This document shows positions 1 to 64,000 of a stretch of 64,000 nucleotides of DNA, in pieces; position 1 is the first letter of the stretch; each line of letters begins with the position of its first letter. The notes beneath the pieces were generated by a model, which was not told the origin of the DNA, searched no databases, and was given only the letters and a program-made list of their open reading frames with translations. Source of the DNA: Nitrospira tepida (GTDB taxonomy: Bacteria; Nitrospirota; Nitrospiria; Nitrospirales; Nitrospiraceae); contig NZ_OX365700.1 in NCBI RefSeq assembly GCF_947241125.1, positions 2,574,001 through 2,638,000 of the forward strand. The letters are read 5' to 3'. The translations under genes and the position numbers were made by a program.

Positions 1-357
1 AATATTGCGGCGGCCCAGCCGCTGACTCCGGGCAAGGCGACGATCCGGTATGAGTTCGCATCCGATGGTCCCGGGATGGGCAAGGGCGGCACGGGCACGA
101 TCCTTGTCAACGGGCAGAAGGCCGCCGAAGGACGAATCGAGCATACGCAATGTTGTGGCTACTCAGCTGACGAAGGCGCCGATGTCGGAGTGGACGAGGG
201 TACGCCGGTCACGGAGGACTACAAGGAACGAGACAATCAGTTCACCGGCAAGATTCACAGCATCACCATCGAGGTGAAGGAGACGAAGACAGCCGATACG
301 AACGAAATGAAACAGGCCTTGCACGAGACGGCCCGGCGCAAGACGCTGTCCGACTGA
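1..357 (+). CDS. Arylsulfatase, C-terminal fragment (cut by window edge)
   Basis: The frame is open from the first base and ends at TGA 355-357, giving 118 residues. The text resembles the C-terminal beta-sandwich of arylsulfatase A-type enzymes: a stretch reading VNGQKAAEGRIEHTQ, then SADEGADVGVDEGTPVTEDY and a final FTGKIHSITIEV strand. The catalytic N-terminal domain with the Cys that becomes formylglycine lies outside the window. The next gene on the same strand encodes the enzyme that makes formylglycine, which fits a sulfatase and its activator. Family assignment is from recognition of the C-terminal pattern only. Confidence 0.8.
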   Translation, partial: NIAAAQPLTPGKATIRYEFASDGPGMGKGGTGTILVNGQKAAEGRIEHTQCCGYSADEGADVGVDEGTPVTEDYKERDNQFTGKIHSITIEVKETKTADTNEMKQALHETARRKTLSD

Positions 358-400
358 GGCATCAAATCATAGCGACACGAATGATCTAAGGATTCTGACG

Positions 401-1552
401 TTGATACGAGCGACACCGCGCCTCCGGTGGGTGATGGGAACCCTGGTCCTCGGCGGACTCGCCGTTGCCGGATGGTGGGGCTGGTCCAAAGGTACGTCCC
501 GCTGGTCTCCGGTGCCCTCCCTGACCTGTGACATGGGCATTTCTGCGGCGAAAGCAAATCGCGGTGTCGAACCTCAAACCTCACAGCTCGTCAGCGAGTC
601 CCCACGTACGATCCCGACAGCGTCGCAACAGACCCCTGAGGGCATGGTCTGGATTCCGGGCGGCGAGTTCTGGATGGGGGCGGATGACTTTCCCGATGCG
701 CAGCCGTGGCATCGCGTCTATGTGGACGGTTTTTGGATGGATAAGACGGAAGTCACGAACGAGCAGTTTGCGAAGTTCGTCAAGGCAACGGATTACGTCA
801 CGGTGGCCGAGCGCGCGCCGCGCGCGGAGGATTTCCCCGGCGCGCCGCCCGAGAATCTCGTTGCCGGTTCGGTGGTCTTCTCGCCGCCCGACCATCCGGT
901 GAAGCTGAACGATCACTTCCAATGGTGGAGTTATGTGAACGGAGCGGACTGGCAGCACCCTGAAGGCCCGAAGAGTTCCATCAAAGGCCGCGAGCGATAT
1001 CCCGTTGTCCATATCGCCTACGAAGACGCGCTGGCCTATGCGAAATGGGCCGGGAAGCGTCTGCCGACCGAAGCTGAATTCGAGTTCGCCCAGCGAGGAA
1101 GGCTCGACCGCAAGCCCTACGCTTGGGGCGACGAGTTCAAGCCCGGCGGTCAGTTCATGGCCAATACCTTCCAGGGGCACTTCCCGGACAAAAACACAAA
1201 GGAAGACGGCTATGCGGCTGTCGCACCGGTGGCTTCCTTCCCGCCGAATGGTTACGGGCTTTATGACATGGCCGGAAACGTCTGGGAATGGACGAGTGAT
1301 TGGTATCGCCACGACTACTATCGGTTGTTGGTCGGTCAGGGACTCGTTACACGCAATCCGCAAGGACCGGTCGACAGCTTCGACCCCAGTGAACCAGGCG
1401 TGAAGAAGAAAGTGCATAAGGGCGGGTCGTTTTTGTGTACGGACCAGTATTGCGCGCGCTACATCGCCGGCGGGCGTGGGAAAGGCGAACCGGATACGGG
1501 TACAAACCATCTCGGATTCCGGCTGGTGCGACCTGGAGCTGATGCGCCATGA
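401..1552 (+). CDS. Formylglycine-generating enzyme family protein (sulfatase-modifying factor)
   Basis: 383 aa from a TTG start at 401, with an AAGGA-type ribosome site about 9 nt upstream; the next ATG (434) would cut into the hydrophobic N-terminal anchor (residues about 10-28). The body is a full FGE-sulfatase domain: PEGMVWIPGGEFWMG near residue 80, RLPTEAEFEFAQRG, GNVWEWTSDWY and a terminal NHLGFRLVRP. The two redox/copper cysteines of true FGEs are present as CTDQYC (about C346 and C351), so it is likely catalytic rather than a generic FGE-like protein. Known role: oxidises the active-site Cys of sulfatases to formylglycine. It sits 43 bp after a sulfatase gene, so the two probably work together in the envelope. 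Confidence 0.9.
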   Translation: MIRATPRLRWVMGTLVLGGLAVAGWWGWSKGTSRWSPVPSLTCDMGISAAKANRGVEPQTSQLVSESPRTIPTASQQTPEGMVWIPGGEFWMGADDFPDAQPWHRVYVDGFWMDKTEVTNEQFAKFVKATDYVTVAERAPRAEDFPGAPPENLVAGSVVFSPPDHPVKLNDHFQWWSYVNGADWQHPEGPKSSIKGRERYPVVHIAYEDALAYAKWAGKRLPTEAEFEFAQRGRLDRKPYAWGDEFKPGGQFMANTFQGHFPDKNTKEDGYAAVAPVASFPPNGYGLYDMAGNVWEWTSDWYRHDYYRLLVGQGLVTRNPQGPVDSFDPSEPGVKKKVHKGGSFLCTDQYCARYIAGGRGKGEPDTGTNHLGFRLVRPGADAP

Positions 1553-1755
1553 GAACCCACCCACTGGGGACGGTCGTGGGCGAAGGCTCAAGCAGCCGGC
1601 CGAGGGCACTGCGATAGAAAGGAGCAGAACGTGAGCATGAAGGACGATTGGAAAGTGATTTTCCAGAAATGAGCCCCGGCCTGATGAAAACCCACGGACG
1701 TGACGCGCACGTCACCGGCTCACATCTCCCGCTGAGGCCGAGTCGACAACAAGGC

Positions 1756-1771
1756 CTGTCAGTTTTGACAG
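1756..1771 (+). promoter_or_regulatory. Palindromic site CTGTCAGTTTTGACAG (copy 1)
   Basis: Six-base arms CTGTCA/TGACAG around GTTT. The identical 16-mer recurs at 8083-8098 and 28564-28579, with degenerate copies at 9589-9604 and 20926-20941. This copy lies 122 bp before the ankyrin gene start. The repetition before several genes suggests an operator or upstream activating site; the binding protein is unknown. Confidence 0.6.
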
Positions 1772-1826
1772 TTCCCGGCAATCGGCCCAGTCGATAAGCT
1801 GGGCCCACAACAAGCTGGACGCTGCC

Positions 1827-1843
1827 TTGGACCGTGACTTGCC
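1827..1843 (+). promoter_or_regulatory. Possible sigma-54-type promoter
   Basis: TTGG at 1827-1830 and GC at 1841-1842 are exactly 10 bp apart (TTGGACCGTGACTTGCC), matching the -24/-12 GG-N10-GC spacing. It lies about 60 bp downstream of the palindrome at 1756-1771 and about 50 bp before the ankyrin ATG. It is a single-site match, so tentative. Confidence 0.35.
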
Positions 1844-1893
1844 TTGATGAACCAACTGCCGGGCGATTTGCGAGTGTATCGGAGCCTGACCCC

Positions 1894-2613
1894 ATGGCCT
1901 ATCCGATTCCGATGGTCCTGACCTCTCTTCTCGATCAGATCAGCGTGACCGGTCTTGTGACATTATCGCTCCTCGCCCTCTCCATGGCGGCAGCGCCCGT
2001 CGCCTACGGCGACGATCCGCTCGACTGTTTCGACCTCCTGAAGGCCGCACGGCGCAACGACACCGCGGTCCTCCGCCAAGCCTTGCAAACGTCGATACCG
2101 GTTGACTGCCGGAACGATCAGAAACAAACACCTCTCCTCGTGGCGACGATGCACAACTCCGTCGACACAGCCCGGCTCTTGATCGAGGCCGGAGCGGACG
2201 TGAACGCGCAAGACGACCGTCAAGACAGCCCGCTCCTGTATGCCGGAGCAGAGGGACGGACGGAGATCCTTGCCCTGATTCTGAAAGCCCGGCCTAACTT
2301 TAAAGTCTACAATCGCTTCGGGGGTACGGCGCTCATTCCAGCCTGCGAGCGGGGCCATGTCGAGGCGGTACACCTGTTGGTAAAGACCTCCGTCGATCTC
2401 AATCACGTGAATCGGTTGGGATGGACCGCGCTGTTGGAAACGGTGATTCTCGGGCAGGGCGGGCCGCGTCATCAGGCCATCGTTCGGCTCCTCATCGAGG
2501 CTGGCACCGATCTCAACCTCCCGGACAAAGGCGGTGTCACGGCCTTGCAACATGCGCAACGAAAGGGCCACCGCGACATCGAGGTCATGCTACGAGAGGC
2601 GGGAGCACGGTAA
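1894..2613 (+). CDS. Exported ankyrin-repeat protein
   Basis: 239 aa from ATG 1894, which has GGAG at 1881-1884. A GTG at 1834 would extend the frame by 20 residues but overlaps the candidate promoter. Residues 1-39 form a Sec signal peptide (hydrophobic run VTLSLLALSMAAAP, then a cut near VAYGDD). The rest is ankyrin repeats: QTPLLVATMHNSVDTARLLI, DSPLLYAGAEGRTEILALIL, GTALIPACERGHVEAVHLLV, and two more with WTALLETVILG and VTALQHAQRKGHRDI. Probably a periplasmic protein-protein interaction scaffold. The lipocalin gene follows after 15 bp and is likely co-transcribed. Confidence 0.85.
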   Translation: MAYPIPMVLTSLLDQISVTGLVTLSLLALSMAAAPVAYGDDPLDCFDLLKAARRNDTAVLRQALQTSIPVDCRNDQKQTPLLVATMHNSVDTARLLIEAGADVNAQDDRQDSPLLYAGAEGRTEILALILKARPNFKVYNRFGGTALIPACERGHVEAVHLLVKTSVDLNHVNRLGWTALLETVILGQGGPRHQAIVRLLIEAGTDLNLPDKGGVTALQHAQRKGHRDIEVMLREAGAR

Positions 2614-2628
2614 CGAGGGGGAGAGGCT

Positions 2629-3174
2629 ATGTTTTGGCGTCACCCCACGGTTCGAATCATTCTGACAGCCGGTCTCTTTGCAGGCATTGCGGGAGCGCTC
2701 GGGTGTACGATCCATCCTCCCTTAATCACCGCCCGGCATGTCGACCTGTCCCGATATGCAGGGACCTGGTATGAAATCGCCAGGTTCCCCGAACGGTTTC
2801 AACGGAATTGCGTCGCCACTCAGGCTCACTACACTCCGTTGGATGACGGCACGATCAAGGTCGTCAATCGCTGTCGCACCCGCTCGTTCGACGGGGAGGT
2901 GCAGAGCATCGAGGGAACGGCCCATGTCGTCGAGCCGAGCACCAACGCCCGGCTGAAGGTGAAATTCGGAGTATTGGCACAGGGAGATTACTGGATTCTT
3001 GAGGTGGATCAGGAGTACCGCTATGCGCTGGTCGGCACTCCCGACCGCAACCATTTGTGGATCCTGAGCCGCACGCCCGTCATGAGTGATGAGGTCTATC
3101 GCGGGCTTCGATCACGGGCGGCGGATCAAGGTTTCCCGGTCGAGCGCCTGCTCAAAACACCGCAGCCGGCATGA
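2629..3174 (+). CDS. Bacterial lipocalin (Blc-like) lipoprotein
   Basis: 181 aa. The N-terminus has a hydrophobic segment ending in a lipobox (GALGC, Cys about 26). The lipocalin signature follows: DLSRYAGTWYEIARFPERFQRNC (GxW motif), YTPLDDGTIKVVNRC, then YALVGTPDRNHLWILSRTP, which is the conserved Blc strand G/H region. Family role: outer-membrane lipoprotein that binds lipids or other hydrophobic ligands during envelope stress. Likely co-transcribed with the ankyrin gene upstream. Confidence 0.9.
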   Translation: MFWRHPTVRIILTAGLFAGIAGALGCTIHPPLITARHVDLSRYAGTWYEIARFPERFQRNCVATQAHYTPLDDGTIKVVNRCRTRSFDGEVQSIEGTAHVVEPSTNARLKVKFGVLAQGDYWILEVDQEYRYALVGTPDRNHLWILSRTPVMSDEVYRGLRSRAADQGFPVERLLKTPQPA

Positions 3175-3354
3175 AGGAGGAATGGGAAACGCCGTGTCAT
3201 CTCTTGGGAAAGGCGGTCCAGATCGCAAACAGGAGCCATCCTCCGACCGATTCAGGACCCTCCGGACCATGGACCGATCCTTTTCCTGCTCACATCATGC
3301 ATGTCTTATTTGAGATTGAGGCTCGATTCACTCGTATTGATAGGAGAGTGATCA

Positions 3355-3921
3355 ATGAACATTCGAGCATCCTGGCCCTCTGTCATGCTCCTCTGTTGGG
3401 CTCTCTACGGCTGCACCACCATCGACGTCAAGACCGACTTTGATCCGTCGGCGGACTTCTCGCGATTCCGGACCTTTGCCTTTGTCGGGCTCACGGACCT
3501 GAATCAAGGCGGAGTGCTCAACAACTCCCTGACTCGCAAGCGGCTTGAAACGATCCTCTCGCGGGAGCTCTCTCAGAAAGGGCTCCGGCAGGTCGGGTTG
3601 GAGGATCATCCCGACCTCCTTGTCCATTACTGGGTGGGGATCAAGGAGAAGCAGCGGGTCGAGAGCACCGGCCCCACCGTCGGGGCCTATGGATGGCGCG
3701 GGGGATACGGTTGGGGAGCGGGGTACAGCGGCGTCACGACCTACGAGTACAAGGAAGGGACGTTGATTACCGACCTCGTGGAACCGGTCAAGAATGAACT
3801 GGTCTGGCGGGCCACAATGGTGGCCAACCTTGAAGATACGGCACGAGAGAATATCGTGCTGGTCGAACGGGCCATCGCCAAGGCGTACAAGGACTATCCG
3901 CCAAAGCCCGCGGCCAAGTAA
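3355..3921 (+). CDS. DUF4136-type lipoprotein
   Basis: 188 aa with a lipobox (WALYGC, Cys about 20) after a short hydrophobic stretch. The sequence FSRFRTFAFVG, a middle DLLVHYWVG strand, a Gly/Tyr-rich loop (WRGGYGWGAGYSG) and a terminal VWRATMVANLEDTARENIVLVERAIAKAYKDYPP follow the DUF4136 pattern seen in Gram-negative outer-membrane lipoproteins. Function is not known. AGGAGAG lies just before the ATG. The SemiSWEET gene begins 12 bp downstream. Confidence 0.8.
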   Translation: MNIRASWPSVMLLCWALYGCTTIDVKTDFDPSADFSRFRTFAFVGLTDLNQGGVLNNSLTRKRLETILSRELSQKGLRQVGLEDHPDLLVHYWVGIKEKQRVESTGPTVGAYGWRGGYGWGAGYSGVTTYEYKEGTLITDLVEPVKNELVWRATMVANLEDTARENIVLVERAIAKAYKDYPPKPAAK

Positions 3922-3933
3922 AAGCACTGCTCG

Positions 3934-4203
3934 ATGTCATTGACCGAAGTGATCGGATTTGTGGCTGGATTCGGGACGACTTTTGCGGCACTTCCCGACC
4001 TGTTGGCCATGCTCAAGCGGAGGTCCTGCAAGGGGATGAACCCGACCATGGCGGCCATCATGGGCACCTTTCAGATCCTGTGGGTCTACTATGGATGGTT
4101 GATCGGCTCACGGCCCGTGATGGTCTGGAACGTCGTGGCCGTGGCGATCAACTTTCTCATGGTCGGGTCCTATGTCCATTTCACCCGGCTGGAAAGGAAG
4201 TAG
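3934..4203 (+). CDS. SemiSWEET/PQ-loop small transporter
   Basis: 89 aa with three predicted membrane helices: residues about 3-22, 37-57 and 64-82. The first helix has the PQ-loop-like stretch FAALPDLLAMLKRRSCKGMN, and the second holds ILWVYYGWLIG. This size and motif order match bacterial SemiSWEETs, which dimerise to move small sugars. The substrate cannot be told from sequence. It sits between a lipoprotein and an outer-membrane barrel gene on the same strand. Confidence 0.8.
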   Translation: MSLTEVIGFVAGFGTTFAALPDLLAMLKRRSCKGMNPTMAAIMGTFQILWVYYGWLIGSRPVMVWNVVAVAINFLMVGSYVHFTRLERK

Positions 4204-4248
4204 CGGCCTGTCCATTTTTCGCCTGTTTTCTGTACGGAGGACGTGCCC

Positions 4249-5121
4249 ATGAAGACCATTCAAACGCAGCCCACAGCAAGGATCCTGCTGGCGGTCACCA
4301 TGGTGCTTTTGCTGACGCCTCCTGGCTGGGGCGAAGAAGCCGCCACGGAGGAACTGCCCAACCGATTCATGGTCCGCGGCGGCTATGGTCTGGTCTTCAA
4401 CGCAGATACAATCGTGCGGTTCAATGGCGCCAGCGGTATCGGCAGCACGGTGGATTTTGCCCGAACGCTGGGCGGAGAACGGAGCGATAGCTTTTGGCGC
4501 ATCGATTCCCAGTACCGATTTAACGACCGACACAGCCTGGGATTCAGCTACTACGACGTCACTCGGAACGGGAATCGGGTGCTCAACGAGAATGTCACGA
4601 TCGGCGACACCACGTATGCCGCTGGCGGCGCGCTTCAGAGCGAATTGGACATCAAGCTCTACCGGCTGATCTACAATTATTCCTTTTATCACTCCGACAA
4701 AGTCGAGCTCGGCCTCTCCGGCGGGCTCTACCTCGCCAACCTCAAGACCCTTTTTGCCGGCAACCTCATCTGTTCAGGGGGACCATCTTGCGGCGGTGGG
4801 ACGACGATCGCGTCGCGTACGGAAAGCGATAAGCTGACCGTGCCGCTTCCCAGCTTCGGCCTGCTCGTCAACTACAACATTACGACCCGCCTTCAGGCTC
4901 AGGTGCGGTTCGACTGGTTTTATTTGGAAACGGACTCTTTCAAAGGGTCGATGAACGAGTTCTACGCCGGACTCGAATATCGGCTGTTCAAGAATTTCGG
5001 AATCGGCGGGGCCTTTGATCGCCTGGCCATCGATGTCGACTACAAACCCGAAAAGGAGAGCGGCTGGGGTGTCCGCAACACCTGGGCGACGGCCTTTTTC
5101 TACGGGGCATTGTATTTTTAG
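4249..5121 (+). CDS. Outer-membrane beta-barrel protein (porin-like)
   Basis: 290 aa from ATG 4249, chosen because GGAGGA lies about 8 nt upstream; an in-frame GTG lies at 4243. Residues 1-28 are a signal peptide (ILLAVTMVLLLTPPGWGEEA). The mature part has alternating aromatic beta strands (FWRIDSQYRFNDRHSLGFSYYDV, LYRLIYNYSFYHSDKVELGLSGGLY, LQAQVRFDWFYLE) and ends in a terminal aromatic residue (FFYGALYF), the usual outer-membrane barrel signal. A single pair of Cys (about 172 and 177) lies in a loop. No substrate can be assigned. Confidence 0.75.
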   Translation: MKTIQTQPTARILLAVTMVLLLTPPGWGEEAATEELPNRFMVRGGYGLVFNADTIVRFNGASGIGSTVDFARTLGGERSDSFWRIDSQYRFNDRHSLGFSYYDVTRNGNRVLNENVTIGDTTYAAGGALQSELDIKLYRLIYNYSFYHSDKVELGLSGGLYLANLKTLFAGNLICSGGPSCGGGTTIASRTESDKLTVPLPSFGLLVNYNITTRLQAQVRFDWFYLETDSFKGSMNEFYAGLEYRLFKNFGIGGAFDRLAIDVDYKPEKESGWGVRNTWATAFFYGALYF

Positions 5122-5500
5122 CCCCCCGAAACCACTTTGCTGCCTCTCAGCCTTCCGGCGAAGGAGAAATAGTCCTATTTTCTGAAGGGGACCTGTCTAT
5201 CATGCTGCGCCGTTGTCGCGGCAAAACAGGGCAGTACCGGAAGCCTATCTGCCCCAAAGTGCCTCAGTTCGACCTCTCCAGGCCCCCATTAGCGAGTATG
5301 CCCTTGCAAAACCGTGCCATGAATCCCATAGCCAAGGTCGAACTTATCGCGTATTCGGCACGGTCCATGCTTGATTCCTGTGACAACCCCTGCCGTCATG
5401 CATGAATTTACCTTGCCTTGAGTGACAAAGCACACGGGGTGTGGTATGTACCCCCCCCCCCGGTAAGCTCGGCTGCAGTGAACCCTTATGGTCGTGGCTG
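5122..5500 (+). other. Gap with C11 homopolymer tract
   Basis: No convincing gene. The notable element is a run of eleven C at 5451-5461 just after a possible GTG start (5441) in frame with the histidine kinase. A short open frame at 5202-5405 has no ribosome site and no recognisable content. Confidence 0.5.
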
Positions 5501-7402
5501 ATGAACCTTCAGGTTCATGAACGACGGCGGAAACGCCTTAGCCCTTCGAAGCAGACGGCCCGACAGAGCCTTCGTAACTCGGACGAGTTGAACCGTTCTG
5601 TTCAGTCCATCATTAACACCTATCAGACGAATGTGGCGGTACTCGACCACAAGGGAATCATTCGCTATGTGAATGGCGCATGGCGCCGGTTTGCAAAACG
5701 GAATGGCCTGAGTTCCAAGACACACGGGGTGGGCCTCGATTACCTCGATGTCTGTCGAAGAACAGGACTGAAGGATGCCGACACCGCAAGAACCGTCCAT
5801 CGCCAGATTCGACGGCTGTTGGACAGGGATGTCACCAAGTTTGAGCAGTTGTACTCCTGCGAGCTTGCAGGCAAACGCCAGTGGTATCTCGTACAGGGCA
5901 GCCGATTGAAGAGAGCGGAGCGTCCATCGGCTGTCTGGATTCTGTTAGCGCACCAGAACGTCACGCCCGTCAAGCGAATCGCCAAGACCCTGCAGAATCG
6001 TGACCGACCGTCCAAAGAGATCAGAGAATCCAGCCACATCATTCCTTGGGAGGCCGACGCGAAAACTTGGCGGATGACCTACATTGGCCGAGAAGCCGAA
6101 GTCTTGCTGGGCTATCCGCGAGAAGACTGGTACAAGCCTGACTTCTGGGAGTCTCACCTCCATCCCGATGATCGCAGGAGCGCCATCGATCGTTGCCGGC
6201 AGTTGTCCACACGGCAGCCTCACTTTGAGCTTCGGTATCGGATGATCGCAAAGGACGGAAGACCAGTGTGGCTGCTCGACCTCGTGACGGTCGTCGGCCC
6301 ATTGAAGCGGCCGCGAAGCCTGCGCGGGTTTTTCCTGGACGTGACCGCAGAAGCGGAACGGCACGAACGCGAGACGCTGCAGCGGCTGCTGTCCGAAGCC
6401 GTCGGTGAGATCTTCTGGTTCGTCCGCATGAACCCCGAACGTGTCATCTATATCAGCCCTTCAGTCGAATCCGTCATGGGCCGCAAGGCGGCGGCATTCT
6501 ACGGCGAGGCGCGCTTCTGGCTCACGTGCGTGCACGAGCAGGATCGGGCGCGCGTCGAACGAGCCTATACGGCATGGTTGGCGGGCGAGGCGAGCGACTA
6601 CAGGGAACAGTATCGGGTCAGATTGCCCGATGGCACGGTGCATTGGCTCGATGACCATGGGGCGCTCACGCGTGATCCGGAAGGCCACACCAGCTTTGCC
6701 ACCGGCATCGCCAAGGACATCACGGAACAGAAACACAACGAAGAGACGTTGCGACGTCTCAGCGCGCGGCTGATCACCGCGCAAGAAGCGGAACGGAGCC
6801 GAATCGCCCGTGAGCTCCACGACCATGTGAACCAGACGTTGGCGCTGTTGTCGGTGGAATTGGAACAGTTCGGACGGGTTCCTTCCTCCAATCCGGGACG
6901 GCAGGATGCCATGGAGGCCATGCAACAGCGGTTGAAAGCCCTGTCGGCCGACATCCATGCCATGTCTCATCGGCTGCATCCGTCCAAATTGAAACATCTC
7001 GGGTTGGTGCCGGCCATCCGAGCCCTCTGCCGGGACATGGCGGAGTGCGGGCTGCACGTGCACTTTACCGATCTCGACATGCCGCGGACGCTGCCAGATG
7101 ATGTCGCGCTCACACTGTATCGCGTCGCGCAGGAGGGCCTGCACAATGCCAGGAAACACAGCGGGACCGATTCGGTCGAGTTGTCTCTGGCGAGACAATC
7201 CACGATCGTGACCATGCGGCTCCGGGATAAGGGCAAGGGTTTCGATCCGAGCGTTTTGGAATGCAGCGAGGGCCTGGGATTGGTGAGCATGACCGAGCGG
7301 GTCGGTTCCGTCGGTGGCACGTTGGCGATCCGGTCGGCACCAGGGGCGGGAACCGAGATCGAAGCCCGCGTGCCGATCCGGCCGGAGCGGACTATGGAAT
7401 GA
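5501..7402 (+). CDS. PAS-domain sensor histidine kinase (NarX/DegS-type HisKA_3)
   Basis: 633 aa from ATG 5501; a GTG at 5441 would add 20 residues across the C11 tract, so the start is uncertain. No membrane segment is visible, so the protein is probably cytoplasmic. Domains in order: a PAS region (about 30-140, NVAVLDHKGIIRYVNGAW), a PAS_3 domain (about 180-290, IGREAEVLLGYPREDW, HPDDR), a third PAS (about 300-415), then a HisKA_3 dimerisation segment with RIARELHDHVNQTLALL (phospho-acceptor His about 440) and an HATPase with AQEGLHNARKHSG and GLGLVSMTERVGSVGG. Partner: the LuxR/NarL-type regulator that starts 8 bp downstream. Confidence 0.9.
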   Translation: MNLQVHERRRKRLSPSKQTARQSLRNSDELNRSVQSIINTYQTNVAVLDHKGIIRYVNGAWRRFAKRNGLSSKTHGVGLDYLDVCRRTGLKDADTARTVHRQIRRLLDRDVTKFEQLYSCELAGKRQWYLVQGSRLKRAERPSAVWILLAHQNVTPVKRIAKTLQNRDRPSKEIRESSHIIPWEADAKTWRMTYIGREAEVLLGYPREDWYKPDFWESHLHPDDRRSAIDRCRQLSTRQPHFELRYRMIAKDGRPVWLLDLVTVVGPLKRPRSLRGFFLDVTAEAERHERETLQRLLSEAVGEIFWFVRMNPERVIYISPSVESVMGRKAAAFYGEARFWLTCVHEQDRARVERAYTAWLAGEASDYREQYRVRLPDGTVHWLDDHGALTRDPEGHTSFATGIAKDITEQKHNEETLRRLSARLITAQEAERSRIARELHDHVNQTLALLSVELEQFGRVPSSNPGRQDAMEAMQQRLKALSADIHAMSHRLHPSKLKHLGLVPAIRALCRDMAECGLHVHFTDLDMPRTLPDDVALTLYRVAQEGLHNARKHSGTDSVELSLARQSTIVTMRLRDKGKGFDPSVLECSEGLGLVSMTERVGSVGGTLAIRSAPGAGTEIEARVPIRPERTME

Positions 7403-7409
7403 ACAGGCC

Positions 7410-8057
7410 ATGAAGCTGTTCCGCGTGCTGCTCGCCGATGATCACCGTCTCCTGTTGGACGCCTTCACGCAATTGTTCGAGGGCTATGACGAGTATGACA
7501 TCGTCGGCACGGCGCTGGACGGGCGCCAACTGATCGCCCAAGCGCTCCGCCTGAAACCGGACATCGTGATCGCCGACGTGGCCATGCCGTTGTTAAACGG
7601 ACTGGACGCGCTGGAGCGCCTCAAGCAACGGCTTCCTCATACCGCGTTCATCATCCTTACGGCCAGCGAGGACCCGGATTTGGCGAGACGCGCCCTCGAA
7701 GCCGGCGCCATGGGATACCTGTTGAAGAGCGAGGCGTCCACGCGGTTATTCGAGGCTCTGCGAGCCGTTCGCCAGGGACGCCGGTATATGTGTCCTGCCA
7801 TGGCGTCGGTGCTTGAGGACATTCCACGGACCGGCCGCTCACCACTGTCCGGCCGCCGGCCGCTGACGCCGAGACAACGTGAGGTGCTGCAACTCCTCGC
7901 CGAGGGGCGATCGATGAAGGAGGTGGCGGCCACGCTGGGGATGACTCCCCGCACGGTCGCCTTTCACAAGTATCGGGTTATGGATCAATTCCGACTCAAA
8001 TCCACCGCCGACCTCGTGCAATTCGCCATTCGCGAGCGTCTTATCTCCGCTCTCTGA
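7410..8057 (+). CDS. NarL/FixJ-family response regulator
   Basis: 215 aa from ATG 7410. Receiver domain residues 5-120: acidic pair D10/D11, phospho-acceptor D56 in IADVAMP, Thr in ILTASED, and Lys in GYLLKSEA. The C-terminal LuxR-type HTH (about 148-210) contains LTPRQREVLQLLAEGRSMKEVAATLGMTPRTVAFHKYRVMDQF. It follows the histidine kinase by 7 bp, so they form one two-component pair. Target genes are not shown by sequence. A copy of the repeated palindrome (8083-8098) follows 26 bp after its stop. Confidence 0.93.
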   Translation: MKLFRVLLADDHRLLLDAFTQLFEGYDEYDIVGTALDGRQLIAQALRLKPDIVIADVAMPLLNGLDALERLKQRLPHTAFIILTASEDPDLARRALEAGAMGYLLKSEASTRLFEALRAVRQGRRYMCPAMASVLEDIPRTGRSPLSGRRPLTPRQREVLQLLAEGRSMKEVAATLGMTPRTVAFHKYRVMDQFRLKSTADLVQFAIRERLISAL

Positions 8058-8082
8058 ATTCCGACATTCCCATCAACATGCC

Positions 8083-8098
8083 CTGTCAGTTTTGACAG
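8083..8098 (+). promoter_or_regulatory. Palindromic site CTGTCAGTTTTGACAG (copy 2)
   Basis: Exact match to copy 1 over all 16 bases. It lies between the NarL-type regulator and the lone receiver gene, 78 bp before the latter's proposed start. I see no GG-N10-GC element between the site and that gene. Confidence 0.6.
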
Positions 8099-8175
8099 TG
8101 GTGCCGATCGGCGCTCCGTGATACCTCTGTGGCATCTTCCCATTCACGCCCTCTGCGGACCGGCGGTGTGCAGAA

Positions 8176-8658
8176 GTGGTCCTCGTGGCCAATCAATCCA
8201 TTACGACGCCTTGCCAGAGCCCGGACCACGGGGCGGCGTTTCGCCCCCGCGTGATTTTCGCCGACGACAACGCGCAGTTTCTCGATCACGCCGTCCAGTT
8301 GATGGCTGATGAGTGCGACATTCTCGGCACGGTTTCCGACGGAGTCGCCGCGGTCGAGCTCGTGGAACGGCTGATCCCGGATATTGCAGTGCTGGATATC
8401 ACCATGCCGATCATGGACGGCCTGGACGTGGCGCGGCGACTGCGAGCCGACGGCGTCCAGACCAAGATCATCTTCCTCACCGTCCATGACGATCCGGATT
8501 ATCTTCGGGAGGCCTTGGACGTCGGCGCGACGGGCTACGTCGTCAAGCAACGGCTGGTCTCCGACCTGCCACAAGCCATACAGGCCTCGCTGGCCGGGCG
8601 CCGGTTCGTGTCGGCCACGCCGAATTTGCAATCCATTGGATCGGGGGAGAACCCGTGA
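8176..8658 (+). CDS. Single-domain response regulator (receiver only)
   Basis: 160 aa if GTG 8176 is used; GTG 8185 is also in frame and the true start is uncertain. Residues about 26-145 form a full receiver: acidic FADD (30-31), phospho-acceptor D74 in LDITMP, Thr in IIFLTVHDD, and Lys in GYVVKQRL. After the receiver only about 10 residues (SIGSGENP) remain, so there is no output domain. Such proteins act as phosphate relays or by protein binding. Its closeness to the kinase/regulator pair suggests cross-talk. Confidence 0.85.
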   Translation: MVLVANQSITTPCQSPDHGAAFRPRVIFADDNAQFLDHAVQLMADECDILGTVSDGVAAVELVERLIPDIAVLDITMPIMDGLDVARRLRADGVQTKIIFLTVHDDPDYLREALDVGATGYVVKQRLVSDLPQAIQASLAGRRFVSATPNLQSIGSGENP

Positions 8659-8793
8659 CCTTTCGAATCGAGCGGCCGGACGGACCGATCGCTCACCCCT
8701 GTATCCTGTTGCTGACCGCAAACAGGAAGCGAGTGGGAACAGACGGGAGTGATCGAGAATCAGTAGCCTGTGGTTGATGTGTAGAAGAGCCGG

Positions 8794-9228
8794 TTAGCCG
8801 ACTAAGGGATTCCGAACCGTCAACCCGGGAAATCGGCCAAAGTCCCGATCCGCCGTCCACAACTCAAGCACTCCGTGTTGCAGGCATAGAGCCGCGACTC
8901 GCGCGTCATGGATTTGAGGACCGGACGCTCGGGAAGCCTGGAGCACGTCCCGGAATTGCCTCCAGTAGTCCTCGGGCTCCGACAGGAGGACAAGGCTCGG
9001 TGATTCCATCCAAGCTTCAATCTGGTCTATCGCCGCTTGCAGGGGAGTCGGCGGAGCATAGATACGCGCATGGGTCACAATGGCGAGAAATTCGTGAATG
9101 CATGGCCATGGTATGGCCCATGGCGCTCGTCGCTCAGCCAGTCCGAGGAGGTGAGCATAGGCCCGTTCGTGCCAAGGGGAATCTTCGCGGTGGGCATACA
9201 CGAGAATATTGCTATCGACGGCGATCAT
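8794..9228 (-). CDS. PIN-domain toxin (VapC-like)
   Basis: 144 aa. The PIN fold signature is visible: VDSNILVYAHR with the first catalytic Asp (D5), a conserved Glu in the CIHEFLAIV segment (about 46), HDARVAALC, and a C-terminal LWTADRDFGRFPGLTVRNP. In VapC proteins these acidic residues bind Mg and cut RNA. The start overlaps the stop of the preceding antitoxin gene by 4 bp (ATGA), the usual toxin-antitoxin layout. Confidence 0.88.
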   Translation of the reverse strand: MIAVDSNILVYAHREDSPWHERAYAHLLGLAERRAPWAIPWPCIHEFLAIVTHARIYAPPTPLQAAIDQIEAWMESPSLVLLSEPEDYWRQFRDVLQASRASGPQIHDARVAALCLQHGVLELWTADRDFGRFPGLTVRNPLVG

Positions 9229-9470
9229 CCGCCGCGGCCTTCGTAGCTCAATTCCCGAATTTGCTCCCAGGAGGCTCCCGCGAGATGCGGATGCAACCCA
9301 TGGCCTTTAAATGTGGCTTTGCGAAGGCGGAATTCGTGATGCCGTTTGTGCTCTGAAACAATCCTGCGAAGCCCCTGTTCGACCAGAGCCTTCAAGGTCG
9401 TCCGCTCCCGGCGGGCTACCTTGCGCGCCTCCTCGAAAAGGCTATCAGGTATTTGTATGGTCGTCTTCAT
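9225..9470 (-). CDS. VapB-like antitoxin
   Basis: 81 aa from ATG 9470 (MKTTIQIPDSLFEEARK); an in-frame ATG four codons upstream (9482) is possible. The N-terminal ribbon-helix-helix pattern (TTIQIPDSLFEEARKVARRERTTLKALVEQGLRRIV) gives DNA binding; the C-terminal half is the toxin-binding part. No ribosome site is visible before either ATG, so translation may be leaderless. The start region overlaps a 16-bp palindrome at 9469-9484 that could be the autoregulatory operator. Confidence 0.85.
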   Translation of the reverse strand: MKTTIQIPDSLFEEARKVARRERTTLKALVEQGLRRIVSEHKRHHEFRLRKATFKGHGLHPHLAGASWEQIRELSYEGRGG

Positions 9471-9484
9471 ATGGCTAACCATAT
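9469..9484. promoter_or_regulatory. Palindrome over the antitoxin start (candidate operator)
   Basis: ATATGG-CTAA-CCATAT is a perfect 6-bp inverted repeat with a 4-bp centre. It covers both candidate start codons of the antitoxin. VapB/RHH antitoxins usually bind palindromes at their own promoter, which fits. Confidence 0.5.
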
Positions 9485-9588
9485 CGCGCGGTATAGTCAG
9501 CCGTCAAGTCAAGGAAGAACCTGACGGGTCGCCATGCATCGGCGAGTGGAGAACGGTTCCGGCCTTGACGAGAACGTTCTTCGCCGGC

Positions 9589-9604
9589 CTGTCACTTTTA
9601 ACAG
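9589..9604 (+). promoter_or_regulatory. Degenerate copy of the CTGTCA..TGACAG palindrome (copy 3)
   Basis: CTGTCACTTTTAACAG differs from the exact copies at two positions. It lies 89 bp before the first of the tandem exported-protein genes. GG (9626-9627) and GC (9638-9639) are 10 bp apart downstream, a weak sigma-54-like spacing. Confidence 0.45.
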
Positions 9605-9633
9605 TGGAAGCCGGCTTCCATTGATGGTAGAGA

Positions 9634-9658
9634 GTGTGCGCTGCGCGCATGCGCACAC
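9634..9658 (+). promoter_or_regulatory. Hairpin in the 5' leader
   Basis: GTGTGCGC (9634-9641) and GCGCACAC (9651-9658) are perfect 8-bp complements around a 9-nt loop, 35 nt before the next ATG. It may protect the leader or mark regulation; no T-tract follows, so it is not a normal terminator. Confidence 0.4.
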
Positions 9659-9692
9659 GGTCGAACCACCTTTCAGAAAGGAGATGACGATC

Positions 9693-10169
9693 ATGAAATT
9701 CCTCCAAGGCTTCTGCATGGCGGCACTGCTCGTGTGGGCCGCGCCGGTTGTTGCACAGAATGCCCCAAGCCCGACAAATATGGAAATCCTCAAGGAAAAG
9801 CTGAAAGCGGACAAGAAACTCCTGGTGGCCGGCAACATGGACCTCAGCGATTCCGAAGCCAAGGCCTTCTGGCCCTTATATGACGGCTATCAGAAGGAAC
9901 TCGATCAGATCAATCAGCGACTCACCCGGACGATCGGGGAATATGCCGAAGCCTTCCAGAAGGGCCCGCTGCCAAACGACACGGCCAAGAAGCTGATGAA
10001 TGAAGCGTTGGCCGTAGAAGAAGCCGAGGCGAAGTTGAAACGGACCTATGCAGACAAGCTCAACAAGGTACTGCCGGCATCCAAGACGGCCCGGTACATT
10101 CAGATCGAAAATAAAATCCGGGCCATCATCAAGATGGAACTCGCGCAACAGATTCCGCTGGTATATTGA
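9693..10169 (+). CDS. Exported helical protein (Spy/CpxP-like in style), paralog A
   Basis: 158 aa from ATG 9693, with AAAGGAG 9-10 nt upstream. A signal peptide (FCMAALLVWAAPVVAQ) is cut near residue 23. The mature part is almost all charged helix: EILKEKLKADKKLLVAGNMDLSDSEAKAFWPLYDGYQKELDQINQ, then a second long helix ending IPLVY. It has no cysteine after the signal, so it is probably free periplasmic. The next gene is a close paralog in lipoprotein form. The layout of two long amphipathic helices recalls Spy/CpxP-type chaperones, but this is only structural resemblance. Confidence 0.8.
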   Translation: MKFLQGFCMAALLVWAAPVVAQNAPSPTNMEILKEKLKADKKLLVAGNMDLSDSEAKAFWPLYDGYQKELDQINQRLTRTIGEYAEAFQKGPLPNDTAKKLMNEALAVEEAEAKLKRTYADKLNKVLPASKTARYIQIENKIRAIIKMELAQQIPLVY

Positions 10170-10215
10170 CGCAGGCAGTGCCGCCGACCTTGATCCCAAA
10201 CAAAGGAGCACGTTC

Positions 10216-10728
10216 ATGAGAAGCCGCGGACTCGGAGTGATTGTTCTGGGGCTCGTCTGCCTTCAAGGTTGCGCATCGGAACCGGTTCGCACGGCGGATA
10301 CCGGCAGCCAGGCCGCCAAGACCTCGGCGGCCACCAATGCGGAAATTCTGTTGAACAAGATCAAGGCCGACAAGAAGTTGCTGGTGGCGAGCAACATGAA
10401 TCTGACGGACGGCGAGGCGGCTAAGTTCTGGCCTTTGTATGACGAATATCAGAAGAATCTCGACCAGATCAACAAACGGCTCGGCCGGACCATTACGGAC
10501 TATGCGGAGGCCTTCAAGAACGGGCCAGTGCCGAACAGCACGGCGGCGAACCTCCTCGACGAAGCCCTGGCGGTCGAGGATGCCGAAGTGGCGCTGAAGC
10601 AATCCTACGCCCAGCAACTCAGCCATGTCTTGCCGGAGGCCAAGGTCGCCCGGTACCTCCAGATCGAAACCAAGATCCGGTCGTTGTTGAAGTACGAATT
10701 AGCCCGGGAGATTCCACTGGTGTACTGA
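10216..10728 (+). CDS. Lipoprotein paralog B of the preceding exported helical protein
   Basis: 170 aa from ATG 10216 with AAAGGAG upstream. The signal peptide ends in a lipobox (CLQGCASE, Cys about 19), so this copy is membrane-anchored. From residue about 40 it aligns throughout with the upstream protein: AEILLNKIKADKKLLVASNMNLTDGEAAKFWPLYDEYQKNLDQINKRLGRTI, and the same IPLVY ending. The pair is a tandem duplication in which one copy is soluble and the other lipidated. Function unknown. Confidence 0.8.
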   Translation: MRSRGLGVIVLGLVCLQGCASEPVRTADTGSQAAKTSAATNAEILLNKIKADKKLLVASNMNLTDGEAAKFWPLYDEYQKNLDQINKRLGRTITDYAEAFKNGPVPNSTAANLLDEALAVEDAEVALKQSYAQQLSHVLPEAKVARYLQIETKIRSLLKYELAREIPLVY

Positions 10729-10900
10729 GGCGCCGACTCGCAATCAGAGCCGCCGGTGAGGCTCGCGGCCGATCTGAAAGTCACAGCGCAATCGATGGAA
10801 ACCTGAGGCCAGTCCGCAATCGGCGCGACCATCGATCATGTTGCCGATACGTTTCACATTCAGCGTCCGCCCCCAACCGCTTCTTGTACAAGGAGGAGTC

Positions 10901-11329
10901 ATGAATACCACACTTCGCCGGCCACTCTTGGCAGCCATGGGAATCGCGGTCCTGGGGCTTGCCCTGTCCGCCTGTGGCACAACCAAAGCCACGTCCGACT
11001 CGATTTCCAATTTCCTCTCCAGCACGACCCCGGGCGCTCTATACACGGAGGATGGCCTGGTGCGGCAGGAGCAGAAGATCAACCTGTTTGCCGGCGTAGC
11101 CTATGAAAATCTCCGCCAAGAATCGGCGGCGGGAGGAGGGGAATATGTGACGGCCCTGGCCTCCCTGTACGAGATCCCTATCGCCAAGCATGAAGAATTT
11201 GCACATATTCTCAAAACCCACCATTCCGACCTCTTCGGCAAAGGCCTCAAGGAAGATCGAACCGCGCATCTGAAGATGGTGGAGACCCTCAATCGGGCGC
11301 TCCTGGCCGATGCGTTTTTGCACCGCTAG
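10901..11329 (+). CDS. DUF3015-like lipoprotein
   Basis: 142 aa from ATG 10901, with AAGGAGGA upstream. Lipobox LSACG (Cys about 25). The mature part begins SNFLSSTTPGALYTEDGLVRQEQKI and has a stretch ENLRQESAAGGGEYVTALASLYEI that fits the DUF3015 pattern, followed by a helical FAHILKTHHSDLFGKGL. Role unknown; likely envelope. It is the last gene of the rightward group and faces the phosphofructokinase gene across a strong hairpin. Confidence 0.7.
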   Translation: MNTTLRRPLLAAMGIAVLGLALSACGTTKATSDSISNFLSSTTPGALYTEDGLVRQEQKINLFAGVAYENLRQESAAGGGEYVTALASLYEIPIAKHEEFAHILKTHHSDLFGKGLKEDRTAHLKMVETLNRALLADAFLHR

Positions 11330-11361
11330 ATCTTGAACTACTCCGGCAGCGGTCGCTCGAT

Positions 11362-11393
11362 GAAGCACCCCGCCTTCACCAGCGGGGTGCTTC
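11362..11393. terminator. Hairpin between convergent genes
   Basis: GAAGCACCCCGC (11362-11373) pairs perfectly with GCGGGGTGCTTC (11382-11393) around an 8-nt loop. It lies between the ends of two convergent genes. It lacks a long T-tract on either strand, but the 12-bp GC-rich stem is a good bidirectional stop or 3'-end protector. Confidence 0.6.
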
Positions 11394-11404
11394 TGTCGCG
11401 AGGC

Positions 11405-12688
11405 TCAGTGATTCCCCGACGACGGGAGTGCTGGTGCGCCCCGTTCATGCGCCGCCACCGCGGCAAATCGTTCCCGGAAGGCCTCGGCGGTGAGCCCCGC
11501 CACCGCGGCGCAACGAGCCAGGCGTTCGCGCTCCGCAAAATCGCTCTCGTCCAATCGGACCATATAGCGCCGGGCAATTCGATAGGACTCCGACGCCACA
11601 TCCACCATGCGGACCCTGGTCCGTTGCGTGGCGGGATCGAGAATCCTGCCGAACGGGATCGGCGAACAGGCACCGTTGACAATCGAGACCATCGCCCCCG
11701 TCCCCCCGCTGATCAGGTACTCCGCTGCGGAGCACCCGAGATCACGACAGTATTCCATGTCGAACGGAATGGGATCCGCGCACCGCAATTCATAGCCCAG
11801 GTCCTTGACCCGAATGGTCGGGGAGAGGCCGTAAGGAGCCAGGCGCTTCAGGACTTCCTCCTTCAGCACACGGCCCAGATCGAGATCCGCCAGTTCCACA
11901 TGACCATGGTCGTCGCGCGCGACGGAAGCCAAAGCCGTCAGGTCGTCGGGGCTCATGATCTCCGCCAAACCTTCCGCCAGTACGGCGACGCCATCTTCCC
12001 GGCCCAGACTCAGCCGCTTGATGATCGCGCCCGCGAGAATATCGGCCACTGTCGCGAGTTTGATGGGTCTGTCGCGAAACTCCTCCGGAATCATCGTGAG
12101 TGTCGCCCCGGCCGCTTTGCCGATTCCCAGTGCCAGATGCCCGGCCTTGCGTCCCATAGCCACGACAAAAAACCAATGGCCGGTTGTGCGCGCATCTTCG
12201 AGGATGCTCGTGACCGCAAAGGTCCCGACGTGCCTAGCGGTCTGGAATCCAAAGGTCGAGATGCCCTGCGGAAGATCAAGGTCATTATCGATGGTCTTGG
12301 GGACGTGTACAACGCGCAGGCGGCCCTGTGCGGCCCGTTCGAGCGAAAGGGCTGAAAAACAGGTATCGTCTCCTCCGATCGTGACCAGTCCCGTTACGCC
12401 GAGTTGGTCCAGACTTTTCAACACCTGGGCCAGATGGCTGGGATTTTTGGTCGGGTTCGCACGTGAGGTCTTGAGCAGCGATCCGCCGCGAAAGTGAAGC
12501 CGGCTCATCCGTTCAAGGGTCAATGGCACGACCTTGCTCAAGTCCCCCCGCATGATCCATTTGAACCCTTGCTCGATACCCAGGACCTTCCAGCCCTCAT
12601 CGAGGCATCGAATCGTCGCAGCGCTGATCACCCCATTGATGCCCGGCGCCGGCCCTCCGCCGACCAGTATGGCGACTGTCTCCGTCAT
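11405..12688 (-). CDS. 6-phosphofructokinase, pyrophosphate-dependent type
   Basis: 427 aa from ATG 12688, preceded by GGGGGAG about 9 nt upstream. N-terminal nucleotide/PPi loop VGGGPAPGINGVI; a GGDDT motif (about 119-123) where ATP enzymes have GGDGS; and PKTIDNDL in place of PGTIDND. These two changes are the established marks of PPi-PFKs, which work reversibly on fructose 6-phosphate and PPi. Later MGRKAGHLALGIGKAAGATLTMIPEEF is the substrate-site block. It stands alone on the minus strand beside acetate kinase, phosphoketolase and phosphoglucose isomerase, so it probably links this block to glycolysis/gluconeogenesis. Confidence 0.9.
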   Translation of the reverse strand: MTETVAILVGGGPAPGINGVISAATIRCLDEGWKVLGIEQGFKWIMRGDLSKVVPLTLERMSRLHFRGGSLLKTSRANPTKNPSHLAQVLKSLDQLGVTGLVTIGGDDTCFSALSLERAAQGRLRVVHVPKTIDNDLDLPQGISTFGFQTARHVGTFAVTSILEDARTTGHWFFVVAMGRKAGHLALGIGKAAGATLTMIPEEFRDRPIKLATVADILAGAIIKRLSLGREDGVAVLAEGLAEIMSPDDLTALASVARDDHGHVELADLDLGRVLKEEVLKRLAPYGLSPTIRVKDLGYELRCADPIPFDMEYCRDLGCSAAEYLISGGTGAMVSIVNGACSPIPFGRILDPATQRTRVRMVDVASESYRIARRYMVRLDESDFAERERLARCAAVAGLTAEAFRERFAAVAAHERGAPALPSSGNH

Positions 12689-13172
12689 TGGCACTACTCC
12701 CCCCTGTAAATTCGAGCTGAACATGTGTCATGCGATCTATCACCGGCCGAACCTTCGCTGGGATTGTACCAAGCACGGACCGGCCGTGCGGACTTCACAA
12801 CGAGAGCCCTCCAAAGCGGTCTTGCAGGCCGATCATGGCACTTCTTCTCCTCCAGTTCCAAGATCACGATCTACTCCGGGCCCCAGCACCATTCGGCGGC
12901 GAGCATGGGTTTCATGGGTTTATGCGTGTCCATGAATATTCACAGCAGCCATGCCGCAGAAAAGATGAGCCTGCCATTTTTGACGTGTGATGCGGTTCAC
13001 TCTGCCACGTATACCATGTATAAAAGAGAAGATCCGAGAGGAGCGGCCGGGGTCGAAGTATCGGCTCGTTTGAAGCGTGAAATAAGAATAAGATTGGGAG
13101 ACGGCAGCGCCTCGCTCGCCGCGCAAAATGACAGATTATCGTCGTTGATTCCCACATGGCTGCGACGCTGAC
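12689..13172. other. Intergenic region between divergent genes
   Basis: 484 bp between the divergent phosphofructokinase and acetate kinase genes. Open frames here lack codon bias and ribosome sites. It must hold promoters for both sides. CTGCCATTTTTGACGT at 12971-12986 matches 12 of 16 positions of the repeated palindrome, about 190 bp before acetate kinase. An AT-richer stretch (TATACC, TATAAA, about 13011-13024) could be a -10 region. Confidence 0.4.
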
Positions 13173-14396
13173 ATGAAGGTTTTGGTGATCAACAGCGGGA
13201 GTTCGTCGATTAAGTTTCGCCTGGTGGACGTCGTTGAGGAGTCGAACGGCGCCCTGACAACCGGACCGGCCTTGCTTCAGGGCTCGATCAAAGGGATCGG
13301 AAGCCACACGAGCTTCGAGGTGCTGGGCGAGCATGAGGACCGGTCGGGGGCCATAGAGATTCGGGACCATGCACAGGCGCTGAGGGTGCTGTTCGATCGT
13401 CTGGCCGGTTCGCTCGGTGGGATCGACGCGGTCGGGCATCGGGTGGTCCACGGAGCAGATCGCTTTGTGGAGTCCACGTTAATCACGGAAGAGGTTGAAG
13501 CCGGCATCGACGCGCTGTCCGAATTGGCCCCGCTGCACAATCCCGCTTGTCTTGCAGGGATCCGGGGAACCAGGGAGGTGCTGGGCTCCAAGCTGCCGAT
13601 GGTGGCCGTGTTCGACACGGCCTTCCACAAGACCATGCCGGCTATTGCCAAACAATACGCGATTCCCAGGGAACTGGCCGACCGGCATCGGATCAGCCGT
13701 TACGGGTTTCACGGGATTGCCCATGCGTCGCTCGCCCATGGCTATGCGGCAACCACGGGAACCCCGTTGGAACGAGCACGGTTGATTACGCTCCAATTGG
13801 GGAACGGCTGCTCCGTGGCGGCCATTGCGCAAGGCCGATCGGTGGAGACCTCGATGGGCTTCACGCCGTTGGAGGGATTGGTGATGGGCACCCGTTCCGG
13901 CGATGTGGATGCCTCGATCATCAGTTACCTGTGCGAGCGGGAAAAGGCCGAGCCGGCTGAAGTTGAACGGTGGCTCAACGAACGTTCCGGCCTCCTCGGA
14001 TTGTCGGGGCGGTCGTCAGACATGCGGGAGTTGCTCCGCGCGGCTGAGCAGGAACAGGATCAACGGGTCATGTTCGCCATTGATCTGTTCTGCTATCGCG
14101 TGCGCAAGTACCTTGGCGCCTACCTTGCCGTGCTGGGCGGCGCCGATGCCATCGTCTTCGGAGGCGGGATCGGGGAAAATGCACCGGAGATCCGGGACCG
14201 GATTTGCCGGAACATGGGCTGGTGCGGCCTGAGGCTCGACCCAGACCGCAATCGAGCATCGGTAGGGCTTGCGCCGGGTCAGGCAGCACGGATCAGCGTG
14301 GAGGAATCTCGGCCGTCCGCCTATGTCGTCGCGGCGGATGAGGAAACCTGGATCGCCAGAGAGACGGTTCGCTGCGTGCGAGGAGGACGTTCATAA
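13173..14396 (+). CDS. ackA: Acetate kinase
   Basis: 407 aa, the usual length. Signature blocks are intact: VLVINSGSSSIKFRLVD at the start (phosphate-binding Asn), GHRVVHGAD, AVFDTAFHKTMP, YGFHGIAHASLAHGYA, LGNGCSVAAIAQGRSVETSMGFTPLEGLVMGTRSGDVD, and VFGGGIGENAPEIRDRI. It interconverts acetyl phosphate plus ADP and acetate plus ATP. The phosphoketolase gene 48 bp downstream makes acetyl phosphate from sugar phosphates, so the two probably run in series in the cytoplasm. Confidence 0.97.
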   Translation: MKVLVINSGSSSIKFRLVDVVEESNGALTTGPALLQGSIKGIGSHTSFEVLGEHEDRSGAIEIRDHAQALRVLFDRLAGSLGGIDAVGHRVVHGADRFVESTLITEEVEAGIDALSELAPLHNPACLAGIRGTREVLGSKLPMVAVFDTAFHKTMPAIAKQYAIPRELADRHRISRYGFHGIAHASLAHGYAATTGTPLERARLITLQLGNGCSVAAIAQGRSVETSMGFTPLEGLVMGTRSGDVDASIISYLCEREKAEPAEVERWLNERSGLLGLSGRSSDMRELLRAAEQEQDQRVMFAIDLFCYRVRKYLGAYLAVLGGADAIVFGGGIGENAPEIRDRICRNMGWCGLRLDPDRNRASVGLAPGQAARISVEESRPSAYVVAADEETWIARETVRCVRGGRS

Positions 14397-14420
14397 CCGG
14401 CTCGACCTCTGTCGAGCCGG
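14397..14420 (+). promoter_or_regulatory. Hairpin between ackA and the phosphoketolase gene
   Basis: CCGGCTCGAC (14397-14406) and GTCGAGCCGG (14411-14420) form a perfect 10-bp stem with a CTCT tetraloop. No T-tract follows. It may tune relative mRNA levels of the two genes by stabilising the upstream 3' end. Confidence 0.55.
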
Positions 14421-14444
14421 CGTGGTCACAGAGAAGGAGCGGTC

Positions 14445-16853
14445 ATGAAGAACCCATTGTCAGAAAAAGTACTCAACCTGATGGACGCGTACTGGCGCGC
14501 GGCGAATTATTTGTCCGTCGGGCAGATCTACCTCTATGACAATCCCCTGCTGAAGGAGCCGCTGAAGAAAGAACACATCAAGCCCCGGCTCCTCGGTCAT
14601 TGGGGGACCACCCCAGGGCTGAATTTCATCTACGTCCATCTGAACCGAATCATCCAGCAACGGGATCTCAACATGATCTACATCACCGGTCCCGGCCATG
14701 GCGGGCCAGGGCTGGTGGCGAATGCCTACCTCGAAAACACCTACAGCGAGGTCTATCCGAACATCTCTCAGGACGAAGAGGGCCTGAAGCGGCTGTTCAC
14801 GCAGTTCTCATTTCCCGGAGGCATCCCGAGCCACGTGGCGCCGGAAACTCCCGGCTCCATCCACGAAGGAGGGGAACTGGGCTATGCTTTGTCGCACGCA
14901 TACGGGGCTGCGTTCGATAACCCTGACCTCATCGTCGCCTGCGTCGTCGGGGACGGCGAAGCCGAAACGGGACCGCTCGCGACCTCCTGGCACTCCAACA
15001 AATTTCTCAATCCGGCCTCAGACGGAGCCGTCCTGCCGATCCTGCATCTGAACGGGTACAAAATCGCCAACCCCTGCGTGCTGGCCCGTATCAGCCACGA
15101 AGAGTTGGACCAGCTCTTTCGCGGATACGGCTATACGCCGCATTTCGTCGAAGGCGACGATCCGGCCAAGATGCATCAATTGATGGCCGCCACGCTCGAT
15201 GCCTGCTTCGACGACATCCGGCACATCCAGACCCAGGCACGAAAGACCGGGGTGAAGGAGCGGCCACGGTGGCCGATGATGATCCTCCGTTCACCGAAGG
15301 GCTGGACCTGTCCGAAGGAAATCGACGGCAAGCGGACGGAAGACTATTGGCGAAGCCACCAGGTGCCGATGGGTGAAATGCACGAGAAGCCCGAGCATGT
15401 CAAAATCCTTGAGCAATGGATGAAGAGCTACAAACCGGATGAGCTGTTCGATAAGACCGGCCGGTTGAAGCCCGAATTGGCCGAACTCGCCCCGAAGGCA
15501 GAACGCCGCATGAGCGCCAATCCTCACGCCAACGGCGGTCTCCTGCTCAAGGACCTGCGTCTGCCGAATTTCCGCGACTACGCGATCAAGGTCACGAAAC
15601 CCGGCGCCGTCATGGCCGAGTCCACCCGCCTCATGGGCAAGTTCCTGCGGGACACGATGAAGCTGAACCTGGAGAGCCGGAACTTCCGCCTGTTCAGCCC
15701 GGACGAGAACAACTCGAACCGCTGGCAGGACGTGCTGGAGGTGACCAACCGCGTCTGGATGGCGGACCGGTACCCCTACGACGACCATCTGGCGCCTGAC
15801 GGCCGGGTGATGGAGATGCTCAGCGAGCACCAGTGCCAGGGGTGGCTGGAGGGATATCTCCTGACGGGCCGGCACGGGTTCTTCTCCTGCTATGAAGCTT
15901 TCATCCACATCATCGATTCCATGTTCAATCAGCATGCGAAGTGGCTCAAGGTCTGTAACGACATTCCCTGGCGGCGGCCGATCGCCTCGCTCAACTATCT
16001 GCTCAGCTCGCATGTCTGGCGGCAGGATCACAATGGATTCAGTCACCAGGACCCGGGCTTCATCGACCATGTGGTGAACAAGAAGGCGCAGGTCGTGCGC
16101 GTGTATCTCCCGCCGGATGCCAACACGCTCCTGTCCGTCACCGACCACTGCCTGCGCAGCCGCAACTACGTCAATGTCATCGTCGCCGGCAAGCAACCGG
16201 CTCCCCAATGGCTGACGATGGACGAGGCCGTCAAACATTGCACCGCGGGGATCGGCATCTGGGAGTGGGCCAGCAACGATAAGGGCAGCGAGCCGGATGT
16301 GGTCATGGCCTGCTGCGGGGACGTGCCCACCTTGGAGACCTTGGCCGCGGTGGACCTCTTCCGGCGATATATGCCCGAAGTGAAGATCAGGGTCGTGAAC
16401 GTCGTCAACTTGATGAAACTGCAACCGCCAAGTGAACACCCGCACGGTCTCTCCGACCATGATTTCGATGCGCTGTTCACCAAGGACAAACCGATCATCT
16501 TCGCATTCCACGGCTACCCCTGGTTGATCCATCGACTCACGTACAGGCGAACGAATCACAAAAACCTGCATGTCCGCGGGTACAAGGAGGAGGGGACCAC
16601 CACGACGCCGTTCGACATGTGCGTCCTCAACGACCTCGATCGATTCCACCTGGCCAGCGACGTCATCGACCGGGTCCCCTCCTTGGGAGCCAGGGCCGCC
16701 TATGCCAAGCAGGCGCTGCGCGACAAGCTGTTCGAGCACAAGGAGTATATCTCCCGATACGGCGAGGATATGCCCGAGATCGCCAACTGGCAATGGGGGC
16801 AACAGGCGCCGGCTCGACAACGGGCGACATCCACCGAAGCGGACAACGTGTAG
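14445..16853 (+). CDS. xfp: Phosphoketolase (xylulose/fructose 6-phosphate)
   Basis: 802 aa, normal family length. Thiamine diphosphate motifs: [17 protein letters not shown], then [32 protein letters not shown], and the Mg/TPP block [24 protein letters not shown]. Later [17 protein letters not shown] and [21 protein letters not shown]-type text (here [15 protein letters not shown]) are typical of the family. It cleaves xylulose 5-P and/or fructose 6-P with phosphate into acetyl phosphate plus glyceraldehyde 3-P or erythrose 4-P. Follows ackA, GAAGGAG site present. Confidence 0.96.
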
Positions 16854-17050
16854 AGCGACGGGTCAATAGTGATGGAACGATCGGGCAATGAAAACCCGTC
16901 GCTTACCGCGCTGAGGGTCGGATCATCCAACCCATCGGCGTCCCCTCGATTTTGAACGACATTCAGCGTATTCTTCCGACAAGAAATTGAATGCGGCATC
17001 TGCTACAAGCCTGTGTGCGATCTTCATTCGGAGTACCAGGAGCAGACAGC

Positions 17051-18694
17051 ATGAGTTCACCCGGCAATCAGCTCACCGCTCGCCCGGCCTGGAAGGCCTT
17101 GGCCGCGCACCACGAACGGATTCGTGACGCGCATCTCCGGACCCTCTTCGCGCAGGACCCCGAACGCGGGACCCGTATGACCGCGGAGGCCGCCGGCGTC
17201 TTCCTGGATTATTCGAAGAATCGCATCACGGACGAGACGCTCCGCCTTCTCGTCCACCTCGCGGAGGAATGCGGGTTGCGGGCTCGGATCGAGGCGATGT
17301 TCAACGGCGAGAAGATCAACGTGACCGAGAACCGTGCCGTCCTTCATGTGGCGCTGCGCGCGCCGAAGGACTCCTCCATCGTGGTCGATGGCGTCAATGT
17401 GGTGCCGCGTGTCCATGCGGTGCTCGACAAAATGGCGGACTTCTCGAACCGCGTCCGGAGCGGCGCCTGGAAGGGGCACACGGGCAAACGCATCCGCCAC
17501 ATCGTCAACATCGGGATCGGGGGGTCAGACCTGGGGCCGGTCATGGCTTATGAAGCGCTCAAGCACTACAGCGACCGAGGCATGACGTTCCGTTTTGTGT
17601 CCAATATCGACGGGACCGATTTCGCGGAGGCCGTGCGCGACCTCAACCCGGCGGAAACCCTCTTCATCGTGTCGTCCAAGACCTTCACGACCCTCGAGAC
17701 CATGACGAACGCGCACAGCGCGCGCGACTGGTCGCTCAAGGGACTCGGCGGCGCGCAGGCGGCTGTGGCCAAGCATTTTGTCGCCGTCTCGACGAATGCG
17801 GCGGAGGTGAGACAATTCGGCATCGACCTCGCCAACATGTTCGAGTTCTGGGACTGGGTCGGCGGACGCTATTCCATGGATTCGGCTATCGGCCTCTCGA
17901 CGATGCTGGCTGTCGGGCCGGAGCAGTTCCACCAGATGCTGGCCGGCTTTCGCCGGATGGACGAACACTTCCGGACGGCGCCATTCGACCGCAACCTGCC
18001 CGTGCTCCTCGGCCTGCTCACCGTGTGGTACAACAACTTCTTCGGCGCGCAGACCGTGGCGGTCCTGCCCTATGAGCAGTATTTGAAACGATTCCCTGCC
18101 TATCTCCAGCAGTTGACGATGGAGAGCAACGGCAAGAGCGTGATGCTCAACGGGACCAAGGTCGGTTACGAAACAAGCCCGATCTATTGGGGTGAGCCCG
18201 GCACCAACGGCCAGCACTCCTTCTACCAATTGATCCATCAAGGAACCAAACTCATCCCCTGCGACTTTATTGCATTCGCCCGGACGCTCAACCCGCTCGG
18301 CCGGCATCACGATCTCTTGCTCGCAAACATGTTCGCGCAGGGCGAAGCCCTCGCGTTCGGCAAGACGTCCGAGGAGGTGCGGGCCGAAGGGTCGCCTGAT
18401 TGGCTGGTTCCCCATCGCACCTTCGAGGGCAACCGGCCCTCCAACACCGTGCTGCTCGGCCGGCTCACGCCCGAGTCGCTCGGTCGACTGATCGCCCTCT
18501 ATGAGCACAGCGTGTTTACCCAGGGTGTCATCTGGGGCGTCGATTCGTTCGATCAGTGGGGGGTTGAGTTGGGCAAGGTGCTGTCCCAGCGCATCATTCC
18601 TGAACTGGAGAGCCAGGCGGAGCCCCAACTTGGGCACGACAGTTCCACCAACGCGCTGATCCGCCGCTACCGGGCATGGAAGCAGAAGCCATGA
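17051..18694 (+). CDS. pgi: Glucose-6-phosphate isomerase
   Basis: 547 aa from ATG 17051 with AGGAGC about 9 nt upstream. Family motifs: [59 protein letters not shown] (signature 1 region), and [19 protein letters not shown] (signature 2, catalytic His/Glu). It interconverts glucose 6-P and fructose 6-P. Position after ackA/xfp fits feeding fructose 6-P either to phosphoketolase or to the PPi-phosphofructokinase. 197 bp separate it from xfp, so it may have its own promoter. Confidence 0.97.
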
Positions 18695-18809
18695 GGGTGC
18701 GACCGGCCGGTGTGGTGTCCCATCGATACGTTTCACAAGTCCCCTGGCCAGCTCCTGACCGACATCGATGAGCACAGGCGCTTCCGCGGCACACTCAAAC
18801 AAGGGCGGG

Positions 18810-20006
18810 ATGCGCTTGGTCGCTCCGATTCTGCTTGGTATGTCCCTCCACACAGGCTGTGTCGGATCGACTTCGGATCGGCCCCCCGGCGATCCTGACG
18901 CCGCCCGGATGTCGCGATTCAGAGTCCTCACCTACAACACCCTGCATGGCCTGGACGTGGGCCGCCTCTGGGTGCGGCCGGGCGAATCCGAAGACGACCG
19001 AACCGCCAGGATCACGTTGCAGATCGACGACATGGCTCGCGTGGAGCCGGACGTGATGTTGCTGCAGGAAGTGAATCCGTTGCCTCGCATGGCGACCGCC
19101 TACGTTGACGGACTTAGAGCGCGCAGCCTCACGTACAACGAGGTGCATCAAGTCGATGCCTGCGGGGTCAGACCGCTTCCGGGAGTAGCGGTGGTCCCAG
19201 GATTAAATAACGGTCTTGTGGTGCTCGCCAAAGCGCCGTTGCTCGTGCGGAAGCTGGCAGGCTTGAAATTGAGCGGAGGGTTCGGGCTTTGCCGCGACCG
19301 CCTGGGCGTGCAGTTCGGCGAATTGCGCTATGCGCTCATCGCCGAAGTGGAGAATCCCGCCAGCCATCGGAAGCTGCTCGTCGTCAGTCTGCATCTGCAT
19401 TCCGGGATCGAGCGAGACGAATATTTCACGCAACGGCTGCTCGTCGCGCAGAGCGAAGGTCGGATTCAGGACCAGGCTTCCTCGCAACAGATCCTGAACG
19501 CCTTGGCGGAGGATCAGCAACAACGGGTCCAGGAACTGCGTACGTTGCTCGCGGAGCTTAAGCGGCTGCAGGCCGCCGGCTCGTATGTGGGCATCCTCAT
19601 CGGCGGAGACTTCAACTTTGAGCCGGACTCGCCGGGATATCGCGAGTTGCAGGAGGCCGGTCTGCGCGATACCTACACGGTCGCGCGCCGAACCGGAGAA
19701 TTGCACACCTATGACCCGAGACTGAATCCGGTCGCCCGCCAGGAGGAGATCGAATTGCCGCCGACCTTGGCCTCGGTCATACAAAGGATGCCGGAGGATC
19801 AACAGCAACGGATCAAGGACGGCTACCGCCGCGGGGTGAGCCAGGCCCGGCGCATTGATTTTCTCTTCATGATGCTGGCGGACCCGGCTCATCCGTTGGG
19901 CTGCCTCAGGCAGGAACTCTTCGGCCGCCCGAATGCCGTGACCCTCGGCGCCGGTTCCGACCATTTTGGCGTGCTGGACACCTACACGACGGACGGCAAT
20001 TGCTGA
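18810..20006 (+). CDS. Endonuclease/exonuclease/phosphatase-family lipoprotein
   Basis: 398 aa from ATG 18810. The N-terminus MRLVAPILLGMSLHTGCVGS has a lipobox with Cys about 17. The EEP fold motifs are in order: LTYNTLHG, VMLLQEVNP (metal Glu), SLHLHSG, GGDFNFEP (Asp/Asn) and GSDHFGVLD (catalytic SDH). Family members are nucleases or phosphodiesterases including lipid phosphatases; the substrate here is unknown. Bases 19339-20006 are duplicated almost exactly at 29329-29996. The next lipoprotein gene starts 45 bp downstream. Confidence 0.85.
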   Translation: MRLVAPILLGMSLHTGCVGSTSDRPPGDPDAARMSRFRVLTYNTLHGLDVGRLWVRPGESEDDRTARITLQIDDMARVEPDVMLLQEVNPLPRMATAYVDGLRARSLTYNEVHQVDACGVRPLPGVAVVPGLNNGLVVLAKAPLLVRKLAGLKLSGGFGLCRDRLGVQFGELRYALIAEVENPASHRKLLVVSLHLHSGIERDEYFTQRLLVAQSEGRIQDQASSQQILNALAEDQQQRVQELRTLLAELKRLQAAGSYVGILIGGDFNFEPDSPGYRELQEAGLRDTYTVARRTGELHTYDPRLNPVARQEEIELPPTLASVIQRMPEDQQQRIKDGYRRGVSQARRIDFLFMMLADPAHPLGCLRQELFGRPNAVTLGAGSDHFGVLDTYTTDGNC

Positions 20007-20417
20007 GCCTATTCCACCACGGCCCTCACGAGTGATCGTACAGGTGCAACGATGCGGCTAAGAACACGGAAGACGACCGGTCTTCTCCGAACGTGTGGGG
20101 TATGGATAGGCGGACTATTTCTGCTCGCTTCCTTAACCGGCTGCTCGAGTTCCATCTACGGATGGCAGGTCCGGACCAATTCGACAGAATTGTCCCCGTC
20201 TTTCCATCCAGCCAGCTTGGAACAGGATGGCGTGGCGATCTTCCCGGCGATCACGGCCCCTGGCCTTCGTGGGAACGAGGTGGGGTTGGCCCATTACCTC
20301 GGCCAGATTCTGCGGAGAGTATCCCCGAACTGGCAAATCGTATCCGAGCAGGACACGCTCGCGCGCCTCAATCGGCAAGGGTTGGCGGGACAGTATACCA
20401 GCGTGAGGAATGATTAC
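19339..20417 (+). repeat. 1,079-bp direct repeat, copy 1
   Basis: Covers the 3' part of the EEP lipoprotein gene and the first 40% of the next lipoprotein gene. The same sequence recurs at 29329-30407 at a constant offset of 9,990 bp; I counted four base differences. The sequences part at ...GATTAC (20412-20417). Both genes are intact in this copy, so it is likely the source. Confidence 0.93.
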
Positions 20418-20861
20418 GATCAGAGCAACGTCCTCGATCGCGATGCCCTCCGAAAATTTCGCGAAGCCGTCGGCGCGCGCTTTGTGTTCCAGCCTCGGTT
20501 GGCGGCTTTTACGCAAGTCATGCAGGATCGTTGGAAATTTCCAGCACTGGACCTTCGACTCACGCAAACGCGGTCGAGCGTCATGCGGATCTCTCTGCAA
20601 CTCTGGGACGGCGAGACCGGGGAACTTCTCTGGACCTCCATCGCCGAAACGGCGATGGAGAGTGAGGCCATTTCTCAAGACCCTGTGTATCTGGAAGATA
20701 TCGCCCGCGCCACATTGGGCAGTATCGTCTCCGATTTCCTCAATCGGAAACGAGCCTCGAAGTATACGCCTCTAAACAAGTTCCTCGATGATCTCATCAA
20801 AGAGGCCATACCGATTGAGAAGGAGAAGAACGGAGACGGCGGGGAACCGCCGGCAAAGTAA
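20052..20861 (+). CDS. Uncharacterised lipoprotein
   Basis: 269 aa. Signal peptide with lipobox LASLTGCSSS (Cys about 31). The mature part has a motif-poor alpha/beta look: VAIFPAITAPGLRGNEVGLAHYLGQILRRVSPNWQIVSEQDTLARLNRQGL, then FVFQPRLAAFTQVMQDRW and ISLQLWDGETGELLWTSIAET, and a charged tail. The pattern (read-out of a value, then LQLWDGETGELLWTS) is like outer-membrane lipoproteins of unknown role. I do not assign a function. A truncated second copy lies at 30042-30407. Confidence 0.8.
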   Translation: MRLRTRKTTGLLRTCGVWIGGLFLLASLTGCSSSIYGWQVRTNSTELSPSFHPASLEQDGVAIFPAITAPGLRGNEVGLAHYLGQILRRVSPNWQIVSEQDTLARLNRQGLAGQYTSVRNDYDQSNVLDRDALRKFREAVGARFVFQPRLAAFTQVMQDRWKFPALDLRLTQTRSSVMRISLQLWDGETGELLWTSIAETAMESEAISQDPVYLEDIARATLGSIVSDFLNRKRASKYTPLNKFLDDLIKEAIPIEKEKNGDGGEPPAK

Positions 20862-21244
20862 CGTACCGGCTCGATCCATCTCGCTCTTTTGGCGAAGGAA
20901 CCGATCGGTCGCCGAGTGAGTCCACCTGCTAGTTTTGACAGTTGTGCCTAATGCGAGAGTTTGGTAGATAGCTCATCCGTTCAACTCCCTGTCTGTAACG
21001 TGGCCGCCAGACGACTGCAGAGGGAAGAGACCTTGGCCAACATCCTGGCCTGAACGCGCCCGTAACGCCGGCCCTGAGGAGATTGGAGACCACGTCCACA
21101 TGTTTGCGCATGACTACCGGGGGGCGATCGAGATGCATGTGACGTCCCGTCCAGACCCGGTCATTGCGCGGAGGCGGGCATGGATCGCACCGAGGCCCAT
21201 GCGGGTGGCTTGATAGTGTCCGACAGACAACCTACGAGGCATCC
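20862..21244 (+). other. Intergenic region
   Basis: 383 bp with no credible gene. It holds the degenerate palindrome copy at 20926-20941. Nothing else is clear; I found no convincing -35/-10 or -24/-12 pair. Confidence 0.5.
20926..20941 (+). promoter_or_regulatory. Degenerate copy of the CTGTCA..TGACAG palindrome (copy 4)
   Basis: CTGCTAGTTTTGACAG: the right half matches exactly, the left arm has two changes. It is 304 bp before the M48 protease gene, farther than the other copies from their genes. Confidence 0.4.
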
Positions 21245-22771
21245 ATGAGAATAACGTACAGACCATCTGCTGACAACCGTTCCACCGCAACCCGGCTCCT
21301 GTCGCGAGTCTTCCTGCTGATGGTCATGACAATACCGATTGTGCAAAGCGCCTGTTCAGTGAATCCCGTGAGCGGCAGGCCGGAACTCACGCTGGTTTCG
21401 GAAGAGCAGGAAAACAAGCTTGGAGCCGAGGAAGCTAAAAAGGTCGAAGCCCAGATGGGGTTGCTCGACAACGACCCTTTCTCGGCCTACTTGACTCAGT
21501 TGGGCAAACGGTTGGCCGAACAATCGCCCCGCCAAAGTGTGGCCTATCAATTTCACCTCGTCGATATGGAAGAGCCGAACGCCTTCGCCTTGCCGGGCGG
21601 GTACGTCTATGTCACGCGCGGGTTGCTCGCCCTGACCAATTCCGAAGATGAGCTGGCGGGCGTCGTCGGGCATGAGATCGGCCATGTGGCGGCGCGGCAT
21701 TCGGTTCAAAGTATTTCAAAGCGCGGTCCATTCGCTGCGGTGTTTGGGATCGTCTCTGGCGTGACCGGCCTTGTGAGCCCGCTGGTCGGCAACATCGTCG
21801 GCGGGATCGGAGACTTGACGCAAAGCTTGATCTTTTCTCCCTACAGCCGCAGCCAGGAAAATGAAGCCGATGAGGTCGGGCAGGGGATTGCCGCAAAGGC
21901 CGGCTGGGATCCTGTCGCGCTGTCGACCTTCCTGTCCAATCTGGAACGGGAGGTGGAGCTGTACCAAGGGAAACCGCGGAGGCCGAGCTTCTTCGACTCC
22001 CACCCTCCGACGCCGGAACGGGTCAGAAAAACGTCGGTGCACGCAACCACCTTGACGCGGGCGCCACGTGCACCGATCAGCGCCACCAAGGACTCCTACC
22101 TCGCCAGGCTGGATGGGCTCGTCATCGGACAGCGGGCGGCGAATGGAATCCTGATGGATCAGCAATTTCTCCAGCCGGACTTGAACTTCCTTTTTGAACT
22201 CCCTGATAAATGGAAGGTAGAAAACACGCCACAAATGCTGATTGCCGCGGCTTCTGACGGGGAGGGGGCTCTGCTGTTGAGAACCGTTGCCGAAGGACAG
22301 GACCCGTTGGACGGCGCCCGCACTCTTCAAAAGACGACCAAATCGGACATTCTGTCACGGACGCAACGATTTCAGATCGGTGATTTGCCCGCGGCTCGAA
22401 CCCACCTCAAAGCCGACAGCCAGACCGAGCTCGACCTGACCTGGATCGCCCACGGCGGCCTGATTTATCAGATCGCCGGTCTGGCTCCCGCGAGACGGTT
22501 CGAGTCGATGAAGCCGGTGCTCGATTCCACCGTGAACAGCTTCCGGCCCTTGACCGCGACTGAACGGGATAACATCACCGAAAAACGCATCCGGCTCGTC
22601 AAAGCCCAGACAGGAGAAACCATCGAGGCGGTGGCGACGAGGAGCCGATCGGCCTGGAAGCCCGAAGAGATCGCCGTGGCGAACGGACTCAAGGCATCGG
22701 CTCCTCTCGTGCAGGGCCAGACCTTGAAGATCGCCGTGACGGAACCCTATGCCCCACGCCCGGTTCGTTAA
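21245..22771 (+). CDS. M48-family exported metalloprotease with LysM-like tail
   Basis: 508 aa from ATG 21245. Signal peptide with a possible lipobox (VQSACSVNP, Cys about 38). The protease domain has SVNPVSGRPELTLVSEEQENKLG and NAFALPGGYVYVTRGLL, then the zinc site GVVGHEIGHVAARH (HExxH), the BepA/LoiP arrangement. A further Glu ligand lies in NEADEVGQ. The last about 50 residues (GETIEAVATRSRSAWKPEEIAVANGLKASAPLVQGQTLKIAV) look like a LysM-type fold. Family role: quality control of outer-membrane proteins. The following patatin gene overlaps by 23 bp. Confidence 0.9.
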   Translation: MRITYRPSADNRSTATRLLSRVFLLMVMTIPIVQSACSVNPVSGRPELTLVSEEQENKLGAEEAKKVEAQMGLLDNDPFSAYLTQLGKRLAEQSPRQSVAYQFHLVDMEEPNAFALPGGYVYVTRGLLALTNSEDELAGVVGHEIGHVAARHSVQSISKRGPFAAVFGIVSGVTGLVSPLVGNIVGGIGDLTQSLIFSPYSRSQENEADEVGQGIAAKAGWDPVALSTFLSNLEREVELYQGKPRRPSFFDSHPPTPERVRKTSVHATTLTRAPRAPISATKDSYLARLDGLVIGQRAANGILMDQQFLQPDLNFLFELPDKWKVENTPQMLIAAASDGEGALLLRTVAEGQDPLDGARTLQKTTKSDILSRTQRFQIGDLPAARTHLKADSQTELDLTWIAHGGLIYQIAGLAPARRFESMKPVLDSTVNSFRPLTATERDNITEKRIRLVKAQTGETIEAVATRSRSAWKPEEIAVANGLKASAPLVQGQTLKIAVTEPYAPRPVR

Positions 22772-24176
22772 AGCATCGTCAACTGTGATCCGCCTGCTGA
22801 GTCAATCGATTCTCTATGTCTTGCTGATGGTTTCTCTTTCGGCCTGCGAGTACGTTCGCCCGACCTTGAATGCGCCGCTCACTCACTGGGATCCCCAGTA
22901 CGGCTATCGAATGCCCAATCTCACGACTCCTGAGCAGGGCAACTCAGACAGTCTCCTTGTTTTGGCGGCATTCTCCGGGGGAGGGAGCAGGGCCTCGACC
23001 CTCGCGTTCGGGGCGTTGCGCGAGCTGTCTCGCCAGCCGATCACGTGGGAAGGAAAGCAAAAGCGGCTGCTGGATGAGCTCGACGTGATCTACGCCCTCT
23101 CCGGCGGCACCTTCACGGGCGCCTATTATGCCCTATTCGGAGAGCGGATCTTTCACGACTTCGAATACCGCTTTCTGCGCAAGGATTGGGAGAGCGAGCT
23201 CAGGTCACGGATCTTTCGATCTCCCAGCAATTGGTTCCGCCTCTGGTCTCCCTACTTCGGGCGCACCCACATCATGGCCGAACTCTTGGATGAAGCGCTA
23301 TTCGAAGGCAAGACCTACGGTGACCTGCTCCGCCAAAAGACCCGGCCGGGCATCCTGATTCATGCCTCGGACATGGCCACGCTCTCAAGATTTGAATTTC
23401 TCCAGGCTCAATTCGACGCCATGTGCTCGGATCTCAATCAACTTCCGGTGGCCTATGCCTCCGCGGCTTCGGCCGCCCTCCCATTGGTGCTGAGTCCTAT
23501 TACCTTGAACAATTACGCGGGCCAATGCGGGTACGAACCTCCCGCCTGGCTCCTGGAAGCCAAAAAGTCCACGAGAGCCATCCAACGACAACGGGCACAG
23601 GAATTGCTATCCTATCTCGACGCGGAGAAGCGGCCCAATGTTCATTTGCTGGACGGGGGGCTCTCCGACAATATGGCCTTGAGGGGCATCGTCGAAGGAG
23701 TGGGAGTCTCAGGCGGCCTGGAAAATATTGCCAAGAATGCCGGAATCAAGAACATCAAGAAACTGGTCATCATCTCAGTCAATGCCGAAACCGCTCCGGA
23801 CGTGAAGGAATATCGGAGCGATCATATTCCGGTGCTCTCGCGGGCGTTCAGCTCGCTCGTCGATATCCCGATCAACCGGTATTCGACGGACACGCTGCTG
23901 CTCATGCGCTTCGCCGTTCAGATGTGGCGCAACGAGCTTCGCAACCGGCTGCCTGGCGCTGAAAGCGTGTTTGCCCAGGATGCGGAGATCTATTTTGTCG
24001 ATGTGAGTCTCAACGCGGTTGAGGATCAAACGGAGCGGGAGTATCTCATGAAAATTCCGACGACGTTGCACTTGACCGACCATCAAATCGATCGCCTGCT
24101 CCTGGCCGCCACCAGACTCATTCGGAACGACCCGGAATTTCAGCGGCTGATGCAGGAGATTGCAGCCAGTCCCTGA
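22749..24176 (+). CDS. Patatin-like phospholipase, lipoprotein
   Basis: 475 aa, overlapping the protease gene by 23 bp. N-terminal signal with lipobox VSLSACEYV (Cys about 33). Patatin blocks: oxyanion loop LAAFSGGGSRASTLAFGALREL, nucleophile motif YALSGGTFTGAYYALFG (Ser in LSGG), and the catalytic Asp in HLLDGGLSDNMALRG. Family members hydrolyse acyl esters of phospholipids. The overlap with an envelope protease suggests coordinated envelope maintenance. Start choice follows the overlap; there is no strong ribosome site. Confidence 0.88.
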   Translation: MPHARFVKASSTVIRLLSQSILYVLLMVSLSACEYVRPTLNAPLTHWDPQYGYRMPNLTTPEQGNSDSLLVLAAFSGGGSRASTLAFGALRELSRQPITWEGKQKRLLDELDVIYALSGGTFTGAYYALFGERIFHDFEYRFLRKDWESELRSRIFRSPSNWFRLWSPYFGRTHIMAELLDEALFEGKTYGDLLRQKTRPGILIHASDMATLSRFEFLQAQFDAMCSDLNQLPVAYASAASAALPLVLSPITLNNYAGQCGYEPPAWLLEAKKSTRAIQRQRAQELLSYLDAEKRPNVHLLDGGLSDNMALRGIVEGVGVSGGLENIAKNAGIKNIKKLVIISVNAETAPDVKEYRSDHIPVLSRAFSSLVDIPINRYSTDTLLLMRFAVQMWRNELRNRLPGAESVFAQDAEIYFVDVSLNAVEDQTEREYLMKIPTTLHLTDHQIDRLLLAATRLIRNDPEFQRLMQEIAASP

Positions 24177-24199
24177 CGACTCATCGAGGCCGCTGCGCC

Positions 24200-25684
24200 T
24201 CACGGTAACTGTTGCAATCTAAAGATGTGGTACCGCCACGGAGCCAGATCCAGGTAGAGCCCGCGCGATTTAAGCTCGTGACCCTCCCAATCGTACTGTG
24301 CATCGCTCAACAAGTCCTGAAGCCGCCATCGCCGATCGGCAAGTTTGAGGTCAGCAAGCCGGACCTGGCACTGACTCTGGTGCGGAGCATAATTCACCGC
24401 CGCCAGCAGCGGCTCTTCGCCGGCTGCCTGCCAGGCATAGCCTAGAAAACAATCCCAGGTCCAGTTGCCTTCTCAGGCCGGCACGCATTCGAGCAATTGC
24501 CAGGCCCCGATACGGACGACCGGCTTGCGCAGCACGGCAAGCAGCCGGTCGTAAAACTGCTTCAGGCGCTGATCGACCGGTTCCTCTGGTCCCCGGACCA
24601 GATGGGGCGAGATCCGTTTCTTCCGTCCCTCGAATTGCCCCTGATGAAAGAAGCGCAGCCCCGGCGACAGAAAGGTGGTGACCGCCGCGGCCTCATGCAC
24701 CTCAGGTGAAAAGGTCGCAGCCGCGCGCGGCTCGTCATGGTTTTCAAGAAAGCGCGCCAGCTTGTTCTGGTAATCAAGCCCGGCGTGAAAATGCTCGCGC
24801 ACGGGCCTGGCATGGCCCTCGCGCAGGCGGTCGTACAGCCGTTTGTCGTACGCGTAGTCGAAGCCCTGCTGTTGCATCGTCCATTCGAAGTCCCAGTAGA
24901 CCTCGGCCATGAAGCAAAAGCCCGGAACACGTTCGCGCACGCGCCTGGTCGCCTCGGGCCAGAAAAGCGGCGCCCGGCGCCCCCATGTCCGTTCGAAAAC
25001 ATCCGGCAGGACGAGCATGGCCATGTCGCAGCGCACCCCATCGCACTGGGCGGCGATCTTCACCAGCTCGCCGATCATCGCTTCTTGCGTGGCCGGATTG
25101 CTGTAGTCGAGCTGCAGCGTGTCGGGCCAGCCGGCGAAGTACGGATCCCGCCCGTAGGCGAGCACACGTGAGCCCTGAGCGGTGTTGATGCGGCAATAGT
25201 TCTGCGGAGCCCTGACGAGATCCTGGTCGTTCCCCTGAACGAAGTACTCCAGATGCTGCTCGACCCAGGGATGGTCCGGCGCCATGTGGTTCGGCACGAA
25301 ATCGAGCAGCAGGCGCAGGCCTCGCTGCTTCAGTCGCTCGCGCAGCCGCGCGAGCGCCGCCGCGCCGCCGAGATTCTGATGAACCGTGTAACCGGCAATT
25401 GCGAACCCGGACCCGCCGATGTCTTCTTCTCGCAAGTCCGGCAGGGTCTCCTGAAACTCCCTGCGCCATTCAGGATTGGCGCGCGACACGCGCTGCACGG
25501 CCAAACCGGTCTGCCACACGCTCAAGAACCAGATCCAGTCAAAACCCAGTTGAGCCAGGTCATCCAGTTCGGCATCCGGGATATCGTCCAGCGTGGCGGT
25601 CTTGCCCAGCTTGCGGGACAGCTCGGTCAGCCAGACGCGCGTATTGATCTGATAGAGCGAGGGGTAGGTAGGCAAGGCCGTCAC
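24200..25684 (-). pseudogene. GH13 alpha-amylase-family gene interrupted by in-frame TGA
   Basis: The frame starts at GTG 25684, overlapping the stop of the upstream GH63 gene (GTGA). Residues up to about 404 show a GH13 barrel: YQINTRVWL, LDFVPNHMAPDHPWV, DGVRCDMAMLVLPDVF (nucleophile Asp), FMAEVYWDFEW (acid Glu) and FLENHDEPR. TGA at 24475-24473 stops it after LLECVPA, but the same frame continues without gaps as EGNWTWDCFLGYAWQAAGEE and LLAAVNYAPHQSQCQVRLADL to a stop at 24200. In related enzymes the stop position is normally Trp (PAWxGNW), so this looks like TGG to TGA. The upstream part may still make a nearly complete catalytic domain. Confidence 0.85.
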
Positions 25685-28461
25685 GGCTTCGCCTTCCCTT
25701 CCGGCGTGCCACGCACGAAGGCCGCCATCTTGCCGCCTTCGAGCATCCTTTTCGGGTCCAACAGGCCAAAGAGCTGAATGAGTTTCGCCACTACGCCGGT
25801 CCACCCGGTCTGATGGCTCGCGCCAAGCCCGGCTCCGTTATCGCCATGGAAGTATTCATAAAAGAGGATGTGGTCCCGCCAGTGAGGGTCCTCCTGATAT
25901 TTCTTGGTGCCGCCATAAACCGGCCGCTTCCCGTCAGCATTGCGCAGAAACATGCGCGTCAGGCGATCGGCAATGTCCTTGCTGACCTCAAACAGATTCA
26001 TCATCTTGCCGGACCCAGTGGGGCATTCGATTGTGAAGTTGTCACCGTAATAGAGATAGTACGCCAGCAGTGCCCGGATGATCAGGGCATTCACCGGCAT
26101 CCAGACCGGCCCCCGCCAGTTCGAGTTGCCCCCGAACATGCCGGTATTGGATTCCGCCGGCAGGTAATCGACACGGTACTCCTGTCCGTCGACGCAGAAG
26201 ACATAGGGGTGTTGCTGGTGGAACTTGGAGAGCGAGCGGATGCCATAGGGGCTCAGGAACTCGTTCTCGTCCAGCATCTTCGACAAGATCCGGCGCAGCC
26301 GCTCCTCGTTGACGAGCGCAAAGATGCCGCGGTCTGCCACACCGAGATGGCCCGGTCCCGTCTTATGGACCGAGGTCAGCAGCTCCGGCATCTGCCGCGC
26401 ACGTTCCATAAACATCGCCACCGCTTGCGGCACCCGCTCGCGCTGCCAGGCCTCGACCACGGTGGTGGCGCACAGCGGCAGGAGGCCCACCATCGAACGC
26501 ACTTTGAGTTTGGTGCCGCTTCCATCCGGCAGGCGAAGCAGATCGTAATAAAAGCCGTCTTCTTCATCCCACATGCCGTCATCTCCGGGCCGATTCATGG
26601 CCGCGGCGATATACAGGAAATGCTCGACAAACTTCCCCACCATGCCTTCATAGGTGCGGTCGTGAGGGACGATTTCAACCGAGAGCTCCAGCATGTTCTG
26701 GGTAAACAGGGCCATCCAGGCCGTCCCATCCGCCTGTTCCAAATACCCTCCGGTGGGCAGGGGGGCGCTGCGGTCGAACACGCCGATATTGTCGAGGCCG
26801 AGGAAGCCGCCTTCGAACACGTTCTTCCCGAACCGGTCCTTCCGGTTGACCCACCATGTGAAATTGAGCAGGAGCTTGTTGAAGGCTGACTTCAGGAAAT
26901 CCACGTCGGCCTCGCCCCGCAGCGCCAGTTCGGTGCGGTGGAGGAAGAGAGTCGCCCAGCTATGGACCGGGGGGTTCACGTCGCTGAAGTTCCACTCATA
27001 GGCCGGGATCTGACCGCTGGGATGCAGATAGACCCCGCGCAACATCATTTCCATCTGCTGCTTTGCAAAGTCAGGGTCCACGATCGAGAGCGGCAGCGTA
27101 TGGAACGCGAGGTCCCAGGCAGCGTACCAGGGGTACTCCCACTTGTCGGGCATGGAGATGATGTCGTCGTTGATCATGTGGAACCACTCTCGGTTCCGGA
27201 AATGGCGGCTGCCGCGATGGAGCGGGTGGGCGTTGTGCTCCTCGAGCCAGGCATCACCGTCCCAATAGTAATACTGTTTGGACCAGAGCATGCCGGCGAG
27301 CGCCTGGCGCATTACGTTGGCCGCATCCGGACTCACGGATGGCGGCGTCACCGCGCGATAGAATTCGTCGGCTTCCCCCAGCCGCTCCTGCACGATCTGG
27401 TCAAAGGCCTGGCCGAAAGGACCGGCATCGCCTTTTGCTTTGCCTTTGACGGTTGTTTTCGCAGGATTGTCGCCAATCTGCGCTGAGGCCTGCCGGACGA
27501 GACGCAGCCGCACCGCCGCCGATTGACGCGGCCCCACCTTCAGCCGGTAATGCGCCGCGGCCTTCGTGCCCTGCCGCTCCGGGTTCACGGCATCCTGACG
27601 ACCCTCTACCACATAGTTATTGATCGCATCCTTGAGATAGGGGCCGGCGTCCGGATAGTCGAGATGGAGTTTGGCATGGTTGGTTGAGTTCTCGGTAAAG
27701 AGCAGCGGCACATCGCCATCGCAGTACAGGTCGTACCCGCCAAGGACGGGGTGCAGGGCCGCAATCGTCTTCGCTCCCGCCGGCCCTTCGATCTCCTTCA
27801 GCAGCGGCTTCTCGCCGCGTCGGCTGATCCAGGGAGCCCAGTCGTTGCGAAACCACAGGGTCGGCAACACATGCAGCTCTGCCTCCTCCGGCCCCCGGTT
27901 GGCCACAGTAATCTTGATGAGAATGTCCTCGGGCGACGCCTTCGCATATTCCACGAACACGTCGAAGTAGCGGTCCTCGTTGAACACGCCCGTGTCCAAC
28001 AATTCGTATTCCATCTCTTCCCGGCTCCGCCGCCTGTTCGTCTCCACCAGATCGGCATAGGGATAGGCCGCTTGCGGGTACTTGTAGAGAAACTTCATGT
28101 ACGAATGCGTCGGCGTGCTGTCGAGGTAGAAGTAATATTCTTTGACGTCTTCGCCGTGGTTCGCCTCGCTATTGGTCAGGCCGAACAGACGTTCTTTCAG
28201 AATGGAGTCCTTGCCGTTCCACAGAGCGAGAGCGAAGCGGAGCCGTTGCTTGTCATCGGAGATTCCCCCCAAGCCGTCCTCGCCCCAGCGATAGGCCCGG
28301 GAACGGGCATGGTCGTGGGTGAAGAAATTCCACGCATCGCCGCCGTAACTGTAATCCTCCCGGACTGTCCCCCATTGCCGCTCACTCAGATAGGGTCCCC
28401 ATTTCCGCCATGCGACATTGTCTTCACGCGCGGCGTCCAATCGCTTGGCTTCCTCTGTCAT
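25681..28461 (-). CDS. GH63-family glucosidase (MGH1-like)
   Basis: 926 aa. The N-terminal part (RKWGPYLSERQWGTVREDYSYGGDAWNFFTHDHARSRAYRWGEDGLGG) is the highly conserved start of bacterial GH63-like glucosidases. The (alpha/alpha)6 barrel follows, with MLWSKQYYYWDGDAWLEEH, WEYPWYAAWDLAFHTLP, and GGFLGLDNIGVFDRSAPLPTGGYLEQADGTAWMA. There is no signal peptide, so it is cytoplasmic. Substrates of this group include alpha-glucosides such as glucosylglycerate; the one here is unknown. AAGGAGG lies just before the ATG. It is translationally coupled to the broken GH13 gene, so the pair probably handled a storage or osmolyte glucan. Confidence 0.88.
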   Translation of the reverse strand: MTEEAKRLDAAREDNVAWRKWGPYLSERQWGTVREDYSYGGDAWNFFTHDHARSRAYRWGEDGLGGISDDKQRLRFALALWNGKDSILKERLFGLTNSEANHGEDVKEYYFYLDSTPTHSYMKFLYKYPQAAYPYADLVETNRRRSREEMEYELLDTGVFNEDRYFDVFVEYAKASPEDILIKITVANRGPEEAELHVLPTLWFRNDWAPWISRRGEKPLLKEIEGPAGAKTIAALHPVLGGYDLYCDGDVPLLFTENSTNHAKLHLDYPDAGPYLKDAINNYVVEGRQDAVNPERQGTKAAAHYRLKVGPRQSAAVRLRLVRQASAQIGDNPAKTTVKGKAKGDAGPFGQAFDQIVQERLGEADEFYRAVTPPSVSPDAANVMRQALAGMLWSKQYYYWDGDAWLEEHNAHPLHRGSRHFRNREWFHMINDDIISMPDKWEYPWYAAWDLAFHTLPLSIVDPDFAKQQMEMMLRGVYLHPSGQIPAYEWNFSDVNPPVHSWATLFLHRTELALRGEADVDFLKSAFNKLLLNFTWWVNRKDRFGKNVFEGGFLGLDNIGVFDRSAPLPTGGYLEQADGTAWMALFTQNMLELSVEIVPHDRTYEGMVGKFVEHFLYIAAAMNRPGDDGMWDEEDGFYYDLLRLPDGSGTKLKVRSMVGLLPLCATTVVEAWQRERVPQAVAMFMERARQMPELLTSVHKTGPGHLGVADRGIFALVNEERLRRILSKMLDENEFLSPYGIRSLSKFHQQHPYVFCVDGQEYRVDYLPAESNTGMFGGNSNWRGPVWMPVNALIIRALLAYYLYYGDNFTIECPTGSGKMMNLFEVSKDIADRLTRMFLRNADGKRPVYGGTKKYQEDPHWRDHILFYEYFHGDNGAGLGASHQTGWTGVVAKLIQLFGLLDPKRMLEGGKMAAFVRGTPEGKAKP

Positions 28462-28563
28462 GACATGCCTCCTTGGTCGGGCCTTTCCCGCGACAACCTA
28501 TTCCTGAGGACGTACCACGCTGTCGGACATGGACATTTTATCCGTCACCCCCAGCAGCAGATA

Positions 28564-28579
28564 CTGTCAGTTTTGACAG
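28564..28579 (-). promoter_or_regulatory. Palindromic site CTGTCAGTTTTGACAG (copy 5)
   Basis: Exact 16-base match, 103 bp upstream of the GH63 gene on the minus strand. Between the two, TGGTACG followed at 10 bp by GG is only a partial -24/-12 match. Confidence 0.55.
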
Positions 28580-28639
28580 GCGGTCTAGCGGGTTCCCGGT
28601 AGGACAACAATGGGCGGTGGTTCCGAGCGGCCGCGGATC

Positions 28640-29122
28640 TTACTCGGTCCGCCAGGTGGCCGTCAGGCGCGTGATCGCGGCGGGCGAGATCCCCGCCGCG
28701 TCGGCCTCCAGCAGCGCCGGCAGGGCCTCGCGGAAATCCCCGGTGGACAGGCCATGAAGATAAAGCAGGGGGCACGGCGCTGACCTGGGGCGAGCGCGCA
28801 GATAGGGAGGCAAGATCCGGCTGATGAACTTATGCCACACCTCGTCGACGCGCCGGCGCTCATTCCCCCGAGGCGCACGAATCGTGATCGTCCCGGTTCC
28901 CACCGTCAGGCGACGCGGCCGGGCCTGCCCATTGTGGACCACCAAGGCATGGCCACGAGGGTCGCGGGCATCGCGGTGCCGTTGCCGATACTCCTCCGCT
29001 TCGACCTCCAAGGCGGCCAGAATCATGCGGCGGGCCCCTTCCCGCGCCAACTCGTCCAGCGCTGTGGCCACGGCCTGCTCACTCTCTTGCGCTCCGTCCT
29101 GCGTTCGGACTATCGGCAGCAT
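28640..29122 (-). pseudogene. IS256 (mutator)-family transposase, N-terminal fragment
   Basis: 160 codons from ATG 29122 to a stop at 28640. Text typical of the family: DELAREGARRMILAALEVEAEEY, GTITIRAPRG, FISRILPPYLR, LLYLHGLSTGDFREALPALLEADAAGISPAAITRLTATW. Full-length proteins run to about 400 aa; here the DDE catalytic domain is missing and the frame stops right after TATW. It is an inactive remnant next to the second copy of the 1.08-kb duplication. Confidence 0.85.
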
Positions 29123-29297
29123 CGGCGTGCCTTTCCCCGGCCTGCCAGCCGGTGTGTTCGGGTTTTCTTCACCCGGAAAGCTACGCCACCTACTCACCCT
29201 TGTTCCACAACTTCCAACTATATCTCGTACAGCTCACTTTCTCTCTACAGTCCAATACTGAAGACTTCTGCAGTCGAATGGAGAACAGCACCGGCAA

Positions 29298-29996
29298 GTG
29301 CAATTCAGCGAGTTGTGTTATGCCTTGATCGCCGAAGTGGAGAATCCCGCCAGCCATCGGAAGCTGCTCGTCGTCAGTCTGCATCTGCATTCCGGGATCG
29401 AGCGAGACGAATATTTCACGCAACGGCTGCTCGTCGCGCAGAGCGAAGGACGGATTCAGGACCAGGCTTCCGCGCAACAGATCCTGAACGCCTTGGCGGA
29501 GGATCAGCAACAACGGGTCCAGGAACTGCGTACGTTGCTCGCGGAGCTTAAGCGGCTGCAGGCCGCCGGCTCGTATGTGGGCATCCTCATCGGCGGAGAC
29601 TTCAACTTTGAGCCGGACTCGCCGGAATATCGCGAGTTGCAGGAGGCCGGTCTGCGCGATACCTACACGGTCGCGCGCCGAACCGGAGAATTGCACACCT
29701 ATGACCCGAGACTGAATCCGGTCGCCCGCCAGGAGGAGATCGAATTGCCGCCGACCTTGGCCTCGGTCATACAAAGGATGCCGGAAGATCAACAGCAACG
29801 GATCAAGGACGGCTACCGCCGCGGGGTGAGCCAGGCCCGGCGCATTGATTTTCTCTTCATGATGCTGGCGGACCCGGCTCATCCGTTGGGCTGCCTCAGG
29901 CAGGAACTCTTCGGCCGCCCGAATGCCGTGACCCTCGGCGCCGGTTCCGACCATTTTGGCGTGCTGGACACCTACACGACGGACGGCAATTGCTGA
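29298..29996 (+). pseudogene. Truncated second copy of the EEP-family lipoprotein gene
   Basis: 232 codons matching the C-terminal part of the gene at 18810-20006, including GGDFNFEP and SDHFGV. The signal peptide and the LTYNTLHG and QEVNP metal blocks are absent, so it cannot be a working enzyme. The first ten or so codons match copy 1 at protein level but with many synonymous changes (caattcagcgag against cagttcggcgaa), then the match becomes nearly perfect. This abrupt change suggests recombination between a diverged paralog and copy 1. Confidence 0.85.
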
Positions 29997-30407
29997 GCCT
30001 ATTCCACCACGGCCCTCACGAGTGATCGTACAGGTGCAACGATGCGGCTAAGAACACGGAAGACGACCGGTCTTCTCCGAACGTGTGGGGTATGGATAGG
30101 CGGACTATTTCTGCTCGCTTCCTTAACCGGCTGCTCGAGTTCCATCTACGGATGGCAGGTCCGGACCAATTCGACAGAATTGTCCCCGTCTTTCCATCCA
30201 GCCAGCTTGGAACAGGATGGCGTGGCGATCTTCCCGGCGATCACGGCCCCTGGCCTTCGTGGGAACGAGGTGGGGTTGGCCCATTACCTCGGCCAGATTC
30301 TGCGGAGAGTATCCCCGAACTGGCAAATCGTATCCGAGCAGGACACGCTCGCGCGCCTCAATCGGCAAGGGTTGGCGGGACAGTATACCAGCGTGAGGAA
30401 TGATTAC
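29329..30407 (+). repeat. 1,079-bp direct repeat, copy 2
   Basis: Near-identical to 19339-20417. The left edge merges into a diverged homologous stretch; the right edge is sharp, after GATTAC at 30402-30407. The two copies enclose about 8.9 kb holding the protease, patatin, GH13, GH63 and transposase fragment. Confidence 0.93.
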
Positions 30408-30440
30408 TCCAAAGGCGTGCCCAATCCTCTCTTATTTTGA
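30042..30440 (+). pseudogene. Truncated second copy of the uncharacterised lipoprotein gene
   Basis: Identical in protein to the first 122 residues of the gene at 20052-20861, including the lipobox, then diverges after SVRNDY and ends in 10 unrelated residues (SKGVPNPLLF). It lacks about 55% of the original. It could still make a short lipoprotein but is best seen as a duplication by-product. Confidence 0.85.
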
Positions 30441-30783
30441 GGGACTGTCAAACCACCAGTGTGAGCCAGAGGGAAACTGCCTCGATCGTGAAATCGGTGC
30501 CCGGTAACTATAATAGCTGGATCATGCGAACCTTTCCCCTCATCGGGATACGGTCAAAGGACGCCTGCCAGGCTGCAGCGCGGGCTTCGAATATTGAACT
30601 GGAAGCCCTCTTGTCGCCCCGGGTTTGATTTACGCGAATACCCGAGGCCTCTGGCTACGAACGTTTCTTGACTCTGGCGCAGACTGCTGTATATTAAGAG
30701 GCTCTCTGGCTCAGTTCGTACGATTCATTGGTCGTGTGAGTCTGGTCCAAACCCAGCCCTGACTGTCACCTCCTATTTCAACC
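30441..30783 (+). other. Intergenic region after the duplication
   Basis: 343 bp without a recognisable gene. It starts with GGGACTGTCAAACC, a loose half-match to the repeated palindrome. Nothing else stands out. Confidence 0.4.
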
Positions 30784-30990
30784 ATGGCGAATGATTGGGC
30801 AGAAAAACAGGCGGAGAATATCCTGGATGCTTTCATTGAAGATGATGGGGCGGACGATTTGCTTCACCTGCAACAGGCCATTGCCAGCGCTCTCCGATCA
30901 GCCTATCAGCGTGGAAAAACGGAACAGCTTGCGAAACAGCCTGGGTCGTCTCCTGCTCAGGGTAGGGAGAGCAGGGGAAAGCCGAAGTGA
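30784..30990 (+). CDS. Small acidic-then-basic hypothetical protein
   Basis: 68 aa. The first 50 residues are a well-formed amphipathic helical pattern (WAEKQAENILDAFIEDDGADDLLHLQQAIASALRSAYQRGKTEQL) with normal codon use; the end is polar and basic. No signal or membrane segment. I do not recognise the family. The ribosome site is weak, so this is a probable but unproven gene. Confidence 0.5.
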   Translation: MANDWAEKQAENILDAFIEDDGADDLLHLQQAIASALRSAYQRGKTEQLAKQPGSSPAQGRESRGKPK

Positions 30991-31137
30991 GTTTCCCGTC
31001 CGTCGCGGACCCACATTGCATTCGATCGGGCCCAGGTGTTCAATGACCACGTGCTGGCCAGGGCCATCCTCGACCGTTCCGTCCTCCAGACAACCGTCAT
31101 TTTAGCATCCAGGTGGAGCGCTACTGGCTCCGAAAGT
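30989..31137 (+). pseudogene. Possible IstB (IS21 helper) C-terminal remnant
   Basis: Frame text IAFDRAQVFNDHVLARAILDR resembles the end of IstB-like ATPases (typical ...FxxWxxVFxDxxxAxAILDRLLHH). After one frame change it continues SIQVERYWLRK and stops, like the family's GESYRLR ending. Only about 45 codons remain. Assignment is from pattern memory. Confidence 0.4.
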
Positions 31138-31416
31138 AGAAGGCTTGAGACCGGAGAGATCGGCGGCTTTTATCTCGTAGCCAGACCATCATCACCAACT
31201 GCGCTATCCCTGCATTCCGAAGCCATTGCTTCACAAGCCATTACAGGCGCGATCCTGTTGCCAGCTTGGACAGCCTTTATCGGACTGGCAGCAGACGAGC
31301 TGAGTGATCTCGGAAGACCATCCGGACAGCCAAGCAGGAAAAATGGGCCACAAAATGTGGAAACCGGAGGGGAGATATCACGAGATGAGGCTAATTTGTG
31401 AAATTTTAATGGGAGA

Positions 31417-31493
31417 TGGTGCCGAGGGACAGAATCGAACTGTCGACACCAGCCTTTTCAGGGCTGTGCTCTGCCAACTGAGCTACCTCGGCA
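31417..31493 (-). tRNA. tRNA-Phe (GAA)
   Basis: Acceptor stem TGCCGAG/CTCGGCA closes; anticodon stem CAGCC/GGCTG with loop CTGAAAA gives anticodon GAA. The T-arm carries GTTCGATTC. CCA is encoded (31419-31417). Confidence 0.96.
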
Positions 31494-31660
31494 TTCCGGC
31501 AGGTTTTTTTGCGAGTGCGTACCTGAAGCTGGGGTGATGTAACAGGATTACCCGATCAAAATCAAGTCGCGGTTTTATGAGACACTGGAGGTGTTTCTCC
31601 GCTAGCATCCATGAAGAAAGGCTGCGCCTGAAGAGCCCGCGACACACGCCAAGCACGGTA

Positions 31661-31753
31661 TGGCGGAGAGGGCGGGATTTGAACCCGCGACAAGGCTTTT
31701 GGCCCTGTGACGGTTTAGCAAACCGTTGCCTTCGGCCACTCGGCCACCTCTCC
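31661..31753 (-). tRNA. tRNA-Ser (GCU)
   Basis: GGAGAGG/CCTCTCC acceptor stem, class II length with a long variable arm, anticodon loop TTGCTAA (anticodon GCU), T-arm GGTTCAAATCC, encoded CCA. It follows tRNA-Phe by 167 bp on the same strand side. Confidence 0.96.
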
Positions 31754-32260
31754 ACGTCGGCCTTTCGCCTCAACTACTGTAAATCTTTTTCAGAGAGCGA
31801 ATCGGAAGCCGCTTATATTACCCCAGAGGTCCGGATCCCTACAAGAGTCGATCGACGGCAAGCACAGACCAGCAGAACAAGATGATGAATGATTTCCTAT
31901 ACCGGTGACGCTAAGCTGATTTTTTGACGTTCTCTCTTGTCCCATCTCGTCGACGTCGGAGATGGCGAATGAAATCCGTCACTGGCAGGGTGAAGGCCAA
32001 CGAGAGCAGAGACGGGGAGATAGGTGACGAAGGCCTCGTTGTAGCGGATTTCGCGGGACGCTCCTTTTTCTCCACGGACGGCGTGATCATACGGGGACGC
32101 GGTGCATATCGGATCTCGACATGAGCCGGGCGCACGACGCCGCTCGCCGCCATCATATGCAGAGCCCTGAGCTTTACTTTTGCCTGTTCGCGTTTCCGAC
32201 TGATGGACATGGCGGATCTCATCGAGTGGGTCTACTGAAACGGGGGAGTTCCATCCTGCC
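31754..32260. other. Intergenic region right of the tRNAs
   Basis: 507 bp. Overlapping open frames on both strands (for example 31911-32222 minus) are rich in Arg/Ser/Pro and look like chance. I see no RNA gene or convincing protein here; a promoter for the two minus-strand tRNAs must lie close to 31754. Confidence 0.35.
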
Positions 32261-32494
32261 TCAAATCCAGAGAATGCGTTGGAGGTCCTCCGTCAGATCC
32301 CGGGGCCGTTGGCAGTGGCTGCACCGGGCATAGACCGCGCTCGCTGCGCTGTTCGACCCGCTCCGAATGACCAACTGGTACCGGTGCCAGCCGCAATGCG
32401 GACAGGGGGCGCCTTCCAGTTCGCGACGGATCGCCCCGATGCGTCCCGGCTGTTTCTGCGTGCTGTGTGACCGCCGACCAACGGGTTTTTCCAT
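32261..32494 (-). CDS. Small zinc-ribbon protein
   Basis: 77 aa from ATG 32494 with AAAGGAGG five bases upstream. Two CxxC knuckles, CPHCGWHRYQLV and YARCSHCQRP, make a four-Cys zinc ribbon. The N-terminus is basic (MEKPVGRRSHSTQKQPGR). Likely binds nucleic acid or a protein partner; exact role unknown. Confidence 0.8.
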   Translation of the reverse strand: MEKPVGRRSHSTQKQPGRIGAIRRELEGAPCPHCGWHRYQLVIRSGSNSAASAVYARCSHCQRPRDLTEDLQRILWI

Positions 32495-32735
32495 CGCAGC
32501 CTCCTTTGTCGCCGTTGCCCGGAATGGAATCGAAGGCTCACCCGCGTATCGCGAAGCGCAAACACGTGGGTAGGATAGTGAGGCAGCCGCTAGAGTGAAA
32601 TACCGAAGAGGTAGGTGCTGTTATACCGAGGCAGGATTTTTCTTCGACGTCGATGGAAGAGGATGCGGGAAGGGAGAGTGGAACAGGACGGGGGCAACAC
32701 CAGACCGCGGAAGACAACCTGCGGCGCGGCCCTGT

Positions 32736-33083
32736 TTAGTCTGCGACCGACGCAGCGTAGTGCCTGGTGGCGAGGCCCTGGATGAGCTGACTGAGCCTGG
32801 TGCGCTCGGCGGGCTGCATGGCGAGAAACTCGACCCCGAAGGCCTGCCCTTTCACCCACCGAATTTTTACGCGGTCGATGTTGATCGGAATCGGCCGGTT
32901 CGGCACCACCAACCGGATGGCAAGCGGGATGCCGGCCCGCACGGTCAAGTCTCCATCAATCCGGCATCCTCCCAGCGACATGTCAAAGATGGTGCCCCGC
33001 CCTAAAAAGGCGTCCCCAAGGAAGTGGACCGTATATTTGGTCTGAAAACGACTGTAGTGCCTCGGAGCAAAAATGGTGCTCAT
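32736..33083 (-). CDS. PilZ-domain protein
   Basis: 115 aa from ATG 33083 with GGGAGGT upstream. It has the PilZ c-di-GMP motif set: basic RHYSRF near the N-terminus (RxxxR-like) and DMSLGGCRIDG (D/NxSxxG). The remaining strands (IPLAIRLVVP, DRVKIRWVKGQAFGVEFL) complete the barrel. It probably acts as a c-di-GMP receptor; an HD-GYP phosphodiesterase-type protein lies at 45629-47155. No partner is adjacent. Confidence 0.88.
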   Translation of the reverse strand: MSTIFAPRHYSRFQTKYTVHFLGDAFLGRGTIFDMSLGGCRIDGDLTVRAGIPLAIRLVVPNRPIPINIDRVKIRWVKGQAFGVEFLAMQPAERTRLSQLIQGLATRHYAASVAD

Positions 33084-33301
33084 GGGCGACCTCCCTGTCG
33101 GATGATGCGTATACCGAATCGAGCCAAGAATTCTATGTCTGAACGGATACACGCATAGTACAAACTTCCCTCGGCACAGTGCTATGCATCATTCGGTCAC
33201 AGGCTTGTACTTCCGAGGGGGAGGGCCTATCGAGGCTGGGAATGGCGGCAGGGCAGGGAAACGTGGAACCGAACACCCCCTTCCTTCAACTGGTGAGCAG
33301 G

Positions 33302-33325
33302 ATGGCGGAGGGGGCGAGATTTGAA
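33302..33325 (-). repeat. Left attachment repeat (24 bp)
   Basis: Identical to 40509-40532. Starts ATGGCGGAGGG and ends GATTTGAA; in minus orientation it is the last part of the tRNA T-arm, acceptor stem and CCA. Confidence 0.92.
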
Positions 33326-33442
33326 GCCCCTGAGACCCCAGAGACTATAGGCCACGAACTAACCGAATCCTCAGATTCACCAGCACTTACAGACGAAACT
33401 GAAGAGGGTAGGGAACCGATAAAAACCGATCGGGAAGGATAG
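33326..33442 (+). other. Detached alternative 3' end of the integrase gene
   Basis: In the circular element the integrase frame reads through the core (MAEGARFE) into this stretch: 38 residues starting APETPETIGHELTESSD and ending EPIKTDREG, then TAG at 33440-33442. The tail is strongly acidic and looks like protein. While integrated it is cut off from its gene. The frame matches exactly across the junction. Confidence 0.75.
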
Positions 33443-33463
33443 TTCCGCCACAGTTCAGCCACA
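33442..33463 (+). repeat. Left tandem 11-bp repeats (candidate integrase arm sites)
   Basis: GTTCCGCCACA (33442-33452) followed directly by GTTCAGCCACA (33453-33463). The same pattern, GAACCGCCACA twice, occurs at 40451-40472 near the other end. Confidence 0.6.
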
Positions 33464-33481
33464 GCGATGAGCTTAGAGCGC

Positions 33482-34015
33482 TCACGAATTAAGACCAGAA
33501 GCAGAATTGCGTGATTTTTGTTTCTCTACAAAATTCAACAAGTCGTTCAGCAACGTTTCAACGGCATCGACCAACTTCTTTACCTCTTCCACTGAGGGGG
33601 CTTCTTGGTCAACTGGCTTCCCTTTCTTGGGAATAAAGAAGGGTTGGTCCCTGTCCGTGAAATACCATAGCGCATGTACAAGACGGTTTCGCTTGTCATT
33701 TACAGCATCCAAGCCCTTCAGGATCGCCTTAAGAGTTCTAATATCTTCAGGTTGTCGAAGTTTTGCTGACGCGGCTCGACCGACCCGGTTTATGAGACTC
33801 TTCAGAGGGAGGTCTTCCGTAAGGACCCTCCCGCACTCTAAGTCAATACCAATCAGAAAGCAAAGATGTGCTTCTAGGATGAAATGGGAAAGGGAAAGAC
33901 GCATGACCAAGGAGCCAATGGCTTTCTCATACTGTTCTAATAACGGCTCTGGCGGAAGCAGGTCTAGCGGCGACGGTGTGCGCTCAGGAGTTTTGTTACG
34001 TGACTGTTTTTCCAT
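33482..34015 (-). CDS. HEPN-like protein
   Basis: 177 aa, all helical in appearance, no signal or membrane span. Residues about 118-128 read DAVNDKRNRLVHALWYF, containing RNxxxH, the catalytic motif of HEPN ribonucleases, set after a helix as in that fold. The charged N-terminus is basic and Pro-rich, the C-terminus helical. Many HEPN proteins on mobile elements act in toxin or defence systems, but no MNT-type antitoxin lies beside it. Function is therefore open. Confidence 0.65.
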   Translation of the reverse strand: MEKQSRNKTPERTPSPLDLLPPEPLLEQYEKAIGSLVMRLSLSHFILEAHLCFLIGIDLECGRVLTEDLPLKSLINRVGRAASAKLRQPEDIRTLKAILKGLDAVNDKRNRLVHALWYFTDRDQPFFIPKKGKPVDQEAPSVEEVKKLVDAVETLLNDLLNFVEKQKSRNSASGLNS

Positions 34016-34428
34016 GGGGCCAAGAGCTTACCATCTTGGCCACCCCGGCGGAAGCGTCCATGAAGTAAACATTCGCAGACTCCGTATAACCATTGGTTTT
34101 CACGGACGAATCTGCCCGCCCGTGGCGAAAGTGTGGCTGACATGAACCCGACCGTATCAAGCGAAACGCCCTCTCTGAAAGCCAGAGCACACGCACATAC
34201 CCTCATGAAACGCGCCGGGAAGGGGTTAGGTAGCCGGGCAATTGACCGCCGGACCAATTAGGGTAGGCGCTCGACCATGGGCGCGGAGCAGGCCATCGAA
34301 CTAGTGCGGCGAAAAGTTGCGCGGACCCCACCCCCCTTCACAAATCGCTGTTAGAGCCGCAACCGCCGGACCCCTCGCGTTACATTTTAAAAATTTCAGG
34401 GTAGGGGATATGGAGGGGGTGGAGAGTA
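34016..34428. other. Island intergenic region
   Basis: 413 bp. Open frames here (for example 33964-34257 minus) lack ribosome sites and protein-like composition. I see no structure I can name. Confidence 0.4.
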
Positions 34429-34713
34429 TCACCGTGTTCTCTGGTTGTAGCGTGAGTATTCGTTGAAGATCTCCCTCCAGACGGTTTTTTCCAGGCAACT
34501 CCAATCATAAGCATGCCATCGCGCGGCAGCCTCTATACAGTTTCCGAGGAGCATAAAATCATACTCCACAATTTCATAACCAGCAGGCCCGGGGTTCCTA
34601 GCAATCTCCAGATCATAACGTGGCCACCAGAGCACGGCGGCGACAATCGCGAACACGATCCACCAGAGTAGGGCCTCCTCGTCATCATTCATGGGTGGGT
34701 TCTGCCTATTCAT
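34429..34713 (-). CDS. Small membrane protein, unknown
   Basis: 94 aa from ATG 34713 (a second ATG at 34692 is also possible). One clear membrane helix, LLWWIVFAIVAAVLWW (about 14-29), after a short acidic N-terminus, so the C-terminal part with two Cys (GNCIEAA, YDWSCLEK) and many aromatic residues is on one side of the membrane. No family recognised. Confidence 0.55.
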   Translation of the reverse strand: MNRQNPPMNDDEEALLWWIVFAIVAAVLWWPRYDLEIARNPGPAGYEIVEYDFMLLGNCIEAAARWHAYDWSCLEKTVWREIFNEYSRYNQRTR

Positions 34714-34869
34714 ACCCTGCCGTGTCAATACCTAGAGCACGAAATGGAAGTATTATGCGAGGAGCGCCCCCCAGAAAGGGTAATAGCCTGCCGACGGTTC
34801 ATCGCTCTAGTATCCCCCTCCTATGTAGATTGTCTCAATGGTGTTTATTTCCAATTATGAGGGGGACTT

Positions 34870-35628
34870 ATGTGCAAGGTGATGAGGGCGTTGCCGAGAT
34901 GGGTTGTCATGGTTTGCTTGGTCTCTGGGTGCGGTGGGGGAGATGGTGGCGAAACCCCTGCCCCCGCACCGACCGCAGAAGGATTATGGATCGGGAACAC
35001 GAATACAGCACGGACTGCGACCGGCATTGTTCTGGACAACGGGACGTTCTGGGTACTCTATTCCGCCCCAAATAACAGTGGAATTATCGCCGGAGGAGTC
35101 CAAGGCACGAGTACGTCAGTTAACGGCAGCTTTTCTTCGTTCGATGCACGAGACTTCAATCTTGAAGGGCAAGGGATCAACAACGCGCAGGTGGCGGGCA
35201 CTTACTCCGCGAAGCAATTGCTGAACGGCACGGTTACATATCCGAGCCTCAACCAGGCGATTGCGTTCAACAGCGTTTATAACCCGGCCTATGAACAGAC
35301 CCCCTCGCTCAGTACTATCGCCGGCACCTACTCAGGCAATGCTGCAGTTCTTGGAGGGACCGACACGGCAACGGTGTTTATCACGCAGAACGGAGCCGTG
35401 ACCGGCATCGGCTCCAGCGGGTGCACCTTTGCCGGAACCGTCAGCCCACATGCAAAGGGCAATGTGTACGACATTTCGATCACATTTGGCGGGGGTGTTT
35501 GCTCGAATGGAACCAACACCGTGACAGGGATCGGGTATTTTGATGCGGGCAGCAGCCGTCTGTACGCGGCTGCTCTTAACAGCACTCGAACCAATGGCTT
35601 TATCTATTCAGGATTTAAACAACCATGA
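34870..35628 (+). CDS. Island lipoprotein with Gly/Thr-rich beta repeats
   Basis: 252 aa. Lipobox VCLVSGCGGG (Cys about 21), then a Pro/Ala linker. The mature part has two related beta modules, AEGLWIGNTNTARTATGIVLDNGTFWVLYS and LSTIAGTYSGNAAVLGGTDTATVFITQNG, with a Cys pair in CTFAGT and GGVCSNG. Such lipoproteins are common but uncharacterised. Its stop overlaps the next start (ATGA), so the two are coupled. Confidence 0.75.
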   Translation: MCKVMRALPRWVVMVCLVSGCGGGDGGETPAPAPTAEGLWIGNTNTARTATGIVLDNGTFWVLYSAPNNSGIIAGGVQGTSTSVNGSFSSFDARDFNLEGQGINNAQVAGTYSAKQLLNGTVTYPSLNQAIAFNSVYNPAYEQTPSLSTIAGTYSGNAAVLGGTDTATVFITQNGAVTGIGSSGCTFAGTVSPHAKGNVYDISITFGGGVCSNGTNTVTGIGYFDAGSSRLYAAALNSTRTNGFIYSGFKQP

Positions 35629-36416
35629 AACCTCTGGAGATAGGTGCAGAATTGGTCTCACATTCCCGCTTATCTCTCTCTATCAGGAGAAGGATTTTGG
35701 GTAGCCGCCTTTTTGTCCTTTTCATAGTCGTGGTTTTACAGTTTGTGGCGACACCCGCAGAGGCCGTGTGCATTTCATCAATACCTGCAGATAGAGAAAA
35801 TAGGTTCAGTTTTGCCATGGCCTTCGTTGACTCTCTCGGATATGCAAAGAGTGCGGTTGAGCAGCTCAGCAAAACGCACGACGGAGACGGCGTTCAAAAG
35901 CAGATTCAAGAGATGCTCGATATCAGGAAAGCCGCTATCGATTATGAATGTGCCAGAGATGTTCTCAGCCCTTACAAAACCAGCACGAACAGTAAGATCG
36001 GCGATTCAGCAGAGACGGCCGTACTTATCTATTCGACTCTCCTTATGCTGGACGAGGAGCTTCTTAGGTTGCAAGTGAAGGTGATGGATAGTCCACCAGG
36101 AACCATAAACATGGGTGAGATGGTTGACCATTTTTCGAAGGTCGGGGCTGCGAAGAATAATACTTGGAAACAATTAGTCTCTGTAGCTGCGATGGTCTCC
36201 CATACACTGGTGAAGCCGCCTGGTGATCCTAACGCCAGAGCCACAACCCTTAATCTGACAACGACGCAACGCAACCTGCTTCTCTCGCACTTGCGACAAA
36301 TGCTCGGCCCCGATGTCACCCAAGGCCTAATGGCGGGTCAGCCAGCATTTCTCGGCGCCGGTGCAGGGCTCTATCAATTTCTGTCTAATCCCAACTGGAA
36401 AACGCTCGCCGAATGA
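35625..36416 (+). CDS. Island secreted protein, unknown
   Basis: 263 aa, starting in the last codon of the lipoprotein gene. A signal peptide (LFVLFIVVVLQFVATPAEA) is cut near residue 47, long but with a basic front. The mature part is mostly helical, with Cys at VCISSI and YECAR. No family recognised. Coupling to the lipoprotein suggests a two-part envelope unit carried as cargo. Confidence 0.7.
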   Translation: MKPLEIGAELVSHSRLSLSIRRRILGSRLFVLFIVVVLQFVATPAEAVCISSIPADRENRFSFAMAFVDSLGYAKSAVEQLSKTHDGDGVQKQIQEMLDIRKAAIDYECARDVLSPYKTSTNSKIGDSAETAVLIYSTLLMLDEELLRLQVKVMDSPPGTINMGEMVDHFSKVGAAKNNTWKQLVSVAAMVSHTLVKPPGDPNARATTLNLTTTQRNLLLSHLRQMLGPDVTQGLMAGQPAFLGAGAGLYQFLSNPNWKTLAE

Positions 36417-36449
36417 TGTTGATGCCATGAGGTTACTCCTTGGCTAAAA

Positions 36450-36791
36450 ATGACACGAGATGACGCTTGGACAAGCAGAACCATACCTCATGGGGCATGG
36501 TCCGTACAGGATCTAGCGCGGCTGCTCGGACTTTCGCGCTGGGGAGCCAGGCGCGTACTGGTTCGCTCAGGCTTGCCGAAGAAGCTCTATACGCGATACT
36601 GGAACCATGATGGTCGGATCTATCGGAGACAAGTTTGGGGGTTCCCAAAGGAAACGGCGATCCTTCTTTTTGCCGAGCGTCAACGGCGAATCTCCAAGCG
36701 CTTCGGCCGCCACGGCAAACGATACGTGTTAGAACTTGATCAGGAGATCTCCAGGCTTCGGGCGTCACTGGAGCCAACACCGCGAAGCTAA
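36450..36791 (+). CDS. Small basic HTH-like protein
   Basis: 113 aa. A helix-turn-helix pattern is seen at about 18-40 (WSVQDLARLLGLSRWGARRVLVRSG) followed by a basic C-terminal helix (RQRRISKRFGRHGKRYVLELDQEISRLRASL). Likely DNA binding. It follows the secreted-protein gene by 33 bp. Confidence 0.6.
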   Translation: MTRDDAWTSRTIPHGAWSVQDLARLLGLSRWGARRVLVRSGLPKKLYTRYWNHDGRIYRRQVWGFPKETAILLFAERQRRISKRFGRHGKRYVLELDQEISRLRASLEPTPRS

Positions 36792-37041
36792 ACGAGTTTT
36801 CATGCAAGCATGCGGTTGTGCAGGGGTAGTAAGCCAGCACCAAGGCCGCCAATAGGGCAAGATTGCTAATAGGGGGCGGGAGGACAGGGGAGAGGGAGCC
36901 CTCGCGTTGCGTTATAAACAGGGCGGTATGGGCTTCGTTGACAGAGCCGCCCAGAGAGGATAGGGATTGAACCTCAATACAACCTGAGCAGATTTGAAGT
37001 CTTGTCTAACGTAGTTTCACGGGACCACCGGCACAACTGAG
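36792..37041 (+). other. Island intergenic leader
   Basis: About 250 bp before the terminator hairpin; no gene recognised. Probably the leader of the next gene or the 3' end of the previous one. Confidence 0.35.
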
Positions 37042-37082
37042 GCCCATGTGGGGGGAGAATCCCCTGCATGGGCTTTTTGTTT
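37042..37082 (+). terminator. Intrinsic terminator or attenuator
   Basis: GCCCATG (37042-37048) pairs with CATGGGC (37067-37073), with an inner GGGG/CCCC, followed by TTTTTGTTTC. It lies 35 bp before the next gene's ATG, so it either ends upstream transcription or attenuates that gene. Confidence 0.7.
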
Positions 37083-37116
37083 CAACATTCTCGGCTATCC
37101 CTGCAAGGAGACTTCT

Positions 37117-37755
37117 ATGACTAAAACACTGCATCCGATCGAACTTGCCAGTATCCAAATCGTACGAGGGAGTGGACTGGGTTATCTCATGGAGAAATTT
37201 CGCAATGATTTGTACCAACGTTACGAGAAGTGGTTCATGGAAAAGCTCATGGACTACATTGTCAGACGGGATCATTTAGGCACAGTCAAAGCGCTCAAAT
37301 GGCTTTCGGCGCAATGTGCGACGCCAGAGCTTTCGGATAGGAGAAAGGAGACAAAGACAGCAAGCAGAGATGAAACGCTATTGCATGACTATGCGTCTCT
37401 CATGGGTCAAATTCGTGCCGAATTCATGGCCCTTACCCGTTCGACCAAAAATCTCGTGGTGCGCAATGAAAAACTAGCCAGAATTGTCTCAGAAGCACTA
37501 GGGCGTGAGATTCCTCCCGCTGACCTTCCACTCAGTCGATCCCTCTCCTCCGTATGTCAGGCAATCTTGAAGACCACGCCGCTACAGCTCAATCGAGCCA
37601 GGAAGAGGCTCGCTAGGGTTAACGCAGAAAAGAAGGCTGTGCTTTATGATTGGTACGCCTTACTTGCCAAAAGTCACGATAAGGGTGTCCGCAGATATGC
37701 CAAGGCAATGATGAAGGTCCATCCACTTGCCCCACGGCAGGCAAGGGCAAGGTAA
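37117..37755 (+). CDS. Island protein, unknown
   Basis: 212 aa from ATG 37117 with AAGGAG upstream. Helical and charged throughout: LASIQIVRGSGLGYLMEKFRNDLYQRYEKWFMEKLMDYIVRR, then ARIVSEALGREIPPADLPLSRSLSSVCQAIL and a basic LQLNRARKRLARVNAEKKAVLYDWYALLAKSHDKG. No membrane segment, signal or known motif. The terminator hairpin in its leader suggests controlled expression. Confidence 0.65.
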   Translation: MTKTLHPIELASIQIVRGSGLGYLMEKFRNDLYQRYEKWFMEKLMDYIVRRDHLGTVKALKWLSAQCATPELSDRRKETKTASRDETLLHDYASLMGQIRAEFMALTRSTKNLVVRNEKLARIVSEALGREIPPADLPLSRSLSSVCQAILKTTPLQLNRARKRLARVNAEKKAVLYDWYALLAKSHDKGVRRYAKAMMKVHPLAPRQARAR

Positions 37756-37883
37756 TCCTCTCCGGCCGCATTCTCTCGTCCCGTCCATATCATCCTTCTT
37801 TCTGTTCGGTGATAAGTAAATATCTCCTCGAACCGTAGTAGCCTTGGGATGTGAGCAATCACGACTACTCAGAGGAGGTACTG

Positions 37884-38096
37884 ATGCTCAAGGACATTCA
37901 AACAATCAAAGCTGAGTTGAACGTAGGGGAGAGCACTGTTCGGCGGTGGGTGCGGGAGGGGATTCTGCCTGTCGTCCGGTTAGGTCGCCGGGTTCTCATA
38001 AGGCAAGAGGACCTGCGGGATTTCATAGATCGCGCTGCCGATACGCAATGCCGGACCGCTGCGGCGGAGGTAGGGCAACAATGTCAGAGACGCTAG
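37884..38096 (+). CDS. Excisionase-type HTH protein
   Basis: 70 aa from ATG 37884 with AGAGGAGGT six bases upstream. Winged-helix/excisionase text: MLKDIQTIKAELNVGESTVRRWVREGILPVVRLGRRVLIRQEDLRDFIDRA, which is the MerR-like helix-turn-helix 17 pattern. Candidate recombination directionality factor for the element. It overlaps the next gene by 16 bp. Confidence 0.8.
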   Translation: MLKDIQTIKAELNVGESTVRRWVREGILPVVRLGRRVLIRQEDLRDFIDRAADTQCRTAAAEVGQQCQRR

Positions 38097-38515
38097 AGGA
38101 CCTCACGTTTGATAGTTCGACGGAGGTTCCTCCCCTGGTGCCATCCGGCGAATATGAAGTGTCGTTCGTCAGAGCTTCACGAAAGGATATGTGGCGGCAG
38201 ACCAAATTGTTTCTCTGGTTTGTCACCGTCACGCCTGGTGCATTCTATGGAACTCACCTCTACATGGTCTGCGATGTGACAAAGGGCAAGCATCCATGGG
38301 GGCCAGGACACAAATTTTTGCGCCACTGGATCTTAGCTGCGGGCAGAAAACCAGAGCGCCAGGGTCGAATGACAACCAAGGTGTTTCGCAACAAAATCTT
38401 TCTTGCTGCCGTTCGAGTGGTAGAGAAAGACGCCAATGGCGGCACACGGACACTCGCCCAGCAGTATTCCGTGATCGACCATCTCGTTGAGCTTGTTGCG
38501 GGGCCTCATGATTAA
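38081..38515 (+). CDS. Island protein, possibly phage-replication associated
   Basis: 144 aa from ATG 38081. The middle, VPSGEYEVSFVRASRKDMWRQTKLFLWFVTVTPGAFYGTHLYMVCDVTKGKHPWGPGHKFLRHW, has the shape of small phage proteins (DUF669-like) near single-strand annealing genes, but the match is loose. No HTH or metal motif. It overlaps both neighbours, so it is co-translated. Confidence 0.6.
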   Translation: MSETLEDLTFDSSTEVPPLVPSGEYEVSFVRASRKDMWRQTKLFLWFVTVTPGAFYGTHLYMVCDVTKGKHPWGPGHKFLRHWILAAGRKPERQGRMTTKVFRNKIFLAAVRVVEKDANGGTRTLAQQYSVIDHLVELVAGPHD

Positions 38516-38792
38516 CAGAATCATTAATACTCTTACGGCTACTCTTCCTCTCTTCTACCTGTACCGATACCTCTACCACCCAGTCCTTGAGGAATGCGGT
38601 GTGATTTCGCCCAGTTACGATGACCATATGGCAGGAATTATGGGTGCAATCAAAGGCCGCACCCATAAACGCCTTTGGAACGGGCCGGAGGCGATCTTTC
38701 GCTGGCTAACTCTCACCCGCCCGACTGGGCTCCGTTGGGGCCCAGTCGGGAGCCAGTCCTACAAACACCGTCAGAGGCAGGAACGCCGATGA
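38508..38792 (+). CDS. Small island protein, unknown
   Basis: 94 aa from ATG 38508, overlapping the preceding stop and itself overlapping the next start (ATGA). Hydrophobic N-terminus (LTATLPLFYLYRYLYHPVL), then a basic tail. No family. Supported mainly by tight packing with neighbours. Confidence 0.5.
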   Translation: MINRIINTLTATLPLFYLYRYLYHPVLEECGVISPSYDDHMAGIMGAIKGRTHKRLWNGPEAIFRWLTLTRPTGLRWGPVGSQSYKHRQRQERR

Positions 38793-39127
38793 ATGGGAAT
38801 CCTTCTCCCCAGTTGACTGACCTCATCAGCACACTGGAGCGCCTCGTGATCTCACTTTCGCCGGCATCCCTGTCGGACGTGATCGGGGACCTTGAGCGAG
38901 TCAAGACCATAGCCCTGTACAAGCTCATGACCAGCACAACGCCGACCCCGGCACCGGTTGAGACCGGGCGGTATCTCACCGTGGTGGAAGTGTGCGAGCG
39001 GTACGGCATCGTGCCTAGATGGCTCTATCGACACAAAAAGCAGATGCCGCACAGCCAGCCATCGAGGAAGGTCCTGTTGTTTCCCGAGAAGGCGATTGAG
39101 AGATGGTTTGCATCGCGACGGGCTTGA
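38789..39127 (+). CDS. Small DNA-binding (AlpA/excisionase-like) protein
   Basis: 112 aa from ATG 38789, overlapping the previous gene by 4 bp. The C-terminal half ETGRYLTVVEVCERYGIVPRWLYRHKKQMPHSQPSRKVLLFPEKAIERWFASRRA matches the HTH-17 pattern (helix, turn, recognition helix, wing, terminal helix). The N-terminal half is helical and may dimerise. The element thus has two excisionase-like proteins. Confidence 0.7.
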   Translation: MNGNPSPQLTDLISTLERLVISLSPASLSDVIGDLERVKTIALYKLMTSTTPTPAPVETGRYLTVVEVCERYGIVPRWLYRHKKQMPHSQPSRKVLLFPEKAIERWFASRRA

Positions 39128-39153
39128 CAGATGTTATATAACTTAGTTATATA
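39124..39153 (+). promoter_or_regulatory. Promoter with palindromic operator before the XRE gene
   Basis: TTGACA (39124-39129) and TTATAT (39147-39152) are 17 bp apart, a strong sigma-70 pair. TATATAAC (39135-39142) and GTTATATA (39146-39153) form a perfect inverted repeat over the -10. The predicted start of transcription is at or next to the ATG (39160), so the mRNA may be leaderless. A repressor bound here would shut the promoter. Confidence 0.75.
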
Positions 39154-39159
39154 GTCCAC

Positions 39160-39378
39160 ATGGACGGCGAGGAACTACGGAGACTGCGAACGGTGTTAGG
39201 GCTGACCCAAGCGAAACTCGCTGAGGCTGTGGGAGTGACGACGAACGCCATTGCCTTAGCGGAGAGGGGAGAACGGGGTATTAGCGAGCCCCTGGCCCGT
39301 CTCGTCAAGATGCTGGTCCAGGTTCACACGGGGCAACTCGTCCCGACTAGACGCACAACCAAGAGGAGGAGCCGATGA
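39160..39378 (+). CDS. XRE-family regulator
   Basis: 72 aa. Complete Cro/C1-type HTH: LRRLRTVLGLTQAKLAEAVGVTTNAIALAERGERGISEPLARLVKML, then a basic tail TRRTTKRRSR. Its stop overlaps the integrase start (ATGA), so both come from the same promoter. Probably represses its own promoter through the palindrome and thereby sets integrase level. Confidence 0.88.
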   Translation: MDGEELRRLRTVLGLTQAKLAEAVGVTTNAIALAERGERGISEPLARLVKMLVQVHTGQLVPTRRTTKRRSR

Positions 39379-40652
39379 AGCGGCGCGGTCTTGGCACCCT
39401 GTTTCAGCGGGGCTCGACTTGGTGGATTCAATACCACTGGCGGGGACAACGCTATCGGGAGACATCCGGCTCAACCAATGAGCAGGATGCCGTGCGGCTG
39501 CTGCGCAAGCGCCTTGGCGAGATGGGCAGGGGGCAGCTCCGCGGACCTCAGTTGGAGAAAACGACCTTCGATGATCTGATGCAGATGTTGCGCGATGAGT
39601 ATGCCGTCAATCAACGTCGGTCCACCCGACGGCTGGAAACGTGCGTGAAGGCCCTGACGCCCGCCCTTGGTCATCGGCGCGCCTGTGACATCACGCTTGA
39701 CGCCCTCAACCGCTATGTGGCCGACCGGCTGGCCGCGAAGATTGCGCCCGCCACGGTGAAACTTGAGCTGACCTATCTGCATCGGGCCTTCAAGCTGGCG
39801 GAACGAGCGGGGAAGGCGATTGTCCCGCCGTTTCCAGTTATCAGTATCCAGAACGCCCGGAAGGGCTTTTTCGAGCGGCGGGACTTTGAAGCCGTGCGGG
39901 CGCATCTCCCAGAGGCATACCGAGGGGCTGTGACGTTCGCCTATCTGACCGGCTGGCGAACGCCGAGCGAAGTCCTCCCGCTGAGATGGAAGCAGGTTGA
40001 TTTCCAGGCAGGAACCGTGAGACTGGAACCGGGCACGACCAAAAACGATGAAGGCCGAACCCTGCCGTTTGCCGTGCTCCCGGAACTCGCCTATGTCCTG
40101 CGGAATCAGTGGGAGAAGGCCCTTGCCTTGGAGATGCAAACCGGGCAGGCGGTGCCGTGGGTGTTCTTCTGGAATGATCGGGGGACGGTGAAGCCTATTC
40201 ACGTGAAGGCCCTGTATCGGCGATGGAAAGAAGCCTGCAAGCGGGCAGGGGTACCGGAACGCATCCCCCACGATTTCCGCCGGACCGCCGTCAGGAACTT
40301 CGAGCGGGCAGGGGTCCCGCGGTCTGTGGCGATGAAGCTGACCGGGCACAAGACTGAAGCCGTGTATCGGCGCTATGCGATTGTGAGCGAGGCGGACTTA
40401 TCGGAGGGACTCAAGCGGCTGGCCAACCTTCAAGACCTTCAAAAAATCGAGAACCGCCACAGAACCGCCACAATTTCAGACCAAAATCTTCAGTTTTCGC
40501 GGGAAAATATGGCGGAGGGGGCGAGATTTGAACTCGCGGACAGGTTGCCCCGTCTCCGGTTTTCAAGACCGGCACGTTCGGCCACTCCGTCACCCCTCCA
40601 TACCAAGCTTCGCTTGACCCGGCGGCTCATCGGGCGAAGCCCTCTTCATTGA
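39375..40652 (+). CDS. Tyrosine recombinase (integrase) running through the att core
   Basis: 425 aa from ATG 39375 with GAGGAGG upstream. N-terminal arm-binding and core-binding regions, then the catalytic domain: Arg in TGWRTPSEVLPLRW, Lys in GTTKNDEGR, HDFRRTAVRNFERAG (HxxR), and GHKTEAVYRRYAI (His and nucleophile Tyr). After about residue 378 the frame enters the 24-bp core (MAEGARFE) and continues antisense through tRNA-Ser for 39 basic residues. In the circular form the core joins 33326, giving a different, acidic 38-residue tail and a 424-aa protein. The catalytic domain is unaffected. Confidence 0.93.
   Translation: MKRRGLGTLFQRGSTWWIQYHWRGQRYRETSGSTNEQDAVRLLRKRLGEMGRGQLRGPQLEKTTFDDLMQMLRDEYAVNQRRSTRRLETCVKALTPALGHRRACDITLDALNRYVADRLAAKIAPATVKLELTYLHRAFKLAERAGKAIVPPFPVISIQNARKGFFERRDFEAVRAHLPEAYRGAVTFAYLTGWRTPSEVLPLRWKQVDFQAGTVRLEPGTTKNDEGRTLPFAVLPELAYVLRNQWEKALALEMQTGQAVPWVFFWNDRGTVKPIHVKALYRRWKEACKRAGVPERIPHDFRRTAVRNFERAGVPRSVAMKLTGHKTEAVYRRYAIVSEADLSEGLKRLANLQDLQKIENRHRTATISDQNLQFSRENMAEGARFELADRLPRLRFSRPARSATPSPLHTKLRLTRRLIGRSPLH
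40451..40472 (+). repeat. Right tandem 11-bp repeats (candidate integrase arm sites)
   Basis: GAACCGCCACA twice in direct tandem (40451-40461, 40462-40472), 36 bp before the core. They match the left-end pair at 33442-33463 in period, orientation and the GCCACA end. Confidence 0.65.
40509..40532 (-). repeat. Right attachment repeat (24 bp) inside tRNA-Ser
   Basis: Identical to 33302-33325; contains the tRNA 3' end, so integration leaves the tRNA intact. Confidence 0.92.
40510..40599 (-). tRNA. tRNA-Ser (UGA)
   Basis: GGAGGGG/CCCCTCC acceptor stem, long variable arm, anticodon loop CTTGAAA (anticodon UGA), T-arm GAGTTCAAATCTC, encoded CCA at 40512-40510. It serves as the integration site of the element on its 3' side and lies 370 bp from serS. 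Confidence 0.95.
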
Positions 40653-40863
40653 CGCCGCCGGAGAAACACCGCTGTTGTTTATTCAGCTTTCCTATAACCA
40701 ACCTTCGGTTGAGCCGCTCGCTTATTTATCGGTCTATCGTAATTACGGCGAGCGGAGATACTCCTCCAGTAATTCATCCGTTCTTCCTATAACCACCCCT
40801 CGGTAGATCCGGCGGCTCCGCGGACGAAGCCCTCTATCGCAAGCCTCGCTTGAACCGGTGGCT
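40608..40863 (+). repeat. Four degenerate copies of a 20-bp unit
   Basis: Units at 40608-40627, 40703-40722, 40798-40817 and 40844-40863 follow the pattern CYTCGSTTGANCCGGYGGCT, for example CTTCGCTTGACCCGGCGGCT and CCTCGCTTGAACCGGTGGCT. GCCGCCGGAGARACACC occurs twice between and after them and can pair with the CCGGCGGC part. The region looks like a degenerate palindromic repeat cluster. The rest of 40653-40969 holds no gene. Confidence 0.65.
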
Positions 40864-40969
40864 GTTTTACGTTGTATCGCACCTGTTGCCGCCGGAGAGA
40901 CACCGTTGGTGCCTTCGCTTAGCGCCACTTAAACCGCAGGCCTTATTATCCCTTATCCAGTTACATCCG

Positions 40970-43434
<2,465 letters not shown>

Positions 43435-43477
43435 CTCATGGTGCTCAAGAAATCCACGATGGCGCACAGGTGATTCG

Positions 43478-43861
43478 ATGACACATAATCCCGGATTCCT
43501 CAAACTGGTCAACGAAACCCGCGCGCGGGTTCGCGAGTGCATGATCGACGACGTCAAGGCCAAGCTCGATCGGCATCAGCGGCTTCACTTGATCGACGTG
43601 CGCGAGGACCACGAGTTCAGCAAGGACCACATCAAGGGCGCCCACCATCTGGGCAAGGGCATCCTCGAACGCGACATCGAAACCCTCATTCCCGATCGGC
43701 AGGCCGAGATCGTGCTGTATTGCGGCGGCGGCTATCGGTCGGTCCTGGCGGCGGATGCGCTCCAGCGCATGGGCTATACGAACGTCACCTCGATGGACGG
43801 CGGCATCCGCGCCTGGCGGGAGGCCGGATACCCTCTGGAATCAGGGACCGGGACGAAGTGA
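43478..43861 (+). CDS. Rhodanese-domain protein
   Basis: 127 aa, single domain. LIDVREDHEFSKDHIKGAHHLGKGILERDIE and the active loop LYCGGGYRS (Cys about 88) followed by GYTNVTSMDGGIRAWREAGYPLE define it. Probably a cytoplasmic sulfur carrier or transferase. Its stop overlaps the next gene's GTG start (GTGA). Confidence 0.92.
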   Translation: MTHNPGFLKLVNETRARVRECMIDDVKAKLDRHQRLHLIDVREDHEFSKDHIKGAHHLGKGILERDIETLIPDRQAEIVLYCGGGYRSVLAADALQRMGYTNVTSMDGGIRAWREAGYPLESGTGTK

Positions 43862-44937
43862 TCGATTTATCCCGCCGAGACCTGCTCGGCCGGATCGGCT
43901 TCGGCGCCGGCCTCTACGCCGCCATCGCGATGGCGCCCCGCTCGCTGCTCGGAGACCTGCTGTTCGAGCCCAAGGCGCCGCTGGTCGAACCCAAACCGAT
44001 TCCTCCCAATCCCTTCGTCAACGGTGCCCGCTCGCTGGTGGCTGTCGTCCAAGGCCGCGATCCGCATGCCATGCTGGCCGCCGGATTGGAGCGGTTGGGC
44101 GGATTGATCCGACTGCCGATACAGGGCAAGCATGTGCTGATCAAGCCCAATGTCGTGAACGATCGGCCGCCGCCCTCCACGACCAACCCGCTGGTCGTCG
44201 AGGCGGTGATCCGATCGGTTCGGTCGGCCGGGGCGGGGGAGGTGGCTGTGGCGGACAGCTCCGGGCTCATTCGGTTTCCGACCAGGGCCAATCTCGAAGC
44301 CACAGGCATGCGGGCCGCGGCGGCACGGCAGGGAGCCAAGATCCTTGCGCTCGAAGATGAGGGCTGGGTCGGAGTGGAGCCGCCTGGCGCGACCGTGCTC
44401 CGCCGATACTATGTCTCGAAACCGCTCTATGACGCCGATCTCGTCATCAATGTCCCCGTCGTCAAGACCCACCGGTTTGCCCATTACTCGTGCAGCCTGA
44501 AGAATTGGGTGGGGATCGTGCATCCGCGCAACCGACCATCGGTCGCCTTCCTCTCCGGGCACTGGCATGAGCGCATCGCGGAGCTGAACCTGGCCGTGCA
44601 TCCGCAGCTCACGGTCGCAGACGGGACCACGATTATGATTGAAGGCGGGCCGACGAGCGGCACACCCGCGCAGGCGGACCTCTTGTTGATCAGCGGGGAT
44701 CGCGTGGCGCTCGACGTGACGGCGCTGGCCCTGCTCCGGTCATACGGGCAATGGCCGAAAATTCTGGAGGGGAGCCCCTGGGATCAGCGGCAGATCAAAC
44801 GAGCTATCGAGTTGGGCCTGGGCGCCAGCGGACCGGACCACATCGAATTGGTCCCGGTCTCGACGGAAGGGGAGTGCGCTGCCTTCGCCCGGCTTGTCGA
44901 TCGATTGCGGAAGGAGGTCGGGGCGGGGCAAGTCTAG
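43858..44937 (+). CDS. DUF362-domain protein with Tat-like N-terminus
   Basis: 359 aa from GTG 43858, coupled to the rhodanese gene. The N-terminus MIDLSRRDLLGRIGFGAGLYAAIAM has a twin-arginine motif, so export is likely. The DUF362 body shows HVLIKPNVVNDRPPPSTTNPLVVEAVI, INVPVVKTHRFAHYSCSLKNWVGIV and ADGTTIMIEGGPTSGTP. Family members often bind or sit near Fe-S proteins; no CxxC cluster is present here. Role unknown. Confidence 0.85.
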   Translation: MIDLSRRDLLGRIGFGAGLYAAIAMAPRSLLGDLLFEPKAPLVEPKPIPPNPFVNGARSLVAVVQGRDPHAMLAAGLERLGGLIRLPIQGKHVLIKPNVVNDRPPPSTTNPLVVEAVIRSVRSAGAGEVAVADSSGLIRFPTRANLEATGMRAAAARQGAKILALEDEGWVGVEPPGATVLRRYYVSKPLYDADLVINVPVVKTHRFAHYSCSLKNWVGIVHPRNRPSVAFLSGHWHERIAELNLAVHPQLTVADGTTIMIEGGPTSGTPAQADLLLISGDRVALDVTALALLRSYGQWPKILEGSPWDQRQIKRAIELGLGASGPDHIELVPVSTEGECAAFARLVDRLRKEVGAGQV

Positions 44938-44950
44938 GAGGGGAGGCCGC

Positions 44951-45502
44951 CTACTTGTTCACCCGATCAAACTCTTTGATCACCTGGTCCGTGAGGTCGA
45001 TCGCGTCCTTATTGTAGATCACGATCTTGATCGTCTGTTCGCTGCCCTTGTCCACCACCAGGGCGAACCCGCTCTTCTCCGCCACAGTCTGGGTCGCCGA
45101 GCTGATCTTCTTCATGTACTCGTCCACCAACCCTTTTTGCTTGGCGGCCAATTCCTGATTGAACTCCTGCAGCCGCTTCTGGTACTCGCCGATTTTCGTG
45201 CGAAACTTTTCCTGCTTTTCCTTCTTGGCGGCGTCGCTCAAGGTGCTTTCCTGCTCCTTGAGCTGCTTTTCCATGCTTTTGAGATCCTCCTCGTCCTGCG
45301 CCAGGAGTTTCTGGCGGGCCTGGGCATATTCCTTCAGGGTATCGAGCGCCCGTCGCCCGGCCTTGGTCTTTTCCAAAACCGTTTGAGGATCGACCACGCC
45401 CATCTTGAAGTCGGCGGCCTCGACCAAGCCCGCCATCGCTCCCACCACGCCAGATAACATGACGATTGACGCCCACATCGCAGTCCGATCCAGCCAGTTC
45501 AT
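44951..45502 (-). CDS. Skp/OmpH-family periplasmic chaperone
   Basis: 183 aa from ATG 45502, with AAGGAG 9 nt upstream (an in-frame GTG lies at 45508). Signal peptide (IVMLSGVVGAMAGLVEA) then MGVVDPQTVLEKTKAGRRALDTLKEY, a long charged coiled coil (about 60-130), and the closing strand SGFALVVDKGSEQTIKIVIYNKDAIDLTDQVI. This is the jellyfish-like Skp layout. It holds unfolded outer-membrane proteins in the periplasm. Confidence 0.9.
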   Translation of the reverse strand: MNWLDRTAMWASIVMLSGVVGAMAGLVEAADFKMGVVDPQTVLEKTKAGRRALDTLKEYAQARQKLLAQDEEDLKSMEKQLKEQESTLSDAAKKEKQEKFRTKIGEYQKRLQEFNQELAAKQKGLVDEYMKKISSATQTVAEKSGFALVVDKGSEQTIKIVIYNKDAIDLTDQVIKEFDRVNK

Positions 45503-45628
45503 TCGCACACGCTCCTTTGTCCGCGAGTTGAAGAGTGGGGCTCTCGCACAAGCAACCGCCCGGCAGGATAGCGTTCGATTTCCGCCACTGTCAAGGAGGG
45601 GTCCGAGCGGGACGCACGGAAGAAGACC

Positions 45629-47155
45629 TCACACGAAATACCGGCTGGTGTCGAACTGATAGGCGGCGTTATCGACGAGCTGGACGATGCTGACCCGGTA
45701 CTCGCCGTCGTCCGTCTTCTGGGCCAAATCCATCTCGGGTCCGTCCTCGACCGGATTGCCGTCGCTGTCCGCGACCATCCGCACGACCGGCCGCTCGGCA
45801 TTGTCCTTGTCCTGGGCCGGCCGCACGACCACGGCCAATTCGTTGGTGTCCAACAGGACCAAACTACCGATCGGCACGATCCCCACGCAATTGACGAAAA
45901 GTTTCAGCAACACCGGATCGAAGGACTGCCCGCTCTTCGAGAACATGAACTGGAGCACCTTGGACGGCGTCATCGGTTCCCGCCGATACACGCGCGAGGA
46001 GGTCATCGCGTCGTAACAGTCGGCAATCGTCACAATCCGGCTCGCCACCGACTGTTTCCACTCAACCGCCAGCTTGGGGTACCCGGAAAAGTCGTAATTC
46101 ATGTGGTGCTCGAAGGAGGCGGCGGCCATTCGATCGGGAACATGGTGGATCCCCCTCAATGTGATCAAGGTCAGGACGCCCTCCGTCGGATGCGTGCGCA
46201 TGGTCTGCCATTCCTCTTTCGTAAATTCTCCCGGCTTGTTCAGCACGTCGAGCGAAATGGCGCATTTCCCCACGTCGTGAAACAAGGCGGCCAATCCGAG
46301 ATCCGCCAGCTCGACTTTGGAGTACCCCGCCCGGTTTCCCAGCGCCATGGACAGGAGCGCGACGTTCACGGAATGGTTGTGCGTGTACTCGTCGTGGCAT
46401 CGGAGCGTGGTGAGGCCCAACAGAGTCGCCGGGTCCTGCGTCAAGAGATCCACGATATTTTGAATGGCGCGCTTGGCCTGTTTGAATCCGACCGCCCCGC
46501 CTTCGCGGGCCTGCTGCGTCAAGTGGCCCACGGCCCCGGCGGCCGACATGTAGGAGTTCTTGGCCACGGCCTTCTGCTGTTTCACTCCGGCCGGATTGAG
46601 AAATTTGGGATCCTCCAGCTCGATGCCCTTGACGCCGTGCCCCTCCAGCTCCTTCCGCAGATCCTGAAGCGTCCTCGACGCGGGGTCCCCGGTGACGAAG
46701 ACATGCGCGAACCCGCGGATGTCCTTGGACTCCACCTCGTTCGAGAACGAAATCCCGCCGACCTTCCAGGCGTTCAAGCTGTCGATCACGCTCGAAAAGA
46801 CCGCCATCTGCTGGGCGTTGACCTTCAGATGCTGGTCGCCGATGAACAGAAAATCATTCTGGAGACGCAGCACCACCGCGGCGCTGTGAGCCAGTGTCTT
46901 GATCAGCGTGAGCATGCCTTCGACCGGCTTGTCGAGCGCGGCATTGGTACGGCCATGGATGCGGGCGGTCTTGATGAGGGCGTTCAACTGGGTGACCAAC
47001 TGGATCCCCAGCATCAGGATTTGCTGATCCAGAATATCGCCGGCCTCCGACCCCTTGGCGATTTTTTGCGTCAGCGACTTTTCATGAGTGAGGAACGGCT
47101 GCCCGCCGGTCTCGGCGTCACCGGTCTCGGGCGGCGATGTCGTGGGCTCATTCAT
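45629..47155 (-). CDS. HD-GYP domain protein
   Basis: 508 aa. N-terminal half about 1-235 is a helical domain of unknown type (QLVTQLNALIKTARIHGRTNAAL). The C-terminal half has the HD-GYP domain: YTHNHSVNVALLSMALG, LFHDVGKCAISLDVLNKPGEFTKEEW, EHHMNYDFSGYPKL (GYP motif, with HHMNYDFSGYP in place of HHExxDGxGYP), and IADCYDAMTSSRVYR. The HD pair and GYP are kept, so c-di-GMP hydrolysis is possible. A HEAT-repeat gene lies 24 bp upstream in the same operon. Confidence 0.88.
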   Translation of the reverse strand: MNEPTTSPPETGDAETGGQPFLTHEKSLTQKIAKGSEAGDILDQQILMLGIQLVTQLNALIKTARIHGRTNAALDKPVEGMLTLIKTLAHSAAVVLRLQNDFLFIGDQHLKVNAQQMAVFSSVIDSLNAWKVGGISFSNEVESKDIRGFAHVFVTGDPASRTLQDLRKELEGHGVKGIELEDPKFLNPAGVKQQKAVAKNSYMSAAGAVGHLTQQAREGGAVGFKQAKRAIQNIVDLLTQDPATLLGLTTLRCHDEYTHNHSVNVALLSMALGNRAGYSKVELADLGLAALFHDVGKCAISLDVLNKPGEFTKEEWQTMRTHPTEGVLTLITLRGIHHVPDRMAAASFEHHMNYDFSGYPKLAVEWKQSVASRIVTIADCYDAMTSSRVYRREPMTPSKVLQFMFSKSGQSFDPVLLKLFVNCVGIVPIGSLVLLDTNELAVVVRPAQDKDNAERPVVRMVADSDGNPVEDGPEMDLAQKTDDGEYRVSIVQLVDNAAYQFDTSRYFV

Positions 47156-47179
47156 GTGTCAGACCATTCCGACGGCGGA

Positions 47180-48979
47180 TCATCCCATGGACGCGGATTT
47201 TGCCTTCTGCTGCTTCGCCGCCAGGATCAACGCGTTGCTGCATGCTTGGCGCACGCTGCCGCCGCCTTTCGCCTGGCCCAGCTCAAGCGCTTGCAGGGCG
47301 GCCGGCGTCGCAAGCTTCCCCAACGCCTCGGCGGCGAGGAGCGCCAGATCCTCTTTCTTCTTTCGATTCGTCCAGGACCAGTCGGTGAGCAATCCCTGCC
47401 AGTAGGGGACCGCCTCGTCGCCGCTCGTCTGACGGACGGCTTGAAAGACCGCGCGCTTCTCCGCCGGACTGCGGTCGGCAAACGGCTCGGCGGATAGGAG
47501 CGGGGCCCAGGCGGAAAACGGAACCGTGTAGTGGCCGTCGTTCAGCAGCTTGAGCGCGGCCATGCGGACCGTTTCATCCTGGTCGCCAACCAATCCGACA
47601 AACTTGACCCCGGAGCCGTTCGGACGGAGGTGCCCCAAGAGCCGAATGACCTCCTTGCGGACCTGCGGATCGGGATAGCGGACAATCTTTTCGACCGGCT
47701 CGACGTGACGCGGGTCGTTCCACCGGTGAAGAATCGAGAGCAGATGCCGCACATAGGCCGGCCGCCGATCCGTCAGGCCGCGCAGGATCGGCTCCGGCGT
47801 CTCCTTGGCGAGGGTGATCAACGCGTCGCTCACAACGGCCTGGTGGGCGGCGAACTGAAGATTGGCCAGCAGTCCGCAGAGGCCGGGCACGGCGGCGGGT
47901 TTCAATTGGAGCAGGACCGGCAGGAGGTCCACCGTCCCGACCTCCGCCGAACGGTTCAGGCAGGTTTCAATCAGTTTCAATTGCTCGGGTGAGCCCAAGT
48001 CCGAAAAGATCTGCGCGATGCGCGCTTGTTGAGCCTCTGTCAGGCCGGAGCGCATCCCTTCCGATTCGTACAGAAACCCCAGGACGGTATTGACGACCGT
48101 CCAATTCCCCTGTTCAAGGAGAGACCGGACGACCTGTCCGAACACATCCAGGCAACGAGACAACACCGGCTCGGATGGCTCCGAGACGAAGATCGCCGAG
48201 AGGACCTCGATGAGATAGACCACGCTGTCCCGCCGGCTTTCCGCGGTAATTTCGGCCTGGAGCGCCGTCATTTCCGCTTCCGTGGTCTCGAATCCGGCCA
48301 GACCAGATTGAAATCGCGCCCGCTGCGAGGCGCCGGCTCCGCCCGCTCCCCCCTGGCCTTTGGACAGCCGGGACGTTTCCTGATCGATGATCTCGCGAAG
48401 CCGTCCCGGAGGGGCGCTCATGGCGCCCGCATTCTGCGGGCTCAGGATATCGAGCGACCCCGCCACCTTGGCGATTTCCTCCGCCGTGACGATCGTGATC
48501 GTGGCCAAGTTTTTGGCCCAGAGCCTGGTCACGATGTCATCGTCATCTTCCTCTCCATCCCGTCCGGTCCCGCCCCAGAGCGCGCCGAGAAAAAATGCCA
48601 GATCCTCCCGCGAGACCCCGGCATAGATCACCAACTCCCTGATACCGTCAGCATAGAGTTTGAAGGCGAAGTTCTCGCTGGTCCCCTCGGCTTCCGGCTG
48701 ATAGACCGACTGGTCTTTGAAGTAGAGTTCGGACCGTTGGATCACAAATCCCAACAGGTGGTAGATCGCCAAATGGGATTCGAGACCCCGGTACAACTGG
48801 TCGAAGAATTTCTGCGCGACGGGATTATGCGGACCGTAGGTGCGATAGGATTTGGAGGTCTTATCGAGCAGGCGGAGGAGCTGTTTGACCGCCGCCACTT
48901 CAGGATCGACCGCTTCCGGCTCCTTCCCTTCGAGGAGAGAAGAGGCTCGGCTGCGGCCTTCCGTTTTGGGCTGGTCCAT
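47180..48979 (-). CDS. HEAT-repeat protein
   Basis: 599 aa. The first about 220 residues form a conserved domain (VKQLLRLLDKTSKSYRTYGPHNPVAQKFFDQLYRGLESHL, LYADGIRELVIYAGVSREDLAFFLGALW). The C-terminal 200 residues are HEAT-like helical pairs: DPQVRKEVIRLLGHL, DETVRMAALKLLNDG, DLALLAAEALGKLATPAALQALELG. It is first in an operon with the HD-GYP gene, whose N-terminal half shares the helical style TLARIHGR/TYGPHNP. Probably a scaffold for that protein. No signal peptide. Confidence 0.8.
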   Translation of the reverse strand: MDQPKTEGRSRASSLLEGKEPEAVDPEVAAVKQLLRLLDKTSKSYRTYGPHNPVAQKFFDQLYRGLESHLAIYHLLGFVIQRSELYFKDQSVYQPEAEGTSENFAFKLYADGIRELVIYAGVSREDLAFFLGALWGGTGRDGEEDDDDIVTRLWAKNLATITIVTAEEIAKVAGSLDILSPQNAGAMSAPPGRLREIIDQETSRLSKGQGGAGGAGASQRARFQSGLAGFETTEAEMTALQAEITAESRRDSVVYLIEVLSAIFVSEPSEPVLSRCLDVFGQVVRSLLEQGNWTVVNTVLGFLYESEGMRSGLTEAQQARIAQIFSDLGSPEQLKLIETCLNRSAEVGTVDLLPVLLQLKPAAVPGLCGLLANLQFAAHQAVVSDALITLAKETPEPILRGLTDRRPAYVRHLLSILHRWNDPRHVEPVEKIVRYPDPQVRKEVIRLLGHLRPNGSGVKFVGLVGDQDETVRMAALKLLNDGHYTVPFSAWAPLLSAEPFADRSPAEKRAVFQAVRQTSGDEAVPYWQGLLTDWSWTNRKKKEDLALLAAEALGKLATPAALQALELGQAKGGGSVRQACSNALILAAKQQKAKSASMG

Positions 48980-49188
48980 AGGCTAGTGGTACCGTGGACC
49001 CTCCGGTTCGTCAAGAAATTCCACCCTCTGCGCGACCCGACGCATGATGTCCCTTGACCAAGCTTCGCTTGATGAATGACGACCGGACGTCCTGCTCGCT
49101 GCTTGTCCCTTACAACAGGGCCGCGTACAATGCGCAAGATTCCGCCGATCGCTCGTCCGACGCCTGCCACGGATTGCAACCAACCCCG

Positions 49189-49848
49189 ATGCCGCCGTCA
49201 CCGCCCTTGATCATCTGCTTCGGCGATAGCCTGACGGCGGGTTTTCAAACCGCCACGCCCCAGAACCCTACAGGGCGCGAAACGCCCTACGGCGACTTTC
49301 TTCAAGAACGCCTGGGAGGTTGGGCTATGGTCCGGGTCAGCGGGATCTGCGGAGAATTGACGGGCGAGATGGTCCTGCGGTTCCGGCAGGACGTGCTGGC
49401 GCACAACCCGGCCTATGTCATCATTCTCGGCGGCACCAACGATCTGGGATGGAATGCGCACCCGCAGGAAGTCATGCGCAACCTGGTCAAATTGTATGAA
49501 CAGGCCCTGGCCGCCAGCGCCACACCGATCCTTGTGACGGTGCCCTCGATTCGAGTGGAAGACACAGGCGATTCACCCGACGCCAGGGATTGGATCGCCG
49601 GCCACCTGGCCCGGCGCCACCAACTCAACGGCTTGATCGCGGACTATGCCTCACGCAAAGGCCTGCCCCTGATCGATCTCTTCGCCGCCACTGCCGATCC
49701 CGCAACCCAACAACTGGCGGCAGTCTATTCCAATGACGGACTGCACCTGACCACCGCCGGCTACCGGCTGCTGGCCGACTTGATCTATGAGCAGGTCTTT
49801 GCTTCCGCTTCGCCATCCGGAACCTCAAGGCCGGCACTGATCTCATGA
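49189..49848 (+). CDS. SGNH/GDSL hydrolase (arylesterase-like)
   Basis: 219 aa from ATG 49189 (a TTG at 49054 would extend it with an unlikely N-terminus). Block I CFGDSLTAGF (nucleophile Ser), block II SGICGELT, block III GGTNDLGWN, and block V NDGLHLTTAGYRLLA (Asp/His) are all present. It hydrolyses esters or thioesters. No signal peptide is visible. The thioredoxin-like gene overlaps its stop (ATGA). Confidence 0.9.
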   Translation: MPPSPPLIICFGDSLTAGFQTATPQNPTGRETPYGDFLQERLGGWAMVRVSGICGELTGEMVLRFRQDVLAHNPAYVIILGGTNDLGWNAHPQEVMRNLVKLYEQALAASATPILVTVPSIRVEDTGDSPDARDWIAGHLARRHQLNGLIADYASRKGLPLIDLFAATADPATQQLAAVYSNDGLHLTTAGYRLLADLIYEQVFASASPSGTSRPALIS

Positions 49849-50165
49849 TTCCGGATGTGACCGACTGGGAGTTTGACCGGATTGTCGGCGGATCGCCGAT
49901 TCCGGTGCTGGTGGAATTCTGGCAACCAGGCTGTGGCCATTGTTGGGCCCTGCTTGGAGAGTTGGAACGGCTTCAGCCGGAAGTAGACGGGCGAATCACG
50001 ATCCTGAAGATGAACGTGCGCGAGAACCATCAGATTCCAGCCGAACTGGAGATCACCGGATTGCCCGCGCTCGCGCTCTATGAGCAGGGGGAATTTCGCC
50101 GTTTCATCGGCGGCCTGGGGAAGAAGGACGAAATCAAAAAGCAGCTACCGTTGGGAGGGTTTTGA
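49845..50165 (+). CDS. Thioredoxin-domain protein
   Basis: 106 aa, coupled to the esterase gene. Thioredoxin fold with the redox site FWQPGCGHCWALL (CGHC), cis-Pro in ITGLPALALY, and the final FRRFIGGLGKKDEIKKQL. CGHC is unlike the CGPC of standard thioredoxin and is more oxidising. Cytoplasmic, no signal. Confidence 0.92.
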   Translation: MIPDVTDWEFDRIVGGSPIPVLVEFWQPGCGHCWALLGELERLQPEVDGRITILKMNVRENHQIPAELEITGLPALALYEQGEFRRFIGGLGKKDEIKKQLPLGGF

Positions 50166-50203
50166 CAAGGTCCGGCGGCCTTCTCCTCGACTCGTGGGCG
50201 TAT

Positions 50204-50302
50204 TGTCATGCGTCAAGCGTCATCCGTCCATCGAGGAAGGGTGAAGGAGGCAGGGTGGAAGACTTGCCGCTCCCTATACGTTTGATGAATGACAACAGAC
50301 GA
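50204..50302. repeat. Quasi-heptameric CGTCAAN array, head to head
   Basis: Left arm GTCATGCGTCAAGCGTCATC (50204 on) and right arm 50277-50302 whose reverse complement is again CGTCA-type (TGTCATTCATCAAACGTA). It lies between the convergent thioredoxin and zwf genes and can fold on itself. Similar arrays occur at 52833-52937 and 54331-54440. Confidence 0.5.
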
Positions 50303-50328
50303 ATATCCCTCTCCCTGCTGTCCTCAAG

Positions 50329-51873
50329 TTACAAGATCCGCCAACTCCGGCCATCCTTCTGAATCATCCGATCGGCTTCGACCGGCCCCCAGGTCCCGGC
50401 CGGATATTCCGGCAGCCACCGAAGCCCCTGTTGGCTCCAACCTTCCAGAATGTCGGTGATCCAGGCCCAGGAAGCTTCGACCGCATCCCGCCGCATGAAG
50501 CGCGAGGCGTCGCCCGCCATTACGTCCAGCAGCAGCCGCTCGTAGGCTTCCGGTGAGGGTTTGCCGAACACGTCGCAGTATTTGAAGCTCATTTCGACCG
50601 GATGGGTTTCGGCCCTTGTGCCAGGCACTCGCGAAACGATTCGCAGCGAGAGCCCCTCTTCCGGCTGAATCCGCAGGGCCAGCACATTCGGTGGCTGGGG
50701 CTGCTGCGGATTCGTATTGAACAGGATCTGCGGAATCTCTTTGAACTGCACGGCCACTTCGCTGGCCCGTTTCGGCAGCGCCTTGCCGGTGCGCAGATAA
50801 AAGGGCACGCCGGACCAGCGCCAGTTCTCGACGAAACACTTCACGGCCACATAGGTCTCGGTCGTCGAATTGGGGTTCACGCCGGATTCGCGACGATAGC
50901 CGGGCACCTGTTCCTTCTGCACCCGGCCCTCCGCATACTGAGCCCGCACGGTAAAGGATTCGACGTCCTTCCCGCGAATCGGCCGGAGGCAGCGCAGCAC
51001 CTCCATCTTGGCGTTGCGCACCACGTCCGGGTCCAGCGAATAGGGCGGTTCCATCGCCACCAAACAGAGCAGTTGCAGCAGGTGGTTCTGGATCATGTCG
51101 CGCAGCGCGCCCGCTTCCTCGTAATAGGTCGCCCTCGTGCCCACGCCCTCCGCCTCGCTGACCGTAATCTGCACATGGTCGATGTACTTGTGGTTCCAAA
51201 CCGGCTCGAACAAGCTATTCGCAAACCGGACCACCATGAGATTCTGAACGGTTTCTTTCCCGAGATAATGGTCGATGCGGAAGATCTGCGACTCGTCGAA
51301 CACCCGGCCGGTCACCGCGTTGATGTGCTTGGCCGATTGAAGGTCCCGGCCCACCGGCTTCTCCACGATGATGCGCGCATAGGGGACATTTTGAGCCGGA
51401 CGCACGGCAAGCCCGGATTGTTCAAGCCCCTGACACACCGTGGTAAAGGAACTCGGAGGAATGCTCAAATAAAAAATCCTGTGGCCGGGGAGGCCGAACT
51501 GCCGTTCGATCTCCTCCGCCCGCTGTTTGATCTGTTGGAAGGTGGCGGGATCGTCCGTGTCGCCGGGCTGATAGAAGAGATGATTCGAGAAATCCCGCCA
51601 CTTCTCGTCGCTCAGGGCCTGGCGGGAGAAGCGCGTGATCCCTTCCCGCGCCACCCCGCGGAACTCCTCGTCGGTCATCGGCTTCCGTCCCAACCCCAAC
51701 ACGACATACTTCTCGGGGAGCAACCCGTCGAGCAACAGATTGTAGAGGGCCGGGATCAACCGCCGCCTGGCGAGGTCGCCCGAGCCGCCGAAAATCACCA
51801 CCGTGCAGGGCTCGACCGGGGACAATCCGTTGGTCGCGGTCTCGACATGGATGCGTTCGGCGTCAGCAGTCAT
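50329..51873 (-). CDS. zwf: Glucose-6-phosphate 1-dehydrogenase
   Basis: 514 aa. Nucleotide loop VVIFGGSGDLARRRLIPALYNL, active-site RIDHYLGKETVQNLMVVRFAN, then YYEEAGALRDMIQNHLLQLL and WSGVPFYLRTGKALPKR. All standard. Oxidises glucose 6-P to the lactone. 6-phosphogluconate dehydrogenase lies 27 bp upstream in the same operon, so the oxidative pentose phosphate route is present beside the phosphoketolase block found earlier. Confidence 0.97.
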   Translation of the reverse strand: MTADAERIHVETATNGLSPVEPCTVVIFGGSGDLARRRLIPALYNLLLDGLLPEKYVVLGLGRKPMTDEEFRGVAREGITRFSRQALSDEKWRDFSNHLFYQPGDTDDPATFQQIKQRAEEIERQFGLPGHRIFYLSIPPSSFTTVCQGLEQSGLAVRPAQNVPYARIIVEKPVGRDLQSAKHINAVTGRVFDESQIFRIDHYLGKETVQNLMVVRFANSLFEPVWNHKYIDHVQITVSEAEGVGTRATYYEEAGALRDMIQNHLLQLLCLVAMEPPYSLDPDVVRNAKMEVLRCLRPIRGKDVESFTVRAQYAEGRVQKEQVPGYRRESGVNPNSTTETYVAVKCFVENWRWSGVPFYLRTGKALPKRASEVAVQFKEIPQILFNTNPQQPQPPNVLALRIQPEEGLSLRIVSRVPGTRAETHPVEMSFKYCDVFGKPSPEAYERLLLDVMAGDASRFMRRDAVEASWAWITDILEGWSQQGLRWLPEYPAGTWGPVEADRMIQKDGRSWRIL

Positions 51874-51900
51874 AGGGCAGGGCTCCCGGGGACATAAGGG

Positions 51901-52794
51901 TTACCGGCGAACGGCATGTCCGCCGAAGGCGTTCCGCAAGGCCGCCAGCATCTTCTCGGCAAAGGACTGTTCCTGCCGGGAGCGGAACCGGGTGAACAGG
52001 GCCATGGTCAAGGTCGGCACCGGCACGTCCTTGTCGATCGCCTCCTGAATCATCCATCGGCCTTCTCCCGAATCCTGGACGAACCCCTTCAGCTTTTCGA
52101 GCTTGGGGTCTTCCTTGAGCGCTGCCGCCGCCAGTTCCAGCAGCCAGGACCGCACCACGCTGCCCTGCATCCAGAGATCGGCGATGCGGGCCAGGTCCAG
52201 ATCGTATCCGCTCTTGGCCATCAGCTCAAACCCTTCGGCATAACCCTGCATCATGCTGTACTCGATGCCGTTATGGACCATCTTCACATAATGTCCCGCG
52301 CCGGGCCCGCCCACATAGGCCCAACCGTTCGGCGGCGCCAACGTGGTCAGCACCGGCGACAGCCGCTCCACGACCGCCCGGTCGCCGCCGACCATCAGGC
52401 AATAGCCGTTGGCGAGCCCCCACACGCCGCCGCTGGTCCCCGCATCCACATAGTGCAGGCCTTTGGCCTTCAGCTCGGCATGGCGCCGCAAGTCGTCGTG
52501 AAACCGCGTATTGCCTCCGTCCACGATCGCATCGCCCGCAGCCAACAGGGCGGCCATCTGCCGGATCGTGTCTTCGGTCGGAGCGCCGGAGGGCACCATG
52601 ATCCAGACCGTCCGCGGAGCCGCCAGTTTCGAAGCCAGATCGGCCAGGGACGTCGCGCCGACGCAGCCCTGTTGCTCGGCCTGTTTGATCAGCTCCGTCG
52701 CTCGGTCATAGACCACCACCCGGTGCTGGCCCCGCCGGAGCCGCGTGACCATGTTCATGCCCATCTTGCCAAGCCCGATGAATCCGATCTCCAT
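51901..52794 (-). CDS. gnd: 6-phosphogluconate dehydrogenase, decarboxylating (short type)
   Basis: 297 aa from ATG 52794, with GGAGAG upstream. Rossmann start MEIGFIGLGKMGMNMVTRL, MVPSGAPTEDTIRQ, IVDGGNTRFHDDLRR, GTSGGVWGLANGYCLMVGG (substrate loop), and GPGAGHYVKMVHNGIEYSMMQGYAEGFELM. The length near 300 aa marks the GndA/YqeC group rather than the 470-aa enzyme. Makes ribulose 5-phosphate. Operon with zwf. Confidence 0.95.
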   Translation of the reverse strand: MEIGFIGLGKMGMNMVTRLRRGQHRVVVYDRATELIKQAEQQGCVGATSLADLASKLAAPRTVWIMVPSGAPTEDTIRQMAALLAAGDAIVDGGNTRFHDDLRRHAELKAKGLHYVDAGTSGGVWGLANGYCLMVGGDRAVVERLSPVLTTLAPPNGWAYVGGPGAGHYVKMVHNGIEYSMMQGYAEGFELMAKSGYDLDLARIADLWMQGSVVRSWLLELAAAALKEDPKLEKLKGFVQDSGEGRWMIQEAIDKDVPVPTLTMALFTRFRSRQEQSFAEKMLAALRNAFGGHAVRR

Positions 52795-52832
52795 AAGAAA
52801 CTCTCCTCTCCTCAACTCAAACCATGAGCAGG

Positions 52833-52937
52833 AACGTCAATCGTCAATCGTCACACGTCAATCGTAAGGAAGCAACGAAGCTTCGTGCAGATGCCCTTTC
52901 AGTCACCATTTGACGATTGACGGATGACGTATGACGA
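52833..52937. repeat. Quasi-heptameric CGTCAAN array, head to head
   Basis: Left arm 52833-52865 (GTCAATCGTCAATCGTCACA and on) and right arm 52908-52937 (TTGACGATTGACGGATGACG) are reverse-complement related. Located between gnd and the nucleotidyltransferase gene. Confidence 0.55.
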
Positions 52938-52946
52938 CACTGCAGG

Positions 52947-53756
52947 CTAGTCGATCCGGGCCGGCAGCGGGATATCCTTAAACAACAGATCGGCCAGTTG
53001 CCGCCCAAGATTGAGCTTGCCCGCTACCGTCGGCTCCAGGTGAAACCGCTCGACAAGCCCGCCGATCGCGGGATCGCGGGAGGATAAAAAACGAATCACG
53101 TCGGCTGGCGCCGTCGGCCAAAATCCGCGCAAGCGGAAAAAGGCCTCCAGGTACCGGTCGACAAACAGGGCCAGCAGATACTGCGCGGTCGCCGGCTTGC
53201 GCTGCAAGTCCTCGGCTTTTCCCAGGAGATGCAGGCACTCGGTTTTCAAGCGGATCTGCTCGAACAGGGCCACGCGCTCCGGTCCTTGCCGAAACCGCTC
53301 GGCGGCGCGCTCGACCAGTTGGGCGCCGACCCCCTCGTGATCGAACAGGACGCGGGCCTTGCGCAGCAACGACGCTAGCCTTGGAGAATAGGCGAGTTCC
53401 TCCTCCATCAGGCGCTGGCCCCGATACCGGATATCGACGATGCGATCCGCAACCCGGATCAATTCGTCCCGATCCGCCTCTCCCTTGACGACGGCGATCA
53501 AATCCAGATCGCTGTGGGGTGTCAACATGCGGCGCGCCGCCGATCCGGTCAGCAGCACCGCCACCAGATCGCCGCCCCGCTTGCCCTTTACGTGCCTCAG
53601 GGCATGCGACAGGATCTCGTCGAATCCCGGCGGTTCGAGAGCCTCGGGCGGTTCGGGAAGGTCCGGCACCGCCAGCAACTCAGCATTCAATTCTTGACGG
53701 GTCGGCCCGTCGACCGTCTCGCCCTCGGACGCTGCCGGTTTCACATCTTCATGCAT
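52947..53756 (-). CDS. Nucleotidyltransferase-domain protein
   Basis: 269 aa. Acidic Pro-rich first 40 residues, then a pol-beta-type nucleotidyltransferase core: VAVLLTGSAARRMLTPHSDLDLIAVV (GSxxR...DxD) with a likely third Asp in VDIRYRGQ. The second half is helical (LFEQIRLKTECLHLLGKAEDLQRK, YLLALFVDRYLEAFFRLRGFWP), like HEPN-type or substrate-binding helices in MNT proteins. Target unknown. It would lie about 22 bp after the small gene at 54020-54247 if the inserted MITE were absent. Confidence 0.8.
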   Translation of the reverse strand: MHEDVKPAASEGETVDGPTRQELNAELLAVPDLPEPPEALEPPGFDEILSHALRHVKGKRGGDLVAVLLTGSAARRMLTPHSDLDLIAVVKGEADRDELIRVADRIVDIRYRGQRLMEEELAYSPRLASLLRKARVLFDHEGVGAQLVERAAERFRQGPERVALFEQIRLKTECLHLLGKAEDLQRKPATAQYLLALFVDRYLEAFFRLRGFWPTAPADVIRFLSSRDPAIGGLVERFHLEPTVAGKLNLGRQLADLLFKDIPLPARID

Positions 53757-53781
53757 GGTGCTTCGTGAGAACGCCGGTTAG

Positions 53782-54019
53782 CCCGCATTATTCACGAGAA
53801 TTCGTGACGAAACCGCGGAGATGCCATGCGTTGGACCCATTGCATGGAGAAGAGCAATGGGTGCCCCGTGCGGAGCCGCGAAAGCCCGAGGCATACTTGC
53901 GACAGTATGTCGAGGGAGCGAGCGGCGAGCCCGCCTGGCTGGCTGCCCTTCAGGCGCGGCCAGTCTTGTCGCAGCGGCATATCGGCGGTTGCAGTAGAAG
54001 TCATCGTGAATAATGCGGG
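53782..54019. mobile_element. MITE-like element with 16-bp terminal inverted repeats
   Basis: CCCGCATTATTCACGA (53782-53797) and its exact reverse complement (54004-54019) bound 238 bp with no coding capacity. TTAG stands directly outside both ends (53778-53781, 54020-54023), a 4-bp target duplication. The interior has a short inverted repeat of its own. This fits a non-autonomous transposon; the 4-bp duplication is similar to IS1380-type elements, but no transposase here proves the family. Confidence 0.8.
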
Positions 54020-54247
54020 TTAGCCTCCGGTCGCTCCTTGAATCTGGGACGGGAGATCCGCCAGCCATTGGTCGAACGGCCGGTCGGCATCCACGATGAT
54101 CTCCAATTTTCCCGACTTCAGTTTTCTCACCAGGCCGGGGCTCTCGGTGGAGAGGGGGATTTCGATCCACTCGCGGTCCAACCCCAGTTGATCCGTCAGT
54201 TCGAGAATCCGGCTGATCTGCTGAAACGACACGGTCTCGAGCGGCAT
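54020..54247 (-). CDS. Small conserved-looking hypothetical protein
   Basis: 75 aa from ATG 54247 with GGAGG five bases upstream. Amphipathic and acidic: VSFQQISRILELTDQLGLDREWIEIPL, RKLKSGKLEIIVDADRPFDQWLADLP. No motif recognised. Its stop codon TAA is formed by the TTAG target site of the MITE (CTAA on this strand) and would be the same without the insertion. Confidence 0.6.
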   Translation of the reverse strand: MPLETVSFQQISRILELTDQLGLDREWIEIPLSTESPGLVRKLKSGKLEIIVDADRPFDQWLADLPSQIQGATGG

Positions 54248-54330
54248 CCGGCCTCCGTAGTTCTCTGGCATTCTAAAGATGGGATCGAAAGTGTGTCAAC
54301 GAACCCACCGCGGCCAAGCGCCGTGGTGTT

Positions 54331-54440
54331 CGTCATGCGTCATTCGTCAACCGTCAAACGAGGAGCGAGAAGAACAATCGCGCGGAGTTTAGCCGTTTCT
54401 CCGCGATTGACGTTTGACGCTTAACGCTTGACGATGAACG
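54331..54440. repeat. Quasi-heptameric CGTCAAN array, head to head
   Basis: Left arm CGTCATGCGTCATTCGTCAA and following to 54360; right arm 54408-54440, reverse complement again CGTCAAG/CGTCAAA-type. Between them, CAATCGCGCGGAG and CTCCGCGATTG pair. A long imperfect hairpin in the gap between the 54247 gene and the threonine aldolase gene. Confidence 0.55.
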
Positions 54441-54451
54441 TCCGAGGTCTC

Positions 54452-55489
54452 TCACGTCGCCAGCACCGCCGAAAAGACCTCGGCTGCCCGGTCGATGTCG
54501 TCGGCGGACACATCGAGATGGGTCACGGCACGGTAGGTGGTCGGCCCGACGGCGTTGATCAGGACTCCCTTTTCTCGTAAGGCCCCCAGGATCTCGCTCG
54601 CCGGGCGGGACTGCTGCGGCACGTCGAACAGCACGATGTTGGTTTCGGTCCGTCCCAGATCCACCTTCACGGCCGGCAGCGACCGGAGCGCGCGGGCCAG
54701 CCGGATGGCATTGTCGTGATCTTCCTTCAGCCGGACGATATGGTGGTCGAGCGCATACAAGCCGGCGGCCGCAAGGATACCGGCCTGCCGCATGGCCCCG
54801 CCATACATGCGCCGGTATCGCCTCAGCCGCAGAGACAGCTCTTCATGGTTGGTGACGATCAGCGATCCGGCCGGGGCCCCCAGACCTTTCGAGAGACAGA
54901 ACGACACGGTGTCGAAGTACTGGGCATAGGCGGCGGCGGAAATTCCAGTCGCCACCACCGCGTTGAAGAGCCGCGCCCCATCGAGATGCATCGGAATGCC
55001 CTGCGAGCGGGCCAACGTGTGTATCCGCTCGATGGCCGTGAGGGAATAGATCGAACCGCCGCCCGCGTTATGCGTGTTCTCCAGGCAGATCAACCCGGTC
55101 GGCAAGGTATGGGGGTCTTTCGGACGGATGGCGGCCTGCACCTGCTCGGGCGCCAGCAAGCCGCGCTCGGTCGGAATCGTGAACAACTGCACGCCGGAGA
55201 GGGCCGCAGCGGCCCCTTGTTCGTATCGGACGATGTGGGATCTGCTGTCCAGGATGACTTCGTCGCCCGGCTTGGTCAGGACGCGAACGCTCAGTTGGTT
55301 CGCCATCGTCCCTGAAGGGACGAAGAGCGCAAAGGACTTGCCCAGCAGCGCCGCGGCCTTTTCTTGAAGCGCGTTGACGGTGGGATCTTCCCCATACACG
55401 TCGTCGCCCACCGGGGCCTGCGCCATCGCCTCCCGCATGGCGGGCGTCGGTTTCGTCACCGTATCGCTGCGGAGGTCGATAGGAGTCAC
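54452..55489 (-). CDS. ltaE: Low-specificity L-threonine aldolase
   Basis: 345 aa from GTG 55489, overlapping the upstream gene's stop (GTGA). Starts [52 protein letters not shown], and the PLP lysine in [16 protein letters not shown]. Splits L-threonine or allo-threonine into glycine and acetaldehyde. Confidence 0.95.
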
Positions 55490-56727
55490 GAGGGTCTGTC
55501 CTGGCCAAGCTGCGACCGGTCCTGAAACCGGTAGGCCTGGCGATTCAGCACGGGAAAGATGGTGAAGATCGGCGTGTTGTAGGGAATCACGGCGGATTCC
55601 ATGCCGGGCAGGAGCCCCAGATGGAGGTTCACGAAGTTGTAGCTCAACCCCTCCTGCCATGGCTCCCGAAACGACTGGGCGTAGGATTCCACCTTGTCCG
55701 AGGCGTAGGTGCGCGTCATGAGCCCGGCGGCGCCCTGGACACCATATTCGGTCAAATCCGGCGCCCCTTGAATCAACAAGGACACCACCGAGGCGTCGAA
55801 CCAGACCTTGAACTTGCAGCTTACTTGAATGAACGGTCCCAGCGAGCCGACATGGTCGAGTACGCTGATGGGGTAGGCGAGATCGGCCGGCACATCGGGA
55901 GGCTGGTTGTCCGGCACAAAGCGGAACTCCGGTTCCTTGATGGCCGAGACGGAGACGAACCTGAGGTTCGGGTCGTCCAAGGCGACGTCCAACATTTGCC
56001 CGTCGTGATAGCTACAGAGCTTCCCCATTTCGTAGCGGAGCGGATAGGAATAGCCCAGCTTGGCGTAAAAAATCCGCACGCCGCCTTCCAGCGGATCGTC
56101 CGGCGTCCGGCTGATCTTCAGATCGAACGGCAGCAGCAGGTGAAAGGCGTTGGTGCGCGCGCTCATGAAGGGGGCGCAGGCGCCGGGAAATTCCTTCTGG
56201 ATGGCCGGATTGTCCGGATCGAACTTCTTCGGGGCGCCGCCGAAGTGCTGCGCGGTCTTGGCCTCAGGCGGCAGCCGGTACTTGGCCTGATAGTAGGCGG
56301 CGGCGCGCTTCTGGGCCAGGTCGAGGTAATACTGCGGCGCGTCGGTCTCGACGATGAACAACTGCTGTTTCAGGTCATGCGCGCGGGGCACACGCATCGC
56401 CTGGGTATAGATGTCGATTTCGGCGGCCGTCCGCTGGATGTCCTGCGTCAACTGCCGGGCTAATCCCGGCTCCCAGAACCGTGTCTTGGGGAGCAGGTCG
56501 CTGGCCTTTTGCAGACATTCGAGCTTATGCGCATACCGCTTCGGCTCCGCCGCAAAGGCATCGGCTGTCGCCATATAGAGGTTGAACTGCTCCTCCGGCA
56601 AGAGGCCCAACCGGCCGAGGTCCTGCTCCCGCAGGAAGGCCAGTGCCAGCGGGCCAAACGCCTCCTCCCGCCTGATACAGAGGGTCATCAGATAGTTGTA
56701 ATGGGCGCGCGCATCGTCCGGCGTCAT
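55486..56727 (-). CDS. Conserved-looking hypothetical protein
   Basis: 413 aa, no signal peptide. Helical N-terminal third ([47 protein letters not shown]), then a beta-rich C-terminal two-thirds: [86 protein letters not shown]. No family recognised. It is coupled to ltaE by a 4-bp overlap, though no functional link is obvious. Confidence 0.75.
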
Positions 56728-56898
56728 GCAGTCTCTCCTGGTGACGGCATTCTAAGAGAACCCGGCGGATGCGGACAAGTCCTTCCATGCGCGAAACGTG
56801 AAAAGTGAAACGGAAGGCGGGACAACGGGAGACGTCAGACGGTCAGACGAGAGGACGCAAGACGAAAGATGTAGACGTGAAACGCAAGGCGGAAGGGG

Positions 56899-57702
56899 TT
56901 AGGACAGGGCCGGCGCTTCGGACAACAGCCGGACCTCCCGTTGCGGGAACGGGATGTCGATCTCGGCGGCGCGGAACCGTTCGATGATCGCCCGGTTGAG
57001 TTCCGCTTGCGCGGCGGCGAACTGCGGGACCGGCACCCAGGGCTTGATCGCGATCGTGACGGAAGAGTCGCCGAACCCGGCAATCCCGACAATCGGCGCC
57101 GGGTCCTTCAACACGTGCGGGTGCCGGGCCAACAGTTCCCGGACGACCTCGAGCGCCTTGGCCATGTCCGTCTTGTAGGAGACGCCGACCGAGAGGTCCA
57201 GTTGACGGATCGTCCCGAAGTTATGGAGGATCTCCCCCACGATCTTGCGGTTGGGGATGACCACGCGGGAGCGGTCGGGATGGACCAGGATCGTTGAGAA
57301 GATGCTGATCGTCACGACATCCCCATGGACCCCGAGCAGCGAGATATGTTCGCCGACTCGATAGGGTTTGGTGAAGATGATCGAAAGGCCGGCGATGACG
57401 TTGCTGAGCACGCCCTGGAGCGCAATGCCGATCCCCAAGCCGGCCACGCCCAAGCCGGCGAGCAGCGGCGCGATCTGGACGCCGATCTGGTCCAGGACGG
57501 CCAGAATGGCCAGCATGAACACCAGCCCCTGCACGACTTGGGAGAGCAGCCGGCGGACGGGCGGTTCCATCTCCTGCCGCTCGAGAGCCTTGAGCGTGAA
57601 GTTGCCGACCCGCTTCGCCACCATGGCCCCGACGACGAGGATCGCCAACGCGCCCAGGAGACGGAAGCCGTAGCGCACCAGGTAATCTTGGATCAGTTCC
57701 AT
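56899..57702 (-). CDS. MscS-family mechanosensitive channel
   Basis: 267 aa from ATG 57702. Helices at about 12-32 and 58-78, then the pore helix APLLAGLGVAGLGIGIALQGVLSNVIAGLSIIF (TM3), then the vestibule: VGEHISLLGVHGDVVTISIFSTILVHPDRSRVVIPNRKIVGEIL (GDVxxI...PN motif). Matches the short MscS of about 270-290 aa. Opens on membrane tension to release solutes. AsmA-family gene lies 22 bp upstream. Confidence 0.94.
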   Translation of the reverse strand: MELIQDYLVRYGFRLLGALAILVVGAMVAKRVGNFTLKALERQEMEPPVRRLLSQVVQGLVFMLAILAVLDQIGVQIAPLLAGLGVAGLGIGIALQGVLSNVIAGLSIIFTKPYRVGEHISLLGVHGDVVTISIFSTILVHPDRSRVVIPNRKIVGEILHNFGTIRQLDLSVGVSYKTDMAKALEVVRELLARHPHVLKDPAPIVGIAGFGDSSVTIAIKPWVPVPQFAAAQAELNRAIIERFRAAEIDIPFPQREVRLLSEAPALS

Positions 57703-57723
57703 CGTGTGCATGCGGCCTCCTCC

Positions 57724-59622
57724 TCAGCGCCCAAACAGATCCTTGAGCAATTCCTTCCCCTGTTTCTTCAGATCCTCCGGCTTGGTGGTGCCCTGCATCA
57801 GCCCTTCGACCGCCTCTTCCACCTTCTTCTCGACCTTCTCCTTCACCTGTTCCTGCACTCTGCCGCCCAGCGCCTTCATATCCACCTGGTAGCTCGGGGC
57901 CTGGACCGTCCCGGTGATCTTCAACGGCAACGCGAGGCGTCCGTCCTTGAGGGCGAGCTTGACGACCGGGGTGGAGCGGGCAATCTTCTGGCTGATCGCC
58001 TCCGATAGATTCAGGTTGAGGGCGAGGTTGAGCGCCTGGTCGAACCCGACCGTGCCGTTGCCGGTCGCCCGAAAATCATGGCTGTCCATGAGGAGCCGCT
58101 GGACGGCCACCATACCGCCCTTGACCGCCAAGTCCGTCTCGATGGTCGAGAACAGGGTCGCATTCACCCGTTCCGAAGACACCCCGGCCACCTTGAGCAC
58201 CGTCCCGATCTCTTGCATGAGATTGATGCCCTCGATCTTCCCGTCCCGCACGGCCAAGCGAGCCGTCCCGGCCAACGTTTTGGTCAGGTCCGGCATCGAA
58301 AACCCCTGGCCCCCCACATTAAGCTGGGCGGTAGCCGTCCCGCTCATGGACACCTTATCCGTCCCCAGGGCCTGGAGCGCGGGACCAAGCTGCAATCCTT
58401 GGATCGTCGCCTTGCCGTTGAACGGCGGCGGGGCCGATGATCCGAGCGTCATACCGGCCTCGGCCTTGGCTTGACCGTTGAACAGGTGAAACGAGAGGTT
58501 GGACAGGCGCGCGTCTTCTCCTTTCAGGCCGGCCTCCAACAGCAGATCCTGGATCTCAAGCGGTTTCTTGAGCGGCAGGGCCACCGGCACATCGGCCGTG
58601 CTGATTCGTGGTGAAGAGGCGGTCATAGTCGCGCGGCCTCCCAGGACCGAGCCTTTCACATCGACCACCGAGTCACCCATCACGACAGCCAGACTGAGGT
58701 TCGGGACTTCGGCCAGCTCGAGGGGAGGCAGGCCTTCCTTGGGCGGATACGTCGCCTTCACCGTTGCCCGAAGATCCTTCACCTGCACCGGTTTGGTCAA
58801 GGGCAGAGCCATCGGCAGGTCCGCGGACGAAATGAAGGGAGAGGCCAGCCTGGCATCGAGCAGCCCGCCGACGGCCCGGCCAGCAAGGTTCAGCATGATC
58901 TTTCCGATTCCCAGGTCGAAGCGGAACTGCTGCAAGTCCATCGTCTCCACGAGGGGACCGAACGATCCGTCCAGCGTCACCGGCAGCTTGAAGGGTTGCA
59001 GGGTGGCGGCAAGGTGGAGGGTGGGGGACTCGCCCAGATGGACCGATTGCAGCAGAAATTCCAAATGGTCGATCACATAGTCCGTCGGTTTGGACGTGGA
59101 CTGGTCTTGATAGGTCAGCTTCCCGCCGACAATCGCCACGCGGTCCACGGCCAGCAAGGCCAGCGCTTGCAGCGGTCCGCCGGCCGGCGCGGCAGGAACT
59201 TCCGGTTTCGGCGCTTCCGGCTTGGCCGGCCCCTTCGGTCCGATGGTCGAGACGTTCAGCAATCCCTGCTTGTTCTTCAGCACCGTGATGACCGGGTCAC
59301 GGAGCGTGATCTCCTCCACCACGACTTTGCCGGAGAGCAGGGGCATCAGCTTGATCCCGACTTCCAACGCGGCAAGCGACGCGAAGGGATCGGAGGAGAA
59401 GGCGGGATCGTCCATCACCATGAAGCCGGCCACGCGGGCCCCCAGGCGAGGCCAGATGGTCAACCGGATATCCTTGAGCGCGATTTTGCGGTTGAGCGCC
59501 TCTTCAATCAGCGGCCGATAGTGATCCTGATACTTGTTGAGATCGATGAGAAACGGAAGGGCCAGCACCAGCACGACCAACAGGACCAACACCAGCACGA
59601 CGCCCAACAGGATTTTCATCAT
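57724..59622 (-). CDS. AsmA-family protein
   Basis: 632 aa from ATG 59622 with GAGG upstream. One N-terminal membrane helix (MKILLGVVLVLVLLVVLVLALPFLIDLNKYQ), then the AsmA repeat pattern: IALKDIRLTIWPRLGARVAGFMVMDDPAF, LMPLLSGKVVVEEITLRDPVI, a later FNGKATIQGLQLGPAL, RDGKIEGINLMQEIG and PLKITGTVQAPSYQVDM. The C-terminus is a charged helix rich in Lys/Glu. Family members bridge the periplasm and move or help insert lipids at the outer membrane. Confidence 0.9.
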   Translation of the reverse strand: MMKILLGVVLVLVLLVVLVLALPFLIDLNKYQDHYRPLIEEALNRKIALKDIRLTIWPRLGARVAGFMVMDDPAFSSDPFASLAALEVGIKLMPLLSGKVVVEEITLRDPVITVLKNKQGLLNVSTIGPKGPAKPEAPKPEVPAAPAGGPLQALALLAVDRVAIVGGKLTYQDQSTSKPTDYVIDHLEFLLQSVHLGESPTLHLAATLQPFKLPVTLDGSFGPLVETMDLQQFRFDLGIGKIMLNLAGRAVGGLLDARLASPFISSADLPMALPLTKPVQVKDLRATVKATYPPKEGLPPLELAEVPNLSLAVVMGDSVVDVKGSVLGGRATMTASSPRISTADVPVALPLKKPLEIQDLLLEAGLKGEDARLSNLSFHLFNGQAKAEAGMTLGSSAPPPFNGKATIQGLQLGPALQALGTDKVSMSGTATAQLNVGGQGFSMPDLTKTLAGTARLAVRDGKIEGINLMQEIGTVLKVAGVSSERVNATLFSTIETDLAVKGGMVAVQRLLMDSHDFRATGNGTVGFDQALNLALNLNLSEAISQKIARSTPVVKLALKDGRLALPLKITGTVQAPSYQVDMKALGGRVQEQVKEKVEKKVEEAVEGLMQGTTKPEDLKKQGKELLKDLFGR

Positions 59623-59777
59623 CGCCACCTCGTGTCCGGGGGAGAGTATAGAAATGGAAGGGATGGGTCAATGTGGAGGGTTCCGCCGCCCTCCGCCGCT
59701 GGCCTTCCCCCTGAAAAACGTGTATCGTTCGGCGCCGTGAGACAACCGGCCGGGTGAACCTTGGCAGGACGCTTCCC

Positions 59778-60209
59778 GTGACAGACCCGGAATCCATGAA
59801 GGTGTTCGACTCGCAGGGCGAGGACTACAAGCGCGCCTTCCAGATCTTTCTCGACCACACGGACCAGAAGCGAAACGCCAAGCGGTTCCTGCAGACGCTG
59901 GTCAACGGCTTGCCCGAGCGCAGGGTGTTCATCGACGCCGGCGCCCTCGATGGCCTCGTCACGGCCTTTCGCGCCAAACAAGACGGCCGCTACCAGATCG
60001 TCACCACCATGGATCCCGCCCATGTGGAGACCCAGGACCCCGCCGTCGCCTACGCCGTCGCCGAATTCATGCTGAATCTTTTGCCGATCAGCCGGCCGCC
60101 CACCAGGCGCGACGTGGAAGACTATCTGACAAAGCATTGTGCTGCAGGCGACGGAGCCTATCGCCTCTCTGTCCACCAGGACTTTCTCCAGATCCGCCCT
60201 CGGCGCTGA
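59778..60209 (+). CDS. Methyltransferase-like protein, apparently with an internal deletion
   Basis: 143 aa from GTG 59778 (AGGA 9-10 nt upstream; an in-frame GTG at 59754 also exists). The start VFDSQGEDYKRAFQIFLDHTDQKRNAKRFLQTLV leads to FIDAGALDGLVTAF, like SAM-binding motif I (DAGAGxGxVT). It then goes directly to DGRYQIVTTMDPAHVETQDPAVAYAVAEFMLNLLP and YRLSVHQDFLQIR, which looks like the end of a class I methyltransferase of about 270 aa. The core SAM fold would be missing. The frame is intact, so the protein may be made but probably not active. Inference from pattern memory. Confidence 0.55.
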   Translation: MTDPESMKVFDSQGEDYKRAFQIFLDHTDQKRNAKRFLQTLVNGLPERRVFIDAGALDGLVTAFRAKQDGRYQIVTTMDPAHVETQDPAVAYAVAEFMLNLLPISRPPTRRDVEDYLTKHCAAGDGAYRLSVHQDFLQIRPRR

Positions 60210-60436
60210 GCCTCATACATCGGTCTCGCTTATCCCGCTTCTGTTACCCGTCATCCGCCCGTGCTATGATTCTCCTCGCCGATCACGCCCACGGAGGAGG
60301 CCCGCATGGGAGCCGAGATGGGAACGATCCTGTCGTTGTGGCGCGATCCGGTCCACATCGCCCCGCCTGATGATTCGCCTTCCTCCGGCGCCATCCGTAA
60401 CCACCATCGGAGTCGTTCTTGAACCAGGGGCGTGTG

Positions 60437-62551
60437 ATGATGAAAACCCGACAGTCGGCGCCGATGCTCGTCCTGGTCGCGATGGCAGCGGCAGCGCTCC
60501 TCTCCGGCCTGATCGTCCGATCCCTGTGGCCACATCGAATCTGGGTGAACCTGCCGCTTCATTCCACGGCGGAAGCGTTGGGCGGCCTCGCGGCCGTGCT
60601 GATGGCCCTGCTGCTATTTTCACGGAGAGCCGAATGGGACGGCGGGAAGCTACAAGGCATCGCGGCGGGGTTTCTCGGCATGGGCCTGCTCGAAATCTTC
60701 CATGCCCTCTCGCCTCCCGGCGACGGGTTTGTCCTCTTGCGCAGTGCGGCGAGCCTGTGCGGTGGATTCGGGTACGCGCTCGTCTGGCTTCCTCCGAAGA
60801 ATTCCGACAGGCGTTGGTCCAGGCTGATCCCCAACAGCGCAGCGGCGGGTGGGATCGTCCTCGGCCTCTGGACACTTTCGTTCCCCGAACTGATCCCCGC
60901 GATGACCCATCAGGACCAATTCACCTTGAGCGCCATCGCGATGAACAGCCTGGCCGTCCTGCTGTTCTTCGCCGGCTCAGCCGGATGTTGGGTGGAGTTC
61001 CGACAGTCGGGGAGGCCGGAGACCTCTCTACTGGCCAGCCTGGCTTTCCTGTTCGGACTGGCCGAGATCATGTTCCTCTTCTCTTCCCCGTGGGACAGTG
61101 GATGGTGGCTCTGGCATCTGCTGCGGTTGGCCGCCTATGCGTGGGTCCTGGCCTATGCGGGCCGTGGATACGAACTCATGGTCGCCGACCTCAGGGAAGC
61201 CCTGTCTCGAACGAGACGCTCGGAACGGCGTCTGGCCGCAGAATATGCCGTGACCAGGGTCCTGGCCGACGCCGCAACGCTGAAGGACGCGGGGCAGGCC
61301 GTGCTTCAAGCCATCGGCGAGAGCCTGGATTGGGAATTGGGGATGTTCTGGAGTCTGGATGAAGAGAGGCAAGTTCTCTGTTTCGTCGACCTCTGGCATG
61401 CGCCGCAGGTCGAGGCCACCGAGTTCGTCCGGGACAGCAGGGAAGGGACGTTTCAACGCGGGGAGGGATTGATCGGTCGTGCCTGGGCCACCGGAAAGCC
61501 GATCTGGATTCCGGACGTGGTCGCGGACCCCACGTTTCGCCGCGCGCCGATGGCGGCGAGGGTCGGCCTGCACGGAGGCTTTGCCTTTCCCGTGCGCAAG
61601 GGCGAGGAACTGTACGGCGTCATCGAATTTTTCTCCCGGGACAGTCGTCAACCGGACCAGGATATCCTCGACATGGTGGCGGATATCGGGATCAAGATCG
61701 GACTGTTTGTCGATCGCAAGAGGAAAGAAGAGGCCTTCCGCAGGACCGAAGCCCAACTGGTGGAAGAACACCGGCTCGCCGAAGTGGCGAGGGTGTTGGG
61801 AGACATCGGGCATGACCTCAAAAACATGCTGATGCCGATCGTGACCGGAGCGGGACTTCTGGAAGAGGAGCTCAGCGAATGCTTCTCGAAACTGCCGCAG
61901 CCCGCGGCGAGCGCCGCCAAACCCAGTCGGGATCTGACGCATGAACTCATTGAAATGATCCGACACGGATCCCGTCGCATCCACGACCGGGTCAAAGAGA
62001 TCGCCGATTCCGTCAAGGGCCTGACGCGCGCCCCCACGTTTGCACCCTGCCGCCTGGCCGATGTCGTCAGTAGCGTCTATGCAACGCTCCGCATCCTGGC
62101 CGACGAACGAGGGGTGACGCTTCGCACCGAGGCTCTCGAAGCCCTGCCGGTGATTCGGGCCGATGAGAGCCGGCTCTTCAACGCCATCTATAATCTGGTG
62201 AACAACGCGATCCCCGAAGTGCCCTCGGGTGGATCGGTCACCGTGCAGGGCCGCACCGATGAATCGGGAAAGCACATCCTGCTTTCGGTCATCGACACGG
62301 GGAAGGGGATGTCACCCGAAGTCCGGGACAGCCTCTTCACCTACCAGGCGATCAGCCGTAAGGTGGGAGGGACGGGACTCGGAACGAAGATCGTGAAGGA
62401 CGTGGTGGATGCCCATGGCGGCGCCATTACGGTTGAAAGCCAGGAAGGAGTGGGGACGACATTCCACATCACGCTGCCGATCGAGGGTCCGTCCTCTCCA
62501 CCTCCGAATAGGGCTCCGGCTCAGCCTGACGCAGGCCGCAAAACATCTTGA
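60437..62551 (+). CDS. Membrane sensor histidine kinase with GAF domain
   Basis: 704 aa from ATG 60437 (ATG 60440 and an upstream TTG 60419 are possible). Residues about 5-235 have around seven membrane helices (MLVLVAMAAAALLSGLI, LGGLAAVLMALLLF, GGIVLGLWTLSF, LLASLAFLFGLAEIMFLF), a MASE-type sensor. A GAF domain follows (about 275-415: LDWELGMFWSLDEERQVLCFVD, GEGLIGRAWATGKPIWIPDV). Then an H-box LGDIGHDLKNMLMPIVTG, N-box YNLVNNAIPE, and DTGKGMSPE, GGTGLGTKIVKDVV. The partner regulator is not adjacent. Confidence 0.9.
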   Translation: MMKTRQSAPMLVLVAMAAAALLSGLIVRSLWPHRIWVNLPLHSTAEALGGLAAVLMALLLFSRRAEWDGGKLQGIAAGFLGMGLLEIFHALSPPGDGFVLLRSAASLCGGFGYALVWLPPKNSDRRWSRLIPNSAAAGGIVLGLWTLSFPELIPAMTHQDQFTLSAIAMNSLAVLLFFAGSAGCWVEFRQSGRPETSLLASLAFLFGLAEIMFLFSSPWDSGWWLWHLLRLAAYAWVLAYAGRGYELMVADLREALSRTRRSERRLAAEYAVTRVLADAATLKDAGQAVLQAIGESLDWELGMFWSLDEERQVLCFVDLWHAPQVEATEFVRDSREGTFQRGEGLIGRAWATGKPIWIPDVVADPTFRRAPMAARVGLHGGFAFPVRKGEELYGVIEFFSRDSRQPDQDILDMVADIGIKIGLFVDRKRKEEAFRRTEAQLVEEHRLAEVARVLGDIGHDLKNMLMPIVTGAGLLEEELSECFSKLPQPAASAAKPSRDLTHELIEMIRHGSRRIHDRVKEIADSVKGLTRAPTFAPCRLADVVSSVYATLRILADERGVTLRTEALEALPVIRADESRLFNAIYNLVNNAIPEVPSGGSVTVQGRTDESGKHILLSVIDTGKGMSPEVRDSLFTYQAISRKVGGTGLGTKIVKDVVDAHGGAITVESQEGVGTTFHITLPIEGPSSPPPNRAPAQPDAGRKTS

Positions 62552-62565
62552 GCGTCATCTGCCCC

Positions 62566-62632
62566 CCATTTCCTCATCATTCCTCGCCATTCCTCATTCA
62601 TCATTTCTCATTTCACATTTCGCATTCTCTAC
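62566..62632. repeat. Low-complexity 7-bp-periodic sequence
   Basis: Between the convergent kinase and beta-propeller genes: CATTCCT, CATTTCT, CATTTCA, CATTTCG in near-tandem. The motif differs from the CGTCAAN arrays but has the same period. Confidence 0.4.
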
Positions 62633-63813
62633 CGTGCGTTGGCCCGCAACCCGCCTTGTTTGAAGTGATTCGGCAGCAGCATGATGCAGTTGGGGTTGAA
62701 CCCCTGCGCTTTCAACGTATCGATGCTGCCCAGGACTTTGTCATCCTTGAGATCGATCACCGTGATCGACCCGTCGCTCATGCCTTCCAGGTTCAGCAGA
62801 CTGTTCTGGACAAATAGATACCGCTCATCCGGAGACAGCACGCTATGGTGGGCGCCGGGAGCGGCGGGAATGGCTTTCAGAAACTTCGGCTGCCGCGGAT
62901 CGCTGTTGTCATAGAGATTCACGAACCCCGGCTTGGCCGTGGTGACGTACAACCGGTCTCCCTTCGCGTTGTAAAGCATTTCCAACGGCATGCCCTGTTG
63001 CCGTGGACCAAAGTCATCGATCTGGTGGAAAGAAAATGTCTGGGTCTTGGGATCCCAGATTCCGGCCCACAGCGTGGCCTCGAGCATATTGGTAATGTGG
63101 ACCACCGGCGGGTCGGCATTCGGAGCGAACATGATCTCGACGGGGGCGGATTTGGCGGGAGCCGGTTTCGAGGCCAGCTTGTGCGTCGACAGCACCTTGC
63201 CAGTCTTGGCCTCCAGCACCGTCACCGTGTCGCCCTGTTCCGACATATCCGGCTTCACCGTGCTGGTGATGAGCACCCGGTCGATGCCGTTATGAATCGC
63301 AATGCCGTGCGGATACAGGATGAAGGCGTCGGCCGACCCAGACGCGCTGATCGTCTTGATCGGCTGGTCCTTCACCGCATCACCCATGATGACCGTGCTC
63401 GATCCCATGCAGGTGAGATACCAGGTCTGGTTATCTTCCGACACGACGAGATCCTCGCCGACCTGGCAATCCGGCACGTCAATCGCGTGGAGCCGGTACG
63501 GAAATTTAGTCAGGTCCACGACGTGCAAGATGCTCTTCCCCAGGGCCGTGATATAAGCCTTGGTCCGATCGCGGTTGAAGAAGATGTGATGCGCGACGAG
63601 ATCGGGCGGGAGCGGAATCTCCATCAAGATCTTCCCGAAGTCCGACGACTCGGGATCGATCTCCATGATCGCGATCCCTTCCCGCCTCACCGACTGATTC
63701 GGCTTACTCTCATAGTTCAAGAGGGCCAGCAGATCGGCCAAGGCCGGGGTCGTGAACGAGAGCAGCAACGCAACGGTCAGGGCGAAAAGCCGGAGCGGTT
63801 TCAGCGATCTCAT
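62629..63813 (-). CDS. Exported YncE-like beta-propeller protein
   Basis: 394 aa from ATG 63813, with AAAGGAGG five bases upstream. Signal peptide (LFALTVALLLSFTTPALA) cut near residue 26. The mature part is a seven-bladed propeller style: HHIFFNRDRTKAYITALGKSILHVVDL, EDLVVSEDNQTWYLTCMGSSTVIM, LEMLYNAKGDRLYVTTAKPGFVNLYD, HHSVLSPDERYLFVQNSLLNLEGMSDGSITVIDL. Periplasmic; role in binding not known. A 7-bp inverted repeat (GAAGAAG/CTTCTTC, 63844-63862) lies in its leader. Confidence 0.85.
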   Translation of the reverse strand: MRSLKPLRLFALTVALLLSFTTPALADLLALLNYESKPNQSVRREGIAIMEIDPESSDFGKILMEIPLPPDLVAHHIFFNRDRTKAYITALGKSILHVVDLTKFPYRLHAIDVPDCQVGEDLVVSEDNQTWYLTCMGSSTVIMGDAVKDQPIKTISASGSADAFILYPHGIAIHNGIDRVLITSTVKPDMSEQGDTVTVLEAKTGKVLSTHKLASKPAPAKSAPVEIMFAPNADPPVVHITNMLEATLWAGIWDPKTQTFSFHQIDDFGPRQQGMPLEMLYNAKGDRLYVTTAKPGFVNLYDNSDPRQPKFLKAIPAAPGAHHSVLSPDERYLFVQNSLLNLEGMSDGSITVIDLKDDKVLGSIDTLKAQGFNPNCIMLLPNHFKQGGLRANAR

Positions 63814-64000
63814 AGGAACCTCCTTTGCTAAAAGCGGGCCGGAGAAGAAGCTACTCTTCTTCTTGAAAGGACGCAACAGGCGAAATACACGTATTTTCCA
63901 CGCCTCCTTGAGGTCTGTTGCTGTCGCGTTTGGCCATTGGCTTTCCCCACCGCCGGCGAATGACAGGTTGGCGATGAACCTGTGCAACTTGCACGACATG

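What the first reader, a model, noticed from the sequence alone, without database searches (positions are those of the whole stretch)
53778..54023. MITE-like element with perfect 16-bp ends and TTAG duplication inside an operon
Taking out 53782-54019 and one TTAG leaves the small gene's stop followed 22 bp later by the nucleotidyltransferase start, so the insertion separates two probably co-transcribed genes without changing either protein. The element has no gene and depends on a transposase elsewhere.
Basis: seen in the sequence. Interest (0 to 1): 0.55.

Follow-up and report, generated by a model that had tools for sequence, protein, structure and literature searches.

The report
Mobile IS1380-type MITE with RNA-like core
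A 238-base non-coding jumping element has landed on the stop codon between two genes; it belongs to a family found in the Nitrospirota that seems to borrow an IS1380-type transposase and carries a conserved folded core that looks as if it works as RNA.

Summary
In detail: 53782-54019 is a 238-bp insertion with perfect 16-bp inverted ends and a TTAG duplication. It is a MITE with dozens of relatives in its genome. In 27 of 27 relatives examined that have both flanking genes, the site is empty. The mobilising family is most likely IS1380: IS1380 elements of Nitrospira and other bacteria share the ends (CCYGSATWATTCAYGA type) and the YTAR duplication. No autonomous element with these ends was found in this genome.

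Three things go beyond an ordinary MITE. (1) The interior is a conserved fold with strong covariation (36 of 68 pairs change on both sides). Changes to wobble pairs favour one strand, 60:23, in inner helices but not in the ends or unpaired columns, which suggests selection as a single strand, probably RNA. Rfam had no match to it. (2) Copies sit on stop codons more often than neighbouring YTAR sites do (18 of 49; second sample 8 of 23, carried mainly by distant copies). (3) An IS110 element sits in the core in 7 of its 10 copies. What the core does is unknown.

The parts
53778..53781 (.). target-site duplication, left copy (TTAG; YTAR type)
   Evidence: read; YTAR flanks in other copies and in IS1380 elements
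53782..53797 (+). left terminal inverted repeat CCCGCATTATTCACGA
   Evidence: same left end in an IS1380 element, locus L188
53798..54003 (+). structured interior; the + strand is the strand that folds as the conserved RNA-like model (antisense to the operon)
   Evidence: R1 covariance model: 161.6 bits on +, 38.2 on - for 53782-54019; covariation; strand asymmetry
53835..53862 (+). REP-like hairpin module ACCCATTGC...GCAATGGGT, inside the roughly 30 nt by which this copy exceeds the 209-nt class
   Evidence: one search lists the hairpin here and elsewhere in the genome; one search shows free copies; one search shows an insertion relative to the model at this place
53890..53914 (+). conserved core hairpin (helix 9; here GGCATACTTGCGACAGTATGTCGAG); in other copies the IS110 element is inserted at its 5' edge
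   Evidence: IS110 junctions
53937..53965 (+). hairpin (helix 10) that is missing in shorter copies
   Evidence: position read from the alignment; one search shows two copies without it (L155, L357)
54004..54019 (-). right terminal inverted repeat
54020..54023 (.). target-site duplication, right copy; contains the stop codon TAA of the small gene on the minus strand
54020..54271 (-). upstream small gene (83 aa, no Pfam family at E <= 0.01), conserved next to the nucleotidyltransferase in relatives
52947..53756 (-). downstream nucleotidyltransferase-like gene (269 aa; weak Polbeta and NTP_transf_2 matches below the Pfam cut-offs)

Best explanation
The stretch is a non-autonomous transposable element (MITE) of the IS1380 type. 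An IS1380 transposase acting in trans is inferred to recognise the 16-bp ends, move the element and insert it at a YTAR site, here the CTAA that holds the small gene's stop codon. The duplication regenerates the stop, so neither protein changes, but two genes that lie close together or overlap in relatives are now 263 nt apart. The interior is not random filler. It is a conserved multi-helix fold kept in several families of the Nitrospirota while the ends vary, and its inner helices appear to be maintained as a single-stranded molecule read from one strand, most likely an RNA. Shown by sequence: the anatomy, the copies, the empty sites, the ends and YTAR duplications shared with IS1380, the covariation and the strand asymmetry. 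Inferred: mobilisation in trans by IS1380, that the single strand is RNA rather than ssDNA, and that the fold helps the element's own spread rather than the host.
For: Ends and duplication; family copies; 41 of 75 both-ended elements keep identical 4-bp flanks, all 41 YTAR (recounted). Empty site in 27 of 27 relatives with both genes. Of 45 IS1380 loci examined (of 79 fetched), 35 have an end-like match (up to 6 mismatches) on both sides with YTAR directly outside, 26 of them the same four bases (my count of its rows). L188 has the window's exact left end and a right end one base from the window's, with CTAA on both sides. P0001 is IS1380-type by Pfam (PF13701, E 5e-125). Fold: 68 pairs, 96.8% of cells paired versus 29.8-46.3% when slid, 256 double-change cells versus 75.6 shuffled. 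Changes from Watson-Crick pairs on a tree: inner helices 60 to G-U, 23 to A-C (p 6e-5); ends 10:10. Unpaired control 75:81, Fisher p 3.6e-4. Forward strand folds better in 38 of 39. Model R1 finds the family outside its own bacterial family, with other ends.
Against: No intact IS1380 with matching ends was found in this genome; the four intact copies have other ends, beginning CCCTATTCTCCGGC, and the fifth PF13701 match is a fragment. Of the 45 IS1380 loci, 10 lack a clear end with YTAR on one or both sides, some because the contig stops. Transcription is not shown; the consensus scan found no promoter or terminator inside the element; single-stranded DNA folding could also favour G-T over A-C. 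Helix 10 shows no strand asymmetry (9:8), and helices 3 and 4 are uninformative (2:2, 1:2). Column shuffling alone gives a G-U to A-C ratio near 1.5 (observed 3.4). No clear orientation bias to neighbouring genes, which argues against a role in cis. The sequences are related and the events rest on one FastTree topology. Distant copies rarely keep a matching duplication (1 of 13).
Confidence: 0.84

Rival explanations
1. An ordinary MITE whose fold is only a DNA palindrome effect: hairpins are kept for DNA-level reasons (cruciform or replication) and no RNA matters.
For: Transcripts of MITEs commonly form stable stem-loops (review PMC10969869, passages). The ends and helix 10 show no strand asymmetry. 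No transcript is known from my calls.
Against: Inner helices show 60 changes to G-U against 23 to A-C while unpaired columns show 75:81; double-stranded extrusion would give equal numbers. Conserved unpaired positions and near-constant length in the 209 class (that class was chosen by length).
Confidence: 0.22
2. The structured molecule is single-stranded DNA, for example a strand exposed during replication or transposition, not RNA.
For: G-T wobble is also tolerated in DNA, so the same strand asymmetry would follow (inference). DNA folding of the window element gives z -7.2.
Against: IS1380 is a DDE family (PF13701), for which a folded single-stranded intermediate is not established as far as I recall. 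RNA folding gives a slightly stronger z, -8.0, a weak argument.
Confidence: 0.15
3. The insertion has been kept because it separates the two genes and retunes the operon.
For: The genes lie close together or overlap in 27 of 27 relatives with both, so any translational coupling is lost here. A minus-strand promoter-like site lies just upstream of the small gene (54299-54270), so an operon transcript would cross the element.
Against: It is one of dozens of copies, many of which lie on stop codons, and copies lie in both orientations, as expected of tolerated insertions.
Confidence: 0.05

Closest known systems
IS1380 family (DDE_Tnp_1_4, PF13701)
   Same: end sequence and YTAR duplication as measured on IS1380 loci
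   Different: no transposase gene. In 25 IS1380 loci searched with R1 the fold is not seen as part of the IS: L155 holds a separate complete copy, and four weak short hits remain, one of them (E 0.0026, 49 nt) inside the transposase gene of L166. So I saw no sign of an internally deleted IS1380.
Bacterial MITEs such as ERIC, Correia and MITEAba12 (PMC6382973 and review PMC10969869; passages read)
   Same: short, non-coding, terminal inverted repeats, duplication, many copies, stable folds, thought to be trans-mobilised by an IS
   Different: a multi-helix interior conserved in several families of a phylum with covariation and strand asymmetry; 61% G+C where the review calls MITEs typically AT-rich; frequent insertion on stop codons
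QMITE2 of Coxiella burnetii (PMC5896051; passages read)
   Same: a MITE with a REP inside that is a target of an IS1111 element, often in 3' untranslated regions
   Different: 7-11 nt duplications of variable sequence and a GTAG REP; here the IS110 sits in the conserved core, not in the REP-like hairpin
IS110/IS1111 elements that target REP or attC repeats (PMC11187229 and PMC11208160, passages; PMC1525189, listing only)
   Same: repeated-element target, CT at the junction, guide-like matches to target and donor
   Different: the target is the core of an IS1380-type MITE; the guide function is inferred from matches only

Membership tests
MITE (non-autonomous inverted-repeat element) | terminal inverted repeats | tested here: met
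   perfect 16 bp
MITE (non-autonomous inverted-repeat element) | target-site duplication and empty site in relatives | tested here: met
   TTAG; 27 of 27 relatives with both genes are empty
MITE (non-autonomous inverted-repeat element) | dispersed copies and no transposase gene | tested here: met
   only short mechanical ORFs in the element
MITE (non-autonomous inverted-repeat element) | mobilisation in trans by an IS | not testable with these tools
   inferred from shared ends; needs a transposition assay
IS1380-family mobilisation | shared terminal repeats with an autonomous IS1380 element | tested here: met
   exact left end in L188, right end TCATGAATAATGCGGG (one base from the window's) in L158, L160, L188
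IS1380-family mobilisation | same duplication (YTAR) | tested here: met
   41 of 75 elements with identical flanks, all YTAR; 35 of 45 IS1380 loci with YTAR on both sides
IS1380-family mobilisation | matching autonomous copy in the same genome | tested here: not met
   5 PF13701 matches in the own genome, 4 intact with other ends; the 1.3-1.5 kb copies carry an IS110 insertion and are not parents
Known Rfam RNA family | covariance-model match | tested here: not met
   no match to the element; the four matches listed there lie in flanks
Conserved structured RNA | covariation beyond shuffled and slid controls | tested here: met
   the structure was derived from the same alignment
Conserved structured RNA | strand-specific wobble | tested here: met
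   60:23 against 75:81 in unpaired columns; helix 10 does not show it (9:8)
Conserved structured RNA | transcript | not testable with these tools
   no expression data
IS110 targeting of this MITE | same-base insertion in several copies | tested here: met
   7 of 10 identical copies
IS110 targeting of this MITE | bridge RNA whose loops match target and donor | tested here: inconclusive
   TACGCCT and ACAGTTGC occur in the 5' non-coding region, but other 6-8 nt matches do too and no chance level was computed

The most novel reading that the evidence does not exclude
The element is a mobile RNA gene: the conserved core is transcribed, and its fold is needed for the element's own spread, for example by binding or guiding an IS1380 transposase, so that selection on mobility keeps the RNA fold across a phylum while the DNA ends drift to suit different transposases. 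This would be an RNA-assisted DDE-type MITE.
Probability: 0.15. Interest if true: 0.85.

Novelty: new variant of a known kind. Interest (0 to 1): 0.57.

Why it matters
MITEs are usually taken as stripped-down transposons whose interior is free to drift. Here the interior fold is kept in several families of a phylum that includes important nitrifiers, and it shows a strand-specific signature that double-stranded hairpins do not explain, so a defined and testable question follows: does a MITE need an RNA? The habit of landing on stop codons gives a simple account of how dozens of copies can be tolerated, and the IS110 found in the core shows one mobile element using another as a landing site. 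Rfam had no match to it, so it may go unannotated; in two draft genomes some contigs end inside it.

Tried and rejected
Considered and rejected: (1) the 1.3-1.5 kb copies as the autonomous parent: they carry an IS110 transposase inserted at one point of the element. (2) The own-genome IS1380 copies as helper: their ends differ. (3) Internal deletion of IS1380: in 25 IS1380 loci R1 finds a complete separate copy upstream of the IS1380 of L155 and four weak short hits (E 0.0026-0.077), of which one lies inside the transposase gene of L166; not pursued. (4) A free 57-123 domain in genomes G331 and G330: the ten stretches fetched lie at contig ends inside the element, an assembly effect. (5) A sense 3'-UTR role: no clear orientation bias. 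(6) Occurrence on plasmids or phages: no match for one 209-nt element in distant mode. (7) IS110 relatives in other genomes: in 30 loci scanned (two of them own-genome copies) no core match; 7 of 30 hold end-like matches, in L304 and L306 close to the IS110 gene; not pursued. The G-U/A-C split without helix 10 (51:15) was made after seeing helix 10 and is not used as the main figure. Literature searches showed no description of this family in their listings; only the listings were seen, apart from the passages read; subscription papers and preprints are not held.

Full report
CHECK OF THE OBSERVATION. One search shows TTAG-CCCGCATTATTCACGA at 53778-53797 and the exact inverted copy plus TTAG at 54004-54023; one search finds the pair mechanically. 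The duplicated CTAA contains that stop codon. In the own genome (4.73 Mb, one contig) the 16-bp end at up to 2 mismatches occurs 76 times forward and 82 times reverse, against 1 and 0 for the reversed control pattern. The whole element gives 82 BLAST pieces at E <= 10; 40 of 113 candidates were scored, so the count is a lower bound.

EMPTY SITE. The nucleotidyltransferase-like gene was found in 133 of 144 genomes of the family, the own one included. Thirty loci were read, the own one included: 27 of the 29 others have both genes; in two (L277, L279) no small gene was found. In all 27 the aligned part of the nucleotidyltransferase begins 2 to 47 nt after the small gene's stop, against 263 nt in the own genome, and start-codon candidates lie from 4 nt before to 35 nt after the end of the stop (in some, further in-frame candidates lie deeper in the small gene).

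FAMILY AND PARENT. From the first 120 loci, 75 both-ended elements (ends at <=3 mismatches, up to 2.5 kb) were extracted; 41 of 75 have identical 4-bp flanks, all 41 of type YTAR (CTAG, TTAG, CTAA, TTAA) (recounted). In 119 of 147 genomes of the family there is a match to the window element at E <= 0.001 (five candidates scored per genome). IS1380-family genes (PF13701) were then searched in 98 genomes: 29 match, and in 7 of the 30 loci fetched an end-like sequence at <=4 mismatches lies in the locus. With the transposase of one of these (P0001; PF13701 E 5e-125) the public genome contigs gave 79 loci (142 relatives, best 80 kept). Of 45 examined, 35 have an end-like match (up to 6 mismatches) on both sides with YTAR directly outside, 26 of these the same four bases; the other 10 lack this on one or both sides, some because the contig stops (my count of its rows). 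L188 reads CTAA-CCCGCATTATTCACGA at the left and TCATGAATAATGCGGG-CTAA at the right. The own genome has 5 PF13701 matches; the four intact ones have other ends, and the fifth is a fragment next to a MITE. So the helper is identified by family, not as a resident element. The four copies of 1.3-1.5 kb in this genome are elements with an IS110 inserted.

CONSERVED FOLD. The commonest size is 209 nt (25 of 79); the window copy is that class plus roughly 30 nt containing a hairpin (one search aligns it as an insertion). An alignment of 39 elements of 205-212 nt (15 own genome, 24 other genomes), chosen by length from 79 both-ended elements with a recognisable core, folds into 68 pairs, 36 of them with changes on both sides. 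Observed against controls: 96.8% of cells paired (shuffled 87.7; slid by 1-3 columns 29.8-46.3), 256 double-change cells (shuffled 75.6; slid 9-31), 0 of 500 shuffles reach any of the five measures. The structure was derived from these sequences, which favours it over the slid versions, and related sequences can exceed the shuffles. Rfam has no match to the element (window 53500-54300; five loci).

STRAND. If the fold existed only in double-stranded DNA, a G-T pair on one strand would be an A-C on the other and both would be equally common. In inner helices (column 82, where G-U is the consensus, left out) there are 79 G-U and 23 A-C cells, in the 16-bp ends 11 and 9; shuffling the columns gives a ratio of about 1.5 (range 1.38-1.65) against 3.4 observed. 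Counted as changes on a tree of 51 elements (the 39 plus 12 new), changes from Watson-Crick pairs to G-U and to A-C are 60 and 23 in inner helices (p 6e-5), 10 and 10 in the ends; helix 10 gives 9 and 8, helices 3 and 4 2:2 and 1:2; the 12 new sequences alone have 18 G-U and 5 A-C cells. Unpaired columns, which see the same mutations, give 75 and 81 of the two kinds of substitution (Fisher p 3.6e-4 against inner helices). The + strand of the element folds more stably in 38 of 39 sequences. My reading: the ends are kept as DNA for a transposase, the inner core is kept as a single-stranded molecule, probably RNA. Single-stranded DNA is not excluded. In the window this strand is antisense to the operon.

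SPREAD. Covariance model R1 finds the element in 61 of 245 genomes of the phylum at E <= 1e-4: 55 of the same family, 3 of another family of the order, 1 of another family of the class, 2 of a further family (strict filters, nine candidates per genome, so a lower bound). Of 15 distant places, 14 were printed with flanks: one (L371) has no such ends; the other 13 have related ends, such as CCCGGATTATTCATGA, or clearly different ones, CCCGCATTTCTCACCA; 12 of 13 have YTAR on at least one side, but only L363 has the same YTAR on both. Most are 173-177 nt, some 238-296. Among 32 genomes that hold IS1380 relatives, 5 of 6 Nitrospira genomes have the element (5 to 56 matches; the two strands of one place can both count), while among 26 genomes of other groups one weak match appears (E 9e-5). 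Plasmid and phage collections gave none.

WHERE IT LANDS. YTAR contains TAA or TAG on both strands. With a home-made gene caller and flanks joined in the script, 62 sites were read; 13 without YTAR were dropped; of 49, 18 lie on a stop codon, 25 between genes, 6 inside genes. Other YTAR sites in the same flanks: 20, 148, 108; stop versus intergenic, Fisher p 2.6e-5. The idea came from the same set, so it was repeated on 25 new sites, 1 dropped: 9 stop, 11 intergenic, 4 inside, against 8, 101, 61 (p 1e-4). A later check found that two of the nine (L358, L359) are the same insertion in two species. Without one of them it is 8 of 23 (p 3.6e-4), and the effect rests on the distant copies (7 of 12 sites, p 5e-4), whose duplications are imperfect; the 12 same-family sites alone give 2 stop, 8 intergenic, 2 inside (p 0.15). 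So the enrichment is well supported for the own genome and its family by the first sample and for distant families by the second, not by an independent second sample of the same family. The duplication restores the stop, so such insertions are harmless to the protein. Orientation relative to genes shows no clear bias. Preference at insertion and survival after insertion cannot be separated here.

IS110. Ten identical copies of an IS110 gene are in the genome; 7 of 10 sit in this element's core at the same base with a CT dinucleotide at the junction. The region 5' of the gene contains TACGCCT (target left side plus core) and ACAGTTGC (donor side), which fits a bridge RNA; other matches of 6-8 nt are listed too and no chance level was computed. 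Coxiella QMITE2 with its IS1111 is a precedent (PMC5896051, passages).

MECHANISM AND LIMITS. Most likely an IS1380 transposase moved the element here in trans; the duplicated CTAA kept the small gene's stop. The step not shown is what the core does. Because copies lie in either orientation and in many places, selection for the fold is more likely on the element's own spread, or on a trans function, than on each neighbouring gene. That is inference, and the reason for the novel case.

Noticed in passing
own genome; loci L061, L082, L083, L087, L310, L312, L313 (7 of 10 identical copies): An IS110 element inserted at the same base of the MITE core, with guide-like matches to target and donor in its 5' region.
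   Followed up: partly
window 53835-53862; loci L234-L249: REP-like hairpin ACCCRTTGC...GCAAYGGGT: the pattern matches 82 places in the genome, some inside these MITEs (sometimes nested) and some free. A helper such as a RAYT was not searched for.
   Followed up: partly
loci L151-L154: Four nearly identical intact IS1380 copies with different ends (CCCTATTCTCCGGCTAAGC), and a fragment next to a MITE in L086.
   Followed up: partly
window 54299-54270, minus strand: Strong sigma-70-like promoter match (TTGACA-18-TAGAAT, 11 of 12) immediately upstream of the small gene's listed start; that start may be a few codons further in.
   Followed up: no
loci L062, L086, L097 (450-479 nt): Long versions of the element with extra hairpins, including a hairpin inserted in a hairpin.
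   Followed up: no
loci L387-L396: Draft contigs of two Nitrospira genomes end inside the element; in one (G331) eight contigs carry near-identical left halves, a sign of recent spread and an assembly hazard.
   Followed up: yes
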